Assembly (NCBI GenBank): GCA_017991315.1
Contig: JAGOQS010000002.1
Location: 806,001-870,000 of the forward strand
From: Ferrovibrio sp.
GTDB taxonomy: Bacteria > Pseudomonadota > Alphaproteobacteria > Ferrovibrionales > Ferrovibrionaceae
Length of the DNA: 64,000 nt
Direction of reading: 5' to 3'
In this document: one piece after another, positions 1-64,000 of the stretch
How positions within the stretch are numbered: the first letter of the stretch is position 1
Layout: each line of letters starts with the position of its first letter
Made by a program: the position numbers and the translations under genes
The notes under the pieces: generated by a model
What the model saw: only the letters and a program-made list of their open reading frames with translations
Told to the model about the DNA's origin: nothing
Database searches by the model: none

Positions 1-925
1 GGGCTTCCTCCGCATCCAGGCCATCGCGGGCGACGGCCAGGCGATGCAGGCGGGCGCCGGCCTCGGCTTCGGCCTGGCGCAGCGGCGGCAGCGCTTCGGC
101 GGCGATGCGCTCGGCGCCATGGGCTTCGGAAACCTGCAGCGTGCGGTCGGCGACCTCGCGCTCGGCCTCATGCAAAGCCGCCTCGGCCTGGGCCAGAGCT
201 TCCTGCAAAGCCTGATGGCGCAGATGGAACAGGATCGCCTCGGTGCGGCGGATCTGGCCGGCGATGTTGCGGTAGCGGCTGGCCTGACGCGCCTGGCGCT
301 TCAAGCCCTGCAATTGCTGATCGAGCTGGCCGATGACATCGACGACGCGCTCAAGATTGGTTTCCGCCGCCTTGAGGCGCAGTTCGGCCTCATGCCGGCG
401 CGAATGCAGGCCGGAAATGCCGGCCGCCTCTTCCAGCAGCATGCGACGGTCGGTCGGCTTGGCATTGATGATGGCACCAACGCGGCCCTGGCTGACCATG
501 GCCGGCGAATTGGCGCCCGATGCCAGATCGGCGAAAAACAACTGAACATCGCGGGCGCGCACATCCTGGCCGTTGATGCGGTAATCCGAACCGCGCTCGC
601 GCTCGATGCGGCGGACGATCTCCAGGTTCTCATGCTCGTTGAAGGCGGCAGGCGCGGTGCGGGTCTTGTTGTCCAGCACCAGCGACACTTCGGCGACATT
701 CCGCGCCGGCCGCGTGGCCGTGCCGGCGAAGATCATGTCGTCCATCCCTGAGCCGCGCATGCGCTTGGCCGAGTTTTCGCCCATCACCCAGCGCAACGCC
801 TCGACCAGGTTCGACTTGCCGCAGCCATTCGGCCCGACAACGCCCGTGAGGCCCGGATGGATGACGAATTCGGTCGGCTCCACGAAGGACTTGAAGCCGG
901 AAAGGCGCAACTTGGTGAACTGCAC
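1..925 (-). CDS. smc: SMC chromosome segregation ATPase, N-terminal part (truncated by window edge)
   Basis: Reading the minus strand from a GTG at 923-925 gives MQFTKLRLSGFKSFVEPTEF, followed by a Walker A motif GPNGCGKSN around residue 34 and the SMC-typical WVMGENSAK and GSGMDDMIF segments. From about residue 160 the protein turns into a charged, Ala/Glu/Arg-rich heptad coiled coil that runs off the window. SMC binds ScpA/ScpB and compacts and segregates newly replicated DNA in the cytoplasm. Only about 308 residues of an expected ~1150 are present; the head C-half, hinge and Walker B lie outside. It follows dsbA by 42 bases on the same strand, the usual alphaproteobacterial order. GTG is chosen because it places the conserved start of the ATPase head at residue 1. 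Confidence 0.96.
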   Translation of the reverse strand, partial: MQFTKLRLSGFKSFVEPTEFVIHPGLTGVVGPNGCGKSNLVEALRWVMGENSAKRMRGSGMDDMIFAGTATRPARNVAEVSLVLDNKTRTAPAAFNEHENLEIVRRIERERGSDYRINGQDVRARDVQLFFADLASGANSPAMVSQGRVGAIINAKPTDRRMLLEEAAGISGLHSRRHEAELRLKAAETNLERVVDVIGQLDQQLQGLKRQARQASRYRNIAGQIRRTEAILFHLRHQALQEALAQAEAALHEAEREVADRTLQVSEAHGAERIAAEALPPLRQAEAEAGARLHRLAVARDGLDAEEA

Positions 926-967
926 AGGCTTTCCCTTTCGAAAACCGCCCTGAACTTGAAGCCTGCT

Positions 968-1735
968 TCAGCGTTTGCGGAGCAGGAAGATCACAATGCC
1001 GCCGACCACCAGCACCACGATGCCGATGGCGATATAGGTCTTGCTATTGCCGCCGAACCAGTTGCCGGCGCTTGCCGCCTGCGACGCATTGCTGCCACCG
1101 GCGGGGGCGTTGGCAGCCAGGCCGTCGATCAGCTTGCGCAGCTCATCGATGCTCGGCACGCCAGCCAGCGTCTTGCCGTTGACGATCAGCGTCGGCGTCG
1201 AATTGACGTTGAACTTCTGATTGCCTTCGAGGCGGGAATTCAGGATGTAGTCGTTGACCGCCTGATCATTGAAGCAATTCTCCACCTGCTCGGTGGACAT
1301 GCCGCCGAGGCGGGCGATCTGGGCCAGCGCGGCGCGCGGATCGGCCGCCGTGGCCCAGGCGCGCTGCTGGCTGAACATCACTTCCAGGAAGCTGTAATAG
1401 CGTTCCGGCCCGGCGCAACGCGCGACGGCGGCACCGGCCAGCGCGAGCTGATCCAGCGGGAAGTCGCGGAAGATCAGCTTCACCTTGCCAGTATCGATGT
1501 ATTCGGTCTTCAGCACCGGCAGAACGCTGGCGTGGAAATTGGCGCAATGCGGGCAGGTCAGCGAGGCATACTCGATGAGGGTGACTGGCGCATCGGCCTT
1601 GCCGAGCACCATGTCCTGCAGCCGCGGATCGGTGGATTGCGCACGCGCCACACCGCTCACAGTCACAAGGCCACCCAGGCCGACAAGCCCGGCGGCGAAA
1701 AACAGAATGGCGGCAAGACGCTGTATATAGTTCAT
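968..1735 (-). CDS. DsbA-family thiol:disulfide oxidoreductase with C-terminal membrane anchor
   Basis: A 255-residue thioredoxin-fold protein. From the ATG at 1733-1735 it has a signal peptide (residues about 1-32, ending near VARAQ), the active-site motif CPHC at residues 61-64 inside YASLTCPHC, and the cis-Pro loop STPTLIVNG. This is the DsbA_2/Thioredoxin_4 type that oxidises or isomerises cysteines in exported proteins. Unusually it ends in a Gly/Asn/Ser-rich linker and a hydrophobic segment (about 232-251) followed by RKR, so it is probably tethered to the inner membrane with the catalytic domain in the periplasm. An upstream in-frame start would add 16 residues, but GGGAG lies 8 bases before the chosen ATG. 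It sits between DUF721 and smc. Confidence 0.9.
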   Translation of the reverse strand: MNYIQRLAAILFFAAGLVGLGGLVTVSGVARAQSTDPRLQDMVLGKADAPVTLIEYASLTCPHCANFHASVLPVLKTEYIDTGKVKLIFRDFPLDQLALAGAAVARCAGPERYYSFLEVMFSQQRAWATAADPRAALAQIARLGGMSTEQVENCFNDQAVNDYILNSRLEGNQKFNVNSTPTLIVNGKTLAGVPSIDELRKLIDGLAANAPAGGSNASQAASAGNWFGGNSKTYIAIGIVVLVVGGIVIFLLRKR

Positions 1736-1747
1736 GAAGAGGCTCCC

Positions 1748-1767
1748 ACCCCCAATATCCAGGGGGT
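1748..1767 (-). promoter_or_regulatory. Hairpin just upstream of the dsbA ribosome binding site
   Basis: ACCCCC at 1748-1753 and GGGGGT at 1762-1767 form a 6-bp stem with an 8-base loop. On the minus-strand transcript the stem ends directly before the GGGAG Shine-Dalgarno of dsbA. It may tune translation or act as a processing site; no T-run follows, so it is not an intrinsic terminator. Confidence 0.3.
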
Positions 1768-1826
1768 ATTTTATGGATTTCAACGACGGGCCTTCAACCC
1801 AACTCGCTTCTTATCCACAGGAATCT

Positions 1827-1843
1827 GGCGCCAATAAGGCGCC
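1827..1843 (-). terminator. Hairpin directly after the DUF721 stop codon
   Basis: GGCGCC at 1827-1832, loop AATAA, GGCGCC at 1838-1843; the stem begins one base after the TAG of the DUF721 gene (minus strand). There is no T-run, so it is a weak or Rho-assisted terminator or an mRNA 3-prime stabiliser. Confidence 0.35.
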
Positions 1844-1844
1844 G

Positions 1845-2345
1845 CTAGCCTTGCTTCAGAAGAGATCGGCCAAGAGTCTCAAGCGCTTGGCGGAGGTTTT
1901 TATCCTCGATTGCGGAGAGCAGTTCGGCCAGCCTGGCGGCCTCCTCCGGCCCGAGTCGCTGCGGAATCCGACTCGGACGCGCCTGGCTCGGCTTGGGCCG
2001 AATCGGCATCTGCTTGAGTTTCAGCCCGGCGACAACCTGGTAACCGAAATAGCTGTTGATGCGCTCGACCACTAGCGGCGCCAGATGCTGCAATTCCAGC
2101 GCCTGGGCGCCATTCACGCCCACTTCCAGCGTGGCGCCATGGCCATCGCGGGCGCCGTAGAGCAGGCGTTCCGGCTGCGTGTCAGGACTGAGCAACGGCC
2201 CGACGATTTCCGGCCAGCGCGACAGGATGTCGCCGAACACCGCGCCGCGCTGCTTCACCAGCGGCTTGGTCAGCCGCCCGAGCGCGACATTGAGGCCGCG
2301 CGGTGCGTTGAAACGCTGAAAGGGTTTTTCCGGCTTGTCGGCCAT
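1845..2345 (-). CDS. DUF721 / DciA-like protein
   Basis: A 166-residue basic protein beginning MADKPEKPFQRF, with the DUF721 core (LTKPLVKQRGAVFGDILSRW, then WPEIVGP and a YGARDGHGATLEV strand) in residues 25-115 and a helical C-terminus rich in Glu/Leu/Ala. DUF721 proteins include DciA, the ancestral loader of the DnaB replicative helicase in bacteria lacking DnaC. The position directly upstream of dsbA and smc is the standard alphaproteobacterial context, although mutY, usually on the other side, is absent here. Function is inferred from the family; the sequence itself shows only the domain. Confidence 0.8.
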   Translation of the reverse strand: MADKPEKPFQRFNAPRGLNVALGRLTKPLVKQRGAVFGDILSRWPEIVGPLLSPDTQPERLLYGARDGHGATLEVGVNGAQALELQHLAPLVVERINSYFGYQVVAGLKLKQMPIRPKPSQARPSRIPQRLGPEEAARLAELLSAIEDKNLRQALETLGRSLLKQG

Positions 2346-2381
2346 GGGTTGAGCATAGCCGTTGCCACTGAAGCGGAACAG

Positions 2382-2852
2382 CTATGCCGGGCGGAATTTG
2401 CGCACTGCCTGCAGGCCGAGCGCCAGGAAGATCAGCAGCACGATGCCCTGGGTGATGGCGAAAGGCGGTTCGGCCTTTTCCGCCGCCTGGCGCAACGCCG
2501 GGGTTTTCATGAATATCTGCACGATCAGCACGAAGACGATGAAATACAGGCTGGCGACCGCGCCGCCGGCATAAACCCAGCGCCAGGCGCCGAGCAGCCG
2601 GAAGCGATAGCGCGCGGACCAGGTCGGCAGCAGCACCAGCAGGGCAATCACTGCCGTGATATGGGACGGCAGTATCTCCGTGACGGGAAACAGGAAGCCG
2701 CTGGCCGAGGTGAGAAATGCCGTCAGCAGGAACAGCTTCACCATTGCCGGGCGATCATCATTGCGCAGCAGGTCCAGCAGCACCGCCAGGCCGGCGGCAA
2801 GCGCAGCGAAGCTGATCAGCGAGTGAACGATGGTGAGAGCAATAACATACAT
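2382..2852 (-). CDS. Small multi-pass membrane protein of unknown function
   Basis: A 156-residue hydrophobic protein starting MYVIALTIVHSLISFAAL. I count four to five transmembrane segments: about 4-24, 36-52 (VKLFLLTAFLTSASGF), 58-76, 92-113 (YAGGAVASLYFIVFVLIV) and 128-146 (GIVLLIFLALGLQAV), with a basic RKFRPA tail. It resembles small integral membrane proteins annotated as hypothetical or DUF2306-like; I do not recognise a catalytic motif. The ATG at 2850-2852 has AGGTG about 10 bases upstream; longer in-frame starts would prepend an Arg/Trp-rich sequence that looks non-coding. It lies downstream of the acyl-CoA dehydrogenase and upstream of DUF721 on the same strand. Confidence 0.7.
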   Translation of the reverse strand: MYVIALTIVHSLISFAALAAGLAVLLDLLRNDDRPAMVKLFLLTAFLTSASGFLFPVTEILPSHITAVIALLVLLPTWSARYRFRLLGAWRWVYAGGAVASLYFIVFVLIVQIFMKTPALRQAAEKAEPPFAITQGIVLLIFLALGLQAVRKFRPA

Positions 2853-2889
2853 GGCGTGAGGCACCTTTGCTGACGGATGCCGCCACTCT

Positions 2890-2906
2890 GCCGCTTCCCA
2901 AGCGGC
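2890..2906 (-). terminator. Hairpin between acyl-CoA dehydrogenase and the membrane protein gene
   Basis: GCCGCTT at 2890-2896, loop CCC, AAGCGGC at 2900-2906 is a perfect 7-bp stem 20 bases beyond the acyl-CoA dehydrogenase stop. No T-run follows on the minus strand, so termination would need Rho. Confidence 0.35.
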
Positions 2907-2925
2907 TACGCCATCATATCTTGGT

Positions 2926-4746
2926 TTAGACGAACCACTCGGGACGCATTTCCAGCGTCGCCGGCTCCAGCCGCGCCAGCAACGGCAGCCAGTAATCCAG
3001 CTTGCCCAGTTCATAGGCGTAGAAGAAGCGCGCCGCCGCCAGCTTGCCCTGGTAGAAATCCGCTTCCGTGCCGCTCAGGCCGGCGGCCAGCGCCTGGGCG
3101 GCGACCCGCGCCTGACGCAGCCACATCCAGGCGACAACGACATGCCCCATCATGTCGAGATACAGGGTCGCATTGGCCAGATAGAGCGCGATGCGGCCAT
3201 CTTTCGCCGCCGGCTGCATCGCCTGGGTGGTCTCCGCCACGCGGGCCAGTGCGGTTTCCAGCGCAGCCGCCAGGCCGGCGGTTTCCGCCACAGCTTTAGC
3301 CAAGGCGCAATCGGCCTGGATGGTTTCGAACAGCAGCTTGAAGCCGGCACCGCCCTGCATCGTCACCTTGCGGCCCAGCAGGTCCATGCCCTGCACGCCA
3401 TGGGTGCCTTCATGGATCGGGTTGAGGCGGTTGTCGCGGTAATACTGTTCCACCGGATAATCACGGGTATAGCCATAGCCGCCTAGCACCTGGATGGCAT
3501 GCTTGTTGGCCTCGAGGCAGAATTCGCTGGGCCAGGATTTCACCATCGGGGTGAGCATATCCAGCAGCAGCGACACGCGCTGCTTTTCCGCCGCATCCTT
3601 TGCCGCATGCTGCAGATCGACCAGATGCGCGGCATAGAGGCAGAGCGCCAGCGCGCCTTCTGTCGCCGCCTTCTGCGCCAGCAGCAGGCGGCGGATATCG
3701 GCATGCTGGATGATCGGCAGCGGCGGCGAGGCCGGATCCTTGTTGTCCGGCGCTCGGCCCTGCAGGCGCTGGCGCGCGTAATCCAGGCTGTAGCGGTAGC
3801 CGGCGATGCCGAGCGAGGTGGCGCCGAGGCCGACACCAATGCGCGCCTCGTTCATCATCATGAACATGTAGTCGAGGCCGCGATGCGGCTCGCCGACCAG
3901 ATAGCCAATGCAGGCGCCATTCTCGCCAAACGACAGCAGCGTGTTGGTGGTGCCGCGATAGCCCATCTTGTGATTCAGTCCGGCAAGCTGCACGTCATTG
4001 CGCTGGCCGATCGAGCCATCCTCATGCACATGGCGCTTGGGCACGATGAACAGCGAGATACCGCGCACGCCGGCCGGCGCACCCTCGATCTTGGCCAGCA
4101 CCAGATGCACGATGTTTTCCGCCAGTTCATGCTCGCCGCCGGAAATCCACATCTTGCTGCCGCTGATCGAATAGCTGCCATCGGGCTGCGGCACCGCGCG
4201 GGTGCGGATATCGGCGAGGCCGGAACCAGCCTGCGGCTCGGACAGGCACATGGTGCCGAAGAAGCGGCCCTCGGTCATCGGCTTGAGATAGCGCCGCTTC
4301 TGTTCATCGTTGCCGAAGACGCCGATCAGGTTGGAAGCGCCGATGGTGAGGAAGGCATAGGCGATGGTGCCGATATTGGCGGCATTGAAGCAGGCGAAGC
4401 AGCCCTGCATCACGCTCCAGGGCAGTTGCTGGCCGCCCTCGTCATAGCCGCGATGCGCCGCCATGAAGCCGGCATTGATGAACTGATCCAAAGCCGCGCG
4501 CACTTCCGGGATGATATGCACGGTCGCGCCATCGAAATGCGGCTCGTTCAGGTCGTTCTTGCGGTTATGGGTCTGGAAATGCGCCGCCGCGATGCTCTGG
4601 GCGGTATCCAGCGCGGCACCGAGCGTCTCGCGGTCATGGTCGGCGAAATAGGGCCGCTCGGCCAGGGCGGCCACATCCAGCACCTCGAAAAGCTGAAAAT
4701 CCAGGTCGCGGCGGTCGATGGTCAGAACAGTATTCTCAGCAGCCAT
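2926..4746 (-). CDS. Acyl-CoA dehydrogenase with C-terminal extension domain (606 aa)
   Basis: A flavoenzyme that oxidises acyl-CoA thioesters to enoyl-CoA, passing electrons to ETF. The order is an N-terminal helical domain, the FAD-binding middle domain (CLSEPQAGSGLADIRTRA, then KMWISGGEHE), and the C-terminal helical domain with the catalytic base in PIHEGTHGVQGMDLLGRKV (Glu446). The extra ~120 C-terminal residues match the acetyl-CoA dehydrogenase C-terminal-like domain found in large enzymes such as the DmdC/AcdA group, which often act on 3-methylmercaptopropionyl-CoA or medium to long acyl chains. It is the first gene of its strand block and has its own upstream gap facing purB. Substrate cannot be told from sequence alone. 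Confidence 0.93.
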   Translation of the reverse strand: MAAENTVLTIDRRDLDFQLFEVLDVAALAERPYFADHDRETLGAALDTAQSIAAAHFQTHNRKNDLNEPHFDGATVHIIPEVRAALDQFINAGFMAAHRGYDEGGQQLPWSVMQGCFACFNAANIGTIAYAFLTIGASNLIGVFGNDEQKRRYLKPMTEGRFFGTMCLSEPQAGSGLADIRTRAVPQPDGSYSISGSKMWISGGEHELAENIVHLVLAKIEGAPAGVRGISLFIVPKRHVHEDGSIGQRNDVQLAGLNHKMGYRGTTNTLLSFGENGACIGYLVGEPHRGLDYMFMMMNEARIGVGLGATSLGIAGYRYSLDYARQRLQGRAPDNKDPASPPLPIIQHADIRRLLLAQKAATEGALALCLYAAHLVDLQHAAKDAAEKQRVSLLLDMLTPMVKSWPSEFCLEANKHAIQVLGGYGYTRDYPVEQYYRDNRLNPIHEGTHGVQGMDLLGRKVTMQGGAGFKLLFETIQADCALAKAVAETAGLAAALETALARVAETTQAMQPAAKDGRIALYLANATLYLDMMGHVVVAWMWLRQARVAAQALAAGLSGTEADFYQGKLAAARFFYAYELGKLDYWLPLLARLEPATLEMRPEWFV

Positions 4747-4820
4747 GGCGGCACCTCCCCGGAAGTTGCCCGGACGCTGCCCTAATCGCTCGGAAGCGTC
4801 AATCCGCCCGTTCCGATGCG

Positions 4821-4849
4821 TTGAATTGGCCGGCCCGGGGGAGTAAAAC
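4821..4849 (+). promoter_or_regulatory. Putative sigma70-type promoter for purB
   Basis: TTGAAT at 4821-4826 and TAAAAC at 4844-4849 are separated by 17 bases. They would give a leader of about 25 bases ahead of the purB ATG at 4881. Matches are partial, so this is a candidate only. Confidence 0.4.
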
Positions 4850-4880
4850 CGCCTCGCTTCCCGCCGCAGACGAGGCCCGC

Positions 4881-6260
4881 ATGATTCCCCGCTATACCCG
4901 CCCTGAAATGGCTGCCATCTGGGAGCCGGAAATGAAGTTCCGGCTGTGGTTCGAGATCGAGGCCCATGCCTGCGATGCCCAGGCCAAACTGGGCGTGATC
5001 CCGAAATCCGCCGCCAAGGAGGTGTGGAAGAAGGGCAAGTGGGAGATCGCGCGGATCGACGCCATCGAGCGCGAGACCAAGCATGACGTGATCGCCTTCC
5101 TCACCAACTTGGCGGAGTATGTCGGCCCGGCGGCGCGCTTCGTGCACCAGGGCATGACCTCGTCGGACGTGCTGGATACCTGCTTCAACCTGCAGCTTGT
5201 GAAAGCCGCCGACCTGCTGCTTGCCGGCTGCGACCGGGTGCTGAAGGCGCTGGAAGAGCGCGCCTTCGAATACAAGCTGCTGCCCACCATCGGCCGCAGC
5301 CACGGCATCCATGCCGAGCCGGTGACCTTCGGCCTGAAGCTGGCCGGCTACCATGCCGAATTCCAGCGCGCCCGCCGCCGCCTGGAACTGGCGCGCGAGG
5401 AAGTGGCCACCTGCGCGATTTCCGGCGCCGTCGGCACCTTCGCCAATATCGACCCGCGCGTGGAAGAGCATGTCGCCAAGCAGCTTGGCCTGAAGCCGGA
5501 GCCGGTGAGCACCCAGGTGATCCCGCGCGACCGTCATGCCGCCTATTTTGCGCATCTCGCCGTGGTCGCGTCCTCCATCGAGCGGCTGGCGACCGAGATC
5601 CGTCACCTGCAGCGCAGCGAGGTGATGGAAGCCGAGGAATATTTCTCGCCCGGCCAGAAGGGCTCCTCGGCGATGCCGCACAAGCGCAACCCGGTGCTGA
5701 CCGAGAATCTCACCGGCCTGGCGCGCCTGGTGCGTTCGGCGGTGGTCCCGGCGCTGGAGAATGTGGCTTTGTGGCATGAGCGCGACATCAGCCACTCTTC
5801 CGTCGAGCGCGGCATCGGGCCCGACGCCACCATCCATCTCGATTTCGCGCTGCATCGCCTGGCCGGCGTGATCGAGAAGCTGGTGGTCTATCCCGAAAAC
5901 ATGATGAAGAACCTGGACCGCTTCGGCGGCCTGGTGCATTCGCAGCGCATCCTGCTGGCGCTCACCCAGGCCGGGCTGTCGCGCGAGGACAGCTACCGCC
6001 TGGTGCAGAAGCACGCCATGACCATCTGGCGCCAGGGCGGCGACTTCCTCAAGCTGCTGCAAAGCGAGCCGGAAGTGACCGCCAAGCTGAAGCCGAAGCA
6101 GCTCGCCGAGCTGTTCGACCTCGGCTACCACCTCAAGCATGTGGATACCATCTTCCGCCGCGTCTTCGGCCCCAAGGCGATGGCCGCCCATGCCAAGGCG
6201 GTGCGCGCCAAGCCGGGCAAGGCGCGCCCCAAGGTGAAGAAGAAGAGCAAGAAGAAATAA
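4881..6260 (+). CDS. purB: Adenylosuccinate lyase
   Basis: Cleaves adenylosuccinate to AMP and SAICAR to AICAR in purine synthesis. The 459-residue protein starts MIPRYTRPEMAAIW, shows TSSDVLDTC and the histidine motif GRSHGIHAEP, and carries the flexible catalytic signature loop GSSAMPHKRNP with its serine. The ATG at 4881 follows GACGAGG; an in-frame upstream ATG at 4821 would add 20 unrelated residues and overlap the likely promoter. The usual alphaproteobacterial enzyme is about 435 residues; here the extra length is a Lys-rich tail (from about residue 434, ending KVKKKSKKK) of unknown use. A hairpin follows the stop codon. Confidence 0.96.
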   Translation: MIPRYTRPEMAAIWEPEMKFRLWFEIEAHACDAQAKLGVIPKSAAKEVWKKGKWEIARIDAIERETKHDVIAFLTNLAEYVGPAARFVHQGMTSSDVLDTCFNLQLVKAADLLLAGCDRVLKALEERAFEYKLLPTIGRSHGIHAEPVTFGLKLAGYHAEFQRARRRLELAREEVATCAISGAVGTFANIDPRVEEHVAKQLGLKPEPVSTQVIPRDRHAAYFAHLAVVASSIERLATEIRHLQRSEVMEAEEYFSPGQKGSSAMPHKRNPVLTENLTGLARLVRSAVVPALENVALWHERDISHSSVERGIGPDATIHLDFALHRLAGVIEKLVVYPENMMKNLDRFGGLVHSQRILLALTQAGLSREDSYRLVQKHAMTIWRQGGDFLKLLQSEPEVTAKLKPKQLAELFDLGYHLKHVDTIFRRVFGPKAMAAHAKAVRAKPGKARPKVKKKSKKK

Positions 6261-6261
6261 G

Positions 6262-6278
6262 GCTGCCGTTACGGCAGC
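6262..6278 (+). terminator. Hairpin after purB
   Basis: GCTGCCG at 6262-6268, loop TTA, CGGCAGC at 6272-6278, one base after the purB TAA. The downstream sequence is A-rich rather than T-rich, so it is a weak intrinsic or Rho-dependent terminator. Confidence 0.45.
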
Positions 6279-6385
6279 AAGCAAATTTGGCACCCGGCCG
6301 GTCATTGACCCTGGGCCGGCCATTGACTTGGCTGCCCGGAGGTTCAGTCTTTCTCCCATAAAGACAAACAAGGGAGAGAGACGCC

Positions 6386-7267
6386 ATGATCGAAGCCTTG
6401 CGCACGCCGGACGAGCGGTTCGAGAACCTGCCCGGCTATGCCTTCAAGTCGCATTACCTCGATCAGGCCAATGGCCTGCGCATGCATTACCTGGACGAAG
6501 GCAAGCATGGCGGCAAGACCTTCCTCTGCCTGCATGGCCAGCCGACCTGGAGCTATCTCTACCGCCGCATGATCGGGCCGCTGGTGGCGGCCGGCCACCG
6601 CGTGGTGGCGCCGGACCTGTTCGGCTTCGGCAAATCCGACAAGCCGCGCAAGGATGCGGTCTATACCTTCGATTTCCACCGTGACAGCCTGATCGCGCTG
6701 ATCCGGGCGCTGAACCTGCAGAACGTGGTGCTGGTCTGCCAGGATTGGGGCGGGCTGCTCGGCCTCACCATTCCGATGAAGATGCCGGAACGCTTCAGCG
6801 GCCTGTTCGTGATGAACACGGCGCTGGCGACCGGCGACCGGCCGCTGACGCAAGGCTTCCTCGACTGGCGCGCCTGGAACAACAAGAATCCGGACATGGC
6901 GATTGGCAAGCTGATCGCGCGCGGCTGCCCGCATCTGACACCGGCGGAAGCCGCCGCCTATGACGCGCCCTATCCCGATCAGCACTACAAGGGCGGCGTG
7001 CGCCGCTTCCCCAACCTGGTGCCGGACAATCCGCAGGCGCCAGGCACCGAGCATTCGCGCCGCGCGCTGGAATTCTGGAAGAACGACTGGCAGGGCAAGA
7101 GCGTGATGGTGATCGGCATGGCCGACCCGGTGCTGGGCGCCCCGGTGATGCAGGGCCTGCACAAGGTGATCCGCAACTGCCCCCCGCCCATCGAGGTGCC
7201 GGACGGCGGTCATTTCGTGCAGGAATGGTCGGAGCAATTCCTGGAGCGGGCGCTGGCCCACCTATAA
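6386..7267 (+). CDS. Haloalkane dehalogenase, class I (DhlA-like alpha/beta hydrolase)
   Basis: Predicted to hydrolyse the carbon-halogen bond of small haloalkanes to an alcohol plus halide. The 293-residue protein aligns by eye with DhlA: oxyanion segment HGQPTWSY, nucleophile Asp120 with the halide-binding Trp121 in VCQDWGG, second halide Trp164 in DWRAWNNK, acid Asp247 in GMADPVLG and His276 in DGGHFVQEW. The acid placed after beta-strand 7, with HFVQE, marks the HLD-I subfamily. The start has GGGAGAGAG upstream. It is a monocistronic gene between purB and a small lipoprotein gene, with no dehalogenation regulator nearby. Real substrate could be a natural brominated or chlorinated compound. 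Confidence 0.88.
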   Translation: MIEALRTPDERFENLPGYAFKSHYLDQANGLRMHYLDEGKHGGKTFLCLHGQPTWSYLYRRMIGPLVAAGHRVVAPDLFGFGKSDKPRKDAVYTFDFHRDSLIALIRALNLQNVVLVCQDWGGLLGLTIPMKMPERFSGLFVMNTALATGDRPLTQGFLDWRAWNNKNPDMAIGKLIARGCPHLTPAEAAAYDAPYPDQHYKGGVRRFPNLVPDNPQAPGTEHSRRALEFWKNDWQGKSVMVIGMADPVLGAPVMQGLHKVIRNCPPPIEVPDGGHFVQEWSEQFLERALAHL

Positions 7268-7289
7268 GAAAAACATAGATCGGCGGAAC

Positions 7290-7332
7290 AATACCTCCTA
7301 TAAGAGGCGAATTAGCCCTTATAGGAGGTATT
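7290..7332 (+). promoter_or_regulatory. Perfect inverted repeat that buries the Shine-Dalgarno of the 7334 gene
   Basis: AATACCTCCTATAAG at 7290-7304 is the exact reverse complement of CTTATAGGAGGTATT at 7318-7332. Inside, GGC at 7306-7308 pairs with GCC at 7315-7317, leaving one bulged A and a GAATTA loop, for 18 base pairs. The right arm contains the full Shine-Dalgarno AGGAGG, and the arm ends one base before the ATG at 7334. As RNA this closes the ribosome binding site; as DNA it is a strong dyad that a regulator could bind. A further CCTATAAG occurs at 7261-7268 over the stop codon of the previous gene. Confidence 0.75.
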
Positions 7333-7333
7333 T

Positions 7334-7852
7334 ATGCATAATATTCCCGTATTCAGGGCGAATATCCGACATCGCCTTCGGGTGCCCTTCCTCGCCCTCC
7401 TGGCCCTGCTGTTTCTCGGCGGCTGCCAGGCCCAGCTCGCCCCGGCCTATGACCAGAGCATCGTGCAGGCGCTCGGCACCGCCAACACCAATGGCATGGC
7501 GCTGTTCGACCAGGTGGCGCAGAACCCGAGCAATCCGCAGGGCTATGCCGCGGCACAGGCCAACTACACGGCACTGATCGCGCTGCTGGAAGCCACCAAG
7601 GTGCAGATCGACAGCCGCCCGATGCCCTCGACGCCCAGCGGCACCAACCTGCTCGGCAAGGCGATCAGCGACATCCAGGCAATGCCGGCACCGAGCTCCG
7701 GCGTGGTGGCCTTGCTGGCACAGACGATCTCGACCATGCGCAGCACCCACGCCACCCGCGCGCTCAGCCTGATCGAGGTGCAGGCCTTCAAGGGCCAGTA
7801 TGTCATCTCGATGCAGCAGGCCCTGATCTACGAAAAGGCGCTGGCGCGCTGA
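7334..7852 (+). CDS. Small lipoprotein of unknown function
   Basis: A 172-residue protein with a basic N-terminus, a hydrophobic stretch LALLALLFLGG and a lipobox LGGC, making Cys31 the predicted lipidation site. The mature part is Ala/Gln/Ser-rich and probably helical, with no cysteine or enzyme motif that I recognise. It starts one base after a hairpin that covers its AGGAGG ribosome binding site. The next gene, 31 bases downstream and on the same strand, encodes a small non-exported protein with similar Ala/Gln composition, so the two likely form one unit. I do not recognise the family. Confidence 0.7.
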   Translation: MHNIPVFRANIRHRLRVPFLALLALLFLGGCQAQLAPAYDQSIVQALGTANTNGMALFDQVAQNPSNPQGYAAAQANYTALIALLEATKVQIDSRPMPSTPSGTNLLGKAISDIQAMPAPSSGVVALLAQTISTMRSTHATRALSLIEVQAFKGQYVISMQQALIYEKALAR

Positions 7853-7883
7853 TAGCCGCCGGCTGATCATTGGAGGACGCAAC

Positions 7884-8219
7884 ATGCCCGCAATCGATGT
7901 GAATGCCCTCGTCGGCCAGCTCACCGGCGCCGTGAACACCGCCATCGGCCAGGATGTGACCCAGGTGCAAGGTTTCGCGCAGGCGCAGATGCAGGCCCTG
8001 GCGCAGCAAGGCGCCCTGGTGGCCTCCGGCATCGCCTCGGGCCAGATCGGGCCGGACCTTGAGCCCTTCTTCCTCGACAGCCTCAAGACCATGGCGCGCA
8101 ATCTGGTCAACGTGCTGAAAGGCCTGGCCGCAGTGATGCTGGAAAAAGCCTGGAACGCCCTGGTTGGCGCGCTGTGGAGCGCCATAGGCGGCGCCATCGG
8201 CAGGGTATTGCCAGCCTAG
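7884..8219 (+). CDS. Small Ala/Gly-rich protein with amphipathic, glycine-spaced C-terminus
   Basis: A 111-residue protein beginning MPAIDVNALVGQLTGAVNT, with no signal peptide. The first half is Gln/Ala-rich; from residue about 72 it becomes a hydrophobic, possibly membrane-active helix ending WNALVGALWSAIGGAIGRVL, a glycine-zipper-like pattern. GGAGG sits 9 bases before the ATG, a strong unstructured ribosome site, unlike the preceding lipoprotein gene. Convergent with the VOC gene downstream. No known family comes to mind; pore-forming or membrane-associating behaviour is only suggested by composition. Confidence 0.65.
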   Translation: MPAIDVNALVGQLTGAVNTAIGQDVTQVQGFAQAQMQALAQQGALVASGIASGQIGPDLEPFFLDSLKTMARNLVNVLKGLAAVMLEKAWNALVGALWSAIGGAIGRVLPA

Positions 8220-8260
8220 AAAAAAAATGCAGCCGCTGGCACGGGAGCCAACGGCTGCAT
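8219..8260 (-). terminator. Intrinsic terminator of the VOC gene
   Basis: On the minus strand ATGCAGCCG (8252-8260) pairs with CGGCTGCAT (8227-8235), with an inner TGGC/GCCA extension, and is followed by a run of at least seven T (8220-8227). This is a textbook Rho-independent terminator for the gene at 8293-8772. Read on the plus strand the hairpin could also stop transcription of the 7884 gene, but without a T-run. Confidence 0.9.
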
Positions 8261-8292
8261 CTGGAGAACAGCTTATGGGGCTGCTGTAGAAC

Positions 8293-8772
8293 TTACTTGG
8301 CGAAGATCATCTCGTCATGGGCGAAGGCCTTGAACTCCAGCGCGTTGCCCGAGGGATCGAGGAAGAACATGGTGTACTGCTCACCGACTTCGCCCTCGAA
8401 GCGCACATAAGGCTCGATCACGAACTTGGTGCCGACGGCAGTCATCTTCTCGGCCAGCGCCTTCCATTCCGGAATGGTCAGCACCACGCCGAAATGCTTC
8501 ACCGGCACAGCATGGTCATCGACATCGCTGGTCTTGGCATGGCCGCATTCTTCCGGCGCCAGGTGCGCCACGATCTGATGACCGAAGAGATCGAAATCGA
8601 CCCAGTTATCGGCCGAGCGGCCTTCCGGGCAGCCGAGCAGCTCGCCATAGAAGCGGCGCGCCTCGGCGATATCATGCACCGGGAAGGCAAGATGGAAGGG
8701 GCGGATCGGGCGGCCGCCATTCGGCAGCGTGCTGGCGCCGGCTGGCTTCTGGGTCGGGGTCAGTGCGTTCAT
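8293..8772 (-). CDS. VOC-superfamily (glyoxalase/bleomycin resistance fold) protein
   Basis: A 159-residue single-domain or paired beta-alpha-beta VOC protein: [20 protein letters not shown] at the first strand and helix, [16 protein letters not shown] for the second module, and [15 protein letters not shown] for the final metal-ligand strand with Glu. The family covers dioxygenases, glyoxalases and resistance proteins; this branch is usually annotated only as VOC family protein. The gene is divergent from a LysR regulator whose start overlaps a palindrome, and it ends at a strong terminator, so it is probably a single-gene target of that regulator. Confidence 0.85.
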
Positions 8773-8866
8773 GGGGCGGCTCCTGGCAATCGCTGGGCTT
8801 GAGGATTGTTATGGCGGCGATCTTAGCCGCTGGCGCCGCCGCGACAATCGATTTAAACTCCGGTGT

Positions 8867-8883
8867 TATGAGTTTTTCTCATA
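8867..8883. promoter_or_regulatory. Palindrome overlapping the LysR gene start
   Basis: TATGAG at 8867-8872, TTTTT, CTCATA at 8878-8883 is a perfect 6-bp inverted repeat spaced by five T. It contains the ATG of the LysR gene. It may be an operator for autorepression or for control of the divergent VOC gene. Confidence 0.4.
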
Positions 8884-9770
8884 GTGAAGCCCTCCCCTCG
8901 CTGAACGCCCTGCGCGCCTTCGCCGCCGCCGGGCGGCATTTGAGCTTCACCCGCGCCGCCCAGGAACTGCATGTCACCCAGGGCGCGGTGAGCCGGCTGG
9001 TGAAGCAGCTGGAGGCCGATCTCGGCGTGCAGCTTTTCCAGCGCGGCCCACGCGGCCTGGAACTGACCGCGATGGGCGCCGCCTACCTGCCGGCGCTGAC
9101 CGATGCCTTCGACCGTCTGACTGCTGCCACCCGCCTGGTGGCGCGCGCCGGACGGCCGGCCAACCGCCTCACCATCACCACGCTGCCAACCTTCGCCATG
9201 CGCTGGTTCATGCCGCGCCTAGCGGATTTCCAGCGCCTCCACCCGGAAATCGCCGTGGACGTGACCAGCGCCGACCGCCGCATCGACTTCGCCCGTGAAG
9301 CCATCGATGTCGGGCTGCAATACGGCGCCGGCGACTGGCCCGATGAACTGGAAGCCACCTTCCTGTTTCCCGAAACCGTGATCCTGGTCGGCGCCCCCGC
9401 GCTGCTGAAAAGCCGCCCGGTGAAACGGCCCGAGGATATCCGCCGCCATGCCTTGCTGACCCATTCGACCCGGCCCGAGGCCTGGGCGGAATGGTTCGGC
9501 CAGGCCGGTCTGAAACAGCCGGTGGCACAGCAGGGCCCGGCCTTCGAACATTTCTTCATGTCGATCGAAGCGGCGGTGAACGGGCTTGGCCTCGCCCTGG
9601 TGCCGGATTTCTTCGTGGCGACGGAGTTACGCGACGGCCGCCTGGTGGAGCCACTGCCCAGTCAGCGCGTGCGCCGGCCTGGCGGTTATTACCTGCTGCA
9701 CCTGAAAGGCCGCGCCCGCGAACCGGCGATCGGCGCCTTCCGCGACTGGCTGCTCAGCCTGCCCAGCTAA
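8868..9770 (+). CDS. LysR-family transcriptional regulator (GcvA-like)
   Basis: A 300-residue regulator. Residues 10-70 form the winged helix-turn-helix (LPSLNALRAFAAAGRHLSFT, RAAQELHVTQGAVSRLVKQL, then FQRGPRGLELT), followed by the type 2 periplasmic-binding-protein effector domain (LTITTLPTFAMRWFMPRL and a late GLGLALVPDFF). This closely follows the GcvA/AmpR pattern. The chosen ATG at 8868 makes the normal short N-terminus; it lacks a clear Shine-Dalgarno and lies within a palindrome, so the mRNA may be leaderless. Longer in-frame readings overlap the VOC coding region. Effector unknown. Confidence 0.92.
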   Translation: MSFSHSEALPSLNALRAFAAAGRHLSFTRAAQELHVTQGAVSRLVKQLEADLGVQLFQRGPRGLELTAMGAAYLPALTDAFDRLTAATRLVARAGRPANRLTITTLPTFAMRWFMPRLADFQRLHPEIAVDVTSADRRIDFAREAIDVGLQYGAGDWPDELEATFLFPETVILVGAPALLKSRPVKRPEDIRRHALLTHSTRPEAWAEWFGQAGLKQPVAQQGPAFEHFFMSIEAAVNGLGLALVPDFFVATELRDGRLVEPLPSQRVRRPGGYYLLHLKGRAREPAIGAFRDWLLSLPS

Positions 9771-9773
9771 CGT

Positions 9774-11576
9774 TTAATGCTTGCCAGGATCGCCGCGCCC
9801 GATATTGCCATACATCAGTTCGCGTGCCGCATCTCCCATGTCGCCGCCGGCAATCTCGACATTCAGCCGCTCCAGGTCGCGCCGCCGTATATCGGCCAGG
9901 ACATCGTTGATCGCGCTTTCCTCGACCTGCAACACCGTCAGCGCCTGCTGCCCCATGGCCAGGGCGGATTCGAAAGTCTCGCGGATCTGGTAATCCACGC
10001 CGGCTTCGATCAGCTCCTTGGCATGCTCACGGTCGAAGGCGCGCGCCAGCACCGGCACCAGCGGAAACTCCGCCTTCACCATCTTCACAATCTTCAGGCT
10101 GGCCTCGCGGTCGTTCAGCGCCACCACCACCAGCCGCGCGCGGTCGGCTCCGGCGGCGCGCAGGATATCCAGCCGGCCACCATCGCCGTAATAGATCTTG
10201 AAGCCGAACTGCCGGGCATCGCGGATCGAATCCGTATCCGTGTCGATGATCGAGATCGAGCATTGGTTCGCCAGCAGCGGCTGGCTGACGATCTGGCCGA
10301 AACGGCCGAAGCCGATCAGCAGCACGCTGGCCTCCAGGCCCTCCGCCATCTCGACGCCATCCATGGAGGCATCATCAGCGGCCGGCATCAGGCGGTCATG
10401 CAGGATAGTCATCACCGGCGTCAGCACCATCGAGATGATGATGATGGCGGTGAGCATGGCATTGGCTTCGGCGTTGATGATGCCGACGCTGGCGGCGGTG
10501 GCGTAGAGCACGAAGGCGAATTCGCCGCCTTGCGCCATCAGCACGGCACGTTCCACCGCTTCGCGATGCTTGGCGCGGAATAGCCGGGCTATGATGTAGA
10601 TGCCGATAGTCTTCAGCACCATGTAGGCCGCCACCGCGATGATGATCAGGCGCCAGTTATTCGCCACCGTGGCGAGATCCAGCGCCATGCCGACGCCAAG
10701 GAAGAACAGCCCGAGCAGCACGCCGCGGAAGGGTTCGATATCGGCTTCGAGCTGGTGCCGGAAGGAGGATTCGGAAAGCAGCACGCCGGCCAGGAAAGCG
10801 CCCATCGCCATGGACAGCCCGGCGGCCTGCATCGCCAATGCCGCACCCAGCACCACCAGCAATGCCGCCGCCGTCATCACCTCACGCGCCCGCGTCTTGG
10901 CCAGCAGGCGGAACATCGGATCGAGCAGCCAGCGCCCGGCGGCGATCAGACCGCCGATGGCGGCAAGCCCGGCGGCGATGCCGGCCAGGCGGTCCATCAG
11001 GCTCATGCTGCCGCCGCCCGGCGCCAGGAAGGCGACCAGCGCCAGCAGCGGTACGATGGCAAGGTCTTCCAGCAGCAGGATGGCGATGATACGCCTGCCC
11101 TTGGGCAGGCCCATGGATTTGCGCTCTTCCAGCATCTGCATGACGATGGCGGTGGAAGTGAGCACGAAGCCGGTGCCGGCAACGAAGCTCTGCGCTACCG
11201 GATAGCCAAGCGCCAGGCCGACGCAGATCAGCAGACCGATGCAGGCGCCAACCTGGGCCAGGCCAAGGCCGAAAATCTCGCCGCGCATCGCCCACAGCCT
11301 GGAGGGCTGCATTTCCAGGCCGATGATGAACAGGAACATGACAACGCCGAGTTCGGCGACATGCAGGATCGCCTGCGGATCGGAAAACAGCCCTGCACCA
11401 TAGGGGCCGATGGCAAGCCCGGCGGCGAGATAGCCGAGCACCGAACCAAGCCCGAGCCGCCGGAACAGCGGCACCGCCACCACGGCCGCTGCCAGCAGGA
11501 TCACCACCGGCAGCAGATCGAAGCCGCCATGATGCGCGGCAGCCTCGGCGGCACGGGCGGTGGTGTCAGCAGCCAT
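9774..11576 (-). CDS. Kef-type K+/H+ antiporter (CPA2) with RCK/TrkA-N domain
   Basis: A 600-residue inner-membrane transporter. About twelve hydrophobic segments cover residues 20-400, with the CPA2 landmarks LGYLAAGLAIGPYG, ELGVVMFLFIIGLEM and QGGEFAFVL. A Rossmann RCK_N domain follows (VLLIGFGRFGQIVSQPLL, then IDTDTDSIRDARQFG), as in KefB/KefC, where glutathione adducts or nucleotides gate potassium efflux during electrophile stress. No KefF/KefG partner is beside it. The ATG at 11574-11576 has AAGGA six bases upstream; a start 10 codons earlier is possible. Convergent with the LysR gene. Confidence 0.92.
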   Translation of the reverse strand: MAADTTARAAEAAAHHGGFDLLPVVILLAAAVVAVPLFRRLGLGSVLGYLAAGLAIGPYGAGLFSDPQAILHVAELGVVMFLFIIGLEMQPSRLWAMRGEIFGLGLAQVGACIGLLICVGLALGYPVAQSFVAGTGFVLTSTAIVMQMLEERKSMGLPKGRRIIAILLLEDLAIVPLLALVAFLAPGGGSMSLMDRLAGIAAGLAAIGGLIAAGRWLLDPMFRLLAKTRAREVMTAAALLVVLGAALAMQAAGLSMAMGAFLAGVLLSESSFRHQLEADIEPFRGVLLGLFFLGVGMALDLATVANNWRLIIIAVAAYMVLKTIGIYIIARLFRAKHREAVERAVLMAQGGEFAFVLYATAASVGIINAEANAMLTAIIIISMVLTPVMTILHDRLMPAADDASMDGVEMAEGLEASVLLIGFGRFGQIVSQPLLANQCSISIIDTDTDSIRDARQFGFKIYYGDGGRLDILRAAGADRARLVVVALNDREASLKIVKMVKAEFPLVPVLARAFDREHAKELIEAGVDYQIRETFESALAMGQQALTVLQVEESAINDVLADIRRRDLERLNVEIAGGDMGDAARELMYGNIGRGDPGKH

Positions 11577-11693
11577 TTCCATTCCTTTCCTGCAACAGGC
11601 CAGCACTATGCCGCGTCACACCGGCAATCGCCAGAACCGCCTGCCCCGATACCGCAACTTACGCTATGATCGATTCATACATCGGAGCCTCCC

Positions 11694-12602
11694 ATGCGCC
11701 CTCTGCTGCTTGCCCTGCTGCTGATTTTCACCTTCCCGCTACAGGCTGCCGAGCGGCTGGATCCGCTGCCGCGCATTGCGGTGATCTCCGCCTTCGCGCC
11801 GGAATGGGTGAAACTGAAAGCCGCCGCCAATGACGCGAAAAGCCATGACGTGAACGGCATCGAATTCGTCACCGCGACACTCTCGGGTCGCAAGGCGGTG
11901 CTCTTCCTGAGCGGCATTTCCATGGTCAATGCCACCATGGCGACGCAGATCGCGCTCGACCGTTTCGACATCACCGGCATCGTGTTCAGCGGCATTGCCG
12001 GCGGCGTCGATCCGGCATTGCATATCGGCGATGTGGTGGTGGCGGAACAATGGGCACAATATCTGGAAGCCACCTTCGCGCGCGATTTGGGCGGCGGCAA
12101 ATACGCGCTACCGCCGTGGAAAAAGCCCGAACAGCCGAATTACGGCATGATCTTTCCAAGCAGCGTGGAAGTGCGCCGCGCCGGGCTGAAACAGCCGGAA
12201 GAGAAATTCTGGTTCGCTGCCGATGCCGGTATGCTGGCTGCGGCGCGCAGGCTGCATGATGTGCCGCTGGCACATTGCACGACGGCAAATGTCTGCCTGG
12301 AGCAGAAGCCGCGCCTGCTGGTTGGCGGCAACGGCGTCTCGGGCCAGGCCTTTGTCGATAATGCCGATTTCCGGCGCTATGTGTTAGCCAGCTTCAAGGC
12401 GCAGGTGCTGGACATGGAAAGTGCTGCGGTGGCGATGGTGGCCTATGCCAACGGCGTGCCGTTCATCGCCTTCCGCAGCCTGTCCGATCTGGCGGGCGGT
12501 GAATCAGGCGCCAACGAGATGGCCACCTTCATGGCGCTGGCTTCCGACAATTCCGCCAGCGTGGTGCAGCGCTTCCTGAGCCTCTGGCAGCCGCCGCGCT
12601 AG
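11694..12602 (+). CDS. Exported phosphorylase/nucleosidase-superfamily protein (MTA/SAH nucleosidase-like)
   Basis: A 302-residue protein with a signal peptide (residues 1-18, ending FPLQA), unlike the cytosolic Pfs enzymes. The PNP_UDP_1 fold is visible: RIAVISAFAPEWVKLKAA at the start, the glycine-rich GIVFSGIAGGVDPALHIGDVVV, and the ribose/base segment VLDMESAAVAMVAYANGVPF where MES and a downstream LSDLAGG match nucleosidase active-site blocks. It therefore probably cleaves purine nucleosides in the periplasm, perhaps for salvage. It is divergent from the Kef antiporter and convergent with argB, so no operon context helps. Confidence 0.82.
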   Translation: MRPLLLALLLIFTFPLQAAERLDPLPRIAVISAFAPEWVKLKAAANDAKSHDVNGIEFVTATLSGRKAVLFLSGISMVNATMATQIALDRFDITGIVFSGIAGGVDPALHIGDVVVAEQWAQYLEATFARDLGGGKYALPPWKKPEQPNYGMIFPSSVEVRRAGLKQPEEKFWFAADAGMLAAARRLHDVPLAHCTTANVCLEQKPRLLVGGNGVSGQAFVDNADFRRYVLASFKAQVLDMESAAVAMVAYANGVPFIAFRSLSDLAGGESGANEMATFMALASDNSASVVQRFLSLWQPPR

Positions 12603-12616
12603 CAAGCCGCGCGCCG

Positions 12617-13549
12617 CTAGTCCTTGCGCGGCTGCACCGCCGGACGTTCCAGCATGGTGCCGACGCCATGCGCGGTGAACAGCTCCAGCAGCAGCACATG
12701 CGGGATGCGGCCATCCAGGATATGCGCCGCGCCGACGCCGCCGCGCACCGCATCCAGGCAGGTTTCCAGCTTCGGGATCATGCCGCCGGAAATCGTGCCG
12801 TCACCCATCAGCATCAGCGCGTCTTTCGGCGTCAGCTTCGGGATCAGATGCTTTTCCTTGTTCAGCACGCCCGGCACATCGGTAAGCATCAGCAGCTTGG
12901 CAGCACCCACGGCAGAGGCAATGGCGCCAGCAGCGGTGTCGGCATTGATATTGTAAGTCTCGCCATTCTCGCCGACACCAATCGGCGCCACCACCGGGAT
13001 GATGTCGGAATTCTGCAGCGTGCGCAGGATATCCGGGTTCACCCGCACCGGCTCGCCGACAAAGCCGAGATCGAGCAGCTTCTCGATATTGGAGCCGGGA
13101 TCGCGCACGCTGCGGCGCAGTTTGCGCGCCTCGATCAGCCGGCCATCCTTGCCTGAGATGCCGATGCCGATACCGCCCACCGTGTTGATCGCGGTGGCAA
13201 CCTGCTTGTTGATCGAGCCGGCCAGCACCATCTCGACGATCTCGACGGTGGCCTGGTCGGTGACACGCAGGCCATCGATGAATTCGCTCTTGATCTTGAG
13301 CCGCTCCAGCATGGCGCCGATCTGTGGCCCGCCGCCATGCACCACGATGGGATTGATGCCGACCTGCTTGATCAGCACCACGTCGCGGGCGAATTCCAGC
13401 GCCAGATGCTCGTCGCCCATGGCATGGCCGCCATACTTGATCACCATGGTCTGGCCATGGAAACGGCGCATATAGGGCAGTGCCTCGGAAAGTACCTTGG
13501 CGGTATCCTGCAGATGCGCTTCCAGGGGCTTCGGGCCGGCGGTTTTCAT
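12617..13549 (-). CDS. argB: Acetylglutamate kinase
   Basis: Phosphorylates N-acetylglutamate with ATP, the second step of arginine synthesis. The 310-residue protein carries [11 protein letters not shown] and the [13 protein letters not shown] glycine-rich loop, substrate motifs [19 protein letters not shown] and [14 protein letters not shown], and [11 protein letters not shown] near the nucleotide site. The extended N-terminal helix (residues 1-25) is the feature that lets arginine-inhibited enzymes assemble as hexamers, so feedback control by arginine is likely. It lies 67 bases downstream of engB on the same strand, a common alphaproteobacterial arrangement. Confidence 0.97.
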
Positions 13550-13616
13550 GGGCGTTTCCGTGTCAGGCTTTCAGTCTCGGGCTCAGTCGCGGAATTTTAT
13601 AAAGGGTAACGGAGCC

Positions 13617-14252
13617 TTAGGCCAGCGCCGCCAGTTCGGCGCGCAACTCGGGAATGCCGGTGCCATTCTCGCTGGAAGTGAACAGCACATCGGGATGCGC
13701 TGCCACCCGGCGGGCCACCTTGGCCTTGGTTTCCGCCAGCCTTGCTGCCGCTTCCACCGGCTTCACCTTGTCCGCCTTGGTCAGCACCACCTGGTAGACC
13801 ACCGCCGAGAGATCGAAGATTTCCATGATCTCGAAATCGCTGTCCTTGAGGCCATGGCGGCCATCCACCAGCAACAGCACGCGGCGCAGGTTGGGCCGGC
13901 CTTTGAGGAAATCGATAGCCAGCCCGGTCCATTCCGCGGCCACCTGCTTGCCGGCCTGGGAATAGCCATAGCCCGGCAGGTCGACCAGCATCAGCTTGGT
14001 CCCCAGCGCGAAGAAATTGAGCTGCTGTGTGCGGCCCGGCGTGTTCGACACCCGGGCCAGGGTCTTGCGGCCGGTCAGCGCGTTGACCAGGCTGGACTTG
14101 CCGACATTGGAGCGCCCGGCGAAGGCGATTTCCGGCACACCGGGGCCGGGCAGCATCTCCGCGCGCTGCGCCCCGGCGACAAAATCGCAAGGGCCGGCGA
14201 ATAGCAGCCGGCCCTTCTCGATCTGTGCCGCGGTATACGGCGTTTGTGTCAT
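13617..14252 (-). CDS. engB: Ribosome biogenesis GTPase EngB (YihA/YsxC)
   Basis: A 211-residue TrmE-Era-EngA-EngB-Septin GTPase needed for 50S subunit assembly. Motifs: G1 GRSNVGKSS (residues 46-54), G2 NTPGRTQ, G3 DLPGYGYS, G4 TKAD, and a G5-like TSSENGTG. Its ATG begins one base after the yidC stop codon, so it is surely co-transcribed and perhaps translationally coupled with yidC. Length is typical. Confidence 0.96.
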   Translation of the reverse strand: MTQTPYTAAQIEKGRLLFAGPCDFVAGAQRAEMLPGPGVPEIAFAGRSNVGKSSLVNALTGRKTLARVSNTPGRTQQLNFFALGTKLMLVDLPGYGYSQAGKQVAAEWTGLAIDFLKGRPNLRRVLLLVDGRHGLKDSDFEIMEIFDLSAVVYQVVLTKADKVKPVEAAARLAETKAKVARRVAAHPDVLFTSSENGTGIPELRAELAALA

Positions 14253-14253
14253 C

Positions 14254-16098
14254 TTACTTCTTCGCGGCTTCCGGATCGGCGCCGCCGCCGATCTTCACAC
14301 CCATGCGCCGCATGATGATGATCTGCTGCACGATGCTGAGCAGGTTGTTCCACGACCAGTAGATCACCAGGCCGGAAGCGAACGAGCCGAGCATGAAGGT
14401 GAAGACCACCGGCATGAGGGCGAAGATCTTCTGCTGCACCGGATCCGGCGGCTGCGGGTTGAGGCGCATCTGCAGCCACATGGTGACACCCATGATGATC
14501 GGCCAGATGCCGAGCGACAGGATATGCAGCAGGCCGCCAACCGCGAAGATCGCCGGGATATCATAGGGCAGCAGGCCGAACAGGTTGATCCAGGATGTCG
14601 GGTCCGGCGCCGAAAGATCGTGGATCCAGCCATAGAACGGCGCATGGCGCATTTCGATGGTGATGTAGAGCACCTTGTAGAGCGCGAAGAAGACCGGGAT
14701 CTGCAGCAGGATTGGCAAGCAGCCGGCGGCCGGATTGACCTTCTCCTTCTTGTACAGCTCCATCAGCTCCTTCTGCATCGCCTCGCGATTCTCGCCATGG
14801 CGCTCGCGCAGGCGCTGCATTTCCGGCTGCAGCTTCTTCATCGCACTCATCGCCACGTAGGACTTGTAGGCAAGCGGGAAGAACAGCAGCTTCACGACCA
14901 CGGTGAGGATCAGCATGGCGATGCCGATATTGCCGACCGCGCCATAGAGCCAGTGGATGCCGAAGAACATCGGCTTGGTCAGATACGGGAACCAGCCCCA
15001 GTCGATGGCCAGATCGAAGCGCGGAATCTGGTGGCGCTCCTCGTAGCGGTTGATCAGTTCGGTCTGCTTGGCGCCGACGAACAGCAGGCTGGAGGAAGCA
15101 GCCTTGCCCCCGGCCGGCACGGTGACACCGCCGCCGAGCCAATCGACCTGGAAACGCTCGGCCGGCGCCGCACCGGCATGGGTGAAGCGCGCCTTCACAT
15201 TCTGCTCCACGCCCGGCACCAGGGCGGCGAGCCAATACTTGTCGGTGAAGCCAACCCAGCCGCCAACGGAATCGAATTCCGAAGTCTTGTCCTTGGCGAG
15301 ATCGCCATAGGGCACTTCCTTCAGCGTGCCCTTCTCGTCCGCCTTGGGACGGAACACGCCGAGCGGGCCTTCATAGAGGATGTAGAGGCCATCGGTCTTG
15401 GGCAGGCCATGGCGCGACAGCAGCGCATAGGGGAACAGCGTCAGCGGCTTGCCGGCGCTGTTCTCGACGCCCTGCACGACGTTGAACATGAAATTGTCGT
15501 CAAGCGAAATGGCGCGGGTGAACACCACGCCCTCGCCGTTGTCCCAGCGCAGGTTCAGCGTCTCGCCTGGCTTCAGCACCTCGCGGTCGGCGGTCCAGCG
15601 GGTCTGGCCGCCGGGCAGCTTGGTGGTGTCGCCTGGTGCTGCGGTCCAGCCGAACTCGGCGTAATAGGCATGCGGCGAACCGGCTGGCGAGAGCAGCGTG
15701 ATCGCCGGGCTGTCCGGCGCCAGCGTCTCCTTGTAATCCGGCAGGATCACATCATCGATGCGGCCACCGACCAGATTGATCGAACCGCGCAGCCGCTTGC
15801 CATCGATGGTGACGCGCGGGGTCTGGTTCACCACCGCTTCGCGGGCAGCACCCGGCACCACCGGCGCACCCGGCACGCTCGGCATTGCTGAAAGGCCCGG
15901 CGCCTGCCCCGGCACCTGACCCGCTGCGGTCGGCGCGCTGGAGCCATCAGGCGTCGTCACCTGGCTGGTGGCGGCCTTCTGTGCCGCCTGCTCGGCGCGC
16001 ATGCGCTCCTGGCGCGGCGCATCCACGAAAAACTGGAAACCCAGCATGATCGCGAGCGACAGCGCGATGGCGATGATGAGGTTCTTCTGATCAGACAT
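14254..16098 (-). CDS. yidC: Membrane protein insertase YidC
   Basis: A 614-residue inner-membrane insertase and Sec partner. MSDQKNLIIAIALSLAIMLG is the N-terminal membrane anchor, followed by a Gln/Ala/Pro-rich linker, the large periplasmic beta-sandwich domain (about 75-355), and the conserved five-helix OxaA core that includes KYLGAVG-like IGIAMLILTVVVKLLFFPLA, a cytosolic hairpin MKKLQPEMQRLRERHGE, and NPAAGCLPILLQIPVFFALY. The hydrophilic groove arginine is expected in the first core helix. The start at 16098 overlaps the yidD end by eight bases. Order rpmH-rnpA-yidD-yidC-engB is canonical. Confidence 0.97.
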   Translation of the reverse strand: MSDQKNLIIAIALSLAIMLGFQFFVDAPRQERMRAEQAAQKAATSQVTTPDGSSAPTAAGQVPGQAPGLSAMPSVPGAPVVPGAAREAVVNQTPRVTIDGKRLRGSINLVGGRIDDVILPDYKETLAPDSPAITLLSPAGSPHAYYAEFGWTAAPGDTTKLPGGQTRWTADREVLKPGETLNLRWDNGEGVVFTRAISLDDNFMFNVVQGVENSAGKPLTLFPYALLSRHGLPKTDGLYILYEGPLGVFRPKADEKGTLKEVPYGDLAKDKTSEFDSVGGWVGFTDKYWLAALVPGVEQNVKARFTHAGAAPAERFQVDWLGGGVTVPAGGKAASSSLLFVGAKQTELINRYEERHQIPRFDLAIDWGWFPYLTKPMFFGIHWLYGAVGNIGIAMLILTVVVKLLFFPLAYKSYVAMSAMKKLQPEMQRLRERHGENREAMQKELMELYKKEKVNPAAGCLPILLQIPVFFALYKVLYITIEMRHAPFYGWIHDLSAPDPTSWINLFGLLPYDIPAIFAVGGLLHILSLGIWPIIMGVTMWLQMRLNPQPPDPVQQKIFALMPVVFTFMLGSFASGLVIYWSWNNLLSIVQQIIIMRRMGVKIGGGADPEAAKK

Positions 16099-16372
16099 GC
16101 TTTTGACTATCCGCCTTGTTGGCCGGCGCCTCCACGGGAGGCACCGGATCGAAACCGCTGGCACCGAACGGCTGGCAGCGCGCCAGGCGCCGCACGGTGA
16201 GATAGGAGCCGCGCACGGCACCATGGCGCTCCAGCGCCTCGAGTGCATAGCACGAGCAGGTCGGCTGGAAGCGGCAGTTATGCCCCACCCAGGGGGAGAG
16301 AAACAACCGGTAGGCCTGGATTGGCAGAGCCACCAGGCGGGCCGCCACGGAATATGACGGTTCGGCGCTCAT
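16091..16372 (-). CDS. yidD: Membrane protein insertion efficiency factor YidD
   Basis: A small (93-residue) membrane-associated protein that aids YidC-dependent insertion. It shows the full signature: an amphipathic N-terminal helix ALPIQAYRLFLSPWVGHNCR, the cysteine cluster FQPTCSCYALEALERHG, and RRLARCQPFGASGFDPVP. An in-frame GTG at 16387 would add five residues and overlap the rnpA end; the ATG at 16372 is preferred. Its 3-prime end overlaps the first codons of yidC by eight bases, implying coupling. Confidence 0.94.
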   Translation of the reverse strand: MSAEPSYSVAARLVALPIQAYRLFLSPWVGHNCRFQPTCSCYALEALERHGAVRGSYLTVRRLARCQPFGASGFDPVPPVEAPANKADSQKHV

Positions 16373-16376
16373 TGCA

Positions 16377-16748
16377 TTACGCCGCACGCCACAGTTTCAG
16401 CCGCTTCAGCGCCGCTTCGAGATCCCGGCGCAGATCACCATAGGCGCGTTCCGGCGTGGCCTGGCGCGCCACCAGCACATAATCATGGCCGGGCTGGGCA
16501 TGGACCTGCAGCAGCTCGCGCGCCAGCGCCTTCAGGCGGCGGCGGGCACGGTTGCGCAGAACCGCGTTGCCGACCTTGCGCGACGCGGTGAATCCGATGC
16601 GAATACCTTGGAATTCCGGGGGGCCTGGAAGATCCACGGCAGGCGCGGCCTGCAGCAACAGGCCGGGCTGGGCCGAGCGCCGTTCGGCGCCCTGCACCCT
16701 TAGGTAATCCGCCCGGCGGCGGAGCCGTTCGAGGCCACCCGTCGCCAT
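16377..16748 (-). CDS. rnpA: Ribonuclease P protein component
   Basis: The 123-residue basic protein subunit of RNase P, which matures tRNA 5-prime ends together with the RnpB RNA (not in this window). The family RNR motif is present as GNAVLRNRARRRLKALAREL in residues 61-80, preceded by GIRIGFTASRKVG. The gene follows rpmH by 20 bases and precedes yidD, and is almost certainly transcribed from the rpmH promoter. Confidence 0.95.
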   Translation of the reverse strand: MATGGLERLRRRADYLRVQGAERRSAQPGLLLQAAPAVDLPGPPEFQGIRIGFTASRKVGNAVLRNRARRRLKALARELLQVHAQPGHDYVLVARQATPERAYGDLRRDLEAALKRLKLWRAA

Positions 16749-16768
16749 GAGCGTTCGGTCCTAAAGGA

Positions 16769-16903
16769 TCAGGCCGACAGCTTCTTGCGGCCAGCGGCGC
16801 GGCGCGAAGCCACTACCTTGCGGCCACCCACGGTGGCCATGCGGGCGCGGAAACCATGGCGGCGCTTGCGCACCAGCTTGCTGGGTTGATAAGTCCGTTT
16901 CAC
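16769..16903 (-). CDS. rpmH: 50S ribosomal protein L34
   Basis: A 44-residue very basic protein, [20 protein letters not shown], then [20 protein letters not shown] and KLSA, matching L34 end to end. It starts with GTG at 16901-16903 (GAGAGCGG precedes it) and stops TGA at 16769-16771. It is the first gene of the rnpA-yidD-yidC-engB cluster. A promoter at 16967-16995 and a terminator-like hairpin at 16927-16949 lie in front of it. Confidence 0.97.
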
Positions 16904-16926
16904 AACCGCTCTCCGTCGAAAAGCGT

Positions 16927-16949
16927 AAAAAGGGCCCCAACGGGGGCCC
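16927..16949 (-). terminator. Terminator-like hairpin in the rpmH leader (candidate attenuator)
   Basis: On the minus strand GGGCCCC, loop CGTT, GGGGCCC forms a 7-bp GC stem immediately followed by TTTTT (16927-16931). It lies about 11 bases after the expected transcription start and 24 bases before the rpmH GTG. There is no upstream gene on this strand for it to terminate, which points to attenuation of rpmH-rnpA. Confidence 0.65.
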
Positions 16950-16966
16950 GGTCAAAAGGGTGCCGC

Positions 16967-16995
16967 TGTATACGGGCTTGGGCCCCCGGAGTCAA
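16967..16995 (-). promoter_or_regulatory. Sigma70-type promoter for rpmH
   Basis: Minus-strand TTGACT (16990-16995) and TATACA (16967-16972) with exactly 17 bases between. Start of transcription would be near 16960, giving a leader of about 57 bases before rpmH. Confidence 0.7.
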
Positions 16996-17033
16996 CGATA
17001 TAACCAAGATCGGCTTTTCAGGCCTGAATCTGG

Positions 17034-17062
17034 TTGACGGGCGGCCCCAGCCCCCCTATAAC
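17034..17062 (+). promoter_or_regulatory. Sigma70-type promoter for rpmB
   Basis: TTGACG at 17034-17039 and TATAAC at 17057-17062 with a 17-base spacer, about 50 bases ahead of the rpmB ATG. It is divergent from the rpmH promoter, with 38 bases between the two -35 boxes. Confidence 0.7.
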
Positions 17063-17112
17063 CCGGCCCGATTTTGGATTTGTTGGGCAATTTTGCCAGA
17101 AAGAGGTCTGTC

Positions 17113-17403
17113 ATGGCTCGTCGCTGCGAAGTGACCGGCAAGGGTGTTCAGTTCGGCCACAATGTGAGCCACGCGAACAACAAGACGCTGCGTCGTTTTA
17201 TGCCGAATCTGCATGCTGTTACGCTGATTTCGGAAGCCCTTGGCCGCAATGTGAAGCTGCGCCTCTCGGCGCAGGGCTTGCGCTCCGTGGAGCATAACGG
17301 CGGCCTCGACAACTGGCTGGTCAAGACCACCGACTCGAAGCTGTCGGATGACGCCAAGAAGCTGAAGCGCCAGGTGAAGAAGGCGCTGGCCAAGGCCGCC
17401 TAA
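17113..17403 (+). CDS. rpmB: 50S ribosomal protein L28
   Basis: A 96-residue ribosomal protein starting [20 protein letters not shown], then [14 protein letters not shown] and [20 protein letters not shown], typical of the alphaproteobacterial long form of L28. The ATG at 17113 has AGAGG upstream; an earlier in-frame ATG would add 13 residues. It is a monocistronic gene between its own promoter and a strong terminator. Confidence 0.97.
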
Positions 17404-17425
17404 GGCCGCAGCCGAACAGATTTCG

Positions 17426-17460
17426 CGCCCGCCCTGGGAAACCCGGGCGGGCGTTTTTTT
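17426..17460 (+). terminator. Intrinsic terminator of rpmB
   Basis: CGCCCGCCC (17426-17434) pairs with GGGCGGGCG (17445-17453), with an inner GGG/CCC, followed by seven T (17454-17460). The T-run abuts the stop codon of the convergent esterase gene. Confidence 0.93.
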
Positions 17461-18481
17461 ACTGATTTTCCGGCAATCTGAACACCAGCAACAGCGTCCG
17501 CTGGAAGCGGCTGTGGTTGTCATCGGACATCAGATAGAGCCAGGGCCGGCCATCCGGCCCCGGCCGCAGGTCCAAGGCTTCCAGATTGTCGTTGGCATAG
17601 GGTCTGGCCCATTCCGCCAGCAATGCCGGCGCCAGCAGGGTTCCCGGCCTGGCCTTCAAATCCTCTGGTCCGACCCGGCTGAGCCGTGCCGCCCAGCCCG
17701 CCGCCCAGCGAAAATCCCTCTCCAGCACCAGTAATCCGCCATCCGGCAAGGCCACTGCATCGGTGGGCCGGAACCCCTGATGCTGCGGCCAGCCAAGCTG
17801 GCGCCATGCCGACTCAGCGCCGATCCACACGGGCGAAACAGCATCCTGGGCCGACAGCGCCTCCTCGCCGATCAGCACCAAACGGCCATCGGGCAGTACA
17901 GCCAGCGATTCCAGGCCGCCATTGGACGGTAATTCGTTCACTTCCCTGGGAATCGGCACCGGCTCGGGCTTTTCCTGCGGGCTGGCATAGCGCCAGACCC
18001 GGTGTTCGCGCTCGAAACTGACCAGGAAGCCGCCACTGCGGTCGCGGCGCAGCGCCTCGGCATCCGCCTTGCGGCCGGTGAGCGGCTTGCCGGCCTGATC
18101 CAGCAACGGCGCCAAGGCGGCAGAAGCGATACCAGTGGGAATGCCGGCAGCATCGCGGGCGAAATCCAGCCGCAGCCAATGGCCGCGATCCGACACCGCC
18201 CAGAGGCCGGCTCCATCGGCATCGACACTGAGGCCGGAATAGCCGCCGAAGCGGCCATCCCCGCTGGCCAGTACCAGCCCGCCGAGATACTCCAATACCC
18301 CCAGCCGGTGCTCTGCAGGCGCCTCCGGGTTGAGTTCAAGCGCAAGGCTCTTAACCAGCAATGGATCCCGGCCCGGCACCTGCGCCGAGGCCGGTGCAGC
18401 CCAGGTCACAACCAGCACCACAACTGCAAGCAGGCAGATTGCACTAAACCGCGATAATTCTGCTAGTCTCGACACACCCAT
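17459..18481 (-). CDS. Exported esterase-like/phytase-fold protein
   Basis: A 340-residue protein with a signal peptide (hydrophobic 12-31, cleavage near ASAQ). The remainder looks like the esterase-like activity of phytase domain, a beta-propeller family: repeated strands such as YSGLSVDADGAGLWAVSDRG, GGLESLAVLPDGRLVLIGEE, TDAVALPDGGLLVLERDF and a final NDNLEALDLRPGPDGRPWLY followed by LMSDDNHS. Substrate is unknown. It is divergent from the hybrid histidine kinase by 30 bases, so the two may share a control region. Confidence 0.78.
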   Translation of the reverse strand: MGVSRLAELSRFSAICLLAVVVLVVTWAAPASAQVPGRDPLLVKSLALELNPEAPAEHRLGVLEYLGGLVLASGDGRFGGYSGLSVDADGAGLWAVSDRGHWLRLDFARDAAGIPTGIASAALAPLLDQAGKPLTGRKADAEALRRDRSGGFLVSFEREHRVWRYASPQEKPEPVPIPREVNELPSNGGLESLAVLPDGRLVLIGEEALSAQDAVSPVWIGAESAWRQLGWPQHQGFRPTDAVALPDGGLLVLERDFRWAAGWAARLSRVGPEDLKARPGTLLAPALLAEWARPYANDNLEALDLRPGPDGRPWLYLMSDDNHSRFQRTLLLVFRLPENQ

Positions 18482-18511
18482 TCCTCATCTGGCGGCAGTA
18501 CCGCCCGGCGC

Positions 18512-21500
18512 ATGCAGAAGCGTAGCAATATATCCCTGGTCTTGTCCGCGTTTCTCGGCCTGGTGCTGTTCATGCTCGCCATCTCGGTGGCGCTGCAACT
18601 GCACCGCCAGCGCGATGAAGATCTCAACGCGGCGCAAGCACAGGCGCAGGCATTGGCACGTGTTCTGGATGAACATGCTGCGCGCACCTTTTCCGGGGTC
18701 GACCTGTTCCTGCAGTATTTCACCGATGCGGTGACCGATGCCGGCGTGCTGCAGGCAGCGCCTCTGAGCGAAGTCCGGCGGCGCATGCTGAACATGATAG
18801 CCGACCTGCCGCAGATCCGATCCTTCATTGTATTCGATGCAGAAGGCAACCTGATCCTGGATAGTGGCGCCGATCCGCCGCGCCCGATCAATCTCGCCGA
18901 CCGCGACTATTTCCGGGCCCATGTCGAGCGCAACGACACCGGATTATTCATCGGCGCGCCGATGCTGAGCCGCCTTACCGGACAATGGCTGATCAGCGCC
19001 AGCCGTCGTATTGATCGCGCCAATGGCGGTTTCGGCGGTGTCATCGCCGTGGCGGTGGCGCCGGAATATTTCTCCAATGTCTATGCCAAACTGCAGCCGC
19101 AGAAGCATTCGCTGCTGTCGCTCTACCGCACCGACGGCCTGCGGCTGATCCGCCATACGCCGCAGGGCATAGACATCGGCACCAGCGATGCCGGATTGAA
19201 ATTATTCACCGAGCTGCTGCCACAGCAGGGCGAAGGAATCTATCTCTCATCGGGGCGCAGCGATGGCCGCGCCCGCTTTATCGCTTTTCGCCGCGTCGCC
19301 AATTATCCGCTGGTGGTAGCCGCCGGCCTGGCGCCGGAAGATGCTTTGAGCAACTGGCGGCGCAATGTGATGGCGGATTTCTCGTTGCTGGCAGCGGCTT
19401 TGCTGGTCGCCATCGGGCTTGGCCTGATGCTGCGCCGGCAGATGCTGGCGACGCGACGCGCCGAGCAACGCCTGACCGCCGCCCTGCAGCATATGCCGGA
19501 CGGCTTCGTGCTCTATGACGAACAGGATCGCGTGGTGCTGCACAATACCCGCAGCGCCGAGTATTTCGGCGCCGACGGCAACAGCAGCCTGATCGGTCGG
19601 GATCATGCCGAACTGATCCGCAGCGCCATGGCACAGGGCGGCAGGCTATCCTATGCCACCGATCTCGCCGCCTGGGAGGAATTGCGCGAACAGAAGCTGC
19701 ATGTCGAAAAGACCGGCTATTCGGTGGAACGGCAATTGCCCGATGGCCGCTGGCTGCGCATCTCGGAAGCGCCGACCGGCGATGGCGGCATGGTGTCCAT
19801 CACCTCCGATATCACGGCGCTGAAACAGGCGGAGCACCGGCTGCGCGATGCCATCGAAACCATCGACGAAGGCTTCGCGCTCTACGATGCCGATGGCTAT
19901 CTGGTGCTGGCCAACCGGCGTTTCTACGATTTCTCCGGCCATGATCCGGCCTTGGCCAAGCCCGGCATGCATGGCCTTGACCTGATCCGCATGGTGGTGG
20001 AGCGCAATCTCTGGGGCGTGCCGCCTGAACTGCAGGCCGGCATGCGCCGCCAGGCCGAGCAGGATTTCCTCAATCCCTCCGGTCAGCCTCAGGATATCGA
20101 ATACCGCCCCGGCCGCTGGCTGCGCGTCACCCGTCAGCGCATCGCTCAAGGCGGCATGATCGCCACCTTCGCCGATATCTCGGACATCAAGCGCGCCGAA
20201 CAGCGCCTGCGTGATTCGATCGAGAGCCTGCCCGACGGCTTCCTGCTTTATGGCCCCGACGAGCGCATGGTGATGGCGAATAGCCGTTTCTACGAGATCA
20301 GCGGCCATGATCCGGCCATCGTGCGGCCCGGCGTGCATCTGGAATTGCTGTTCGAGGAAATCCTGCGGCAGCGGCTGGTCGACAATCCCGCCCTGGACGC
20401 CCAGGCCTTCCGCCATGAGTTGCGGCAATCGCTGCATCAGCCCGATGGCCGGCCGATGATCGCCGAGCCGCGCCCTGGATTCTGGCTGCGCATCACGCGC
20501 CACCGCATCGCCGATGGCGGCGTGATCTCGATCTTCTCCGACATCAGCGAACTGAAGCGCGCCGAGACGCAGCTGGCCGATGCCATCGAGAGCATTTCCG
20601 ATGGCTTCGTGCTCTACGACCGCGATCACCGCCTGGTGTTGTGCAACAGCCGTTTCCGCGATTTCCACGCGGAGATCGGCCATCTGCTGGTGCCCGGCAT
20701 GGCCTTCGCCGACATCCTGCGCGCCTCCATCGCCGGCAAGCTGGTGGATGTGGCGCCCGGCGAGGTGGAAGCCTGGCTCACCGAGCGCGAACAGATGATG
20801 CCGGCGAATGGCAGCACCGAATTGCGGCTGGCCGATGGCCGCTGGCTGCGCACGGCCGAGCGCCGCACCGCCGATGGCGGCCTGGTCGGCATCGCCACCG
20901 ATATCACGGCGCTGAAACAACAGCAGCGCGCGCTGGAAACCAACCTGGTCGACCTCGCCACCGCCAAGCGCCAGGTGGAAGACCAGGCAGCCCGCTTGAG
21001 CGATCTCGCCGACCGCTATGCCCAAGCCAAGGACCGCGCCGAGGCCGCGAACCGCGCCAAGGGCGATTTCCTGGCCATGATGAGCCACGAAATCCGCACG
21101 CCGCTGAACGGCGTGCTCGGCTCGGTCGGTCTGCTTGGCGACACCGCGCTGGACGAGGAGCAGCGCAAGCTGCTGGGCGCGGCGCGTGAGTCGGCCGAGC
21201 ATCTGCTGGTGCTGCTGAACGACATCCTCGACTTCTCCAAGCTGGAAGCCGGCAAGGTGCGGCTGGACGAAGTGGATTTCGACCTGCCGCGCCTGATCGA
21301 AAGCATCGTGTTCATGATGGGCCCGCGCGCCACCACCAAGGGCGTGGCGCTCACCGTGCGCATGGCTGAGGACACGCCCCGCTACCTGCGCGGCGATCCC
21401 AGCCGCATCCGCCAGGTGCTGTTCAACCTGGTCGGCAATGCGATCAAGTTCACCGATCATGGCAGCGTCACCATCGCGGTGACGGCGGCGCATAGCAGCG

Positions 21501-22333
21501 ATGGCCAGATCGACCTCACTGTCGGCGTCGAGGATACCGGCATAGGTATCGCCGCCGACAAGATTTCCGACCTGTTCACTCATTTCACCCAGGCTGACCG
21601 TTCGATCAGCCGGCGCTTCGGCGGCACCGGCCTCGGCCTCGCGATTTCGCGCCAGCTTGTCGAACTGATGGGCGGGCAGATCGGCGCCGAGAGCGAGGAA
21701 TGGAAAGGCAGCCGCTTCTGGTTCCAGCTCACCCTGCCGGAGGGCATCGCGCCGAGCCAGGCGGAATTGCCGCGTGCCGAGGATCTGCGCCGCTCCGCGC
21801 TTGGCCGCCCGCTGCGGGTGCTGGTGGCCGAGGATAATCAGGTGAACCAGATGGTGATCGCCACCATGCTGCGCCGCCTCGGCCATCATGTCGACATGGT
21901 GAACAATGGCGTCGAGGCCTGCACCGCCGTGCAGACGGCGCCCTATGACGTGGTGCTGATGGATGTGCAGATGCCGGAGATGGATGGCATGGCCGCCACC
22001 CGCGCCATTCGCCGGCTGCCGCCGCCGGTCGGTCAGTTGCCCATCGTGGCACTGACCGCCAATGCCATGGAAGGCGACCGTGCGATCTATCTCGGCGCCG
22101 GCATGAATGCCTATGTGGCGAAGCCTATCGACCTGACGCAACTGGTCGGCACGATCAACACGCTGCTTGGCACGCCGGAAGACATGGCAGAGGCACCGGA
22201 AGCCGCCAATGCCGACCCTGTATCGACAACTTCCGATGCCCAGAGTTCGAATGACCCGGGCCCAAATAGTTTGAGCAATGCGACCCGGGCAAAGCTCGGG
22301 TCGCTGCTCGATAGCATCAAGAAGATCAGTTAG
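18512..22333 (+). CDS. Hybrid sensor histidine kinase with periplasmic Cache-like domain and four PAS repeats
   Basis: A 1273-residue two-component hybrid. Transmembrane helix 1 (about 8-28), a dCache-like periplasmic domain, transmembrane helix 2 (about 290-308), then four consecutive PAS_7-type modules (near 318-438, 440-565, 567-694, 696-815), each starting with an AExxL linker and a DGF/EGF-LYD-like motif and ending in an I(S/T)DI-x-LK pattern. A coiled coil precedes the HisKA box MMSHEIRTPLNGVLG (His859), the HATPase (NAIKF, DTGIGI, GGTGLGLAIS) and a receiver domain (AEDNQVNQMV, Asp1151 in LMDVQMPEMDG, Lys in VAKPID). The Ser/Asn-rich tail has no Hpt motif, so the phosphotransfer partner is elsewhere. 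Confidence 0.94.
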   Translation: MQKRSNISLVLSAFLGLVLFMLAISVALQLHRQRDEDLNAAQAQAQALARVLDEHAARTFSGVDLFLQYFTDAVTDAGVLQAAPLSEVRRRMLNMIADLPQIRSFIVFDAEGNLILDSGADPPRPINLADRDYFRAHVERNDTGLFIGAPMLSRLTGQWLISASRRIDRANGGFGGVIAVAVAPEYFSNVYAKLQPQKHSLLSLYRTDGLRLIRHTPQGIDIGTSDAGLKLFTELLPQQGEGIYLSSGRSDGRARFIAFRRVANYPLVVAAGLAPEDALSNWRRNVMADFSLLAAALLVAIGLGLMLRRQMLATRRAEQRLTAALQHMPDGFVLYDEQDRVVLHNTRSAEYFGADGNSSLIGRDHAELIRSAMAQGGRLSYATDLAAWEELREQKLHVEKTGYSVERQLPDGRWLRISEAPTGDGGMVSITSDITALKQAEHRLRDAIETIDEGFALYDADGYLVLANRRFYDFSGHDPALAKPGMHGLDLIRMVVERNLWGVPPELQAGMRRQAEQDFLNPSGQPQDIEYRPGRWLRVTRQRIAQGGMIATFADISDIKRAEQRLRDSIESLPDGFLLYGPDERMVMANSRFYEISGHDPAIVRPGVHLELLFEEILRQRLVDNPALDAQAFRHELRQSLHQPDGRPMIAEPRPGFWLRITRHRIADGGVISIFSDISELKRAETQLADAIESISDGFVLYDRDHRLVLCNSRFRDFHAEIGHLLVPGMAFADILRASIAGKLVDVAPGEVEAWLTEREQMMPANGSTELRLADGRWLRTAERRTADGGLVGIATDITALKQQQRALETNLVDLATAKRQVEDQAARLSDLADRYAQAKDRAEAANRAKGDFLAMMSHEIRTPLNGVLGSVGLLGDTALDEEQRKLLGAARESAEHLLVLLNDILDFSKLEAGKVRLDEVDFDLPRLIESIVFMMGPRATTKGVALTVRMAEDTPRYLRGDPSRIRQVLFNLVGNAIKFTDHGSVTIAVTAAHSSDGQIDLTVGVEDTGIGIAADKISDLFTHFTQADRSISRRFGGTGLGLAISRQLVELMGGQIGAESEEWKGSRFWFQLTLPEGIAPSQAELPRAEDLRRSALGRPLRVLVAEDNQVNQMVIATMLRRLGHHVDMVNNGVEACTAVQTAPYDVVLMDVQMPEMDGMAATRAIRRLPPPVGQLPIVALTANAMEGDRAIYLGAGMNAYVAKPIDLTQLVGTINTLLGTPEDMAEAPEAANADPVSTTSDAQSSNDPGPNSLSNATRAKLGSLLDSIKKIS

Positions 22334-22378
22334 GCATCGCCCCAGTTTGGGCCGGCGCCAGCATGCGGCAAGGCGTGT

Positions 22379-22408
22379 AAAAAAGTCGCGGGCTCCATGG
22401 AACCCGAC
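22379..22408 (-). terminator. Intrinsic terminator of cobT
   Basis: On the minus strand a GTCGGG/CCCG-C-GAC stem around a palindromic TCCATGGA core is followed by six T (22379-22384). It begins four bases after the cobT stop codon. Confidence 0.65.
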
Positions 22409-22411
22409 ATT

Positions 22412-24292
22412 TCAGGCGGCGCGCGAACGTCCGCGACCGCGGCCAGCGCCGGCACCCTTGGCGCCGGGATCGTCCTCGAACAATTCCGCCAGACGCTCCA
22501 TCATCACGCCACCGAGTTGCTCGGCGTCCACGATAGTAACAGCGCGGCGGTAGTAGCGCGTCACATCATGGCCGATGCCGATGGCGGTGAGTTCGACCGG
22601 CGAGCGGCGCTCGATCCATTCGATGGTCTCGCGCAGGTGGCGGTCGAGGTAATTGCCGGGATTGACCGAGAGGGTGGAATCATCCACCGGCGCGCCATCC
22701 GAAATCACCATCAGGATGCGGCGCTGCTCCGGGCGACCAAGCAGGCGGTCATGCGCCCACATCAGCGCCTCGCCATCGATATTCTCTTTCAGCAGGCCCT
22801 CGCGCAGCATCAGGCCGAGATTGCGCCGGGCGCGGCGCCAGGGCGCATCGGCGCCCTTGTAGACAATGTGGCGCAGATCGTTGAGGCGGCCCGGGGCTGC
22901 CGGCTTGTTCTCGTTCAGCCACTTCTCGCGGCTCTGGCCGCCCTTCCAGGCGCGGGTGGTGAAGCCGAGGATTTCGACCTTCACGGCGCAGCGTTCCAGC
23001 GTGCGCGCCAGGATATCGGCGCACATCGCCGCCACCGTGATCGGGCGACCGCGCATCGAACCGGAATTGTCGATCAGCAGCGACACGACCGTATCGCGGA
23101 AATCGGTTTCCTTCTCTTCCTTGTAGGAAAGCGAGAGCGTCGGGTTGGCAACGATGCGCGCCAGCCGCGCCGCATCGAGGATGCCTTCCTCGAGGTCGAA
23201 ATCCCAGGAGCGGGTCTGTTTCGCCAGTAGCCGGCGCTGCAGCCGGTTGGCCAGGCGGCCGACCACGCTTTGCAGGTGATTGAGCTGCTGGTCGAGATGA
23301 TGGCGCAGGCGGGCCAGTTCCTCGGCATCGCAAAGATCGTCGGCTTCCACCACCTCGTCGAACTGCTTGGTGAAGGCCTTGTAGGTCTGCTCGCGGCTGG
23401 CGCCATAATTGTCGCCCATCGGCGGGCGGCGGCCCTTGCCGGCTTCCTCGCCCGCGCCAGCGACCTGCTGCTCCATGCCGGCTTCGGCTTCCATCTCGGC
23501 GGCCTCGCCGCCGCCGGCATCGGAGGCTTCCGCCTGCTGTTCGCCGGAGGCGGAGGATTCGCCATCCTGGCTGTCCTCGCCTTCCGACTGGCTCTGCGGC
23601 TGCTGGCCCTGGCTATCCTGGTCGGAATTCTCGTCATCCTCCGACATGTCGCCGCTCTCTTCGTCGGCGAGGTCGAGGTCCTTGATCAGCTTGCGCGCCA
23701 GCTTGGCGAAGGCGCGCTGGTCATGCAGCGAGCCGAGCAGGCGGTCGAGATCGCTGCCGCCCTTCTCCTCGATGAAGCCGCGCCACATCTCCACCATGGT
23801 GCGCGCGGTTTCCGGCACGGCCTGGCCGGTGAGGCGTTCACGCGCCATCAGGCCCACGGCCTCGGCCAGCGGTGCCTCGGAACGGTCCTTGACCTTCTGG
23901 AAGCCGCGATTCCTGCAGCGATCTTCCAGCGCGGCGGTGAGATTCTGCGCCATGCCCGGCATGCGGTTTGAGCCGATGGCTTCCACCCGCGCCTGTTCCA
24001 CGGCATCGAACACCGCGCGCGCGGTACCGCCCTGGGGCAGCAGCTTGGAATGCAGCTTGTCGTCGTGATGCTTCAGCCGCAGCGCCATGGAATCGGCCAG
24101 GCCGCGCAACTGCGCCACCTCGGCCGCCGGCAGATCGCGGCCCGGCACCGGCAGGCGGGCGCGCAGGCCGCGCAGGCCCGGGGTTTCCGGCCCGAACGTG
24201 ACCTGCAATTCGCGCTCGCCCGAAATCGAGCGCGTGGCATTGCCAAGCGCCCGTTTGAAGGGCTCGATGGGCGATTCCGGCTTGCCGGCCAT
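22412..24292 (-). CDS. cobT: Cobaltochelatase subunit CobT
   Basis: A 626-residue subunit of the aerobic cobaltochelatase, which with CobS (AAA+ motor) and CobN (catalytic) inserts Co2+ into hydrogenobyrinic acid a,c-diamide. The N-terminal CobT domain is followed by a long acidic Glu/Asp/Gln/Ser-rich region (about 210-290) and a C-terminal von Willebrand A domain with MIDAS motif [11 protein letters not shown] and [10 protein letters not shown]. The tail is Gly/Arg-rich. It lies 15 bases downstream of cobS. cobN is not in the window. Confidence 0.95.
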
Positions 24293-24307
24293 GCTACGCG
24301 CGTCCCG

Positions 24308-25324
24308 TTACTTCAGGTCGACCTTCGCCGCCGTCTCCGGCAGTTCCTCGCCAAAGCAGCGCTGGTAGTATTCCGCCACCGTGGCGCGCTCCAGTTCGTC
24401 GCACTTATTGAGGAATGTGACGCGGAAGGCGAAACCGACACCGCCGAAGATGCGCGCATTCTCGGCCCAGGTGATCACGGTGCGCGGGCTCATCACGGTG
24501 GAGATATCGCCGTTGATGAAGCCGGCGCGGGTCAGTTCGGCCACCGCCACCATCTGCGACAGGGTCTTGCGGCCCGCCGCATCCTGGTAGCTCGGCGACT
24601 TCGCCGCCACGATGGCGACTTCATCCTCGGCCGGCAGGTAGTTCAGCGTGGTGACGATCGACCAGCGGTCCATCTGGCCCTGGTTGATCTGCTGCGTGCC
24701 ATGATAGAGCCCGGTGGTGTCGCCAAGGCCGATGGTGTTGGCGGTGGAGAACAGGCGGAAGGCCTTGTGCGGACGGATGACGCGGTTCTGGTCGAGCAGG
24801 GTGAGCTTGCCCTCCACCTCCAGCACACGCTGAATCACGAACATCACGTCCGGGCGCCCGGCATCGTATTCGTCGAACACCAGGGCGACCGGCGATTGCA
24901 GCGCCCAGGGCAGAATGCCTTCGCGGAACTCGGTCACCTGCTTGCCATCGCGCAGCACGATGGCGTCCTTGCCGACGAGATCGATACGGCTGATATGGCT
25001 GTCGAGGTTGACGCGCACGCAGGGCCAATTGAGGCGGGCGGCAACCTGCTCGATATGAGTGGATTTGCCAGTACCATGGTAACCCTGAACCATGACGCGG
25101 CGGTTATAGGCAAAGCCGGCCAGGATGGCGAGGGTGGTCTCGCGGTCGAAGCGGTAGGTGCTGTCGAGGTCGGGCACATGCTCGGAGCGGTGCGAAAAGC
25201 CCGGCACCGTCATGTCGCTGTCGATGCCGAATACATCGCGCACGGAAATCTTCACATCGGGCATGTCCGGCATGCCGGCGGCAGCAAAGGGCGAAGAAAC
25301 TGGCTTGGTCTGAATGGCCGTCAT
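24308..25324 (-). CDS. cobS: Cobaltochelatase AAA+ subunit CobS
   Basis: A 338-residue MoxR-like AAA+ ATPase that drives CobN-CobT cobalt insertion. Walker A is [18 protein letters not shown], Walker [16 protein letters not shown], sensor region [20 protein letters not shown], all typical of CobS. The N-terminal segment [20 protein letters not shown] is also characteristic. The ATG at 25322-25324 is preferred; the frame stays open upstream but runs into the coding region of the J-domain gene. Order J-protein-cobS-cobT is standard in alphaproteobacteria. Confidence 0.96.
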
Positions 25325-25392
25325 CGTGACTCTCGTTTCGGGTAATTTCTTGTCGTCTGGGCGGAGGGCTGCGGCTTCCCGGGTCGATGGCT

Positions 25393-26013
25393 CTAAGTAT
25401 AGCCCCGGGATTCCAGGTACGCATAGGCTTGGTTGATGCTTTTCAGCCGCTCTTCTGCCTCGCGGTCGCCGCCATTGGCGTCCGGGTGGTAGCGTTTCAC
25501 CATGAGCTTGTATTGCGCCTTGATGTCGGCCCAGCGTAGCGGCGGCTTCAGCGCCTGCAGGTCGAAATCCAGCTCCTGCAGGGCCTCGCGCTCGCGCGGC
25601 TCGAAAACCGGCTCCGGCCCGGGGCGGCGCCGGCCGCCATTCAGCACGATGCCGACATCGGCCAGGATGCCGAGATCGTCCTTGACCCAGACCTGCGGTT
25701 CCTCGCCGCTGGGCGCCTTGGTGCCGAAGGTCCAGGTCGGGCGGTGGCCCAGCATGTCCTCGCGCTGATAATCCTCGACTTCTTCCGGCGTCATGCCGCG
25801 GAAGAAGTCCCAGCCGAGATTGTATTGCCGCACATGTTCGAGGCAGAACCAGAAGCGGCCATCGCGTGGCTCGCGGCTTTTCGGCGCCGGAAAACGCCCT
25901 TCGCGGCGGCATTCCGGATGGTCGCAGATGCGCAGATGCGTACCGAGACCCTCGGCGGATTCCGCCTCGTGCTCGATGAAATGCGTCTGCCGTGCCGATC
26001 GTGCCCGTGCCAT
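25393..26013 (-). CDS. J-domain (DnaJ-like) protein beside cobS
   Basis: A 206-residue protein with a C-terminal J domain (about 150-206): helices around [20 protein letters not shown] with the Hsp70-activating HPD tripeptide, then [19 protein letters not shown]. The N-terminal part has paired Cys/His residues ([12 protein letters not shown] and FWFCLEH) that could bind zinc. Such genes commonly flank cobS in alphaproteobacteria, but a role in chelatase assembly is unproven. The ATG at 26011-26013 is preferred over a start 38 codons earlier that would overlap the promoter of bolA. Confidence 0.88.
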
Positions 26014-26062
26014 GGCGCAAGAGTATGGGAGCGCCCGGGGGCAAGGCAAGGCGAAGCCACGC

Positions 26063-26090
26063 TTGACAGGGCGGCGAACGCCACTTAAGC
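26063..26090 (+). promoter_or_regulatory. Putative promoter for bolA
   Basis: Perfect -35 TTGACA at 26063-26068 and TTAAGC at 26085-26090 with a 16-base spacer, directly before the bolA ATG at 26098; the -10 match is poor and the leader would be very short. Confidence 0.35.
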
Positions 26091-26097
26091 GGGTCAC

Positions 26098-26391
26098 ATG
26101 GGCGCGATCCAGGACCGTATCCGACACAAGCTGACCGAGGCGCTAGCGCCGCTGGCCCTCGAGATCGAGGACCAGTCGAGCCGCCATGCCGGCCATGCCG
26201 GCATGAAGGGGCTGAAGCCTGAGGAAACCCATTTCGAGGTGCGGGTGGTATCGGCGGCTTTCCAGGGCCAGAACCGCGTGGCGCGGCAGCGGCTGATCTA
26301 CAAGCTGCTGGCGGCAGAGCTGGCCGATGGCGTGCACGCCCTGGCGCTGACCGCCCTCACCCCGGACGAAGCGGGAAAAAGCCTGTCATAA
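26098..26391 (+). CDS. BolA-family protein
   Basis: A 97-residue BolA-like protein. The fold is visible as an N-terminal helix [20 protein letters not shown], the SxxH..G segment SSRHAGHAG, the strand [20 protein letters not shown] and helix [20 protein letters not shown]. BolA proteins pair with monothiol glutaredoxins to handle Fe-S clusters; the invariant His follows RVAR in many members and is replaced here by Q/R residues, while the late VHALALTAL strand is kept. Divergent from the J-domain gene. Confidence 0.9.
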
Positions 26392-26466
26392 CAAAACTTT
26401 AGAGTTGCCATTTGCGCTCATAAGAGGATTCGCGCGCCAATCAACAACTTTTTGTTTGCATCATGC

Positions 26467-26488
26467 ACGTATATGTACTAAACGTATA
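26467..26488 (+). repeat. Direct repeats ACGTATA before the RHH gene
   Basis: ACGTATA occurs at 26467-26473 and 26482-26488, 15 bases apart, ending three bases before the ATG at 26492. RHH proteins often bind such paired short sites, so autoregulation is plausible. Confidence 0.35.
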
Positions 26489-26491
26489 CCC

Positions 26492-26902
26492 ATGAGCGAG
26501 ATTAAAAACCCTCCAAACACAACCGAAACCCCGGTGGCACCGCTTCGCCCGGTCCGCCCCAGCCTGGTCACCCGCAATATACGGCTCGGCCTGATGCGGA
26601 CCAGCGTGCGGCTGGAGCAGCAGGAATGGCAGGCGCTGGAGCATATCTGCCTATTGGAGGGCCTCGACCGCCATGGCTTCGCGGCCCGGGTGCAGGTCGA
26701 TCCGGCGCGGCGCGAGAACACACTCACCTCGCGGCTGCGCTGCGCCATCCTGGCCTATTACATGAAGGCCGCCGGCTTCGGCGGTAGCTCGCCAGGCAGC
26801 CACTATCCCAGGGCGATCAGCAGCAACAGCGGCAAGGTGGCGAACGAGACCAGGGTGGAAACCACCACCAGGCCGGCCACGGCGGTGGCATCGCGGGCAT
26901 AG
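26492..26902 (+). CDS. Ribbon-helix-helix (RHH_4-like) protein
   Basis: A 136-residue small protein. Residues 27-95 resemble the RHH_4 family: SLVTRNIRLGLMRTSVRLEQ, QEWQALEHICLLEGLDRH, then RRENTLTSRLRCAILAYYM. These are likely DNA-binding proteins. The last ~40 residues (Ser/Thr/Arg-rich) are encoded antisense to the end of the AEC permease gene, an overlap of 100 bases, so the tail may be an accident of a lost stop codon. No clear Shine-Dalgarno precedes the ATG. Confidence 0.72.
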   Translation: MSEIKNPPNTTETPVAPLRPVRPSLVTRNIRLGLMRTSVRLEQQEWQALEHICLLEGLDRHGFAARVQVDPARRENTLTSRLRCAILAYYMKAAGFGGSSPGSHYPRAISSNSGKVANETRVETTTRPATAVASRA

Positions 26903-27687
26903 CGCACCGCGAAGATCACGTTGATCACCGCCACCGGCATGGCGCATTGGATGATCAGCACGCCGCGCGCCACGCCGGTCATGCCGAAGGCCCAAGTCAG
27001 CGCCAGACCGACCGCGAAGCCCATGCCGAGACGCAAAGCCGTGAGGGTGAGTGCGTTGCGCAGGTCCTGCACCCGCAGGCTGGCGAGCGAAACGCCGAGC
27101 GTGAGCAGCATCAGCGGGATGGTGATGGCGCCCGCGGTTTCCAGGCTGCGCATCAGGAACAGTGGCAATTCGACCTGGAACTGGTTGCCGAGCACGCCAA
27201 TCGGCACGGCATAGATCACCGGCGCGCGCAGCAGCCCGATCCAGTTGCCGCGCCCGGCATAGAGCGCCTGGCCGATGGAGAAATTGCAGAACGAGTTCAG
27301 CGCGAAGCAGACCAGGCCCAGCGCCAGGCCCGGTGCGCCGAAGGCGAACAGGCAGAGCGACAGCCCGGCATTGCCGCTATTCGGGAAGGCCATCGGCGCC
27401 AGATAGCTGCGCCAGGGCAAGCCCAGCAGCCGCAGCGCGAAGAAGCCGATGACCACGAAGCATAGGGTGGCGGAAACCGCCGACAGCGCCATCCAGCCCA
27501 ATTCGGCGCGCGGCAATTCCGCCTTCAGCAGGGTGGAAATCACCAGGCAGGGCGTGCCGATATGGGTGGCGAGCTGGCCGATGGCATCCATCGGAAAGGC
27601 CAGGCCGCGCTTGGCCCAGATGAAGCCCAGGCCGGCCAGCACGAAGATCGGTGCGATGACGGCGAAGATTTCCGCGAACATCGCCAT
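26803..27687 (-). CDS. AEC-family (auxin efflux carrier-like) permease
   Basis: A 294-residue inner-membrane protein with about ten hydrophobic segments and the Mem_trans pattern: IFVLAGLGFIWAKRG at the N-terminus, FPNSGNAGLSLCLFAFG in the fourth segment, and GVLIIQCAMPVAVINVIFAVRY near the end, a conserved stretch in AEC transporters (malonate and other organic acid carriers). Substrate unknown. It follows corC by five bases on the minus strand and could be the last gene of aroK-aroB-corC. Confidence 0.9.
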   Translation of the reverse strand: MAMFAEIFAVIAPIFVLAGLGFIWAKRGLAFPMDAIGQLATHIGTPCLVISTLLKAELPRAELGWMALSAVSATLCFVVIGFFALRLLGLPWRSYLAPMAFPNSGNAGLSLCLFAFGAPGLALGLVCFALNSFCNFSIGQALYAGRGNWIGLLRAPVIYAVPIGVLGNQFQVELPLFLMRSLETAGAITIPLMLLTLGVSLASLRVQDLRNALTLTALRLGMGFAVGLALTWAFGMTGVARGVLIIQCAMPVAVINVIFAVRYARDATAVAGLVVVSTLVSFATLPLLLLIALG

Positions 27688-27692
27688 GGCCG

Positions 27693-28556
27693 CTAATCCT
27701 CGGAGCGCAGCGGCGCGATTTTCAATACCGTGATCTGGTTGCGCTGGCGGCGCAGCACCTCGAAACGGAAATCGTGAAACACGAAAACCTGGCCGGCCTC
27801 CGGGATCACCTGGGCTTCATGCAGCACCAGGCCGGCGATGGTGGTGGCATGCTCGTCGGGCAGATGCCAGTCGAATTGCCGGTTGAGCTGGCGAATGGTT
27901 GCCGTGCCATCGACCAGCACCGAACCATCGGCCTGGCGGCGGTAGACCCGCTTGGGCCTGTCATGCTCGTCGCGGATATCGCCAACGATCTCTTCCAGGA
28001 TGTCTTCCAGCGTAACCAGGCCGAGGATGGCGCCGTATTCATCCACCACCAGTGCGAAATGGGCGCGGCGCTGGCGAAACGCGTTGAGCTGTTCGCGGAG
28101 CGTGGTGGTTTCCGGCACGAACCAGGGTTCGAGCAGCAGCGGCTTCAGATCCAGCTTCTCGATCTCGAAATGCAGCGCATGCAGTTCACGCAGCAATGTC
28201 TTGGCATGCAGCACGCCGATGACATTCTCCGGCTCGTCGCGCCAGACTGGGATGCGGGTATGGCTCGATTCCAGCACCTGCGCCACGATCTCCGCCGGCG
28301 GCAGGCTGGCATCCAGCATTTCCATCTTGCGCCGGTGCACCATCACATCGCCGATCGGCACCTCGTCGAGATCGAGGATCGAGCCGAGCATGTCGCGTTC
28401 GAGCTTGACCAGGCTGCCCTGGGCAGCGTGCTGCTCAAGCTGGCTGCGCAGCACATCGGTGGCAGTGGGCGGTTCGGGCGGCGGCGGTCGGTCGCCGCGC
28501 TTGCGCGGGCGCAGCCAGCGCAGCAGACGGGCAAGCCGGAGCAGCCGTCCCCTCAT
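27693..28556 (-). CDS. CorC/HlyC-type CBS-domain protein without DUF21
   Basis: A 287-residue protein with two CBS domains (about 70-190: IGDVMVHRRKMEMLD, HTRIPVWRDEPENVIGVLHA, then FALVVDEYGAILGLVTLEDI) and the C-terminal CorC_HlyC domain (YRRQADGSVLVDGTATI through the end). The transmembrane DUF21 region usual for hemolysin-like proteins at this locus is missing; instead there is an Arg-rich N-terminus. The layout equals E. coli CorC, a cytosolic factor linked to magnesium and cobalt export. Its ATG overlaps the aroB TGA, so translation is coupled. Confidence 0.9.
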   Translation of the reverse strand: MRGRLLRLARLLRWLRPRKRGDRPPPPEPPTATDVLRSQLEQHAAQGSLVKLERDMLGSILDLDEVPIGDVMVHRRKMEMLDASLPPAEIVAQVLESSHTRIPVWRDEPENVIGVLHAKTLLRELHALHFEIEKLDLKPLLLEPWFVPETTTLREQLNAFRQRRAHFALVVDEYGAILGLVTLEDILEEIVGDIRDEHDRPKRVYRRQADGSVLVDGTATIRQLNRQFDWHLPDEHATTIAGLVLHEAQVIPEAGQVFVFHDFRFEVLRRQRNQITVLKIAPLRSED

Positions 28557-29692
28557 GCGCCGGCTGCTTGCCTCGCCGGCGCCAATTCATCCGCCAGCAA
28601 TGCGCTCACCGCCGCCGGGGCGACATCGTTGCGCTGCACGGCGCGGCCAATGGCTTCCGCCAGGATGAAGACCAGCTTGCCGTCCTGCACTTTCTTGTCC
28701 TGCTGCATGTGGTGTAGCAGCACTTCAACAGTGAAATTCTGCGCGCCATCCACCGCCGCGAGCCGCGCCGGCAGGCCGCTCAGATCAAGATGGCGCTGCA
28801 CGCGGGCGGCCAGCGCCGGATCGCACAGACCGAGCCGGCCGGAAAGCTGGAAAGCCAGCGCCATGCCGATGGCAACGCCCTCGCCATGCAGCAGCCGCGC
28901 GGAATAGCCGGTCTCGGCCTCCAGCGCATGGCCGAAAGTGTGGCCCAGATTGAGCAGCGCGCGCTCGCCTTCCTCACGCTCATCAGCCGCGACGATGCGC
29001 GCCTTATGGGCGCAACAGCGCGCCACGGCCTCGGCACGCAGCGCCTTGTCGCCGGCGAGCAATGCGGCGCCATTGGCCTCAAGCCAGGCGAAGAAATCGG
29101 CATCGCCGAGCAGGCCGTATTTCACGACTTCGGCATAGCCGGCACGGAGTTCGCGCAAGGGCAGTGTGTCCAGCGCATCGATATCGGCCAGCACCAGGCG
29201 CGGCTGGTGGAAGGCGCCGATCAGGTTCTTGCCTTGCGGCGCATTGATCGCGGTCTTGCCGCCGACACTGCTATCGACCTGCGACAGCAACGTGGTGGGA
29301 ATCTGGATGAAATCGACCCCGCGGCGCAGGATCGAGCAGGCGAAGCCGACCAGATCGCCGATCACGCCGCCGCCGAGTGCAATAACGTGGTCGCGGCGCT
29401 CCACCTTGTGGCTGAGCAGCGCGGTGCAAACGCGCTCGAGGCCGGCAAAGCTTTTCTGTGCCTCGCCCGGCGGCAGGATCACGGATTTGTGCTGGATGCC
29501 GGCGGCGTCGAGCGCCGCCTGCAGCGGCGCCAGGCGATGCGGCGCGACATTCTCATCCGTCACGATCACCGTGAACGGGCGGCGCAGGATCGGCTTTATC
29601 AACGCGCCAGCCTGGGCAATCAGCCCGGCACCGACATGGATATCATAGCCACGCTGGCCGAGTTCGACACGGATGCGGTGGGAAGCGGCCAT
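28553..29692 (-). CDS. aroB: 3-Dehydroquinate synthase
   Basis: Converts DAHP to 3-dehydroquinate (step two of the shikimate pathway) using NAD and a divalent metal. The 379-residue protein has the NAD-binding GGGVIGDLVGFACSILRRGV region, VDSSVGGKTAINAPQGKNLIGAF, and the metal ligands in LNLGHTFGHALE and LLHGEGVAIGM. It follows aroK by seven bases and overlaps corC by four bases. Confidence 0.97.
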   Translation of the reverse strand: MAASHRIRVELGQRGYDIHVGAGLIAQAGALIKPILRRPFTVIVTDENVAPHRLAPLQAALDAAGIQHKSVILPPGEAQKSFAGLERVCTALLSHKVERRDHVIALGGGVIGDLVGFACSILRRGVDFIQIPTTLLSQVDSSVGGKTAINAPQGKNLIGAFHQPRLVLADIDALDTLPLRELRAGYAEVVKYGLLGDADFFAWLEANGAALLAGDKALRAEAVARCCAHKARIVAADEREEGERALLNLGHTFGHALEAETGYSARLLHGEGVAIGMALAFQLSGRLGLCDPALAARVQRHLDLSGLPARLAAVDGAQNFTVEVLLHHMQQDKKVQDGKLVFILAEAIGRAVQRNDVAPAAVSALLADELAPARQAAGA

Positions 29693-29699
29693 GGCGCCA

Positions 29700-30263
29700 T
29701 CAATCTCCAGCAGTCTCGGTTACCGGCCTGACATAGCCAGGCGGCAAGGTGGCAATGATGCGCTCGACCACGCCTTCATGCGGGCCATCGCCGGTAAGCA
29801 CGGTGATATCGGCATCGGCATAGACCGGGTAGCGCTCGTCCATCAGGCGGGAGAGCACGGCACGCATGTCGCCGCCAGCCAGCAGCGGCCGGTTGCCGCG
29901 CCGGGAGCAGCGCTTCACCAGCACATCGAGTTCCGCCTTGAGCCAGATCGACAGGCCACGCTCCTTGATGCGGGCGCGGGTCTCGGCATTCATGAAAGCG
30001 CCGCCGCCGGTGGCCAGCACGATTGGCGATTGCTCCAGCAGCCGGGCGATGACGCGGCGCTCGCCATCGCGGAAGGCGGGTTCGCCATGTTCGGCGAAAA
30101 TATCCGGGATGCTGGCGCCGGCGGCTTTCTCGATCTCGGTATCGGCATCGAAGAACGGCAGCCCGAGGCGTGACGCCAGGCGCTTGCCAACCGAACTCTT
30201 TCCCGCCCCCATCAAGCCGACCAGGACCAGACTCTTCAGCGGTACGGGAACAATCGGTTGCAC
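29700..30263 (-). CDS. aroK: Shikimate kinase
   Basis: A 187-residue kinase that phosphorylates shikimate at O-3. Visible motifs: P-loop GLMGAGKSSVGKRLA, shikimate-binding FFDADTEIEKAAG, EPAFRDGERRVI, GGGAFMN, and the lid RGNRPLL. A GTG at 30261-30263 with AGAGGG in front gives a normal-length protein; the reading frame stays open upstream but gives a non-homologous leader that overlaps the divergent promoter region. First gene of aroK-aroB-corC. Confidence 0.95.
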   Translation of the reverse strand: MQPIVPVPLKSLVLVGLMGAGKSSVGKRLASRLGLPFFDADTEIEKAAGASIPDIFAEHGEPAFRDGERRVIARLLEQSPIVLATGGGAFMNAETRARIKERGLSIWLKAELDVLVKRCSRRGNRPLLAGGDMRAVLSRLMDERYPVYADADITVLTGDGPHEGVVERIIATLPPGYVRPVTETAGD

Positions 30264-30437
30264 AACACCCTCTGGTTCACGCCGGCCGCAGCCGGACAAC
30301 AGGTCGGCTGGAAACGACAAAGCGGCCGGCCAGGCATGGCGCCCAATTGCGATACCCTGGCCGGGCCGGTAGAATACTGTAACCGGCTGGCAATTCAAAC
30401 GCGGCTGGCCCTGTTTGCGCACGTATCCGAGGATTTC

Positions 30438-30578
30438 ATGAGCCGCCTTCTTGCGATTTTCCTTGCCCTTCTGGTGCTGCTGGTAGTGGGCGGCGGCATT
30501 TTCCTCGCCACCTGGGATATTCCAGCACCGAAATCCAAGGTCGAAAAGGTCATCCCCAACGACAGGCTCGGGAAATAA
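30438..30578 (+). CDS. 46-residue single-pass membrane microprotein
   Basis: MSRLLAIFLALLVLLVVGGG begins a one-helix protein that continues into a short polar tail with PAPKSKVEKVIPNDR. GAGG precedes the ATG at a good distance. It ends two bases before the next gene, which encodes an exported 611-residue protein, so the pair is co-translated. Short hydrophobic ORFs of this type occur at this position upstream of xerD in other alphaproteobacteria; function is unknown. Confidence 0.72.
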   Translation: MSRLLAIFLALLVLLVVGGGIFLATWDIPAPKSKVEKVIPNDRLGK

Positions 30579-30580
30579 TC

Positions 30581-32416
30581 ATGCGCCGGCAGGCCGCCCT
30601 CAGCATCCCGTTTCTTCTTGCTCTGGCCGGCACCGCCCTGGCGCAGCCAGTGCGCCTTACGCCGGCAGCGCCGCCGCAGAACCAGAGCCAGAATCAGGCG
30701 CAGGAGGAGCAGAAGCCGGAACAGCCGGCGACCGCTCAGCCGGCCCCCGTACAGCAGACGCCTGTACAGCAGACTAACGTGCCGCCCGCCGGGGCCCCTG
30801 CTGGCGCTCCTGGCGGCACCGCTGTGCCGAAGGCCGGCATGGTGGCGGTGGAAACCCTGAGCGCGCCTGATCCGTCCAGCGCCGGCCTGCTCGGCGACGA
30901 CAATGGCGGCCTTGGCATCAAGATGTGGGCCGGCACCAGCCGCGCCCAGGCGGAGCGCGTGATCGGCCTGCTGCCGGCACCTATCGCCTCGCCGGCCTTG
31001 CGGCAATTGCAGCGCCGCCTGCTGCTGACGGCGGCAGAGGTACCTGCTGGCCAGACGAGCGGTGAGAACAGCCTGCTCGGCCTGCGCGTGCGCCAGCTCT
31101 ACCGCCTCGGCCTGAATGCGGAAGCTGCCGATCTCGGTGTGCCGAAACCGCAGGCATTGCGCGACCGCGTCTTCACCGCGCTGCCGATCAATCTGGCACT
31201 GCAGAAGCATGATATTGCCGCCGCCTGCCCGCTTGGCGCCCGTGCGCTGGCGGAAGAACCCTCCGAAGCGGCCTGGCTGCGGGTGGCGGTGTTCTGCCGC
31301 TTCAAGAACGGTGAGACCGCCAGCGGTGAACTGGCGCTGAGCCTGTGGCGCGACCAGGGCGGTGAGGACACCGCCTTCCAGGCGCTGGCGGCCATCATGG
31401 GCGGCGACAGCCGCGTGAAGATCGAGAAGCTGGCGCATGTCGATCCGCTGATTGTGGCGATGCTGCGCGAGACCAAGCGCCCGCTGCCGCCGGGTTCCAT
31501 CGAAATTGCCCCGGCCGGCACGCTTGCCGCCATCGCCGACCTGCCCGAGCTCGATCCCGAGATGCGGTTGAACGCGCTCGGTATCGGCGTGGCGCTTGGT
31601 GCCATTCCGCCGCAGCGGCTCATCAGCGCCTATACCCAGCTTGAAATCACCGAAGCGCAGCGCGCCGATATTCTTGCCGGCAAGCTGAAAGGCGCCCGTG
31701 CTGCCGCCTTCCTGTTCCAGCAGGCGCGCGAACTCAACGCATCTGGCCCGAAGCACGCCGAGGCGCTGAAGCGCGTTTATGAGCTCGCCGCTGCGCGCGG
31801 CACCCTGTTCATGAGCGCTGTCGTGCTGCGCGAGACATTGCGCGACCTGCCGGCCGAACCGGAAAGCTTGAGCGCTGCTCCGGCGGTAATCCGCCTGGCC
31901 CTGGCGGCGGGCGAAACCGGCACCGCGCGGCTATGGCGCAACAGCCTGCTGAGCCAGACCGATCCGGCATTGACCACCATTGCGGCACAGACCTGGCCTC
32001 TGCTGGTTTTGGTAGAGCCGCCGACAGCCTGGCCGGAAGCGCAGTTCCAGGCCTGGAGCGAGACGCTGAAAAACCTGCCGCCGCAGCGCAAGGCCGCACT
32101 GCAGGCACTGGTGCTGATCCTGGCCGAAGCCAGCGGCGTGCCGGTGCCGGCGGAAACCTGGCAAGCGATGATCCAGCCCGGGCTTGAAACCAGCAGCAGC
32201 AACCCGCCGGTGGCCTACTGGCGCAATCTGCTGCGCGCCTCGGAAGCCAATGCCAAGGCCGAAACCGTGGCGCTGGCGCTGATCCTGCTTGGCGACAATC
32301 TCGCCAAGGATGATCCGGCGATGCTGGCGACGGCATTCGGCGCGCTGAAGCGGCTGAAGCTCGACGCGGAAGTGCGCGCACTGGCGTTGGAAGCCGCGCT
32401 GCTGCGCGGCCTCTGA
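30581..32416 (+). CDS. Exported 611-residue alpha-helical protein of unknown function (xerD-linked)
   Basis: Begins MRRQAALSIPFLLALAGTAL with signal cleavage likely after ALAQ, then a Gln/Pro/Ala low-complexity linker (about 25-80), and a long helical region with TPR-like spacing of Ala/Leu. There are only two cysteines after the signal and no catalytic motif. Conserved hypothetical proteins of this type lie between aroK and xerD in Rhodospirillales and relatives. Together with the preceding membrane microprotein it may form an envelope unit. Periplasmic location is inferred from the signal peptide. Confidence 0.7.
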   Translation: MRRQAALSIPFLLALAGTALAQPVRLTPAAPPQNQSQNQAQEEQKPEQPATAQPAPVQQTPVQQTNVPPAGAPAGAPGGTAVPKAGMVAVETLSAPDPSSAGLLGDDNGGLGIKMWAGTSRAQAERVIGLLPAPIASPALRQLQRRLLLTAAEVPAGQTSGENSLLGLRVRQLYRLGLNAEAADLGVPKPQALRDRVFTALPINLALQKHDIAAACPLGARALAEEPSEAAWLRVAVFCRFKNGETASGELALSLWRDQGGEDTAFQALAAIMGGDSRVKIEKLAHVDPLIVAMLRETKRPLPPGSIEIAPAGTLAAIADLPELDPEMRLNALGIGVALGAIPPQRLISAYTQLEITEAQRADILAGKLKGARAAAFLFQQARELNASGPKHAEALKRVYELAAARGTLFMSAVVLRETLRDLPAEPESLSAAPAVIRLALAAGETGTARLWRNSLLSQTDPALTTIAAQTWPLLVLVEPPTAWPEAQFQAWSETLKNLPPQRKAALQALVLILAEASGVPVPAETWQAMIQPGLETSSSNPPVAYWRNLLRASEANAKAETVALALILLGDNLAKDDPAMLATAFGALKRLKLDAEVRALALEAALLRGL

Positions 32417-32433
32417 CGCCTGCCCCACCCACA

Positions 32434-33360
32434 ATGCGCGCCCAGCGGCATATCGAGGCCTTCCTCGAAATGCTCGGCGCCGAGCGCGGCCTGGCGAAGA
32501 ACACGCTGGAAGCCTATGCCAACGACCTGGCCGATTTCGCCGGCTTCCTCACCACGCGCGAAGCCGCGCCGCAAAGCGTCGGCATCGAGATCCTGCGCGC
32601 GTATGCGCAATCCTTGAGCGATGCCGGATTGAAACCGGCTACGGCGGCACGGCGGCTTTCGGCCTTGCGGCAATTCTTCAAGTTCATGGCTTCCGAAGGC
32701 ATTCGCGAGGATGATCCCTCCGCGCTGCTCGATGCGCCAAAGCGCGGCCGGCCGCTACCGAAAATATTGAGCGAGGCGGAAGTCGAACTGCTGCTGGCGC
32801 AAGTGCGGCATCAGCGCGAGGACCCGGCGGAAAGCGCGCGGCTCACGGCGTTGCTGGAAATCCTCTATGCCACCGGACTGCGGGTGAGCGAGCTGGTCGG
32901 CCTGCGCTTCCCGCCGTTTGGCGACGACCAGCGTTTCCTGCTGGTGCGCGGCAAGGGCAACAAGGAACGCCTGGTGCCGCTAAGCGAGGTGGCGCGCGCC
33001 GCGATCCGCGACTATGTGCAGGACTGGCGCGGCGAATTCCTGGCGCCGAAGCAGCTCTCGCCCTGGCTGTTCCCATCACGCGGCGAAAGCGGCCACCTGA
33101 CGCGGCAGCGTTTCGGCCAGTTGCTGAAAGAACTCGCCGCCGCCTCGGGCATCAATACTGCCAAAGTATCGCCACATGTGCTGCGCCATGCCTTCGCCAG
33201 CCATCTTCTGGCCCATGGCGCCGATCTGCGCGCGGTGCAGAAGATGCTCGGCCATGCCGATATCAGCACCACGCAAATCTACACGCATGTGCTGGAAGCG
33301 CGGAAACAGGCCCTGGTGCAGGACCATCACCCGCTGGCGAAGGGACGCCACGGCACCTAG
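32434..33360 (+). CDS. xerD: Tyrosine recombinase XerD
   Basis: A 308-residue site-specific recombinase resolving chromosome dimers at dif with XerC and FtsK. N-terminal SAM-like core-binding domain (1-100), catalytic domain with Arg150 (YATGLRVSEL), Lys174 (GKGNKERLVPL), His248 and Arg251 (SPHVLRHAFASHLL), His274 (LGHADISTTQIYTHV) and the nucleophile Tyr283. Length and motifs fit XerD rather than a phage integrase. It follows the 611-residue gene by 17 bases. ftsK, its partner, lies 13 kb further on. Confidence 0.94.
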   Translation: MRAQRHIEAFLEMLGAERGLAKNTLEAYANDLADFAGFLTTREAAPQSVGIEILRAYAQSLSDAGLKPATAARRLSALRQFFKFMASEGIREDDPSALLDAPKRGRPLPKILSEAEVELLLAQVRHQREDPAESARLTALLEILYATGLRVSELVGLRFPPFGDDQRFLLVRGKGNKERLVPLSEVARAAIRDYVQDWRGEFLAPKQLSPWLFPSRGESGHLTRQRFGQLLKELAAASGINTAKVSPHVLRHAFASHLLAHGADLRAVQKMLGHADISTTQIYTHVLEARKQALVQDHHPLAKGRHGT

Positions 33361-33431
33361 CGGATAGCTCTTGCCAAGGCCCTGCCGGTTAGTTAGCAGT
33401 TGCAACAGAGCAGCAGGGAGAGGCAGCCACC

Positions 33432-34409
33432 ATGAGCTTCAAGACCGTAACCCAGACCACGCCGAGGCTTAACCGTTGCGAGCTGGCAGTGCCGGGCTCC
33501 AGCGTCAAACTCTTTGAAAAGGCTGCAAAATCCGCCGCCGACGTGGTGTTCCTGGACCTTGAGGACGCGGTCGCCCCGGACGACAAGCCGCAGGCGCGAA
33601 AGAATATTGTGCAGGCGCTGCATGACATCGACTGGGGCACCAAGACCCTGAGCGTGCGCATCAATGGCCTGGATACCCATTACATGTACCGCGACGTCGT
33701 CGACGTGGTGGAGCAGGCCGGCGACAAGCTGCACCTGATCATGGTGCCGAAGGTGGGCACGGCGGCCGACATCTATGCCGTCGACATGCTGCTGACCCAG
33801 ATCGAGACCGCCAAAGGCTTCACCCGCCGCATCGGCATCGAGGCGATCATCGAAACCGCGCTCGGCATGCAGAATATCAACGAGATCGCCGCCGCCAGCC
33901 CGCGCCTCGAAAGCCTGCATTTCGGCGTGGCCGACTACGCCGCCTCGACCCGCGCCCGCACCACCTCCATCGGCGGCCCGAACCCGCTCTATGGCGTGCT
34001 GACCGACAAGGATGGCGACAAGCCGCGCGACTATTTCTGGGGCGACATGTGGCATTACGCCATTGCCCGCATGGTGGTGGCGGCGCGCGCCAATGGCATC
34101 CGCCCGATCGACGGCCCGTTCGGCGATTTCTCCGATGCCGAAGGCTACAAGGCGCAGGCAAACCGTGCCGCGATCCTCGGCTGCGAAGGCAAGTGGGCGA
34201 TCCATCCGAGCCAGATTCCGCTGGCCAACGAGGTCTACACGCCGCCGGAAGCGGAAGTGGCCAAGGCACGCCGCATCCTGGAAGCCATGGCCAAGGCGCA
34301 GGCCGATGGCCTTGGCGCCGTGGCACTGGATGGCAAGCTGATCGACATTGCTTCCATCCGCCAGGCCGAGGCGCTGGTGAAGCAATATGAGCTGATCGCG
34401 CGCGGTTAG
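33432..34409 (+). CDS. CoA-ester lyase of the malyl-CoA / citramalyl-CoA lyase type
   Basis: A 325-residue HpcH/HpaI-fold enzyme that cleaves or forms C-C bonds of CoA thioesters such as malyl-CoA or beta-methylmalyl-CoA. Motifs: RCELAVPGSSVKLFEKAAK, VVFLDLEDAVAPDDK with the acidic metal ligand, KTLSVRINGLD, the central GIEAIIETALGMQNINEIAA with its Glu ligand, HFGVADYAAS with its Asp ligand, and KWAIHPSQI. The extended C-terminal lid is like Mcl1. Found in the ethylmalonyl-CoA, serine and glyoxylate pathways, but no such partner genes adjoin. AGGGAGAGG precedes the start. Confidence 0.9.
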   Translation: MSFKTVTQTTPRLNRCELAVPGSSVKLFEKAAKSAADVVFLDLEDAVAPDDKPQARKNIVQALHDIDWGTKTLSVRINGLDTHYMYRDVVDVVEQAGDKLHLIMVPKVGTAADIYAVDMLLTQIETAKGFTRRIGIEAIIETALGMQNINEIAAASPRLESLHFGVADYAASTRARTTSIGGPNPLYGVLTDKDGDKPRDYFWGDMWHYAIARMVVAARANGIRPIDGPFGDFSDAEGYKAQANRAAILGCEGKWAIHPSQIPLANEVYTPPEAEVAKARRILEAMAKAQADGLGAVALDGKLIDIASIRQAEALVKQYELIARG

Positions 34410-34413
34410 TTTC

Positions 34414-35418
34414 TTATTCCTGGAAGTGCCGGCAGAGCGCCAGCACGAACAGCAGGCCGAGCAGCAGGGCCGCCACCGTCGACCACGGTTGCGGCCCTAT
34501 TTGCGCCGCCAGCGCCAGCAGGATCAGCGCCAGATTGAGGGCGCCGATCTTCGCCGCCACCGGGGCATGGGCGCCGGCCTTGCGCGCAGCCTGCTGATAG
34601 AAATGCTGGCGATGCGCCTGCCAGAATTTCTCACCGCGCAGCGCGCGCTTCAGCAGCGTGAAGGTAGCATCCACCCAGTAATACAGCGGCAGGATGATCG
34701 CCGCCGCCCAGAGGCCGCTGAGCGCCGCCTGCAACAGCAAGCCGCCGAGCAGGAAACCGACCGGCACCGAGCCGACATCGCCCATGAAGACATCGGCCCT
34801 GCCCCAATTGCGGCGCAGAAAGCCTGATCCGGCGCCAGCCACGATCAGCGCCAGGCCGGCATAGCCGCCGCCGAAACCGGCAAGCCAGCCGCAGGCCGCC
34901 AGACCGATGCCGATGCCGGCCATCTCGATGCCGGTGATGCCGTTGATGCCATCCATGAAATTGAACAGGTTGACGAACCATAGCCAGGCGAGGAAGCAGA
35001 CCAGACGCTCGAACCACAGCGGCACCAGTCCTTGCGTCACCGTCGCTTCGGCCGGCAACTGCCCGAGCACCAGCGCCACGGCCAGCGCCTGCGCGCCCAT
35101 GCGCAGCAGGATCGGCAGACCCTTCAGGCGGTCGTCGAACCAGAACAGCAAAGCCAGCACCAGCATGCCGACCAGCAGCATGCCCTGGCCCCATTGCTCG
35201 GCCAGGGTGATCCAGGGCAGGCCAAGGGCGAGAATAATCGCCACCACGGCAATGCCGCCGCCACGCGGCGTCGGCTCGGTGTGGCTGGAGCGCGCGTTGG
35301 GCATATCGAGCACGGCGCGGGTCTTGAGCCAGATGATCAGCGGCACCAGCAGCAGCATGGTGCCGATGGCCGCCAGCAGGCCAAAACCGAGCGCAAAGGG
35401 CCAGGTCGGTTCGATCAC
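34414..35418 (-). CDS. Undecaprenyl-phosphate sugar-1-phosphate transferase (WecA/MraY superfamily)
   Basis: A 334-residue membrane protein with about ten helices that transfers a HexNAc-1-phosphate to a polyprenyl phosphate to start glycan synthesis. Motifs: FWFDDRLKGLP for the catalytic aspartates, NLFNFMDGINGITGIEM, VFMGDVGSVPVGFLLGG, and the cytosolic HRQHFYQQA loop. The start is a GTG that overlaps the glycosyltransferase stop (35415-35418), so translation is coupled. It forms a two-gene unit with that glycosyltransferase. Confidence 0.9.
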   Translation of the reverse strand: MIEPTWPFALGFGLLAAIGTMLLLVPLIIWLKTRAVLDMPNARSSHTEPTPRGGGIAVVAIILALGLPWITLAEQWGQGMLLVGMLVLALLFWFDDRLKGLPILLRMGAQALAVALVLGQLPAEATVTQGLVPLWFERLVCFLAWLWFVNLFNFMDGINGITGIEMAGIGIGLAACGWLAGFGGGYAGLALIVAGAGSGFLRRNWGRADVFMGDVGSVPVGFLLGGLLLQAALSGLWAAAIILPLYYWVDATFTLLKRALRGEKFWQAHRQHFYQQAARKAGAHAPVAAKIGALNLALILLALAAQIGPQPWSTVAALLLGLLFVLALCRHFQE

Positions 35419-36569
35419 GGCTCCACCTGTTGCCCTAATGGCCGCAGCACCACGTCATAGGCCTTGAGGCTCTCGGTGACGAAATGCTCGACGGAGAATT
35501 CGCTCTCGGCAATCTGGCGGCCGCGTGCGGCAAGGCGCTGGCGCAGGGCCGTATCCTCGATCAGCCGGCGCATCGCGGCAGCCGTCGCCACCGTGTCGCG
35601 CACCGGCACCAGCAGGCCGTTCTCCTCATGCCGCACCACTTCGCGGCAGCCCGGCACATCGGCGGTGACGATGGCGCGCTGCGTCGCCGCCGCCTCGATC
35701 AGGCCGCGCGGCAAGCCCTCGCGGTAGCTCGGCATCACGATCAGGTTGGCTTTTGCCAGGCTGGCCGCCATGTCGGTGGAATAGCCCCAGTATTCCACCA
35801 GTCCGCTATCGATCCACTGTTGCAGCCTGGCTTCGCCGATATCGGTGGGGTTATCCGGATCGCGGCGGCCGACCAGCACGAAGCGTGCCTTCACACCCTG
35901 CTGGCGCAGGATCGCCGCGGCGCCGGTGAATTCATTGACGCCCTTGTCGCCCAGGAGCCGCGCCGGAAACATCACCACCGGCAGTTCGCCTTGGGGTTCA
36001 GGCTGAGCGGGGAAGCCGCGCATGTCGACGCCGCAGCCCTTGATCATGCACCAGCGCCCGGGCTGCACCATGCCATTCTGCTCGAACAAGCCGAGGTCGT
36101 CCGGGTTCTGGAAAATCGCGTAGCCGTTCCGGTGCGCCAGTGCGAAGCCATAGAGCGCGCGGATCACCAGGCGCAGCAGCCGCGCCTTGAAATCCTGGCG
36201 GATGAACACGAAGCCGAGGCCGGTGATGGCATGGATCGCGGCGGGTACATTGGCCAGCCGGCTGGCCATGCCGCCCCAGATCACCGGTTTCATCGACACA
36301 TGATGCACCAGCAGCGGCTGGATACGGCGGATCAGACTGTAGAGCGCCGCCACCAGGCGCAGCTCGGCCAGCGGGTTCTGGCCGCCGCGGGCCAGCGGGA
36401 TCGGATGCAGGATGAAGCCTTCCGCCTGTAGCCAGGCGGTGATTTCCGGGTCCGGCGGCGCAGCGACATGTACTTCCCAGCCATGCTGGCGCATGGCACG
36501 CCCCACCGGCAGACGGTGGGTGGTGAAGAACAGCGCCTCGTGGACGATGATGAGCAGGCGGCGGGCCAT
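35415..36569 (-). CDS. Glycosyltransferase family 4-type (GT-B)
   Basis: A 384-residue cytosolic or membrane-peripheral glycosyltransferase: Glyco_trans_4_4 style N-domain (HEALFFTTHRLPVGRAMRQH, AITGLGFVFIRQDFKARLLR), then the GT1 C-domain with FPARLLGDKGVNEFTGAA and the donor-binding segment VMPSYREGLPRGLIEAAATQ ending in ADVPGCREVV. Related enzymes add a sugar to the undecaprenyl-linked first residue. Start ATG at 36567-36569; a GTG seven codons earlier is also open. Next to the WecA-like gene and divergent from a nucleotide-sugar dehydrogenase. Confidence 0.9.
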   Translation of the reverse strand: MARRLLIIVHEALFFTTHRLPVGRAMRQHGWEVHVAAPPDPEITAWLQAEGFILHPIPLARGGQNPLAELRLVAALYSLIRRIQPLLVHHVSMKPVIWGGMASRLANVPAAIHAITGLGFVFIRQDFKARLLRLVIRALYGFALAHRNGYAIFQNPDDLGLFEQNGMVQPGRWCMIKGCGVDMRGFPAQPEPQGELPVVMFPARLLGDKGVNEFTGAAAILRQQGVKARFVLVGRRDPDNPTDIGEARLQQWIDSGLVEYWGYSTDMAASLAKANLIVMPSYREGLPRGLIEAAATQRAIVTADVPGCREVVRHEENGLLVPVRDTVATAAAMRRLIEDTALRQRLAARGRQIAESEFSVEHFVTESLKAYDVVLRPLGQQVEP

Positions 36570-36608
36570 GTCCGGAACTAACCCGGCCACCCACGCCGGT
36601 CAATGCTC

Positions 36609-36678
36609 CCTGGGGGGTCAATACCCCCAGGCGATTGACACCGGGGGGTGGCCGGGCTACCCACAGCCACCCCCTTTT
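36609..36678 (+). promoter_or_regulatory. Two-hairpin leader ahead of the nucleotide-sugar dehydrogenase
   Basis: CCTGGGGG (36609-36616) pairs with CCCCCAGG (36624-36631); then GGGGGTGGC (36644-36652) pairs with GCCACCCCC (36666-36674), followed by TTTT (36675-36678). GTCAAT and ATTGAC between them are also inverted. The G and C tracts allow alternative pairings. The second stem looks like an intrinsic terminator 28 bases before the GTG start at 36707. Confidence 0.5.
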
Positions 36679-36706
36679 CCTTCCCTGATCCCGGAACCCT
36701 CAAACC

Positions 36707-37993
<1,287 letters not shown>

Positions 37994-38040
37994 CCCCTTC
38001 CTGACCCGCCCCCTTCCTGACTCGCCCCCTTCCTGACTCG
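37994..38040 (+). repeat. Three tandem copies of a 16-bp repeat
   Basis: CCCCCTTCCTGACTCG at 38009-38024 and 38025-38040 are identical, preceded by a 15-base variant CCCCTTCCTGACCCG at 37994-38008. The array begins at the first base after the dehydrogenase stop codon. Confidence 0.85.
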
Positions 38041-38063
38041 CGACTTTTACGCGCAAGCCAGCC

Positions 38064-38123
38064 TTGCCTTTGGGCAGATTCGGCTTAGAATGAGAACAAG
38101 ATAGGATCATTCGTTCCTATAAT
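38064..38123 (+). promoter_or_regulatory. AT-rich promoter region of the nuclease gene
   Basis: TTGCCT (38064-38069) and TAGAAT (38086-38091) with a 16-base spacer, and a perfect TATAAT at 38118-38123 without a good -35. The AT-rich stretch stands out from the GC-rich surroundings. Confidence 0.4.
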
Positions 38124-38135
38124 TCTCGTATTAGG

Positions 38136-38600
38136 ATGCCATTACAATACAACATATATAGAACGGCGGCTTTCTGCCTGTTATGGGTGTGGGCCATCCT
38201 GCTGCCTGCCGCTGCGATAGGCGAACCCGCCCTGCGTGGACCCGTGGCGGTGGAGCAGGCGCGCGTGATCGATGGCGACACCCTGGAAGTGGTGGCGCTG
38301 ATCTGGCTCGACCAGCGCGTCACCACCCGGGTGCGGATCGAGGGGATCGACACCCCGGAACGCCGCAGCCCCTGCGCCGCCGAGCGCGAGGCCGCCGCCG
38401 CCGCCAGCCGCTTCGCGACCGACTGGCTGGCGAGCCAGGGCAGCATCGTGCTGCGCGACCTGATTCACGACAAATATGGCCGCCGCGTCGTTGGCCGGGT
38501 GCAAAACGCCGATGGCAGCGCCGATCTCGGCGAAATGCTGATCCAGGCCGGGCTGGCGCGGCGCTACGATGGCGGGCGCAAGCAGCCCTGGTGCCAATAG
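38136..38600 (+). CDS. Exported thermonuclease-family (SNase-like) protein
   Basis: A 154-residue protein with an N-terminal hydrophobic signal (about 11-28, cleavage near AIGEP) and the staphylococcal nuclease OB-fold: VIDGDTLEVVAL, VRIEGIDTPERRSPC carrying the first active-site Arg and Glu-like positions, and IHDKYGRRVVGRV carrying the second Arg. Predicted Ca2+-dependent nuclease in periplasm or medium. The ATG has TAGG directly adjoining rather than a spaced Shine-Dalgarno, so the true start is slightly uncertain. Confidence 0.86.
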   Translation: MPLQYNIYRTAAFCLLWVWAILLPAAAIGEPALRGPVAVEQARVIDGDTLEVVALIWLDQRVTTRVRIEGIDTPERRSPCAAEREAAAAASRFATDWLASQGSIVLRDLIHDKYGRRVVGRVQNADGSADLGEMLIQAGLARRYDGGRKQPWCQ

Positions 38601-38683
38601 GCAATCGCCGCCCTTACAGGTTCTGGTCCTGGCACTGGACTTCGCGGCCAACTCGCCCGAAATAGACGGCCAAGGAGATTTCC

Positions 38684-39895
38684 ATGACCACTGGCCAGAT
38701 CGACCACCGCCTCCCCGTTTCCGTCATCACCGGCTTTCTCGGCGCCGGCAAGAGCACCCTGCTGAACCGCCTGCTGCGCCACCCGGCGATGGGCGAGACA
38801 GCGGTGATCGTCAATGAATTCGGCGAGATCGGCCTGGACCACGCGCTGATCGCCTCGAGCAGCGAGGATACCGTGCTGCTGTCCTCGGGCTGCCTGTGCT
38901 GCACCGTGCGCGGCGACCTGGTGAACACGCTGCGCGAACTGATGCAGAAGCGCGAAAGCGGCGCGGTGAAGCCGTTCCGCCGCGTGGTGATCGAAACCAC
39001 CGGGCTGGCCGATCCGGCGCCGGTGCTGCACACGCTGATGAGCGATGCCGTGGTATCGGAACGCTTCCGGCTGGAAAGCGTCGTCACCCTGGTCGATGCC
39101 GTGAATGGCAGCGCCACGCTGGACAACCACATGGAAGCCGTGAAGCAGGCTGCCGTCGCCGACCGCCTGGTCTTGAGCAAAACCGACGTGGCGCCCAAGG
39201 CGGTGGTGGGCGAATTGCGCCACCGGCTGCAACATCTCAATCCCGGTGCGCCGATCCTGACCGTGGTGGAAGGCGATATCGAGCCGGACAAGCTGTTCAA
39301 TGCCGGGCTCTACGATCCGACGCGCAAGAGCTACGATGTGCAGAACTGGCTGCGCGCCGAAGCCTATGGCGGGCACCATCATCATCACGATCACGATCAC
39401 GATCACGATCACGATCATGATCACCATCATCACGACCATGATCATCACCACCATGACCATGATCATGGGCATGACCATGGGCACGATCATGATCACGGCC
39501 ACGACGAGCATGACCACCCGCGTACAGCGGAAGGCAAGCTGGACGTGAACCGCCATGATGCCTCGATCGGTTCCTTCTGTCTCACCTTCGACGAGCCCTT
39601 CGAGTGGAACACGCTCGCCACCTGGCTGGACCTGCTGGCGGCCTATCGCGGCGACAACCTGCTGCGCGTGAAGGGCCTGATCAACGTGGTGGGTGTCGAC
39701 CGTCCGGTGGTGGTGCATGGCGTGCAGCACCTGTTCCATCCGCCAGCGACGATTCCGGCCTGGCCCGACGAGGACCGCCGCAGCAAGATCGTGTTCATCA
39801 CCCGCGACTTGGGCCGCGAAGTGATTGAGCAGACGCTCACTGCCCTGGCGCAGGCCGAAGCCACGCCGCCGGAAAGCCTCGGCGCCGGCCGTTAG
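38684..39895 (+). CDS. CobW/COG0523 family GTP-binding metallochaperone with long His/Asp tract
   Basis: A 403-residue G3E GTPase. P-loop VITGFLGAGKSTLLNRLL, the metal-binding GCLCCTVRGDL motif (CxCC), ETTGLADPAPVL, and SKTD for guanine recognition, then an uninterrupted His/Asp/Gly/Glu region (residues 231-278), and the CobW_C domain (SFCLTFDEPFEWNTLATWLD to the end). Family members deliver zinc or other metals, e.g. ZigA and CobW. AAGGAGA precedes the ATG. I see no Zur-like palindrome upstream. It precedes a kinase gene by four bases. Confidence 0.92.
   Translation: MTTGQIDHRLPVSVITGFLGAGKSTLLNRLLRHPAMGETAVIVNEFGEIGLDHALIASSSEDTVLLSSGCLCCTVRGDLVNTLRELMQKRESGAVKPFRRVVIETTGLADPAPVLHTLMSDAVVSERFRLESVVTLVDAVNGSATLDNHMEAVKQAAVADRLVLSKTDVAPKAVVGELRHRLQHLNPGAPILTVVEGDIEPDKLFNAGLYDPTRKSYDVQNWLRAEAYGGHHHHHDHDHDHDHDHDHHHHDHDHHHHDHDHGHDHGHDHDHGHDEHDHPRTAEGKLDVNRHDASIGSFCLTFDEPFEWNTLATWLDLLAAYRGDNLLRVKGLINVVGVDRPVVVHGVQHLFHPPATIPAWPDEDRRSKIVFITRDLGREVIEQTLTALAQAEATPPESLGAGR
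39374..39517 (+). repeat. His/Asp codon repeat inside the CobW-family gene
   Basis: Near-perfect repeats of CATGATCACGAT-type hexamers encode 48 residues made almost only of His and Asp, with a few Gly and Glu. Length may vary by slippage between strains. It is a protein-coding low-complexity tract, not a CRISPR. Confidence 0.9.
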
Positions 39896-39899
39896 AGGC

Positions 39900-40673
39900 A
39901 TGCAAGCACCCGCCCCCGGCCTCGATGCCGCCATTGCCGCCATGGCGGCCACCGCGCGCCAGCGCGTGTTCAGCCTGGATTATGGCGGCCAGCGCTATTG
40001 GGTGAAGCGCCCAGGCCTGCCGCGCCTGCGCTCCTCCGTGTTCATGCAGCGCTGCATCGCGCTGGCCTTTGGCCTCGCCATGCTGAAGCCGCCGCGCGAC
40101 GGCAACCTGAAAAGCGAGGCGATAGCCCTGCGCCACCTCGCCGCCAATGGCTGGCCGGTGCCGGCTTTGGTAATCGAGGAACCGCGCTGGCTGGTGCTCG
40201 GCGATGGCGGCGCCAGCGTCGAGACGCTGCTGAACCAGGAAGCCGACCCGATGCGCCGCCGCGCGCTGATCGAGGCCTGCGCCGACCTGCTGCTACGCCT
40301 GCACCGCCAGGGCGAATGGCATGGCGGTGCGCAGATCCGCAATTTCTCCTGGCGCGATGGACAGCCCGGCCTGCTGGATCTGGAAGACCACGATCTGCCC
40401 GGGATGAGTCTGGCGCAGCGCCAGGCGCGCGACCTGCTGCTGTTTCTCTATTCGCTGACGCGCTATGACAAGGATGCCGCTGCGCCTTTGCTGCCCGCCG
40501 TGGCGAAACGGCTGGTGCAGGGCGCCGAGCCGGAAACGCGCGCCGAGATCGCCCGGCTGCATCGCCGCATCGGGCCGATCATCCGGCTGGCGAAACCTTT
40601 CGCCGCCAAGGCCGGCCGCGATGTGCGCCAGGGCCTGGCGGCGGAAGCGGCCATCGCTGCCGCGTTGGCTTAG
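39900..40673 (+). CDS. Bud32/WaaP-like small kinase
   Basis: A 257-residue protein with the minimal kinase fold of lipopolysaccharide kinases: QRYWVKRPGLPRLR for the ATP-lysine, a helix KSEAIALRHLAANGWPVPAL, the catalytic-loop equivalent GEWHGGAQIRNFSW, and metal-binding Asp in GLLDLEDHD. Such proteins phosphorylate sugars or lipids of the envelope, or are of unknown substrate. It starts four bases after the CobW-family stop, so the two are one operon. The upstream frame is open but would overlap CobW. Confidence 0.8.
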   Translation: MQAPAPGLDAAIAAMAATARQRVFSLDYGGQRYWVKRPGLPRLRSSVFMQRCIALAFGLAMLKPPRDGNLKSEAIALRHLAANGWPVPALVIEEPRWLVLGDGGASVETLLNQEADPMRRRALIEACADLLLRLHRQGEWHGGAQIRNFSWRDGQPGLLDLEDHDLPGMSLAQRQARDLLLFLYSLTRYDKDAAAPLLPAVAKRLVQGAEPETRAEIARLHRRIGPIIRLAKPFAAKAGRDVRQGLAAEAAIAAALA

Positions 40674-40683
40674 AAATTCTGAA

Positions 40684-41718
40684 TTAAAACCCCGGCTCCA
40701 GCCCGATATCGCCGACGCGCAGGCCACGCCAGTTGCTCAGCACCGGCTCGACATGGGGTCGCATTTCCTCGCGCGCCGCTGCATCCAGCAAGCCAAGATG
40801 CTCCAGCACGCCGCCGAGTGCGGTCTGCGCTGCGCGCGCCGTGCCATCCAGTGCCTTGAGTGCGATGCCGACACCCAACTCGGCCGAGGCCGCCGTATAA
40901 ACGCCTTCCGCACCGGTCTTGGCGATGAAGCGGCCCCTGCCCGCCTGCATCACGGCGGTGCAGAAGCGGCCTGTGCCGGCGACAAAGAACGGCTCGGCCA
41001 GCACGGCTTTCGCCAGAAGCTGCGCCGCCTTGGCCCGTTCGGGCGCCAGACCCTGGCCGGTGATAAAACGCGCGAAGCCCTGCGCCAGCTTATTCAGCGG
41101 CAAGGCCAGCGTCGGCATCGAGCAGCCATCGGTGGCATAGGCGTCGGTAGCGATCTTCACGCCGCAGACATCCTCGATGGCCGCCGTGACACGGCGCTGC
41201 ACCGGATGCTCAGGGCTGACATAGCCCTGCAATGGCTCACCCATATGGCGTGCCACCGTCACCATGCCGGCATGCTTGCCGGAGCAATTGTTTTGCAACG
41301 CCGTCGGCTGTGCCTGAGCGCGGACGATGTCGCGCGCGGTTTCCTCGTGATAGGGCCAATGGGCGCCGCATTCCAGCACCGTATGGTCAAGGCCAAGGCG
41401 GCCGAGCCAGGCGGCGACGGTATCGGTATGCCGCTTTTCGCCGCCGTGGCTGGCGCAGGCCATGGCAATTTCGGCGTCATTCAACCCGGCCGCCTCGGCG
41501 GCACCGGTCTCGATCAGCGGCAGGGCCTGGAAGGCCTTGTTCGAGGAGCGCGGGAAGATCGTCATGCCGACATCGCCCCAGCCGGCAACCTGGCGGCCGG
41601 CGGCATCCACCACCACGGCGGCCACGGCATGGCGGCTTTCCACTTGCGCGCCCCGGCGCACCTCGACGATAAAGGGCCGCGCGCCGGGCGCCGGCAGGGG
41701 GCCGAATGTGTTGGCCAT
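40684..41718 (-). CDS. Asparaginase family protein (L-asparaginase II, PF06089 type)
   Basis: A 344-residue cytosolic protein: FIVEVRRGAQVESRHAVAAV at the start, RSSNKAFQALPLIETGAA, ACASHGGEKRHTDTVAAWL, NNCSGKHAGMV, and GTGRFCTAVMQAGRGRFIAK. These match the Rhizobium etli AnsA-like asparaginase II group, which hydrolyses Asn to Asp and is structurally related to beta-lactamases. Divergent from the SpoU methyltransferase; convergent with the kinase gene with a ten-base gap. Confidence 0.9.
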   Translation of the reverse strand: MANTFGPLPAPGARPFIVEVRRGAQVESRHAVAAVVVDAAGRQVAGWGDVGMTIFPRSSNKAFQALPLIETGAAEAAGLNDAEIAMACASHGGEKRHTDTVAAWLGRLGLDHTVLECGAHWPYHEETARDIVRAQAQPTALQNNCSGKHAGMVTVARHMGEPLQGYVSPEHPVQRRVTAAIEDVCGVKIATDAYATDGCSMPTLALPLNKLAQGFARFITGQGLAPERAKAAQLLAKAVLAEPFFVAGTGRFCTAVMQAGRGRFIAKTGAEGVYTAASAELGVGIALKALDGTARAAQTALGGVLEHLGLLDAAAREEMRPHVEPVLSNWRGLRVGDIGLEPGF

Positions 41719-41778
41719 GGCTTCCTCCCTGGATGGTTGGGCGTAATTTATACTTATTGCGGCAGAGGCGGACTAGAG

Positions 41779-42306
41779 ATGCGTGGCTTTTTCGGCGTAG
41801 GTACTGAGCGGATGAGCAAGCCGATGAATGCCGGCACGCTGTTCCGTACCGCGCATGCCTTTGGCGCCGGCTTCGTCTTCACCATCGATGCCGCCTACTC
41901 GGTGAATGCCGCCCGCTCCGATACCAGCCGCACCCCCGACAACCTGCCCTGGTATACCTACGACAAGCCCGCCGACCTGAAACTGCCGCAAGGCTGCAAG
42001 CTGGTGGGGATCGAATTGCTCGACATCGCGGTCGACCTGCCGAGCTTCCGCCATCCGCAGCGCGCCGCCTATGTGCTGGGGCCGGAGCAGGGCTCGCTCA
42101 GCCCCGAGCTTGTCGCGCGCTGCGACCATGTGATCAAGATCCCGACCAGTTTCTGCGTCAATGTCGGCGTTGCCGGCGCCATCGTGATGTATGACCGCCT
42201 GATCACGCTTGGCAAATTCGCCGAACGCCCGCTTTCGCCGCTCGGCAAACCAGTGTGGCCCGAAGACAAGGGCGGCCGTCAGCGCAAGCGCATCGTTGAG
42301 TCGTGA
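41779..42306 (+). CDS. SpoU/TrmH-family RNA methyltransferase
   Basis: A 175-residue SPOUT methyltransferase acting on tRNA or rRNA with SAM. The trefoil-knot motifs are motif 1 in PMNAGTLFRTAHAFGAGFVF, motif 2 AYVLGPEQGSLSPELVARCD, and motif 3 IKIPTSFCVNVGVAGAIVMYDR. Start ATG at 41779 with AGAG before it. The next gene (MGMT) starts four bases after the stop codon, so they are co-transcribed. Confidence 0.92.
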   Translation: MRGFFGVGTERMSKPMNAGTLFRTAHAFGAGFVFTIDAAYSVNAARSDTSRTPDNLPWYTYDKPADLKLPQGCKLVGIELLDIAVDLPSFRHPQRAAYVLGPEQGSLSPELVARCDHVIKIPTSFCVNVGVAGAIVMYDRLITLGKFAERPLSPLGKPVWPEDKGGRQRKRIVES

Positions 42307-42310
42307 TGCC

Positions 42311-42853
42311 ATGAACTATTGCGTGTTCGATACCGCGCTCGGCCCCTGCGGCATACTGTGGAGCGAACGCGGCATCGCGGCGGTGCAATTGCCGGAATAT
42401 AGCCGCGAGGCAACCCGCGACCGCCTGCTGCATCGCCATGCCAATGCCGAGCAGGCAACGCCGCCGCCGACTATTGCCAAGGCCATTGCCGGCATCCAGG
42501 CCCTGCTGGGCGGCGACAGGTCGGTGGATTTCAGCGGCGTGCCGCTGGATACCGAGGCCCTGCCTGCCTTCCATCGCCGTGTCTATGGCGTGATCAGCCG
42601 GCTGAAGCCCGGCGAAACCATGACCTACGGCGCGATTGCCAGTGAACTGGATGCAGGCCCCGACGGCGATGCCCGCGCGGTCGGCTATGCCTTGGGCAAG
42701 AATCCGATCCCAGTGATCATCCCCTGCCACCGCGTGGTTGCCGCCAGTGGCAAGCTCGGCGGCTTCTCCGCGCCCGGCGGGCGCGAGACGAAACTCAAGC
42801 TGCTCGCCATCGAAGGCGGTGCGCCGGATAACCGGCAGCCGAGCTTGTTCTAG
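42311..42853 (+). CDS. Methylated-DNA-protein cysteine methyltransferase (MGMT/Ogt)
   Basis: A 180-residue suicide DNA repair protein that removes O6-alkyl groups from guanine. An N-terminal ribonuclease-like domain (1-85) is followed by the HTH and the active-site motif IPVIIPCHRVVAASGKLGGF, with the acceptor Cys in PCHR. MTYGAIA and the preceding Arg-containing helix fit the DNA-binding region. Its end overlaps the convergent gene by four bases. Confidence 0.94.
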   Translation: MNYCVFDTALGPCGILWSERGIAAVQLPEYSREATRDRLLHRHANAEQATPPPTIAKAIAGIQALLGGDRSVDFSGVPLDTEALPAFHRRVYGVISRLKPGETMTYGAIASELDAGPDGDARAVGYALGKNPIPVIIPCHRVVAASGKLGGFSAPGGRETKLKLLAIEGGAPDNRQPSLF

Positions 42854-44937
42854 AGCAGGCTTTTCACTTTCGCCCAGGCACGACGCAGGGTCCAGAAACG
42901 CGCGGCATCGAAATCTGGCTCCGGGCAGCTCTGGCCGAACTTGTCGCCCCAGGGCACATAGGCGCCGTGTTTCAAATACTGCGCATAGATTTCGCGCCGG
43001 CGCAGCGCCGCATAGGCTTCGCTTTCATCCTGCCGTGCCGGCACCCAGCGCGCCGCATGGCACAGCACGGCGGCATAAGCCTGGGAACGCGGCGGCAGTT
43101 TCGCGGCAGCCTGCAAGGCAAGGTCTGCGGCGGTGAAGCGGTAGCTGTAGCGCCAGGGCCGCGCCGGCTCGCTGGCGCGCACCCGCGTCACTTCCGCCTT
43201 GCTCAGCCATTGCGATGGCTCCAGCCGCTCGAGTGGCAGCGGCCAGGGAAAGCTGCCGCCATAGATGGCGCCATCGGGTTCCAATTCATGCCCCATGATT
43301 TCCATGCCATGGCGTCGGGCCAGACGGCCGGCCTCGAACAGAGAGCGGGCGCTGCCATTATCGGTCCAGGCGTCCGCCGCCGATTGCCGCGCCGAGGCAT
43401 AGTCGGAGAGGATGCGGCCCGTCTCCGTCTGCCTGTCATACCATGATGCCCGCACCATGGCCGGCATGTAGCGCTGCGCGGTGGTGAAATCCTCTTCCCG
43501 CACCAGCCGGCGTGCCAGCAGGTAGCGCAGGCGCGAGGCCCGGTCGAGATCGATGAAGTAGGTGAAGTCCAGGCTATCGGGCTTGGCGGTAGGCTCATTT
43601 GGCGCCGGCACTTCGGCATCGACGAAGGCACGCAGTTCCGCCGTCGACAGGATGCGCTCGGCGATATAGGCGGCATCGGTCCAATAGTCGGGCGATGCCT
43701 GCAGCATCATGCGCATGGCCTGCACGAATTCGCCCTGGCTCAGCGCCAGCACGCTGCGTTCGGCATAAAGCGCCGCCGCCATGTCCGGCGCGTAGGCACC
43801 AGCCGGCGCGGTTGTGAAGGCCTGGCTGGCCGCCGCATAAGCTGCTGCCGCCGCCGGCTGGTCGCCGCGCCGCAGCGCCAGCTTGGCCCGCAGCCATTCC
43901 GCCAACGGCCCGCGCGCCGCCGGCATCAGCTTCTCCGCCATATCGAAGCGGCCCTGCTGATAGAGCAACGCTGCCAGCCGGTCGGCTTCCGGCAGCGGCG
44001 TGCCGCCTGTCTGCGCCATCACCTGTTCAATCAGGAAAGCCACCTGGCCGCCATCGGGCGGATCGGCCAGGAGAGTCGAAACATCGACTTCCATGCGCCG
44101 CACCGCCGTCTGATGCAGGGCATAGAGGATCAGCAATTGCCGCAAGGTCGGCTGGCTCACCCCCGCCCGCAGCAAGGTCGGGCTGGCGAAAATCCGGTCG
44201 GCCACGGTGCGCAAGGATTCCGCGCCCACCGGATCACCGCCGGCAGCCTGCTCGGCATAGAGCATGGTCATGCGCTCCAGCGCCTGCGCCACGCTGCGGC
44301 CAGGGCAATCCACGTCATCAGTGGCGAGAGCGAGATACAGCAGGGCTTCCTCGCCCAGGCTGGCAATGGCCAAGCCGAGCGGATCGGGCAGGCCGACCGC
44401 GACCTGCCGGCGCAATTCGGTGAACCGCGCCGCAGCCGTTTCCACCGCGCAACGCTCTGGCCCGCTTGCCCGCTCCAGCGCCACGGCATCCAGGCGGCCA
44501 AGCATGTAAAGCGCCCAGGCGGCGCGGCGCGGCGCATCGGCATGGCGCAGCACCGCCTCGAAATGACGGCGGGCCGTCTCATCGTCATGGGCATGATAGG
44601 CCACCGCACCGGCGGTGTAGTCGCGGATCGACGGCGGCAGCGACGCACCGCGCGCATAGGCTTCGGCGGCGCTGCCGGCCTGTCGCATCGCTGCTATGGC
44701 TGCTGCTTCCGGCGTGCCGGCTTCATAGGCCTCGGTGCGCTGCTCCACCGGCTTGAGGGCTGCCGGCGGCGGCGGATGCAACCGGGCGATCTCGCGCCGG
44801 AAGCTGTTGGCCGGCAGTACCTTCATCGTGCCGGCGCGGTCATCCAGCGCCTCCAGGGGAAAGAACGGCCCGCAGGCAATCGCGGCACCGACCGCTGCTC
44901 CAACAAACACCATGCCCAGCAGCAGCCCGCGTTTCAT
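42850..44937 (-). CDS. Exported helical-repeat (TPR-like) protein of unknown function, 695 aa
   Basis: Starts MKRGLLLGMVFVGAAVGAAI followed by ACGPFFP; the Cys22 context could be a lipobox-like site, so it may be a lipoprotein. The rest is alpha-helical with paired-helix periodicity (e.g. AYHAHDDETARRHFEAVLRH, ADRLAALLYQQGRFDMAEKL) as in TPR/Sel1 proteins. No catalytic motif. It directly follows the DUF3142-like gene with no gap, and both carry export signals, so they are a functional pair. Similar proteins are annotated hypothetical. Confidence 0.72.
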   Translation of the reverse strand: MKRGLLLGMVFVGAAVGAAIACGPFFPLEALDDRAGTMKVLPANSFRREIARLHPPPPAALKPVEQRTEAYEAGTPEAAAIAAMRQAGSAAEAYARGASLPPSIRDYTAGAVAYHAHDDETARRHFEAVLRHADAPRRAAWALYMLGRLDAVALERASGPERCAVETAAARFTELRRQVAVGLPDPLGLAIASLGEEALLYLALATDDVDCPGRSVAQALERMTMLYAEQAAGGDPVGAESLRTVADRIFASPTLLRAGVSQPTLRQLLILYALHQTAVRRMEVDVSTLLADPPDGGQVAFLIEQVMAQTGGTPLPEADRLAALLYQQGRFDMAEKLMPAARGPLAEWLRAKLALRRGDQPAAAAAYAAASQAFTTAPAGAYAPDMAAALYAERSVLALSQGEFVQAMRMMLQASPDYWTDAAYIAERILSTAELRAFVDAEVPAPNEPTAKPDSLDFTYFIDLDRASRLRYLLARRLVREEDFTTAQRYMPAMVRASWYDRQTETGRILSDYASARQSAADAWTDNGSARSLFEAGRLARRHGMEIMGHELEPDGAIYGGSFPWPLPLERLEPSQWLSKAEVTRVRASEPARPWRYSYRFTAADLALQAAAKLPPRSQAYAAVLCHAARWVPARQDESEAYAALRRREIYAQYLKHGAYVPWGDKFGQSCPEPDFDAARFWTLRRAWAKVKSLL

Positions 44938-46140
44938 CTACCCCTCCTGCTCCACCAACCAGTCGGCCTGCTCCACCGCGCAGCGCAGCCAGCCGATCGG
45001 CCGCGCCATGCCTGCACGCAACAGGCCATCATCGGTGCGGCGCAACACGATACTGCCCGCTGCCTGTTCCAGCCGGTAGCCATTCACCGCATCCAGCGCC
45101 GCGCATGGCCGCTGCAGCCGCAGTCGCGCCGGCAAGGGCGCATCGGCATTGCCTTCATTGACCAGAAACATATCCGCATGGCCCGTGCCGACTTCGGGTT
45201 TTTGCCGCAGGCGCAAGACGATGGTGGCTTGCAAGGGCTCGCCGCGCAGCACGGCATGGAAACTGCGCAGGCTCCAGGCCCGCTGGTCGCCGGCCAGTGG
45301 CAGGCGGAACCAGACGATGCCGGCGAGGCCACGCGGCGGCGCCTCACGCAAGGCATCGCGGAAAGCCGCGGCTCGCTCGGGCGATACCGCCAGTTCGCGC
45401 ACCTCGCTGCCGCCAACCAGATGGCCGCGTTCGGAGGCGATGCCGATGACATTGCCGCTGGCATCCAGGCTGACACGGGAGCCATAGGTCGGCAGAGCAA
45501 TGAACCAGGGCTTCTCGGTATGCTTTGCCCAGGCTTCGGCCCAGCGCCGCGCCAGCTCGGCGTCGAACAGGCCACGGCCGGGATTCTGCACCGCATGCAC
45601 CTGCAGCACGCTTTCATCCGCCTCCGCCAGCAGCCCGCGCAGGCTTTCCGCGTCGCTGAGCCAGGTCGGCAAGGCGGTCACCGCCAGCCGGGTATCGGCG
45701 GGCAATTGCGTGCGGAGCTGGCGCAGGAAGGCGGCATAGAAAGGCAGCCGGGCCGTGGCGACATCGCAATCGATCTCGATGCCATTGGGTGCCAATCCGG
45801 CAGCACGCCAGGCCGACAGGATACGCGCCACCTGTTCGGCCACCGCCTGCACCTGCGGCAACTGGCTGCCCTCGATGCGCAGCACCGGACGGGCGGGACG
45901 GCCCATGGCACGCATGGCGGCGAAATCGGGCGCGACTGCCGTGTAATAACCGCCCCAGCCGAATTCACCCGCCAGCACGCGCCAGCCCTGCAGCAGCGGC
46001 GCCGCCTGAGTGGCGGTGCGGGCCAGTTCAGGCGTCCATTTGCGCTGCCAGATATAGCTTTCCTGCGGCAAGGCGCGGGCCGCAGCCGGAGCCAGGAGCA
46101 GCGGCAGCAGACAAAGCAGCGCGAAGCGGAGGACGGGCAT
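44938..46140 (-). CDS. Exported DUF3142-like protein
   Basis: A 400-residue protein with a signal peptide (1-23, ALPQ). The mature N-terminus (ESYIWQRKWTPELARTATQA, then WRVLAGEFGW) and the motif GIEIDCDVATARLPFYAAFL followed by WLSDAESL and GIVWFRLP fit DUF3142, a presumed TIM-barrel family with glycoside-hydrolase-like strands. A C-terminal beta-rich domain follows (about 280-400). It is immediately upstream of and adjacent to the TPR-like gene. Enzymatic activity unproven. Confidence 0.68.
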   Translation of the reverse strand: MPVLRFALLCLLPLLLAPAAARALPQESYIWQRKWTPELARTATQAAPLLQGWRVLAGEFGWGGYYTAVAPDFAAMRAMGRPARPVLRIEGSQLPQVQAVAEQVARILSAWRAAGLAPNGIEIDCDVATARLPFYAAFLRQLRTQLPADTRLAVTALPTWLSDAESLRGLLAEADESVLQVHAVQNPGRGLFDAELARRWAEAWAKHTEKPWFIALPTYGSRVSLDASGNVIGIASERGHLVGGSEVRELAVSPERAAAFRDALREAPPRGLAGIVWFRLPLAGDQRAWSLRSFHAVLRGEPLQATIVLRLRQKPEVGTGHADMFLVNEGNADAPLPARLRLQRPCAALDAVNGYRLEQAAGSIVLRRTDDGLLRAGMARPIGWLRCAVEQADWLVEQEG

Positions 46141-46244
46141 CAGGACCGACGACCAGAGGGGATGGCGCCCATCATGGCGCGCATTATGGCGGATTCAAGA
46201 CCGACGCGACCGGCAAACATGAAATCACTGGCAGCACCAGCCTG

Positions 46245-46928
46245 CTATTGCTTCTGCTGCTTCTGAGCCTGCATCCGCTCCAGCAGGATGCGCTGGCCCT
46301 CGGTGATCAATGCCGTCTGGAGGTCGCTCGTCGCCTCAATGGCATTGGCTGTCTCTGGCGCATGGTCCTTGCACAAGGCCAACCATTGCTGCCGTGCTGC
46401 CGCCATATCGGTTCTGGCACCCGCGACCTCGAGCAGCCGGCGAGTTTTCACATAGGGCATCTCATCGCCGCCGAGATAATAAGGCTGCGTCACCATGGCC
46501 GGCACCCAGGTGAACGGATTGTCAAAGACACGCAGGCTGCAAGCCCACAGGCTCTGGCGGAAAGTGAATGTGCTGTAGGTCCAGGCCGAACGCTGGTCGT
46601 TATCGGTGTCATCGATAGCTGCGCGCACTGCCGTATCCTGCAACAGGATTTCGGCCATCTCAGCATAACCCATGAAAGCTGCCGCGATCAGCGGCGTCAT
46701 GCCGTTATTGTTCCTTGCGGTCAGCCCGGCAGCATCGCCGCCCCGCTGCACCAGCGCCGTCATCCGCTCACGCGCCTTGGCGATGGGAATGGAAAAGTTG
46801 CCGTTGGTCTCGCCGGCAACATACATGTCCTGGCGCAGGCTATTGAGGATGCCATGCGCGGTTTCCTGCGCTACAGCCCCTGACGCTGAAACCAGCAGAG
46901 CCAGGAACGGCAGCAGGCGAAGCAGCAT
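46245..46928 (-). CDS. Exported ankyrin-repeat-like protein after ftsK
   Basis: A 227-residue protein with signal peptide MLLRLLPFLALLVSASGAVA and one recognisable ankyrin-type unit, NNNGMTPLIAAAFMGYAEMA, continuing EILLQDTA. The C-terminus is Gln-rich. It starts one base after the ftsK stop codon, so it is translated from the ftsK transcript. In most alphaproteobacteria this slot holds lolA (lipoprotein carrier), to which this protein is not similar. Function unknown. Confidence 0.75.
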   Translation of the reverse strand: MLLRLLPFLALLVSASGAVAQETAHGILNSLRQDMYVAGETNGNFSIPIAKARERMTALVQRGGDAAGLTARNNNGMTPLIAAAFMGYAEMAEILLQDTAVRAAIDDTDNDQRSAWTYSTFTFRQSLWACSLRVFDNPFTWVPAMVTQPYYLGGDEMPYVKTRRLLEVAGARTDMAAARQQWLALCKDHAPETANAIEATSDLQTALITEGQRILLERMQAQKQQKQ

Positions 46929-46929
46929 G

Positions 46930-49488
46930 CTACTCCGCCGCCTCGATGTCGCGGGCGAGGACTTCGCGCTTGCCGACATGGTTGGCGGTGCCGACCACGC
47001 CTTCCTTTTCCATGCGCTCCATGATGCGGGCGGCGCGGTTATAGCCGATCTGCAGGTGGCGCTGGATGAAGCTGGTGGAGGCCTTGCGCTCGCGGCAGAC
47101 CAGGGCCACGGCCTGATCGTAGAGCGTGTCGCTCTCGTCGCCATCCTCGCCGCCGCCCATGCCAGGCAGGCCGAACTTGCTATCGTTGTCGGCGGTGACC
47201 GCCTCGACATAGACCGGCTCGCCCTGATCCTTGAGCGTCTTCACCACGCGCTCGACTTCCTCGTCGGTCACGAACGGCCCATGCACGCGCTGGATACGGC
47301 CAGCACCTGGCATGTAGAGCATGTCGCCCATGCCGAGCAGCTGCTCCGCGCCCATCTCGCCGAGAATGGTGCGGCTGTCGATTTTCGAGGTCACCTGGAA
47401 GGAAATACGGGTGGGGAAATTCGCCTTGATCGTGCCGGTGATGACATCCACCGAGGGGCGCTGCGTCGCCATGATGAGGTGAATACCGGCGGCGCGCGCC
47501 ATCTGCGCCAGGCGCTGGATCGCGGCTTCGATATCCTTGCCGGCGACCAGCATGAGGTCGGCGAGTTCATCGACGATCACCACGATGAAGGGCAGCGGGT
47601 TCAGATCGAGCGGGCGTTCCTCGAAGATCGGCTTGCCGGTCTCAGGGTCGAAGCCGGTCTGCACTGTGCGGCCCAAAGCCTCGCCCTTGACGCGGGCCTG
47701 CGCCAGCCGCTCGTTGTAGGAAGCGATATTGCGCACGCCGAGTTCCGACATCTTGCGATAGCGGTCCTCCATCTCGCGCACGGTCCATTTCAGCGCCACT
47801 ACCGCCTTGCCGGGCTCAGTGACCACCGGCGCCAGCAGATGCGGGATGCCGTCATAGACCGACAATTCCAGCATCTTCGGATCGACCATGATGAAGCGGC
47901 ACTGATCCGGGGTGAGGCGATAGAGCAGCGACAGGATCATGGTGTTGATCGCCACCGACTTGCCCGAGCCGGTGGTGCCGGCGACGAGCAGATGCGGCAT
48001 CCTCGCCAGATCGGCGATCACCGCCGAGCCGCCGATATCCTTGCCCAAGGCCAGCGCCAGCTTGTTCGAGGAATTCTCGAATTCGGCGGAAGCCAGAAGC
48101 TCGCGCAAGTAAACCGTCTCGCGCTTGGCATTTGGCAGTTCGATGCCGATGGCGTTGCGGCCCGGGATAACGGCGACGCGGGCGGACAGCGCGCTCATCG
48201 AGCGGGCGATGTCGTCAGCCAGGCCGATGACGCGGCTGGACTTGGTGCCGGGTGCCGGCTCGAGTTCATAGAGCGTGACCACGGGGCCGGGGCGCACCTT
48301 GGTGATTTCGCCCTGCACGCCGAATTCGCTGAGCACGGATTCCAGCATCCGCGCATTCTGCTCCAGCGCTTCCTCGTTGATCTTCTCGCGGCCGGCATCG
48401 GCCGGCGGCGGCTTCAGCAGGCCCAGTTCGGGCAGTTCGAAACTGCCGCCATCGCCGAGCTTCATCGCCACCTGCGCTTCGGCGGCGGCGCGCTTGCCGG
48501 TCTTCGGCCGCTCCAGGCGGCGCTCGACACGGCCCTGCTCGTCCAGCTTCTTGGCCGGCGGCAGCACCATGCTTTCGCGCTCATCCTCGTCGTCGTCGGC
48601 CTCTTCCTCGTCATCGACAGGACGAGACTTAGGCGTGAGGCGCGGCTCGGTGCGCTGCTGACTGCCGCGCGGCTTGTCCTCGTTCGGCACCGGGGTCTCG
48701 AAATCGTCGTCCTCGGCATCGACAGCACGGCGGGCGAAAATCGGTGCGAAGGCAGCACCGAACATCTGCTTGATGCTGCCGAAGAAACCGGGCGCTTCGG
48801 CGCCGGCGCGGATGGCCGCCTTGCCGCCCTGGTAGAGGCCTTGCGCGGTGAGGCCGGCGGCGGCGCTGGCACCGAAGCCGATGCCGGAACCGACGCTGCG
48901 CCACTCGCCGAGCGACAGGCCAGAGCAGAAATAGAAGCAGATGCAGGCAAGGCCGAGGCAGGCAGCACCCGGCAGCACGGCGGAAATCGGCAGGCCGAGT
49001 TCAACCGCCACCGGCACCAGTTGGCGATACATCAGCCAGTCGCCGAGGATGCCGCCAAGGCCGGTGCGCAACGTCCAGGAAGCCGGCAGCGGCAGGGCGG
49101 CGGCGAAAGCGGCGAACAGCAGCAGGGTGAGCGGCACCAGGGCAATATTCAGCCACCAGCGCGGCAGGCCGCGATGCGAGGCGACACGGAAGCCCCAGGT
49201 GGCGAGCAGGCCGACGAACAGCCAGGCCGAGAGGCCAAGGGTCTGGAGCAGCAGATCGGAGAGATAGGCGCCCGGGCGGCCGAGCCAATTCTGCGCCACC
49301 TGGCGGGTGGCATGGTTAAGATTCGGGTCGGATTCGGTGTAGGTAGCCAGCGCCAAAGCCAGCAGGAAGCCGCAGCCGAGCAACAGCACGCCGCCGCCCT
49401 CCTGCGCCCGCTGACGCATGAAACCATCAAAACCCTGCGGAAAAAACCGCGGTTTCCGGGCCGATTTGCCGCGCATGCCGCCCCTCAT
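46930..49488 (-). CDS. ftsK: DNA translocase FtsK
   Basis: An 852-residue septal DNA pump that aligns dif sites and activates XerD. Four N-terminal membrane helices (about 20-180), a short Pro/Glu/Asp-rich linker (about 240-340), the alpha and beta RecA-like domains with Walker [18 protein letters not shown] and Walker [18 protein letters not shown], and the C-terminal gamma winged helix ([37 protein letters not shown]) that reads KOPS. The ATG at 49486-49488 is preferred over the GTG at 49503 because the GGAGG at that GTG is an ideal Shine-Dalgarno for it. Confidence 0.96.
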
Positions 49489-49563
49489 CGAATCAACCTC
49501 CACCGGCTCGTGGACAGCCCACAGCCAGCCTGACGATTAAGCCCCTAAATCCTTACCGATCCC

Positions 49564-50790
49564 CTAAGACCCAGCCCCCAGGACACTGCCAATGCGCTGC
49601 AACGCCTCGCGGGTCTGTTCCAGTTCACAGACCAGGGCGATGCGCAGATAGGGATTGCCGGCCTTGGCCGACACGCCATCGCCGAGATCGCGCACCAGGA
49701 AACCGCCCGGCAGGGTCCGCACCCCGGCTTCGCGCCAGAGTTTCACGGCGGCTGCCTCGCCATCGCCGACATCGAGCCAGAGATAGAAGCCGCCGGCCGG
49801 CCGGTAGAAACCGAAGCGGTTGCCGATCACGCTCTGGGCGATATCGAACTTGGCGCGATAGAGCGCGCGGTTGGCTTCCACATGGCTTTCCTCGCGCCAC
49901 AAAGCGGCGGAAGCCTCGGCCACCGGCATCATCATGCCGGCGCAGCCATAATTGCGCAGCTTGATGAAGGCCTGGGTGATGCGGGCATCGCCGGCACAGA
50001 AGCCGGAGCGCAGGCCCGGCACCGAGGAACGCTTCGACAGCGAATGGAACACGATGATGTTGTCGAGCGTGCGATCGGTGACACGCCCGCCGCTTAAGCT
50101 CAGCGCCGCTTCGAGGCCACCCGGCGGCGGCACGCTGTCGTAGATTTCGGCATAGCATTCATCGAAAGCGATGACGAAATCATACTGCCGCGCCAGTTCG
50201 ATCAGCCGCGTCATATACTCAAGGCTCGCCACCGTGCCCTGCGGATTGGCCGGCGAGCAGAGATAGACCAGAGCCGTGCGCGCCAGCGTATCCGGGTCGA
50301 GCGACGCGAAATCCGGCAGGAAGCCATTTTCCGCCGGGGCCGGCACGAATACCGCTTCCGCGCCCACCGAGGCGGTGGCGCCGATATAGGCCTGATAGAA
50401 CGGGTTCGGCATCAGCACGGCAGCGCGCTTGCCGTTCTTCTCCGGCGGCACCACCACTTGGGCCAGCATGTAGAGGCCTTCGCGGGTGCCGTTCAGCGCC
50501 ACGATCTGGCGCTCGGGATCGATCAAACCGTCCGGCAGAGCATAGCGGCGCTTCAGCCACTCGGCGCAAGCGAGGCGGAAATCAGGGGAACCGTTCGGGG
50601 TCGGGTAGCGGCTCAAGGCCGAGAGGTCGCCGCGCATGATGGTGCCGACGAAATCCGGCATCGGATGCTGCGGCTCGCCGACAGAAAGATTGATCGGCTT
50701 CAGGCCATGGCTCGTCGGCTGGCTGTCCAGCACCGCGCGGAGGCGCTGAAAGGGATAGTCGGTAAGAACGTCTAGGTTGCTGTTCAGCAT
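49564..50790 (-). CDS. PLP aminotransferase, class I/II (succinyldiaminopimelate aminotransferase DapC-like)
   Basis: A 408-residue fold-type I aminotransferase: NLSVGEPQHPMPDF, ALNGTREGLYM, YLCSPANPQGTVAS, AFDECYAEIYD, and the PLP lysine in FHSLSKRSSVPGLRSGF, then PLP phosphate region NYGCAGMMMPV and the terminal Arg in LRIALV. The pattern matches DapC of lysine/peptidoglycan synthesis. It is upstream of ftsK by 60 bases, on the same strand, the typical arrangement in alphaproteobacteria. Confidence 0.9.
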   Translation of the reverse strand: MLNSNLDVLTDYPFQRLRAVLDSQPTSHGLKPINLSVGEPQHPMPDFVGTIMRGDLSALSRYPTPNGSPDFRLACAEWLKRRYALPDGLIDPERQIVALNGTREGLYMLAQVVVPPEKNGKRAAVLMPNPFYQAYIGATASVGAEAVFVPAPAENGFLPDFASLDPDTLARTALVYLCSPANPQGTVASLEYMTRLIELARQYDFVIAFDECYAEIYDSVPPPGGLEAALSLSGGRVTDRTLDNIIVFHSLSKRSSVPGLRSGFCAGDARITQAFIKLRNYGCAGMMMPVAEASAALWREESHVEANRALYRAKFDIAQSVIGNRFGFYRPAGGFYLWLDVGDGEAAAVKLWREAGVRTLPGGFLVRDLGDGVSAKAGNPYLRIALVCELEQTREALQRIGSVLGAGS

Positions 50791-50897
50791 TGCGAATCAA
50801 GGCCTTGCGGCCCGAATCGGGGGCCATGAGCGAATCCGCAGAGCCTACCCGCGCCCGAGTCGCACCGCAAGCCAATAGGCCGCGCCGGGCCTGATCC

Positions 50898-50941
50898 GTG
50901 CCAGACCTGACCTGTGCTAGACCCGACCTGTGCTAGACTGG
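50898..50941 (+). repeat. Tandem 16-bp repeat in the aminotransferase/50947 intergenic region
   Basis: GTGCCAGACCTGACCT (50898-50913), GTGCTAGACCCGACCT (50914-50929) and a third partial unit GTGCTAGAC (50930-50938). The array ends 8 bases before the ATG at 50947 and covers the place of a ribosome binding site. Confidence 0.75.
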
Positions 50942-50946
50942 CGGCC

Positions 50947-51216
50947 ATGAACGACCCCGCTTCGCCGAGCTGCGCTGCCCGTTTCGCCCCGGATGCCTAT
51001 ATGGGCTTCCTCGGGCCGGACGAGATCGGCCCCTGCCTTAGCCAACTCTGGCGTCTGGCGCCGGATGATGCGGCGCGGCAGCTTCTGGCCGGCCTCGGCG
51101 CGGCAACAGATGCGCCGGCGCCCGATGCTGCCGCCTTCCAGGCCCTGCTCGGGCAAAGCCTGCCGAAGATCCGCGACGATGCACTGCATGCGGCGCTGAA
51201 AGAACTGCGGCAGTGA
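50947..51216 (+). CDS. Small protein of unknown function (89 aa)
   Basis: MNDPASPSCAARFAPDAYMG opens an acidic, Ala-rich, probably helical protein; it continues GFLGPDEIGPCLSQLWRLAPDDAARQLL. No family recognised. No clear Shine-Dalgarno because a 16-bp tandem repeat occupies that region. It precedes a DUF3291-like gene by 13 bases on the same strand, and the two are probably one transcript. Codon use matches the genome, supporting a real gene. Confidence 0.6.
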   Translation: MNDPASPSCAARFAPDAYMGFLGPDEIGPCLSQLWRLAPDDAARQLLAGLGAATDAPAPDAAAFQALLGQSLPKIRDDALHAALKELRQ

Positions 51217-51229
51217 GTGGCCCTCACCA

Positions 51230-51802
51230 ATGACCGGCCCGCGCCTGGCGCTCTACACCTTCGGCATTTTCATCCGCCCTGCCGCCGATCCCGCCAATGA
51301 CGGCTTCCATGCGCGCAACGATATCAACCTCGCCGCCGTGGAATGCAGTGAAGGCTTCATCGCGCGCTCGGGCTATGACGGCGATCCGGGGCCGGCAAGC
51401 TGGGGGCCGCATCGCTATCCGCGCTTCTATAGCGGCGAAGGCCATTCGCCTTCCACACTGTCGCTATGGCGTGATCTCAACGCCCCCTGTGCCTACGCCT
51501 ATAGCGGCATCCATGCCGAAGCCTTGTCGCTTGGCCGCGAGTGGTTCCAGCGCCCATTGGCGCCGCCGCTGAAACCGGCCTGGCCGCCCTATGTGCTGTG
51601 GTGGGTGGCGCCGGGCCATGTGCCCGACTGGCAGGAAGCCGTTGAGCGGCACGAATACCTGCACGACCACGGTGCCTCGGCCCACGCCTTCGACTGGAAA
51701 ATACCCTTCGACGCCGAGGGCCGCCCAGCCAGCCTCGACCGCGACGCCGTGCGGCGGCTGACAGCCATCAACCGTGAGCGACAGGCGGCGCTACAAACTT
51801 AG
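51230..51802 (+). CDS. DUF3291-like protein
   Basis: A 190-residue protein with aromatic-rich conserved stretches typical of DUF3291: LALYTFGIFIRPAADPANDG, GYDGDPGPASWGPHRYPRFY, PSTLSLWRDLNAPCAYAYSG, and PPYVLWWVAPGHVPDWQEAV. DUF3291 belongs to the dimeric alpha/beta-barrel (ABM) group and has no known activity. Second gene after the 89-residue protein, directly before tRNA-Phe on the other strand. Confidence 0.72.
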   Translation: MTGPRLALYTFGIFIRPAADPANDGFHARNDINLAAVECSEGFIARSGYDGDPGPASWGPHRYPRFYSGEGHSPSTLSLWRDLNAPCAYAYSGIHAEALSLGREWFQRPLAPPLKPAWPPYVLWWVAPGHVPDWQEAVERHEYLHDHGASAHAFDWKIPFDAEGRPASLDRDAVRRLTAINRERQAALQT

Positions 51803-51820
51803 ATTTTGGGGAGGAAGGAA

Positions 51821-51896
51821 TGGTGCCCAGGGACGGAATTGAACCGCCGACACGAGGATTTTCAGTCCTCTGCTCTACCATCTGAGCTACCTGGGC
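51821..51896 (-). tRNA. tRNA-Phe (GAA anticodon)
   Basis: A complete 76-base cloverleaf with encoded CCA: acceptor GCCCAGG/CCTGGGC, D-arm AGCTCAGATGGTAGAGCA, anticodon stem GAGGA/TCCTC around CTGAAAA (anticodon GAA), T-arm GGCGG TTCAATT CCGTC. All stems pair. No other tRNA is in the window. Confidence 0.98.
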
Positions 51897-51945
51897 ACAC
51901 CAAGCCTGCGTAACCATCTGCTACGCAAAGGCGTAATGGGGCGGG

Positions 51946-51974
51946 GTTATAGACAAACTCCCCCCGCCTGTCCA
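51946..51974 (-). promoter_or_regulatory. Promoter of tRNA-Phe
   Basis: Minus-strand TGGACA (51969-51974) and TATAAC (51946-51951) with a 17-base spacer, about 50 bases upstream of the tRNA 5-prime end. Confidence 0.65.
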
Positions 51975-52017
51975 TATATCGGGGCAAGAAAAACGCCGCC
52001 CGGGATTTCAACAGCTT

Positions 52018-52806
52018 ATGACCCCTCACCCCACCCCAGAGACGGCCCAGCCGGCAGCCATCGCTGTGCATGGCCTGGCCAAGGATTACGGTGCTGTGGC
52101 GGCCGTGGCGGGGATCGATTTCACCGTGGCCGCCGGCTCGACCACGGCTTTGCTGGGCGGCAACGGCGCCGGCAAGACCACCACGATTGCCATGCTGCTG
52201 GGGCTGCTGACACCAACGCGCGGCAGCGTCACCGTGCTGGGCGCCAACATGGAGCGCCACCGGCACCGCGTGCTGCCACGGATGAACTTCTCCTCGCCCT
52301 ATGTGGATTTGCCGCACCGCCTGACCGTGCGCCAGAACCTGCTGGTCTTCGCCCAACTCTATGACGTGCCGCGCGCACCGGACCGCATCGCCGAACTGGC
52401 CGAGGCGCTGGATTTCGCGGCCCTGCTCGACCGCTCCGCCGGCGGGCTTTCCGCCGGGCAAAAAACCCGCGTCGCGCTGGCCAAGGCGCTGATCAACAAG
52501 CCGGAGCTGCTGCTGCTGGACGAGCCGACCGCCTCGCTCGACCCCGACACCGCCGACTGGGTGCGCGGCCTGCTGGAACGCTACCGCACTGAGCGCGGCG
52601 CCACGATTCTGCTGGCCTCGCATAACATGGCCGAGGTGGAACGCCTGGCCGACCAGGTGCTGATGATGAAGCAAGGCAAGATCGTTGACCGTGGCCGGCC
52701 CGAGGCCTTGATCGAGCGCTATGGCCGCAACGACCTGGAGGAAGTGTTCCTCGATATCGCCCGCGGCCAGGGCAAGGCGGCGGAATTCGCGGGCAAACTG
52801 ACATGA
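52018..52806 (+). CDS. ABC-2 type exporter, ATP-binding subunit
   Basis: A 262-residue ATPase: Walker A GGNGAGKTTTI (about 47-57), Q-loop region MNFSSPYVDLPHRLTV, signature LSAGQKTRVALAKAL (Ala replaces the usual Gly at the third position), Walker B LLLLDEPTASLD, and switch His in LLASHNMAEVERLAD. It powers export of a polymer, drug or lipid together with the permease gene, which overlaps it by four bases (52803-52806). Substrate is not evident. Confidence 0.94.
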   Translation: MTPHPTPETAQPAAIAVHGLAKDYGAVAAVAGIDFTVAAGSTTALLGGNGAGKTTTIAMLLGLLTPTRGSVTVLGANMERHRHRVLPRMNFSSPYVDLPHRLTVRQNLLVFAQLYDVPRAPDRIAELAEALDFAALLDRSAGGLSAGQKTRVALAKALINKPELLLLDEPTASLDPDTADWVRGLLERYRTERGATILLASHNMAEVERLADQVLMMKQGKIVDRGRPEALIERYGRNDLEEVFLDIARGQGKAAEFAGKLT

Positions 52807-53615
52807 GCGCGCAAATCTTCGGCTTCAGCCCCAATCGCATCGCCGCGATGCTGCGGCGGCATTACTACCTGCTCTCCTCTTCCTGGGTGCGGCTGATCGA
52901 CCTGGTCTACTGGCCCACGGTGCAGATGCTGATGTGGGGCTTCCTCACCCAGTTCCTGATGGGCAAGACCAGCTATATCGCGCAAGCCTTCGGCCTGCTG
53001 CTGGCCGGCCTGATGCTGTGGGATTCGATGTTCCGCATCCAGTTGAGCGTCGCGATTTCCTTCCTTGAGGAAATGTGGAGCCGCAATCTCGGCAACCTGT
53101 TCGTCAGCCCGTTGCGGCCCAGCGAATTCGCCGCCTCCTTGCTGATCATGGGTTTCCTGCGCACCGCCTTCAGCATGATCCCGGTCAGCCTGATGGCCTG
53201 GTGGTTCTTCGATTTCTCGGTCTATTCGCTCGGCCTGGCGCTGGCCGGCTTCTTCGCCTCGCTGACCCTGTTCGGCTGGGCCATCGGCCTGGCGGTAAGC
53301 GGCCTGGTGATGCGCCAGGGCCTGGGGGCGGAGAATATCGCCTGGGCGGCGGCGTTTCTCTTCCTGCCCATCGCGGCGGTGTATTACCCGGTGAGCGTGC
53401 TGCCCGGCTGGCTGCAATATGTCGCCTGGAGCTTCCCGCCGGCCTATGTCTTCGAGGGCCTGCGCGCCCTGCTGGTGGACGGCCAGTTCCGCGCCGATCT
53501 GATGTGGGGCGCCTTCGCGCTCAACGCCGTCTACCTTGTACTCGGCTTCGGCGCCTTCATGGCGCTGTTCGAGGCGGCGCGGCGCGGCGGGCAATTGCTG
53601 GGCCAGGGCGAATAG
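52803..53615 (+). CDS. ABC-2 type exporter, permease subunit
   Basis: A 270-residue membrane protein with six predicted helices, including FLRTAFSMIPVSLMAWWFFD, GLALAGFFASLTLFGWAIGL and the late VSVLPGWLQYVAWSFPPAYV that precedes the amphipathic ABC-2 signature. The ATG overlaps the ATPase stop (ATGA), showing coupled synthesis. One permease per ATPase suggests a homodimeric exporter. Confidence 0.93.
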   Translation: MSAQIFGFSPNRIAAMLRRHYYLLSSSWVRLIDLVYWPTVQMLMWGFLTQFLMGKTSYIAQAFGLLLAGLMLWDSMFRIQLSVAISFLEEMWSRNLGNLFVSPLRPSEFAASLLIMGFLRTAFSMIPVSLMAWWFFDFSVYSLGLALAGFFASLTLFGWAIGLAVSGLVMRQGLGAENIAWAAAFLFLPIAAVYYPVSVLPGWLQYVAWSFPPAYVFEGLRALLVDGQFRADLMWGAFALNAVYLVLGFGAFMALFEAARRGGQLLGQGE

Positions 53616-53617
53616 GC

Positions 53618-54112
53618 ATGCCAGCGCCGCTGCTCAAGGCCGGGACTGTAACCCTGCGGCCGCTCAGCGCCCGCGACGCCACGGCGCTGGGCCTGGAGCC
53701 GCCGGTCGCGGAAGCCCTGCTGCAAGAGTCGAGCAATGGCGCCAGCCTGCTGTGGCTGATCGCGCCCAATCCACGCCAACCCGGTTTCGGCTGGATCGGT
53801 TTGCGCGGCATCGAACCGTTGCAGCGCCGCGCCGCGCTGGATGGTTTCGTGCTGCCGGCGCAGCGCCGCCAGGGCCATATGCGCGAAGCCGCAAGCCGCG
53901 TGGCGGCCTACGCTTTCGATACGTTGCTGCTGCACCGCCTGGGCGCCCGGCTCGACCCGGATAACGCTGCCGGTATCGCGCTGCTGCGGGGCTTAAGCTT
54001 CAGCGAAGAAGGCCGCCTGCGCGGCTACCGCATCGGCGCCGATGGCCAGCCGCGCGATGTACTGCTGCTCAGCCGGCTGCGCGGCGATTCCCCGCCCCGG
54101 GAAGCCCCCTGA
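53618..54112 (+). CDS. GNAT-family acetyltransferase
   Basis: A 164-residue protein: TVTLRPLSARDATALGLEPP, GFGWIGLRGIEP, the acetyl-CoA-binding segment FVLPAQRRQGHMREAASRV, and LHRLGARLDPDNAAGIALLR with the late motif FSEEGRLRGYRI, as in RimJ/RimL-like N-acetyltransferases. The start ATG comes two bases after the permease stop codon. Its 3-prime end overlaps the convergent AraC gene by 44 bases. Confidence 0.85.
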   Translation: MPAPLLKAGTVTLRPLSARDATALGLEPPVAEALLQESSNGASLLWLIAPNPRQPGFGWIGLRGIEPLQRRAALDGFVLPAQRRQGHMREAASRVAAYAFDTLLLHRLGARLDPDNAAGIALLRGLSFSEEGRLRGYRIGADGQPRDVLLLSRLRGDSPPREAP

Positions 54113-54941
54113 AGCGAGCGCGGAAGCGGCTCGGGCTCTCGCCGAAAGTGCCGCGGAAACGGTGATTGAAGGTGGAGAGATCGCCGAAGCCGCTATCGTA
54201 GGCAATATCTGAAACCGGTTCCGGAGTCTCGCTCAGTTTCAGCGCCGCGCGGCGCAGCCGCAAGCGCAGCAGGAAATCATAGGGCGTGACGCCGGTGATG
54301 CGGCGGAAGCAGCGCAGGAAATGGTATTTGCTCATGCAGGCAATGCCGGCCAGCGCATCCAGATCGAGCGCCTCCCCGGCATGGGCCTCGATATGGCGCA
54401 GCACGCGGTCGATGCGGCGATGGTCGCGTGCATTCGGCGCCGCCACGCTGGGCGCCTTGCCGCTTAAGGTAGACACCACTTTCTCGGCCAGTGCGATCAC
54501 CGCTTCCTCGCGCAGTCCCTCCTCGCGCGCCGCCAGCAATTGCACCAGTGGCCGGGTCACATCCGGCAGGGCCGGCAGCATCGCGGCCGTGAAACGGAAA
54601 TTGCCGCCGCCGCCATTGCCGGCAGCGATCTCGGCGAATAATTCGGGCGCCAGATGCAGGCCGGCACAGCGGTCGCCGGTGGAATGATCATGGCCGCATT
54701 GGTAGCAACTGCCGGGATTGCCCAGCATCAGCGCACCGGGATGCAGCAAAGCCTTGCCGCTATCGGCGGCATAATGGAACGAGCCCTCCAGCACGGCGGC
54801 AATCGCCACCATGTCATGCCGCTCCTCGAACGGCCTGTCGCCCGGTCCGGCGCGGCAGACAAATTCGCTCAAGCGCCAGCCACGGCCCTGGCCGAGCAGA
54901 CGGCCAGTTGGCTGGGCAGGATGCAGCAGCGGCTTGGTCAT
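54069..54941 (-). CDS. AraC-family transcriptional regulator
   Basis: A 290-residue regulator. The N-terminal half is cupin-like, with Cys/His residues CYQCGHDHSTGDRCAG that could bind a metal. The C-terminal 100 residues hold two helix-turn-helix units: LDALAGIACMSKYHFLRCFR and ISDIAYDSGFGDLSTFNHRF with FRGTFGESPSRFRARFR. Convergent with the GNAT gene and divergent from a VOC gene, which it may control. Confidence 0.9.
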   Translation of the reverse strand: MTKPLLHPAQPTGRLLGQGRGWRLSEFVCRAGPGDRPFEERHDMVAIAAVLEGSFHYAADSGKALLHPGALMLGNPGSCYQCGHDHSTGDRCAGLHLAPELFAEIAAGNGGGGNFRFTAAMLPALPDVTRPLVQLLAAREEGLREEAVIALAEKVVSTLSGKAPSVAAPNARDHRRIDRVLRHIEAHAGEALDLDALAGIACMSKYHFLRCFRRITGVTPYDFLLRLRLRRAALKLSETPEPVSDIAYDSGFGDLSTFNHRFRGTFGESPSRFRARFRGLPGAGNRRAAG

Positions 54942-55034
54942 GGCTTAAGAATAGCAACATTCCCCAAGTGCCGGAATGGGCGATACGGCATGCTCCCCGT
55001 CCTCGACACAGAGGTCAATTCCAGGGAGTTGTGC

Positions 55035-55412
55035 ATGATCAACCATCTTTCCATCGGCGTGCGGGATATCAAGCGCACCAAGGCGTTCTACGATGCCGTG
55101 CTGGCACCGCTCGGCTATAGCTGCCTGTCATCCGGCGATAGCTCGCTAGGCTATGGCGACAAGGCCGTGGTGCTGTGGATCAGCACCACCGACAGCCCGG
55201 TGCCGGCGGATCCGAAATCCGGCCTGCATATCTGCTTCGATGCGCCGACGCGCGCCAGCGTCGATGCCTTCCACAAGGCGGCGCTGAAGGCCAAGGGGCA
55301 GGATAACGGCAAACCCGGCCTGCGCCCGGATTACGATGCCAATTACTATGCCGCCTTCGTGGTCGATCCCGACGGCTATCGCATCGAAGCCTATTGCGGC
55401 AAGGCGGGGTGA
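55035..55412 (+). CDS. VOC-family protein (glyoxalase/dioxygenase fold)
   Basis: A 125-residue protein starting MINHLSIGVRDIKRTKAFYD with the first metal-ligand His, and ending AAFVVDPDGYRIEAYCGKAG with the Glu ligand. CAGGGAG lies seven bases upstream of the ATG. Divergent from the AraC regulator. Function of this branch is unknown; may detoxify a small electrophile. It is followed by a pair of inverted REP-like palindromes. Confidence 0.88.
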   Translation: MINHLSIGVRDIKRTKAFYDAVLAPLGYSCLSSGDSSLGYGDKAVVLWISTTDSPVPADPKSGLHICFDAPTRASVDAFHKAALKAKGQDNGKPGLRPDYDANYYAAFVVDPDGYRIEAYCGKAG

Positions 55413-55422
55413 GACTCTGAAC

Positions 55423-55503
55423 GAGATGCCCGGGTCGAGCCCGGGCATGACGATGTTGAAAATTTAGGTCGTCATCCCCGGGCTTGACCCGGGGGTCTCT
55501 GAA
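55423..55503. repeat. REP-like palindromic elements, inverted pair
   Basis: ATGCCCGGG-tcgag-CCCGGGCAT (55426-55448) and CCCCGGG-cttga-CCCGGGG (55476-55494) are two copies of one ~35-base element in opposite orientation, each beginning GTCAT and ending TCTC. They lie between convergent genes and can act as bidirectional terminators or mRNA stabilisers. A related pair occurs at 61616-61690. Confidence 0.85.
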
Positions 55504-56520
55504 TCAATTCGTCGGCCTGGGGGTGAGCAGGCGGGTTTCGCCAATGCGCATCACCCAGGCATCTTCCTCGGCATAGCCGGCGTCCCGGGCCGCCTGGCGG
55601 AAACGCCCCGGCGGCTCAAACGGCGGCTCGTCGGTGAGCATGACAGTGCCCCAATGCATCGCCACGAGCCGCCGCGCGCCGAGATCGCGACCCAAAGCCA
55701 CGCCTTCCTCCGGGTTGGCGTGGTGGCCGGCCATGATGGCACGCGGCTCATAGGCGCCGATCGGCACCAGGGCATGATCGAACGGGCCATGGCGCTCGCC
55801 GATCTCACGGAACAGGGTTTCGTGATAGGCGGTGTCGCCGGTGAAGCAGAGTTTCTGCCCCTCGCCGGCCAGCGCGAAGCCGGCCCAGAGCGAGCGGTTG
55901 GCATCAAACGCCGTGCGCTTCGACCAATGCACCGCCGGCAGTGCCGTGATGGCGAGGCCATCGGCCTCATGGCGGTCATGCCAGTCAAGCTCGATCACCT
56001 GGCCGAAGCCATAGGGCTTGAAGAAAGCGCCTAGCTTCAGCGGCACCACCATGCTGATGCCGGCACGGTTCGGCAGCCGTTTCAGCGTGTCGGTGCAGAG
56101 ATGGTCATAATGGTTATGGCTGATCGCCACCACGTCAATCGGCGGCAGAGTCTCCGGCGTCAGGCCCGGCGCTACGAAACGCTTCGGCGACATGCCGCGC
56201 ACCGGCCCAGCTTCCTCGCCGAGATAGGGATCAAGCAGCACGGTCTTGCCGCCGAGGCGCAGCAGGAAGGCAGCGTGGCCAAGCCACATCAGCGCCGGCC
56301 CCTGCCCTTCCAGTGCGCGCCAGCCGGCCAGGGCCTCGTCGGCGCTCAGGGCATGGCCGGGCGGCAGCACCTGCGGCTTGCGGGCATTGCGCAGCATACG
56401 GCCGATGAAGCGCCAGTAGGTACCGGCATCGGGTGTCATGTGGCGGCTGCCCGGCGGATTGCGGAAGCCGGAGGCGGTGTGGTGCCAGGGTTTCGCATGA
56501 TTCGAGGGTTTCGCGCTCAT
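55504..56520 (-). CDS. MBL-fold metallohydrolase (NAPE-PLD/UlaG-like)
   Basis: A 338-residue beta-lactamase-fold protein: MWLGHAAFLLRLGGKTVLLD, the HxHxDH motif as HNHYDHLCTDTL, KPYGFGQVIELDWHD, CFTGDTAYHETLFREIG, and GHHANPEEGV, MHWGT. This matches the L-ascorbate lactonase/NAPE-phospholipase D group, which hydrolyse lipids or lactones. Start ATG at 56518-56520; a longer frame would prefix unrelated residues. Five bases downstream of the DUF2306 gene. Confidence 0.88.
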   Translation of the reverse strand: MSAKPSNHAKPWHHTASGFRNPPGSRHMTPDAGTYWRFIGRMLRNARKPQVLPPGHALSADEALAGWRALEGQGPALMWLGHAAFLLRLGGKTVLLDPYLGEEAGPVRGMSPKRFVAPGLTPETLPPIDVVAISHNHYDHLCTDTLKRLPNRAGISMVVPLKLGAFFKPYGFGQVIELDWHDRHEADGLAITALPAVHWSKRTAFDANRSLWAGFALAGEGQKLCFTGDTAYHETLFREIGERHGPFDHALVPIGAYEPRAIMAGHHANPEEGVALGRDLGARRLVAMHWGTVMLTDEPPFEPPGRFRQAARDAGYAEEDAWVMRIGETRLLTPRPTN

Positions 56521-56525
56521 GGCTT

Positions 56526-56921
56526 TCAGCCTCCGAACAGCACCCGGCCGAGGATACGGCCCGGCAGCAGAGTGAAGACACCGGCCAGTATCAGCCCGCT
56601 CCAGTAGGTGAGCAGCATGGCGCGGCGGTGCCAATAGAAATTGCCGCGCCGTGCGGCATAAATGGCGGCAGCCATGCCAACGGGCGTGGTGATCGAAAGG
56701 ATATGAATCGGGCTGAAGCTGCCGGGGAAGATTTCCCGGATGAAAAGCGACGAGCCGCTGGCCGTCAGCATCAGCAGGATGAAGCCCCAGCCCATCACTT
56801 TATGCGGCCCGGTGCCCTTGGGCCGCAACAATACAATCGTGCCGAGAACCAGGGCGCTGAGCGTGCTGGCGACATGGAGCTGGATCGCCGGGCTGGCGGC
56901 CAGAAGGGGGGCTAAAGTCAT
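56526..56921 (-). CDS. DUF2306 membrane protein
   Basis: A 131-residue protein with four transmembrane segments and the DUF2306 pattern: IQLHVASTLSALVLGTIVLL, KGTGPHKVMGWGFILLMLTA, SFIREIFPGSFSPIHIL, and RRGNFYWHRRAMLLTYWSG with conserved His residues. Function unknown. ATG at 56919-56921 chosen; a TTG two codons upstream is open. It forms a two-gene unit with the MBL hydrolase, in the position where pckA is often found next to chvI. Confidence 0.85.
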   Translation of the reverse strand: MTLAPLLAASPAIQLHVASTLSALVLGTIVLLRPKGTGPHKVMGWGFILLMLTASGSSLFIREIFPGSFSPIHILSITTPVGMAAAIYAARRGNFYWHRRAMLLTYWSGLILAGVFTLLPGRILGRVLFGG

Positions 56922-57023
56922 AGGCAAACGCTAGCGGCGGGCCTTAAAATCGCCTACGCCTTTCCTATCTAAAGCCTGTGACCACGGTCACGCGGCAATC
57001 ATGCTGTTGAGGGAGCCTGGATT

Positions 57024-57800
57024 TTGAGCGCCACCATTGCCCTGGTCGACGACGACCGCAACATCCTCACCTCCGTGTCCATCGCGCTGGAAGCCGAAGG
57101 CTACAAGGTGCGCACCTACAATGATGGCGCCGAGGCCCTGCGCAACATCACGCAGCAGACCTTTGACCTGGTGGTGCTCGACATCAAGATGCCGCGTCTT
57201 GATGGCATGGAAACGCTGAGCCGGCTGCGCCGCGTCAGCCAGGTGCCGGTGATCTTCCTCACCTCCAAGGACGAGGAGATCGACGAGGTGCTGGGCCTCA
57301 AGATGGGCGCCGACGACTATATCAAGAAGCCGTTCAGCCAGCGCCTGCTGATCGAACGCATCAAGGCGGTGCTGCGCCGCGCCGAGGCCAACAAGCCGGG
57401 CGCGGAAGAGACCGCAGCCGAGAAGATGATCCATCGCGGCCCGCTGACGCTGGACCCCTCGCGCCACAAATGCACCTGGAAGGGCGAGGATGTGGTGCTC
57501 ACCGTCACCGAGTTCCTGCTGCTGCAGGCGCTGGCGCAACGCCCCGGCCATGTGAAGAACCGCGATCAACTGATGGACGCGGCCTATGACGACAACGTCT
57601 ATGTCGATGACCGCACCATCGACAGCCACATCAAGCGCCTGCGCAAGAAGTTCAAGATGGCGGATGACGATTTCGATGCCATCGAGACGCTGTATGGCGT
57701 CGGTTACCGCTTCAAGGAAAGCGCCGTCGCCGACTCTGGCAGCACCGACTCAGGCAGCACCGGCTCAGCCGCCGCTGACAGCCCGGCCAAGGAAGACTGA
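57024..57800 (+). CDS. chvI: Response regulator ChvI (OmpR type)
   Basis: A 258-residue regulator paired with ChvG. Receiver domain with Asp pocket VDDDRN and phospho-acceptor Asp53 ([13 protein letters not shown]), Lys in KKPFSQRLL, then a winged-helix DNA-binding domain ([36 protein letters not shown]). The Ser/Gly/Asp-rich tail is extra. Start is TTG at 57024, with GGGAG eight bases upstream; no in-frame ATG or GTG fits. ChvI controls acid- and envelope-stress genes in alphaproteobacteria. Confidence 0.94.
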
Positions 57801-57814
57801 GGCCGGGACAGCGC

Positions 57815-59410
57815 ATGGCCCAGGTCAGGACCAAGCGCCGCTGGATGTCGCCGCTGACGCGGCGCATCCTGCTGATCAATCTGGCGGCACCGATCCTGCT
57901 TGCCGCCGCCTTCCTGTATCTCGACCAGTTCCGCCTCGGCCTGATCGACACGCGGCTGAATGCCCTGCAATTCGAGGGCAACCTGATCGCCGGCGCGCTC
58001 GGCGAATCCGCCATCAGCCCCTATGAACTGGCGCCCGGCCTCGATCCGGACCTCTCGCGGCAACTGATGCGCCGCCTATCGGCGCAATCCTCTGCCCGTG
58101 CGCGGCTGTTCGATGGCGAGGGCGAGCTGATCGCTGATAGCCGCCTGCTGCTGGCCGCCGGGCGCGGCGTGGTGACACGGCAATTGCCGCCGCCGAATGT
58201 CGAACAGCCCTGGGATCAGGCGCTGATCAAGCTCTACGACAAGCTCAACGCGCTGTTCATGACCACGCTGGACCTGCCGCGCTATGCCGAACTGCCCTTC
58301 TCGCATGCCAACGATTATGTGGAAGTGATCCGCGCCCTGGATGGCGAAGTGGCGAACGAGATCCGCGATATCGGCGATGGCCGCCTGCTGCTTTCGGTAG
58401 CGGTGCCGGTGCAGGGCCTGCGCAAGGTGGTGGGTGCGCTGATGCTGACCATCGACAGCGCTGAAATCGACGCCCGGGTGCGCGAGGAACGTCTGACAGT
58501 GATGAAACTGTTCGCGCTGATCCTCGGCTTCACCGTGCTGGCCTCGCTCTACCTCGCCGCCGCCATCGTGCGGCCGGTGCATCGCCTGGCCGAGGCCGCC
58601 GACCGCATCCGCGCCGCCAAGGGCCGTATCGCGCATCTGCATATCCCGGATTTTTCCTCGCGCCGCGACGAGATCGGCGACCTTTCGGTGGCGTTCGGCG
58701 CCATGACCCAGGCCCTGGCGCAGCGCCTGGATGCCATCGAGCATTTCGCCGCCGACGTGGCGCATGAAGTGAAGAATCCGCTCACCTCCCTGCGCAGTGC
58801 CATGGAAACCTTCGCCCGCATCGAGAATCCGGAGGCCCGCGCCCGGCTGCTGGCGGTGATGCAGGACGATGTGCGGCGCATGGATCGCCTGATTAGCGAT
58901 ATTTCGGAAGCCTCGCGGCTGGATGCGGAACTCGGCCGCGCCGTCTCCGCCCCGGTGGATATCAATGCCCTGCTGACCAGCGTGGTGGGGCAGTATCAGG
59001 ACCAGGCGGAACCCGACCAGGCCAAGCTGAATTATCGCCGCGAAGGCAACGGGCCGTTCCTGGCGCCGGGCTTCGAGAGCCGCTTGGGCCAGGTGGTGCG
59101 GAACCTGATCGACAATGCATTGTCCTTCGCGCCGGCCGGCAGCAGCATCGACGTGGTGCTGCGGCGTGAACAGGGCCAAGTGGTGTTCACGATCAGTGAT
59201 GAAGGCCCCGGCATTCCACCGGAAAATCTGGAATCGATCTTCGAACGCTTCTACAGCGAGCGGCCGAGCAGCGAAGCCTTCGGCCTGCATTCCGGCCTCG
59301 GCCTTTCCATCTCGCGCCAGATCGTGCAATCGCTGGGCGGCGAGATCACGGCGGAGAACCGCAGCGACCGCGCCTCGGGCGCCCGCTTCACCGTCCGGCT
59401 GCCGGTATAA
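57815..59410 (+). CDS. chvG: Sensor histidine kinase ChvG (ExoS family)
   Basis: A 531-residue membrane kinase sensing the periplasm. TM1 about 17-36, periplasmic domain to about 225, TM2 about 230-250, HAMP (VRPVHRLAEAADRIRAAKGR), HisKA with phospho-His317 in AADVAHEVKNPLTSLRSAM, and HATPase motifs NLIDNALSFAPAGSSI, SDEGPGIP and GLHSGLGLSISRQIV. The protein follows chvI by 14 bases. The pair regulates envelope and acid adaptation and lies in its standard position before hprK. Confidence 0.94.
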   Translation: MAQVRTKRRWMSPLTRRILLINLAAPILLAAAFLYLDQFRLGLIDTRLNALQFEGNLIAGALGESAISPYELAPGLDPDLSRQLMRRLSAQSSARARLFDGEGELIADSRLLLAAGRGVVTRQLPPPNVEQPWDQALIKLYDKLNALFMTTLDLPRYAELPFSHANDYVEVIRALDGEVANEIRDIGDGRLLLSVAVPVQGLRKVVGALMLTIDSAEIDARVREERLTVMKLFALILGFTVLASLYLAAAIVRPVHRLAEAADRIRAAKGRIAHLHIPDFSSRRDEIGDLSVAFGAMTQALAQRLDAIEHFAADVAHEVKNPLTSLRSAMETFARIENPEARARLLAVMQDDVRRMDRLISDISEASRLDAELGRAVSAPVDINALLTSVVGQYQDQAEPDQAKLNYRREGNGPFLAPGFESRLGQVVRNLIDNALSFAPAGSSIDVVLRREQGQVVFTISDEGPGIPPENLESIFERFYSERPSSEAFGLHSGLGLSISRQIVQSLGGEITAENRSDRASGARFTVRLPV

Positions 59411-59496
59411 GCGCAGCATTGTCAAGCGGATAAGCGGCTTTATGCACGATGACGGCGTATTGACATGTGCGCTGCACAACGGCAGGCTCGCCCGCC

Positions 59497-59952
59497 ATGC
59501 ATATACTGTATGCAAGTTGCGTCGCCCTTGATGGCGGTGCCGTGCTGCTGCGCGGCCCTTCCGGCGCTGGCAAATCCGATCTCGCCCTGCGCCTCATCGC
59601 GCTGGGCGGACGCCTGGTATCCGACGACCGCACCCTGCTCGAACGCGAGGGCGACCGCCTGGTCGCCCGTGCGCCGGAACGCATCCGTGGCCTCCTGGAA
59701 ATCCGTGGCCTTGGCCCGGTGCCGGTGCTGCCGGCGCCGCCGACGCCCGCCGCCCTGATCCTCGACCTGGTGCCCTTGGCCGAGCTGCCACGCCTGCCGG
59801 AACCGAAGTTTGAAAACTTCTCGGGCCTGGACCTGCCGGTGCTGCCGGCTGAGGCGTTTTCGGCCAGCGCGGCTCTCAAGGTGCGCTACGCACTCGGCCG
59901 TGCCATGGCGGGCCAGGTCTTCACCCCGGCCGAAGCGACGGGAATGGCGTGA
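59497..59952 (+). CDS. hprK: HPr kinase/phosphorylase, short alphaproteobacterial form
   Basis: A 151-residue C-terminal-domain-only HprK that phosphorylates a serine of HPr. P-loop GPSGAGKS at residues 20-27, LVSDDRTLL, the HprK capture motif region RIRGLLEIRGLGPV, and LDLVPLAELPRL. The N-terminal regulatory domain of firmicute HprK is absent, as usual in this class. Start ATG at 59497; its TGA shares a base with the rapZ ATG. Confidence 0.92.
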   Translation: MHILYASCVALDGGAVLLRGPSGAGKSDLALRLIALGGRLVSDDRTLLEREGDRLVARAPERIRGLLEIRGLGPVPVLPAPPTPAALILDLVPLAELPRLPEPKFENFSGLDLPVLPAEAFSASAALKVRYALGRAMAGQVFTPAEATGMA

Positions 59953-60893
59953 TGAACCAGCCGGCCCCAGAGCACATCCGCCCAGGGCACACTCGCCCAG
60001 AACGCATCCGAGTGGTGGTGGTGACCGGTCTTTCCGGTGCCGGCAAGACCGGTGCGCTGAAAGTGCTGGAAGACCTTGGCTACGAGGCCGTCGACAATCT
60101 GCCGCTGTCGCTGCTGCGCCGCCTGCTCGTCAGCGACGGCGCCCAGGGCGACATGCCGCCGCGCGGCGCCATCGCCGCCGGCATCGACAGCCGCACGCGC
60201 GATTTCAATGCCGCCGCGCTGGTGCAGTTGATCCGCGAATTGAAGGCACGGCCCGAACTGGACGTGCAACTGGTCTATTTTGACTGCGAGGATGAAGTGC
60301 TATTCAAGCGCTTCACCGCCACGCGGCGACGCCACCCGCTCGCCGACGACCGCAGCGTTTCCGACGGTATCGCCGCCGAGCGCGCCATGATGCAGCCACT
60401 GCGCAGCGTTGCGGACCATGTGTTCGATACCTCGGCGCTGGCCTCGCCCGACATGCGCCGCCTGCTGGTGGCCTATTTCAGCCTCGCCAGCACGCCCACT
60501 TTAAGTATCTCGGTGACGTCGTTTTCCTATCGCCTCGGTCTGCCGCGCGAAGCCGATCTGGTTTTCGACGCCCGTTTTCTGCGCAATCCGCATTATGACG
60601 AAATCTTGCGCCCGCGCAGCGGTGACGATCCGGAAGTGGGCGCCTATATTGCTGCGGATCCCGATTGCGAGCCGTTCATGGCGCGCGTGACGGATCTGCT
60701 GGAAAGCCTGCTGCCGCGTTTCGACGCGGAAGGCAAACGCTTCCTGACAATAGCCATGGGTTGTACTGGCGGTCGTCACCGCTCGGTATACTTGGCTGAA
60801 GATTTGGCCCAGCGCTTGCGCTCGGCCGGCTATCCGGTCAGTCTGCGCCACCGCGACCGTGACCTGACAGGCCAAGACGGCATCACGCACTAA
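59952..60893 (+). CDS. rapZ: RapZ/YvcJ-family nucleotide-binding protein (RNase adapter)
   Basis: A 313-residue P-loop protein. GLSGAGKT at residues 25-32, DNLPLSLLRRL, FDCEDEVLFKRFTATRRRHPL, and the C-terminal domain with GCTGGRHRSVYLAEDLAQRL. E. coli RapZ targets GlmZ sRNA for RNase E cleavage to control GlmS; whether this homologue does so in alphaproteobacteria is unproven. TGATG overlap with hprK; 12 bases before the EIIA gene. Confidence 0.92.
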   Translation: MNQPAPEHIRPGHTRPERIRVVVVTGLSGAGKTGALKVLEDLGYEAVDNLPLSLLRRLLVSDGAQGDMPPRGAIAAGIDSRTRDFNAAALVQLIRELKARPELDVQLVYFDCEDEVLFKRFTATRRRHPLADDRSVSDGIAAERAMMQPLRSVADHVFDTSALASPDMRRLLVAYFSLASTPTLSISVTSFSYRLGLPREADLVFDARFLRNPHYDEILRPRSGDDPEVGAYIAADPDCEPFMARVTDLLESLLPRFDAEGKRFLTIAMGCTGGRHRSVYLAEDLAQRLRSAGYPVSLRHRDRDLTGQDGITH

Positions 60894-60905
60894 GAGACGA
60901 TAGGC

Positions 60906-61313
60906 ATGATCGGCATCGTTGTTGTCACCCATGGACGCCTGGCGGAGGAATTCATCCTCGCCACTGAGCATGTGCATGGCCCGCAGCGCAATATGCGCGC
61001 CGTCTGCATCGGCCCCGATGACGACATGGAGCAGCGGCGCAAGGATATCCTCGCTGCCGTCGCCGCCGTGGATGACGGCAAGGGCGTGATCGTGCTGACC
61101 GACATGTTCGGCGGCACGCCGTCCAATCTCGCCATCTCGATCATGAACCAGGCCAATGTCGAGGTGATCGCCGGCGTCAACCTGCCGATGCTGATCCGGC
61201 TGGCTCAGGTGCGCAGCAAATGCGACCTCGCAGCGGCCGTCACCGCGACGCAGGAAGCCGGGCGCAAGTATATCAACGTCGCCTCCAAGCTGCTGGCTGG
61301 AGACGGTCCGTAA
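60906..61313 (+). CDS. PTS EIIA component, mannose/fructose type
   Basis: A 135-residue EIIA-Man-fold protein: MIGIVVVTHGRLAEEFILAT with the phospho-accepting His9, GVIVLTDMFGGTPSNLAISI, and VIAGVNLPMLIRL. It receives phosphate from HPr. No EIIB or EIIC gene is nearby, so it probably has a regulatory role. Its TAA overlaps the HPr ATG (TAATG). Confidence 0.94.
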   Translation: MIGIVVVTHGRLAEEFILATEHVHGPQRNMRAVCIGPDDDMEQRRKDILAAVAAVDDGKGVIVLTDMFGGTPSNLAISIMNQANVEVIAGVNLPMLIRLAQVRSKCDLAAAVTATQEAGRKYINVASKLLAGDGP

Positions 61314-61594
61314 TGTCGGATTCCGTCGTTCGTTCCGTCACTATTGTGAATCAGCGCGGCCTGCATGCCCGAGCGGCGGCGAAGTTCGTGCAGGTGGTGG
61401 CGAAATACCCGCAGGCGCGCATCCAGGTGTCCAAGGACGGCCAGACCGTGAATGGCGAGTCCATCATGGGCCTGATGATGCTGGCCGGCACCCAAGGCTC
61501 CAGCATCGAGATCAGCGCCAACGGCGCCGAAGCCATCCCGGCCATGTCCGCCCTGGTCGAGCTGGTCGAGAACAAGTTCGGCGAAGCGGAATAA
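61313..61594 (+). CDS. HPr-like phosphocarrier protein
   Basis: A 93-residue HPr. The catalytic-site motif NQRGLHARAAAKFVQVV gives phospho-His18; the HprK target serine lies in NGESIMGLMMLAG. The C-terminal VELVENKFGE is typical. Translationally coupled to the EIIA gene. No EI (ptsP) is in the window. It likely reports nitrogen/carbon status to HprK and ChvGI. Confidence 0.95.
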   Translation: MSDSVVRSVTIVNQRGLHARAAAKFVQVVAKYPQARIQVSKDGQTVNGESIMGLMMLAGTQGSSIEISANGAEAIPAMSALVELVENKFGEAE

Positions 61595-61615
61595 CCCCCA
61601 CTTCCTGTTGCATGC

Positions 61616-61690
61616 GTCACCCCCGGGCCTGACCCCGGGGCCTTTTGCCACGCGCCAACGTGATGCGCGGGCCAGGCCCGGGGGTAACGG
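61616..61690. repeat. REP-like palindromic elements, second inverted pair
   Basis: Element GTCACCCCCGGGCCTGACCC (from 61616) and a reversed copy (61661-61688, minus-strand GTTACCCCCGGGCCTGGCCC). Same core as the pair at 55423-55503. It lies between HPr and ahcY and may terminate or stabilise the chvI-HPr transcript. Confidence 0.75.
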
Positions 61691-61711
61691 ATCAGGGAAG
61701 TCATTATATTC

Positions 61712-61735
61712 CTATATAAAGATTTCCTTATATAG
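61712..61735. promoter_or_regulatory. AT-rich near-palindrome in the ahcY leader
   Basis: CTATATAAAG (61712-61721) and CTTATATAG (61727-61735) form an imperfect dyad in a markedly AT-rich 35-base island about 75 bases upstream of ahcY. It may be the ahcY promoter and/or an operator. Confidence 0.4.
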
Positions 61736-61807
61736 TTCTGGACAGACCCCGGCCTGCCTGCTACAAACCCGGCCAACCGAAGCCGGTAAAACGCGGAGCA
61801 TGCGACG

Positions 61808-63199
61808 ATGACCGATTATGTTGTGAAGGATATGGGCCTGGCCGATTGGGGCCGGAAGGAACTCGACATGGCCGAGACCGAAATGCCCGGTCTGATGGCC
61901 ACCCGCGAGGAATACGGCCCGAAGCAGCCACTGAAGGGCGCCCGCATCGCCGGCTCGCTGCACATGACGATCCAGACTGGCGTGCTGATCGAGACGCTGA
62001 AGGCGCTGGGCGCCGATGTGCGCTGGGCCTCGTGCAACATCTACTCGACCCAGGACCATGCCGCCGCCGCCATTGCCGCCGCCGGCACCCCGGTCTTCGC
62101 CATCAAGGGCGAAACCCTGGAGGAATACTGGGACTACACCCACCGCATCTTCGAGTGGGCCGATGGCGGCACGCCGAACATGATCCTGGACGATGGCGGC
62201 GACGCCACCCTGCTGATCCATCTCGGCATGCAGGCGGAGAAGGACGCTTCCGTCATCTCCAAGCCGACCAATGAGGAAGAGACCGTCCTCTATGCCGCGA
62301 TCGCCAAGAAGCTGAAGACCTCGCCGGGCTGGTATTCCAGGATGGGCGCCGCGATCAAGGGCGTGACCGAGGAAACCACCACCGGCGTGCATCGCCTCTA
62401 CATCATGGCCAAGGAAGGCCGCCTGCTGTTCCCGGCGATCAACGTCAACGACAGCGTCACCAAGTCGAAGTTCGACAACCTCTATGGTTGCCGCGAGAGC
62501 CTGGTGGACGGCATCCGTCGCGGCACCGACGTGATGATGGCCGGCAAGGTAGCCGTAATCGCCGGCTACGGCGATGTCGGCAAGGGTTCCGCCGCTTCGC
62601 TGCGCAATGCCGGCTGCCGCGTGATGGTGACTGAAATCGACCCGATCTGCGCGCTGCAGGCGGCGATGGAAGGCTATCAGGTGGTGACCATGGAAGAAGC
62701 CGCCCCGCTGGGCGACATCTTCTGCACGGCGACTGGCAATGTTGACGTTATCACCGTCGACCATATGCGCGCCATGAAGCATCGCGCCATCGTTTGCAAC
62801 ATCGGCCACTTCGACTCCGAGATTCAGATCGGCGGTCTGCGGAACTTCAAGTGGCATAACATCAAGCCGCAGGTCGACGAGGTCGAGTTCCCGGACAAGA
62901 AGCGCATCATCGTGCTGTCGGAAGGCCGCCTGGTGAACCTGGGCAATGCCACCGGCCATCCGAGCTTCGTGATGAGCGCCTCCTTCACCAACCAGGTGCT
63001 GGCGCAGATCGAATTGTGGACCAATCCGGGCAAGTACCAGAAGCAGGTTTACACGCTGCCGAAGCATCTCGACGAGAAGGTGGCCTCGCTGCATCTCGCC
63101 AAGGTGGGCGCCAATCTCACCAAGCTGACCGACGCCCAGGCGAAGTATCTCGGCGTTGGCCAGACCGGTCCGTTCAAGCCGGATCATTACCGCTACTAA
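61808..63199 (+). CDS. ahcY: Adenosylhomocysteinase
   Basis: A 463-residue tetrameric NAD enzyme that cleaves SAH to adenosine and homocysteine, keeping the methyl cycle running. Motifs: [54 protein letters not shown], the NAD-binding [18 protein letters not shown], and the C-terminal KPDHYRY. A SAM/SAH-type riboswitch is not evident in the 213-base leader. Classic neighbour of the HPr locus. Confidence 0.98.
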
Positions 63200-63209
63200 G
63201 CTTGCCACA

Positions 63210-63250
63210 CCCCCGGCACCGGCCCATAGTTGGGGCCGGTTCACCGGGGG
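63210..63250 (+). promoter_or_regulatory. Two-part hairpin between ahcY and the kinase gene
   Basis: Outer arms CCCCCGG (63210-63216) and CCGGGGG (63244-63250), inner arms CCGGCCC (63219-63225) and GGGCCGG (63233-63239). No T-run follows. The last arm contains the G-rich Shine-Dalgarno used for the TTG start at 63257, so the stem may limit translation of that gene. Confidence 0.6.
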
Positions 63251-63256
63251 ATTCGC

Positions 63257-64000
63257 TTGGACGCGGCAGGCTGGATTTTCGCATTGGGCGCGGGCGTCGC
63301 CGCTGGCTTGGCCGGCTGGCAGGCGATCCGCGCCCAACGTCTTTCTGCCGCCTTGCGCGAGGCCGCCGAACGCCTTGCTGCGCGTGACGCCGCGCTTGCC
63401 GCCGCCCGCGCCGACAATGCCAGCCTTGCCGCCGAATCCGACCAGATAGACACCCTGGCACGCGAGCGCGCCGAGCTGCAGGCCGAGAATCATCGCCTGA
63501 TCGATGCCGGCAAGCAGGCGGCGCAACTGCTCGATGCCGCCCCCTTCCCGATCTGGCGTCGCGGCGACGATGGCGCACTGGTCTGGGTCAACCGCCGCTA
63601 TGCCGAGATGACGGAAGCCAGTCCCGCCGATGTGGTGACACGCGGCATCGAACTGGCTTCCGCCCATGATCCGGAATTGCCGCGAAGCCTGGCACGCAAG
63701 GCCCGCGAGGCCGGCCAGACCATGGCCGAGGAGCGCCGCTTCGTCGCCGAGGGCGACCGCCGCAATTACCGCATCTTCGAGATGCCGCTGGAACACGGCT
63801 TCCTCGGTTTCGCTCAGGACATCACCCAGGAAGCCGATGCGCGCGGCCAGTTGCGCCGCCACATGGAAGCGCATCTGGAAGTGCTGCGCACGATTTCCAC
63901 CGCCACCGCGATCTACGGCCAGGACAAGCGCCTGGTGCTGTGGAACCGCGCCTATGCCCGGCTGTGGCAGCTCGATGAAGCCTGGCTGGAACAGCGCCCG
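63257..64000 (+). CDS. PAS-domain sensor histidine kinase, N-terminal part (truncated by window edge)
   Basis: Reading from TTG at 63257 gives MDAAGWIFALGAGVAAGLAG, an N-terminal membrane anchor, then a coiled coil rich in Ala/Glu/Arg (about 25-80), a PAS domain (AAPFPIWRRGDDGALVWVNR, then RFVAEGDRRNYRIFEMPLE), and the beginning of a second PAS (LRTISTATAIYGQDKRLVLW). No stop occurs before the window ends (248 codons). In alphaproteobacteria ahcY is often followed by a kinase of this kind. GGGGGA within the hairpin is its likely ribosome site. Histidine-kinase assignment beyond the PAS part is inferred. Confidence 0.8.
   Translation, partial: MDAAGWIFALGAGVAAGLAGWQAIRAQRLSAALREAAERLAARDAALAAARADNASLAAESDQIDTLARERAELQAENHRLIDAGKQAAQLLDAAPFPIWRRGDDGALVWVNRRYAEMTEASPADVVTRGIELASAHDPELPRSLARKAREAGQTMAEERRFVAEGDRRNYRIFEMPLEHGFLGFAQDITQEADARGQLRRHMEAHLEVLRTISTATAIYGQDKRLVLWNRAYARLWQLDEAWLEQRP

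Follow-up and report, generated by a model that had tools for sequence, protein, structure and literature searches.

The genome of Ferrovibrio sp. carries a long inverted repeat directly in front of a two-gene cassette, and RNA copied from this repeat is predicted to fold into a stem-loop that buries the entire Shine-Dalgarno (SD) sequence of the first gene of the pair. We give an even chance to the explanation that we place first, namely that the repeat acts in cis as an RNA stem-loop and prevents translation of mRNA that runs into it from the upstream gene. The window, i.e., the whole stretch of 64,000 nucleotides that was analyzed, sets the numbering used throughout, and the features of the locus are collected in Table 1.

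Table 1. Features of the hairpin locus and of its flanking genes, with positions in the window.
Feature	Positions	Strand	Remarks
Alpha/beta hydrolase gene, reads towards the hairpin	6386-7267	+	no terminator-like site between it and the lipoprotein gene
Third copy of the arm sequence, CCACCTATAAGA	7258-7269	+	11/12 identical to 7294-7305; includes the TAA stop of the upstream gene (7265-7267)
5' arm AATACCTCCTATAAG, anti-SD arm	7290-7304	+	exact inverted repeat
Possible -10 box TATAAG in the 5' arm, weak	7299-7304	+	best -35 TAGATC, 3/6, spacing 17
Bulged A7305; inner stem GGC 7306-7308 / GCC 7315-7317; loop GAATTA 7309-7314	7305-7317	+	
3' arm CTTATAGGAGGTATT with Shine-Dalgarno AGGAGGT 7323-7329	7318-7332	+	
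Lipoprotein gene, 172 aa; signal peptide, lipobox cysteine C31, predicted helical	7334-7852	+	no Pfam match
Partner gene, 111 aa; four predicted helices, own SD GGAGG 7872-7876	7884-8219	+	second gene of a conserved two-gene cassette; no family match
Terminator-like stem after the cassette	8225-8262	.	scored on the - strand, the side of the convergent glyoxalase gene

The two arms are exact reverse complements, forming a 15-bp inverted repeat that is perfect and holds no G-U pairs. The 13-nt centre (A-GGC-GAATTA-GCC) adds three inner pairs beyond one bulged A, giving 18 pairs over 43 bases. AGGAGG (7323-7328) lies wholly within the stem, and a single T (7333) separates the stem from the ATG at 7334. 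An earlier sequence-only reading of this DNA had described the long hairpin in these terms, down to its end one base before the start codon, and its description was accurate. The isolated hairpin has a predicted free energy of -28.1 kcal/mol. Folding of 7255-7400, which that reading had proposed as a check, gave z = -4.6 relative to shuffled sequences, none of the 200 shuffles folding equally well. Within a 464-kb sample of the same genome, no other perfect inverted repeat (loop 3-30) has arms of 15 or more, and this one is the longest. A sample of 1.26 Mb holds nine longer repeats, most of them tight-loop stems that resemble terminators.

The SD is predicted to be strongly buried, as had been claimed from the sequence. 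The modeled probability that the SD is unpaired, about 0.0002, was the lowest among the 67 SD-bearing starts of the 464-kb sample, and the predicted burial of this start ranked third among 209 such starts in 1.26 Mb. When the upstream 50 nt were shuffled, the median probability rose to 0.32 (p = 0.003 for the real sequence), and shuffling of the 5' arm alone gave a median of 0.225. The SD-hiding fold is far beyond chance, and the leader has one feature of an SD-sequestering hairpin: in the predicted structure the SD is fully paired in a stable stem that adjoins the start codon.

A general tendency of this genome to hide SD sequences was considered and rejected. Down to P < 0.01, buried SDs were about as common as in shuffles (209 SD starts, 1.26 Mb), and a small excess appeared at the extreme, P < 0.001, with 5 of 209 starts vs 0.8% in shuffles. 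Strong SD hairpins are uncommon but not unique in this genome, since there are two others. One, at L064:18409 on the minus strand (G000:C3:243409), reads CACCTCCTG-T-GGCGG-TGCG-CCGCC-T-CAGGAGAG, then TACG ATG, and precedes a gene that resembles class II fumarase/aspartase by sequence; both genomes of the species carry this hairpin, and the leaders of the sister genomes G003 and G007 have a plain overlapping SD and no such hairpin. The other, at L138:18590 on the minus strand (GCGTCCTCCCGG...CAGGGAGGATGT), lies directly 5' of a gene whose product, small and exported, has a CxxCH haem motif and resembles cytochrome c.

The hairpin lies within the 66 bp that separate the hydrolase stop from the lipoprotein ATG. 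Gene order in relatives indicates that the lipoprotein gene and its partner are an inserted cassette, since seven of the eight same-genus genomes have the hydrolase gene next to the glyoxalase gene and all eight lack the pair. The eighth genome (G008) carries a different lipoprotein gene at the hydrolase-gene position (L014, approximately 2502-3300), which suggests an insertion hot spot. Neither cassette protein matched a family in Pfam, NCBIfam or PHROGs beyond chance level, and their predicted folds, both helical bundles, had no significant PDB match. The two genes are found together in a scatter of alpha- and betaproteobacteria, among them on a Rhizobium plasmid and on Paraburkholderia replicons, and the locus points to an unnamed two-gene lipoprotein family (a lipoprotein of about 175 aa and a helical protein of about 111 aa). 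Neighbors of the family include an M15 metallopeptidase gene (L007) and a D-Ala-D-Ala carboxypeptidase-like gene (L009).

The second genome of the species (G309) has the same cassette and an identical hairpin. The hairpin is absent from the eight same-genus genomes, and its exact sequence was found in no genome searched outside the two of the species. A multi-copy palindromic element was therefore rejected as an identity for the repeat, which occurs once in each of these two genomes and in no other relative or viral contig. An origin of this DNA in a phage or plasmid was also rejected, there being no phage match and one plasmid match at chance level. A comparison of the two genomes shows 5 differences in the 1025 positions of 7268-8292 and 734 in the 38051 positions of the 38-kb alignment, so that this stretch is about four times less divergent than its surroundings. 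This lower divergence means that the cassette is younger in the species, has been exchanged or is more constrained. Note that the 66-bp hairpin region shows zero changes with about one expected, and is too short to show constraint.

Under the explanation that we favor, the stem-loop would bury the SD of the first gene of an acquired cassette. Any mRNA with both arms, read-through from the hydrolase gene included, would fold during synthesis into the 18-pair stem; the locked mRNA would be very poorly translated, and the cassette would be insulated from outside transcription. The analysis establishes the hairpin, its position and predicted strength, its absence from the same-genus genomes and the insertion of the cassette; formation of the RNA stem in the cell, repression by it and its means of opening are inferred. 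The simplest route of opening would be transcription that starts inside the hairpin, past the 5' arm, leaving the SD mostly usable in the model; alternatively, a trans-acting RNA or protein may act on the 5' arm. Besides the stem and its burial of the SD, further observations argue for an RNA lock. Beyond the bulge the stem is extended by the inner GGC/GCC, which is expected of an RNA hairpin and not required of a DNA operator, and the hydrolase gene reads into the hairpin through DNA that holds no terminator-like site. The gene order in same-genus genomes, the predicted freeing of the SD by a start inside the hairpin and the precedent of IS200 tnpA count for it as well. Against it stand the lack of covariation, the frequency of buried SDs in the genome, which exceeds that of shuffles only at the extreme, the lack of a promoter above background inside the hairpin, and a third repeat outside the hairpin that the RNA model leaves unexplained.

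This third copy sustains the main rival to the RNA lock, a DNA operator, which we regard as possible if rather unlikely. Its CCTATAAG half-sites, two direct and one inverted, would bind a regulator of cassette transcription, and burial of the SD would be a by-product of symmetry. The 8-mer CCTATAAG at 7261-7268 overlaps the stop codon of the upstream gene, as the sequence-only reading had noted. It occurs eight times in 1.26 Mb (both strands), three of them here within 65 bp, a rarity that calls for an explanation of the third copy as well, and the match of the copy outside the hairpin extends to 11 of 12 nt. That reading had also proposed that the third copy could compete for pairing or mark a DNA operator. 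As RNA, it pairs only with the 3' arm of the hairpin (10/11), which would hide the SD again rather than release it, so this copy cannot open the stem. Nothing argues better than the third copy for a role of the DNA, and because of it the operator stays a live alternative; the perfect arms, free of G-U pairs, fit an operator too. However, the cassette encodes no regulator, and the 10-mer core of the arm, CTCCTATAAG, is found nowhere else in its own genome, which leaves no regulon with that exact site, degenerate sites being possible. Furthermore, the long central spacing is atypical for operators, and the inner stem would be superfluous.

Covariation of the arms, which had been put forward as a means of deciding for RNA, gives evidence neither for nor against an RNA function. 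The hairpin exists in two copies, which are identical, and the distant homologous loci have no significant SD hiding. We folded ten homologous leaders, one of them an extra member of one clade. Some leaders in the group L031, L033 and L034 pair the SD on folding; when the homologues were compared with shuffles of the upstream 50 nt, the combined p was 0.19, and 0.38 when each clade was represented by a single leader (Fisher). Consequently, a conserved cassette leader was rejected, the SD hairpins seen by eye in L031, L033 and L034 having failed against shuffles. With two identical copies and distant homologues of this kind, the operator keeps its weight as a rival.

A second rival reads the 5' arm as promoter DNA. 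TATAAG would be a -10 box and transcription would start in the loop, so that the hairpin would seldom exist as RNA and the palindrome would for the most part be incidental or a duplication of promoter sequence. The genome has few TATAAN hexamers, with a 3- to 6-fold enrichment upstream of genes, and a start in the loop is predicted to free most of the SD: starts at 7303-7318 raise the probability that it is unpaired to about 0.28, close to the genome median of 0.40. However, the best -35 at a spacing of 17 nt matches at three of six positions, which is ordinary for the TATAA sites sampled, and a scan gave no promoter above background inside the hairpin, under rules that exclude a -10 ending in G. 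We consider this explanation doubtful. The same TATAAG bears on whether the locus has its own promoter in or after the 5' arm, as in the IS10/IS200 type; the hexamer is in place, with a -35 of just 3/6. One reading joins promoter and RNA lock in a two-state start of an acquired non-transposon cassette, in which transcripts with both arms would be locked and those starting at the TATAAG of the 5' arm unlocked; we hold it to be improbable. It is likewise with little confidence that we would derive the two-armed transcripts of such a start from outside or from the upstream copy of TATAAG. If true, the two-state reading would place fold-back protection in a bacterial accessory-gene cassette rather than a transposase.

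The last rival, a by-product of insertion without regulatory function (a palindromic junction or the end of an acquired segment), is very unlikely: hairpin and third copy do lie at the cassette's left boundary, at the point of departure from the sister genomes, and have no counterpart elsewhere in the species genomes or in relatives, but the symmetry spans the full SD at the correct spacing to the ATG and is intact in both genomes, although over a 66-bp gap too short to weigh much (about one change expected).

Several openers and identities suggested for the RNA stem-loop were not supported. The locus shares with RNA thermometers such as ROSE and fourU an SD that is paired within a hairpin of the leader. 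Unlike these, the stem is made of perfect GC/AU pairs, has no U-rich or mismatched pairing of the SD and has no Rfam match, the search of Rfam having returned only three sub-threshold chance matches, none of them a thermometer. A thermometer, and with it the temperature shift first suggested as an opener, is unlikely because no opening is predicted up to 70 C, AGGAGG staying paired in the model. Ribosome passage from upstream, another of the suggested openers, also appears unlikely because 22 nt lie between the end of the upstream stop and the start of the stem at 7290 and there is no leader open reading frame, 7268-7333 containing no ATG, GTG or TTG; given its size, a ribosome that terminates at the stop is too distant to melt the stem. 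Translational coupling and a leader peptide were rejected on these grounds. An intrinsic terminator was rejected as well, the stem being without a T run (its tail is TATGCATA).

It is instructive to set the stem-loop beside known systems. Transposase genes of IS10 and IS50 have fold-back protection from outside transcription. The logic proposed for the cassette is the same, with read-through RNA of both arms silent and one-armed RNA from an own promoter translated; the difference is that the internal promoter is here weakly suggested. Like inverted-repeat operators near a start codon, the locus combines symmetric repeats with an extra half-site; unlike them, it comes with no regulator and no second genomic site with the same 10-mer. 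As things stand, we have one strong predicted hairpin in one species. If the RNA lock is real, read-through protection by burial of the SD would extend from transposase genes to an ordinary acquired cassette, and the hairpin would offer a clear and easily mutated test case. Repression of this kind is established for IS200 tnpA, whose leader contains an inverted repeat that inhibits translation by sequestering the ribosome-binding site (PMC12594629). The locus resembles that leader in having a stable stem-loop formed by an inverted repeat, with the ribosome-binding site in the stem and the gene in acquired DNA. It differs in being a single copy of different sequence with no transposase or insertion sequence, and in being known from its sequence alone. 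By analogy, the hairpin may work like the IS200 tnpA leader and, because no transposase is present, is not a member of that family. Overall, a lock that hides the SD is known elsewhere, and the hairpin described here appears to be a species-specific instance of it.
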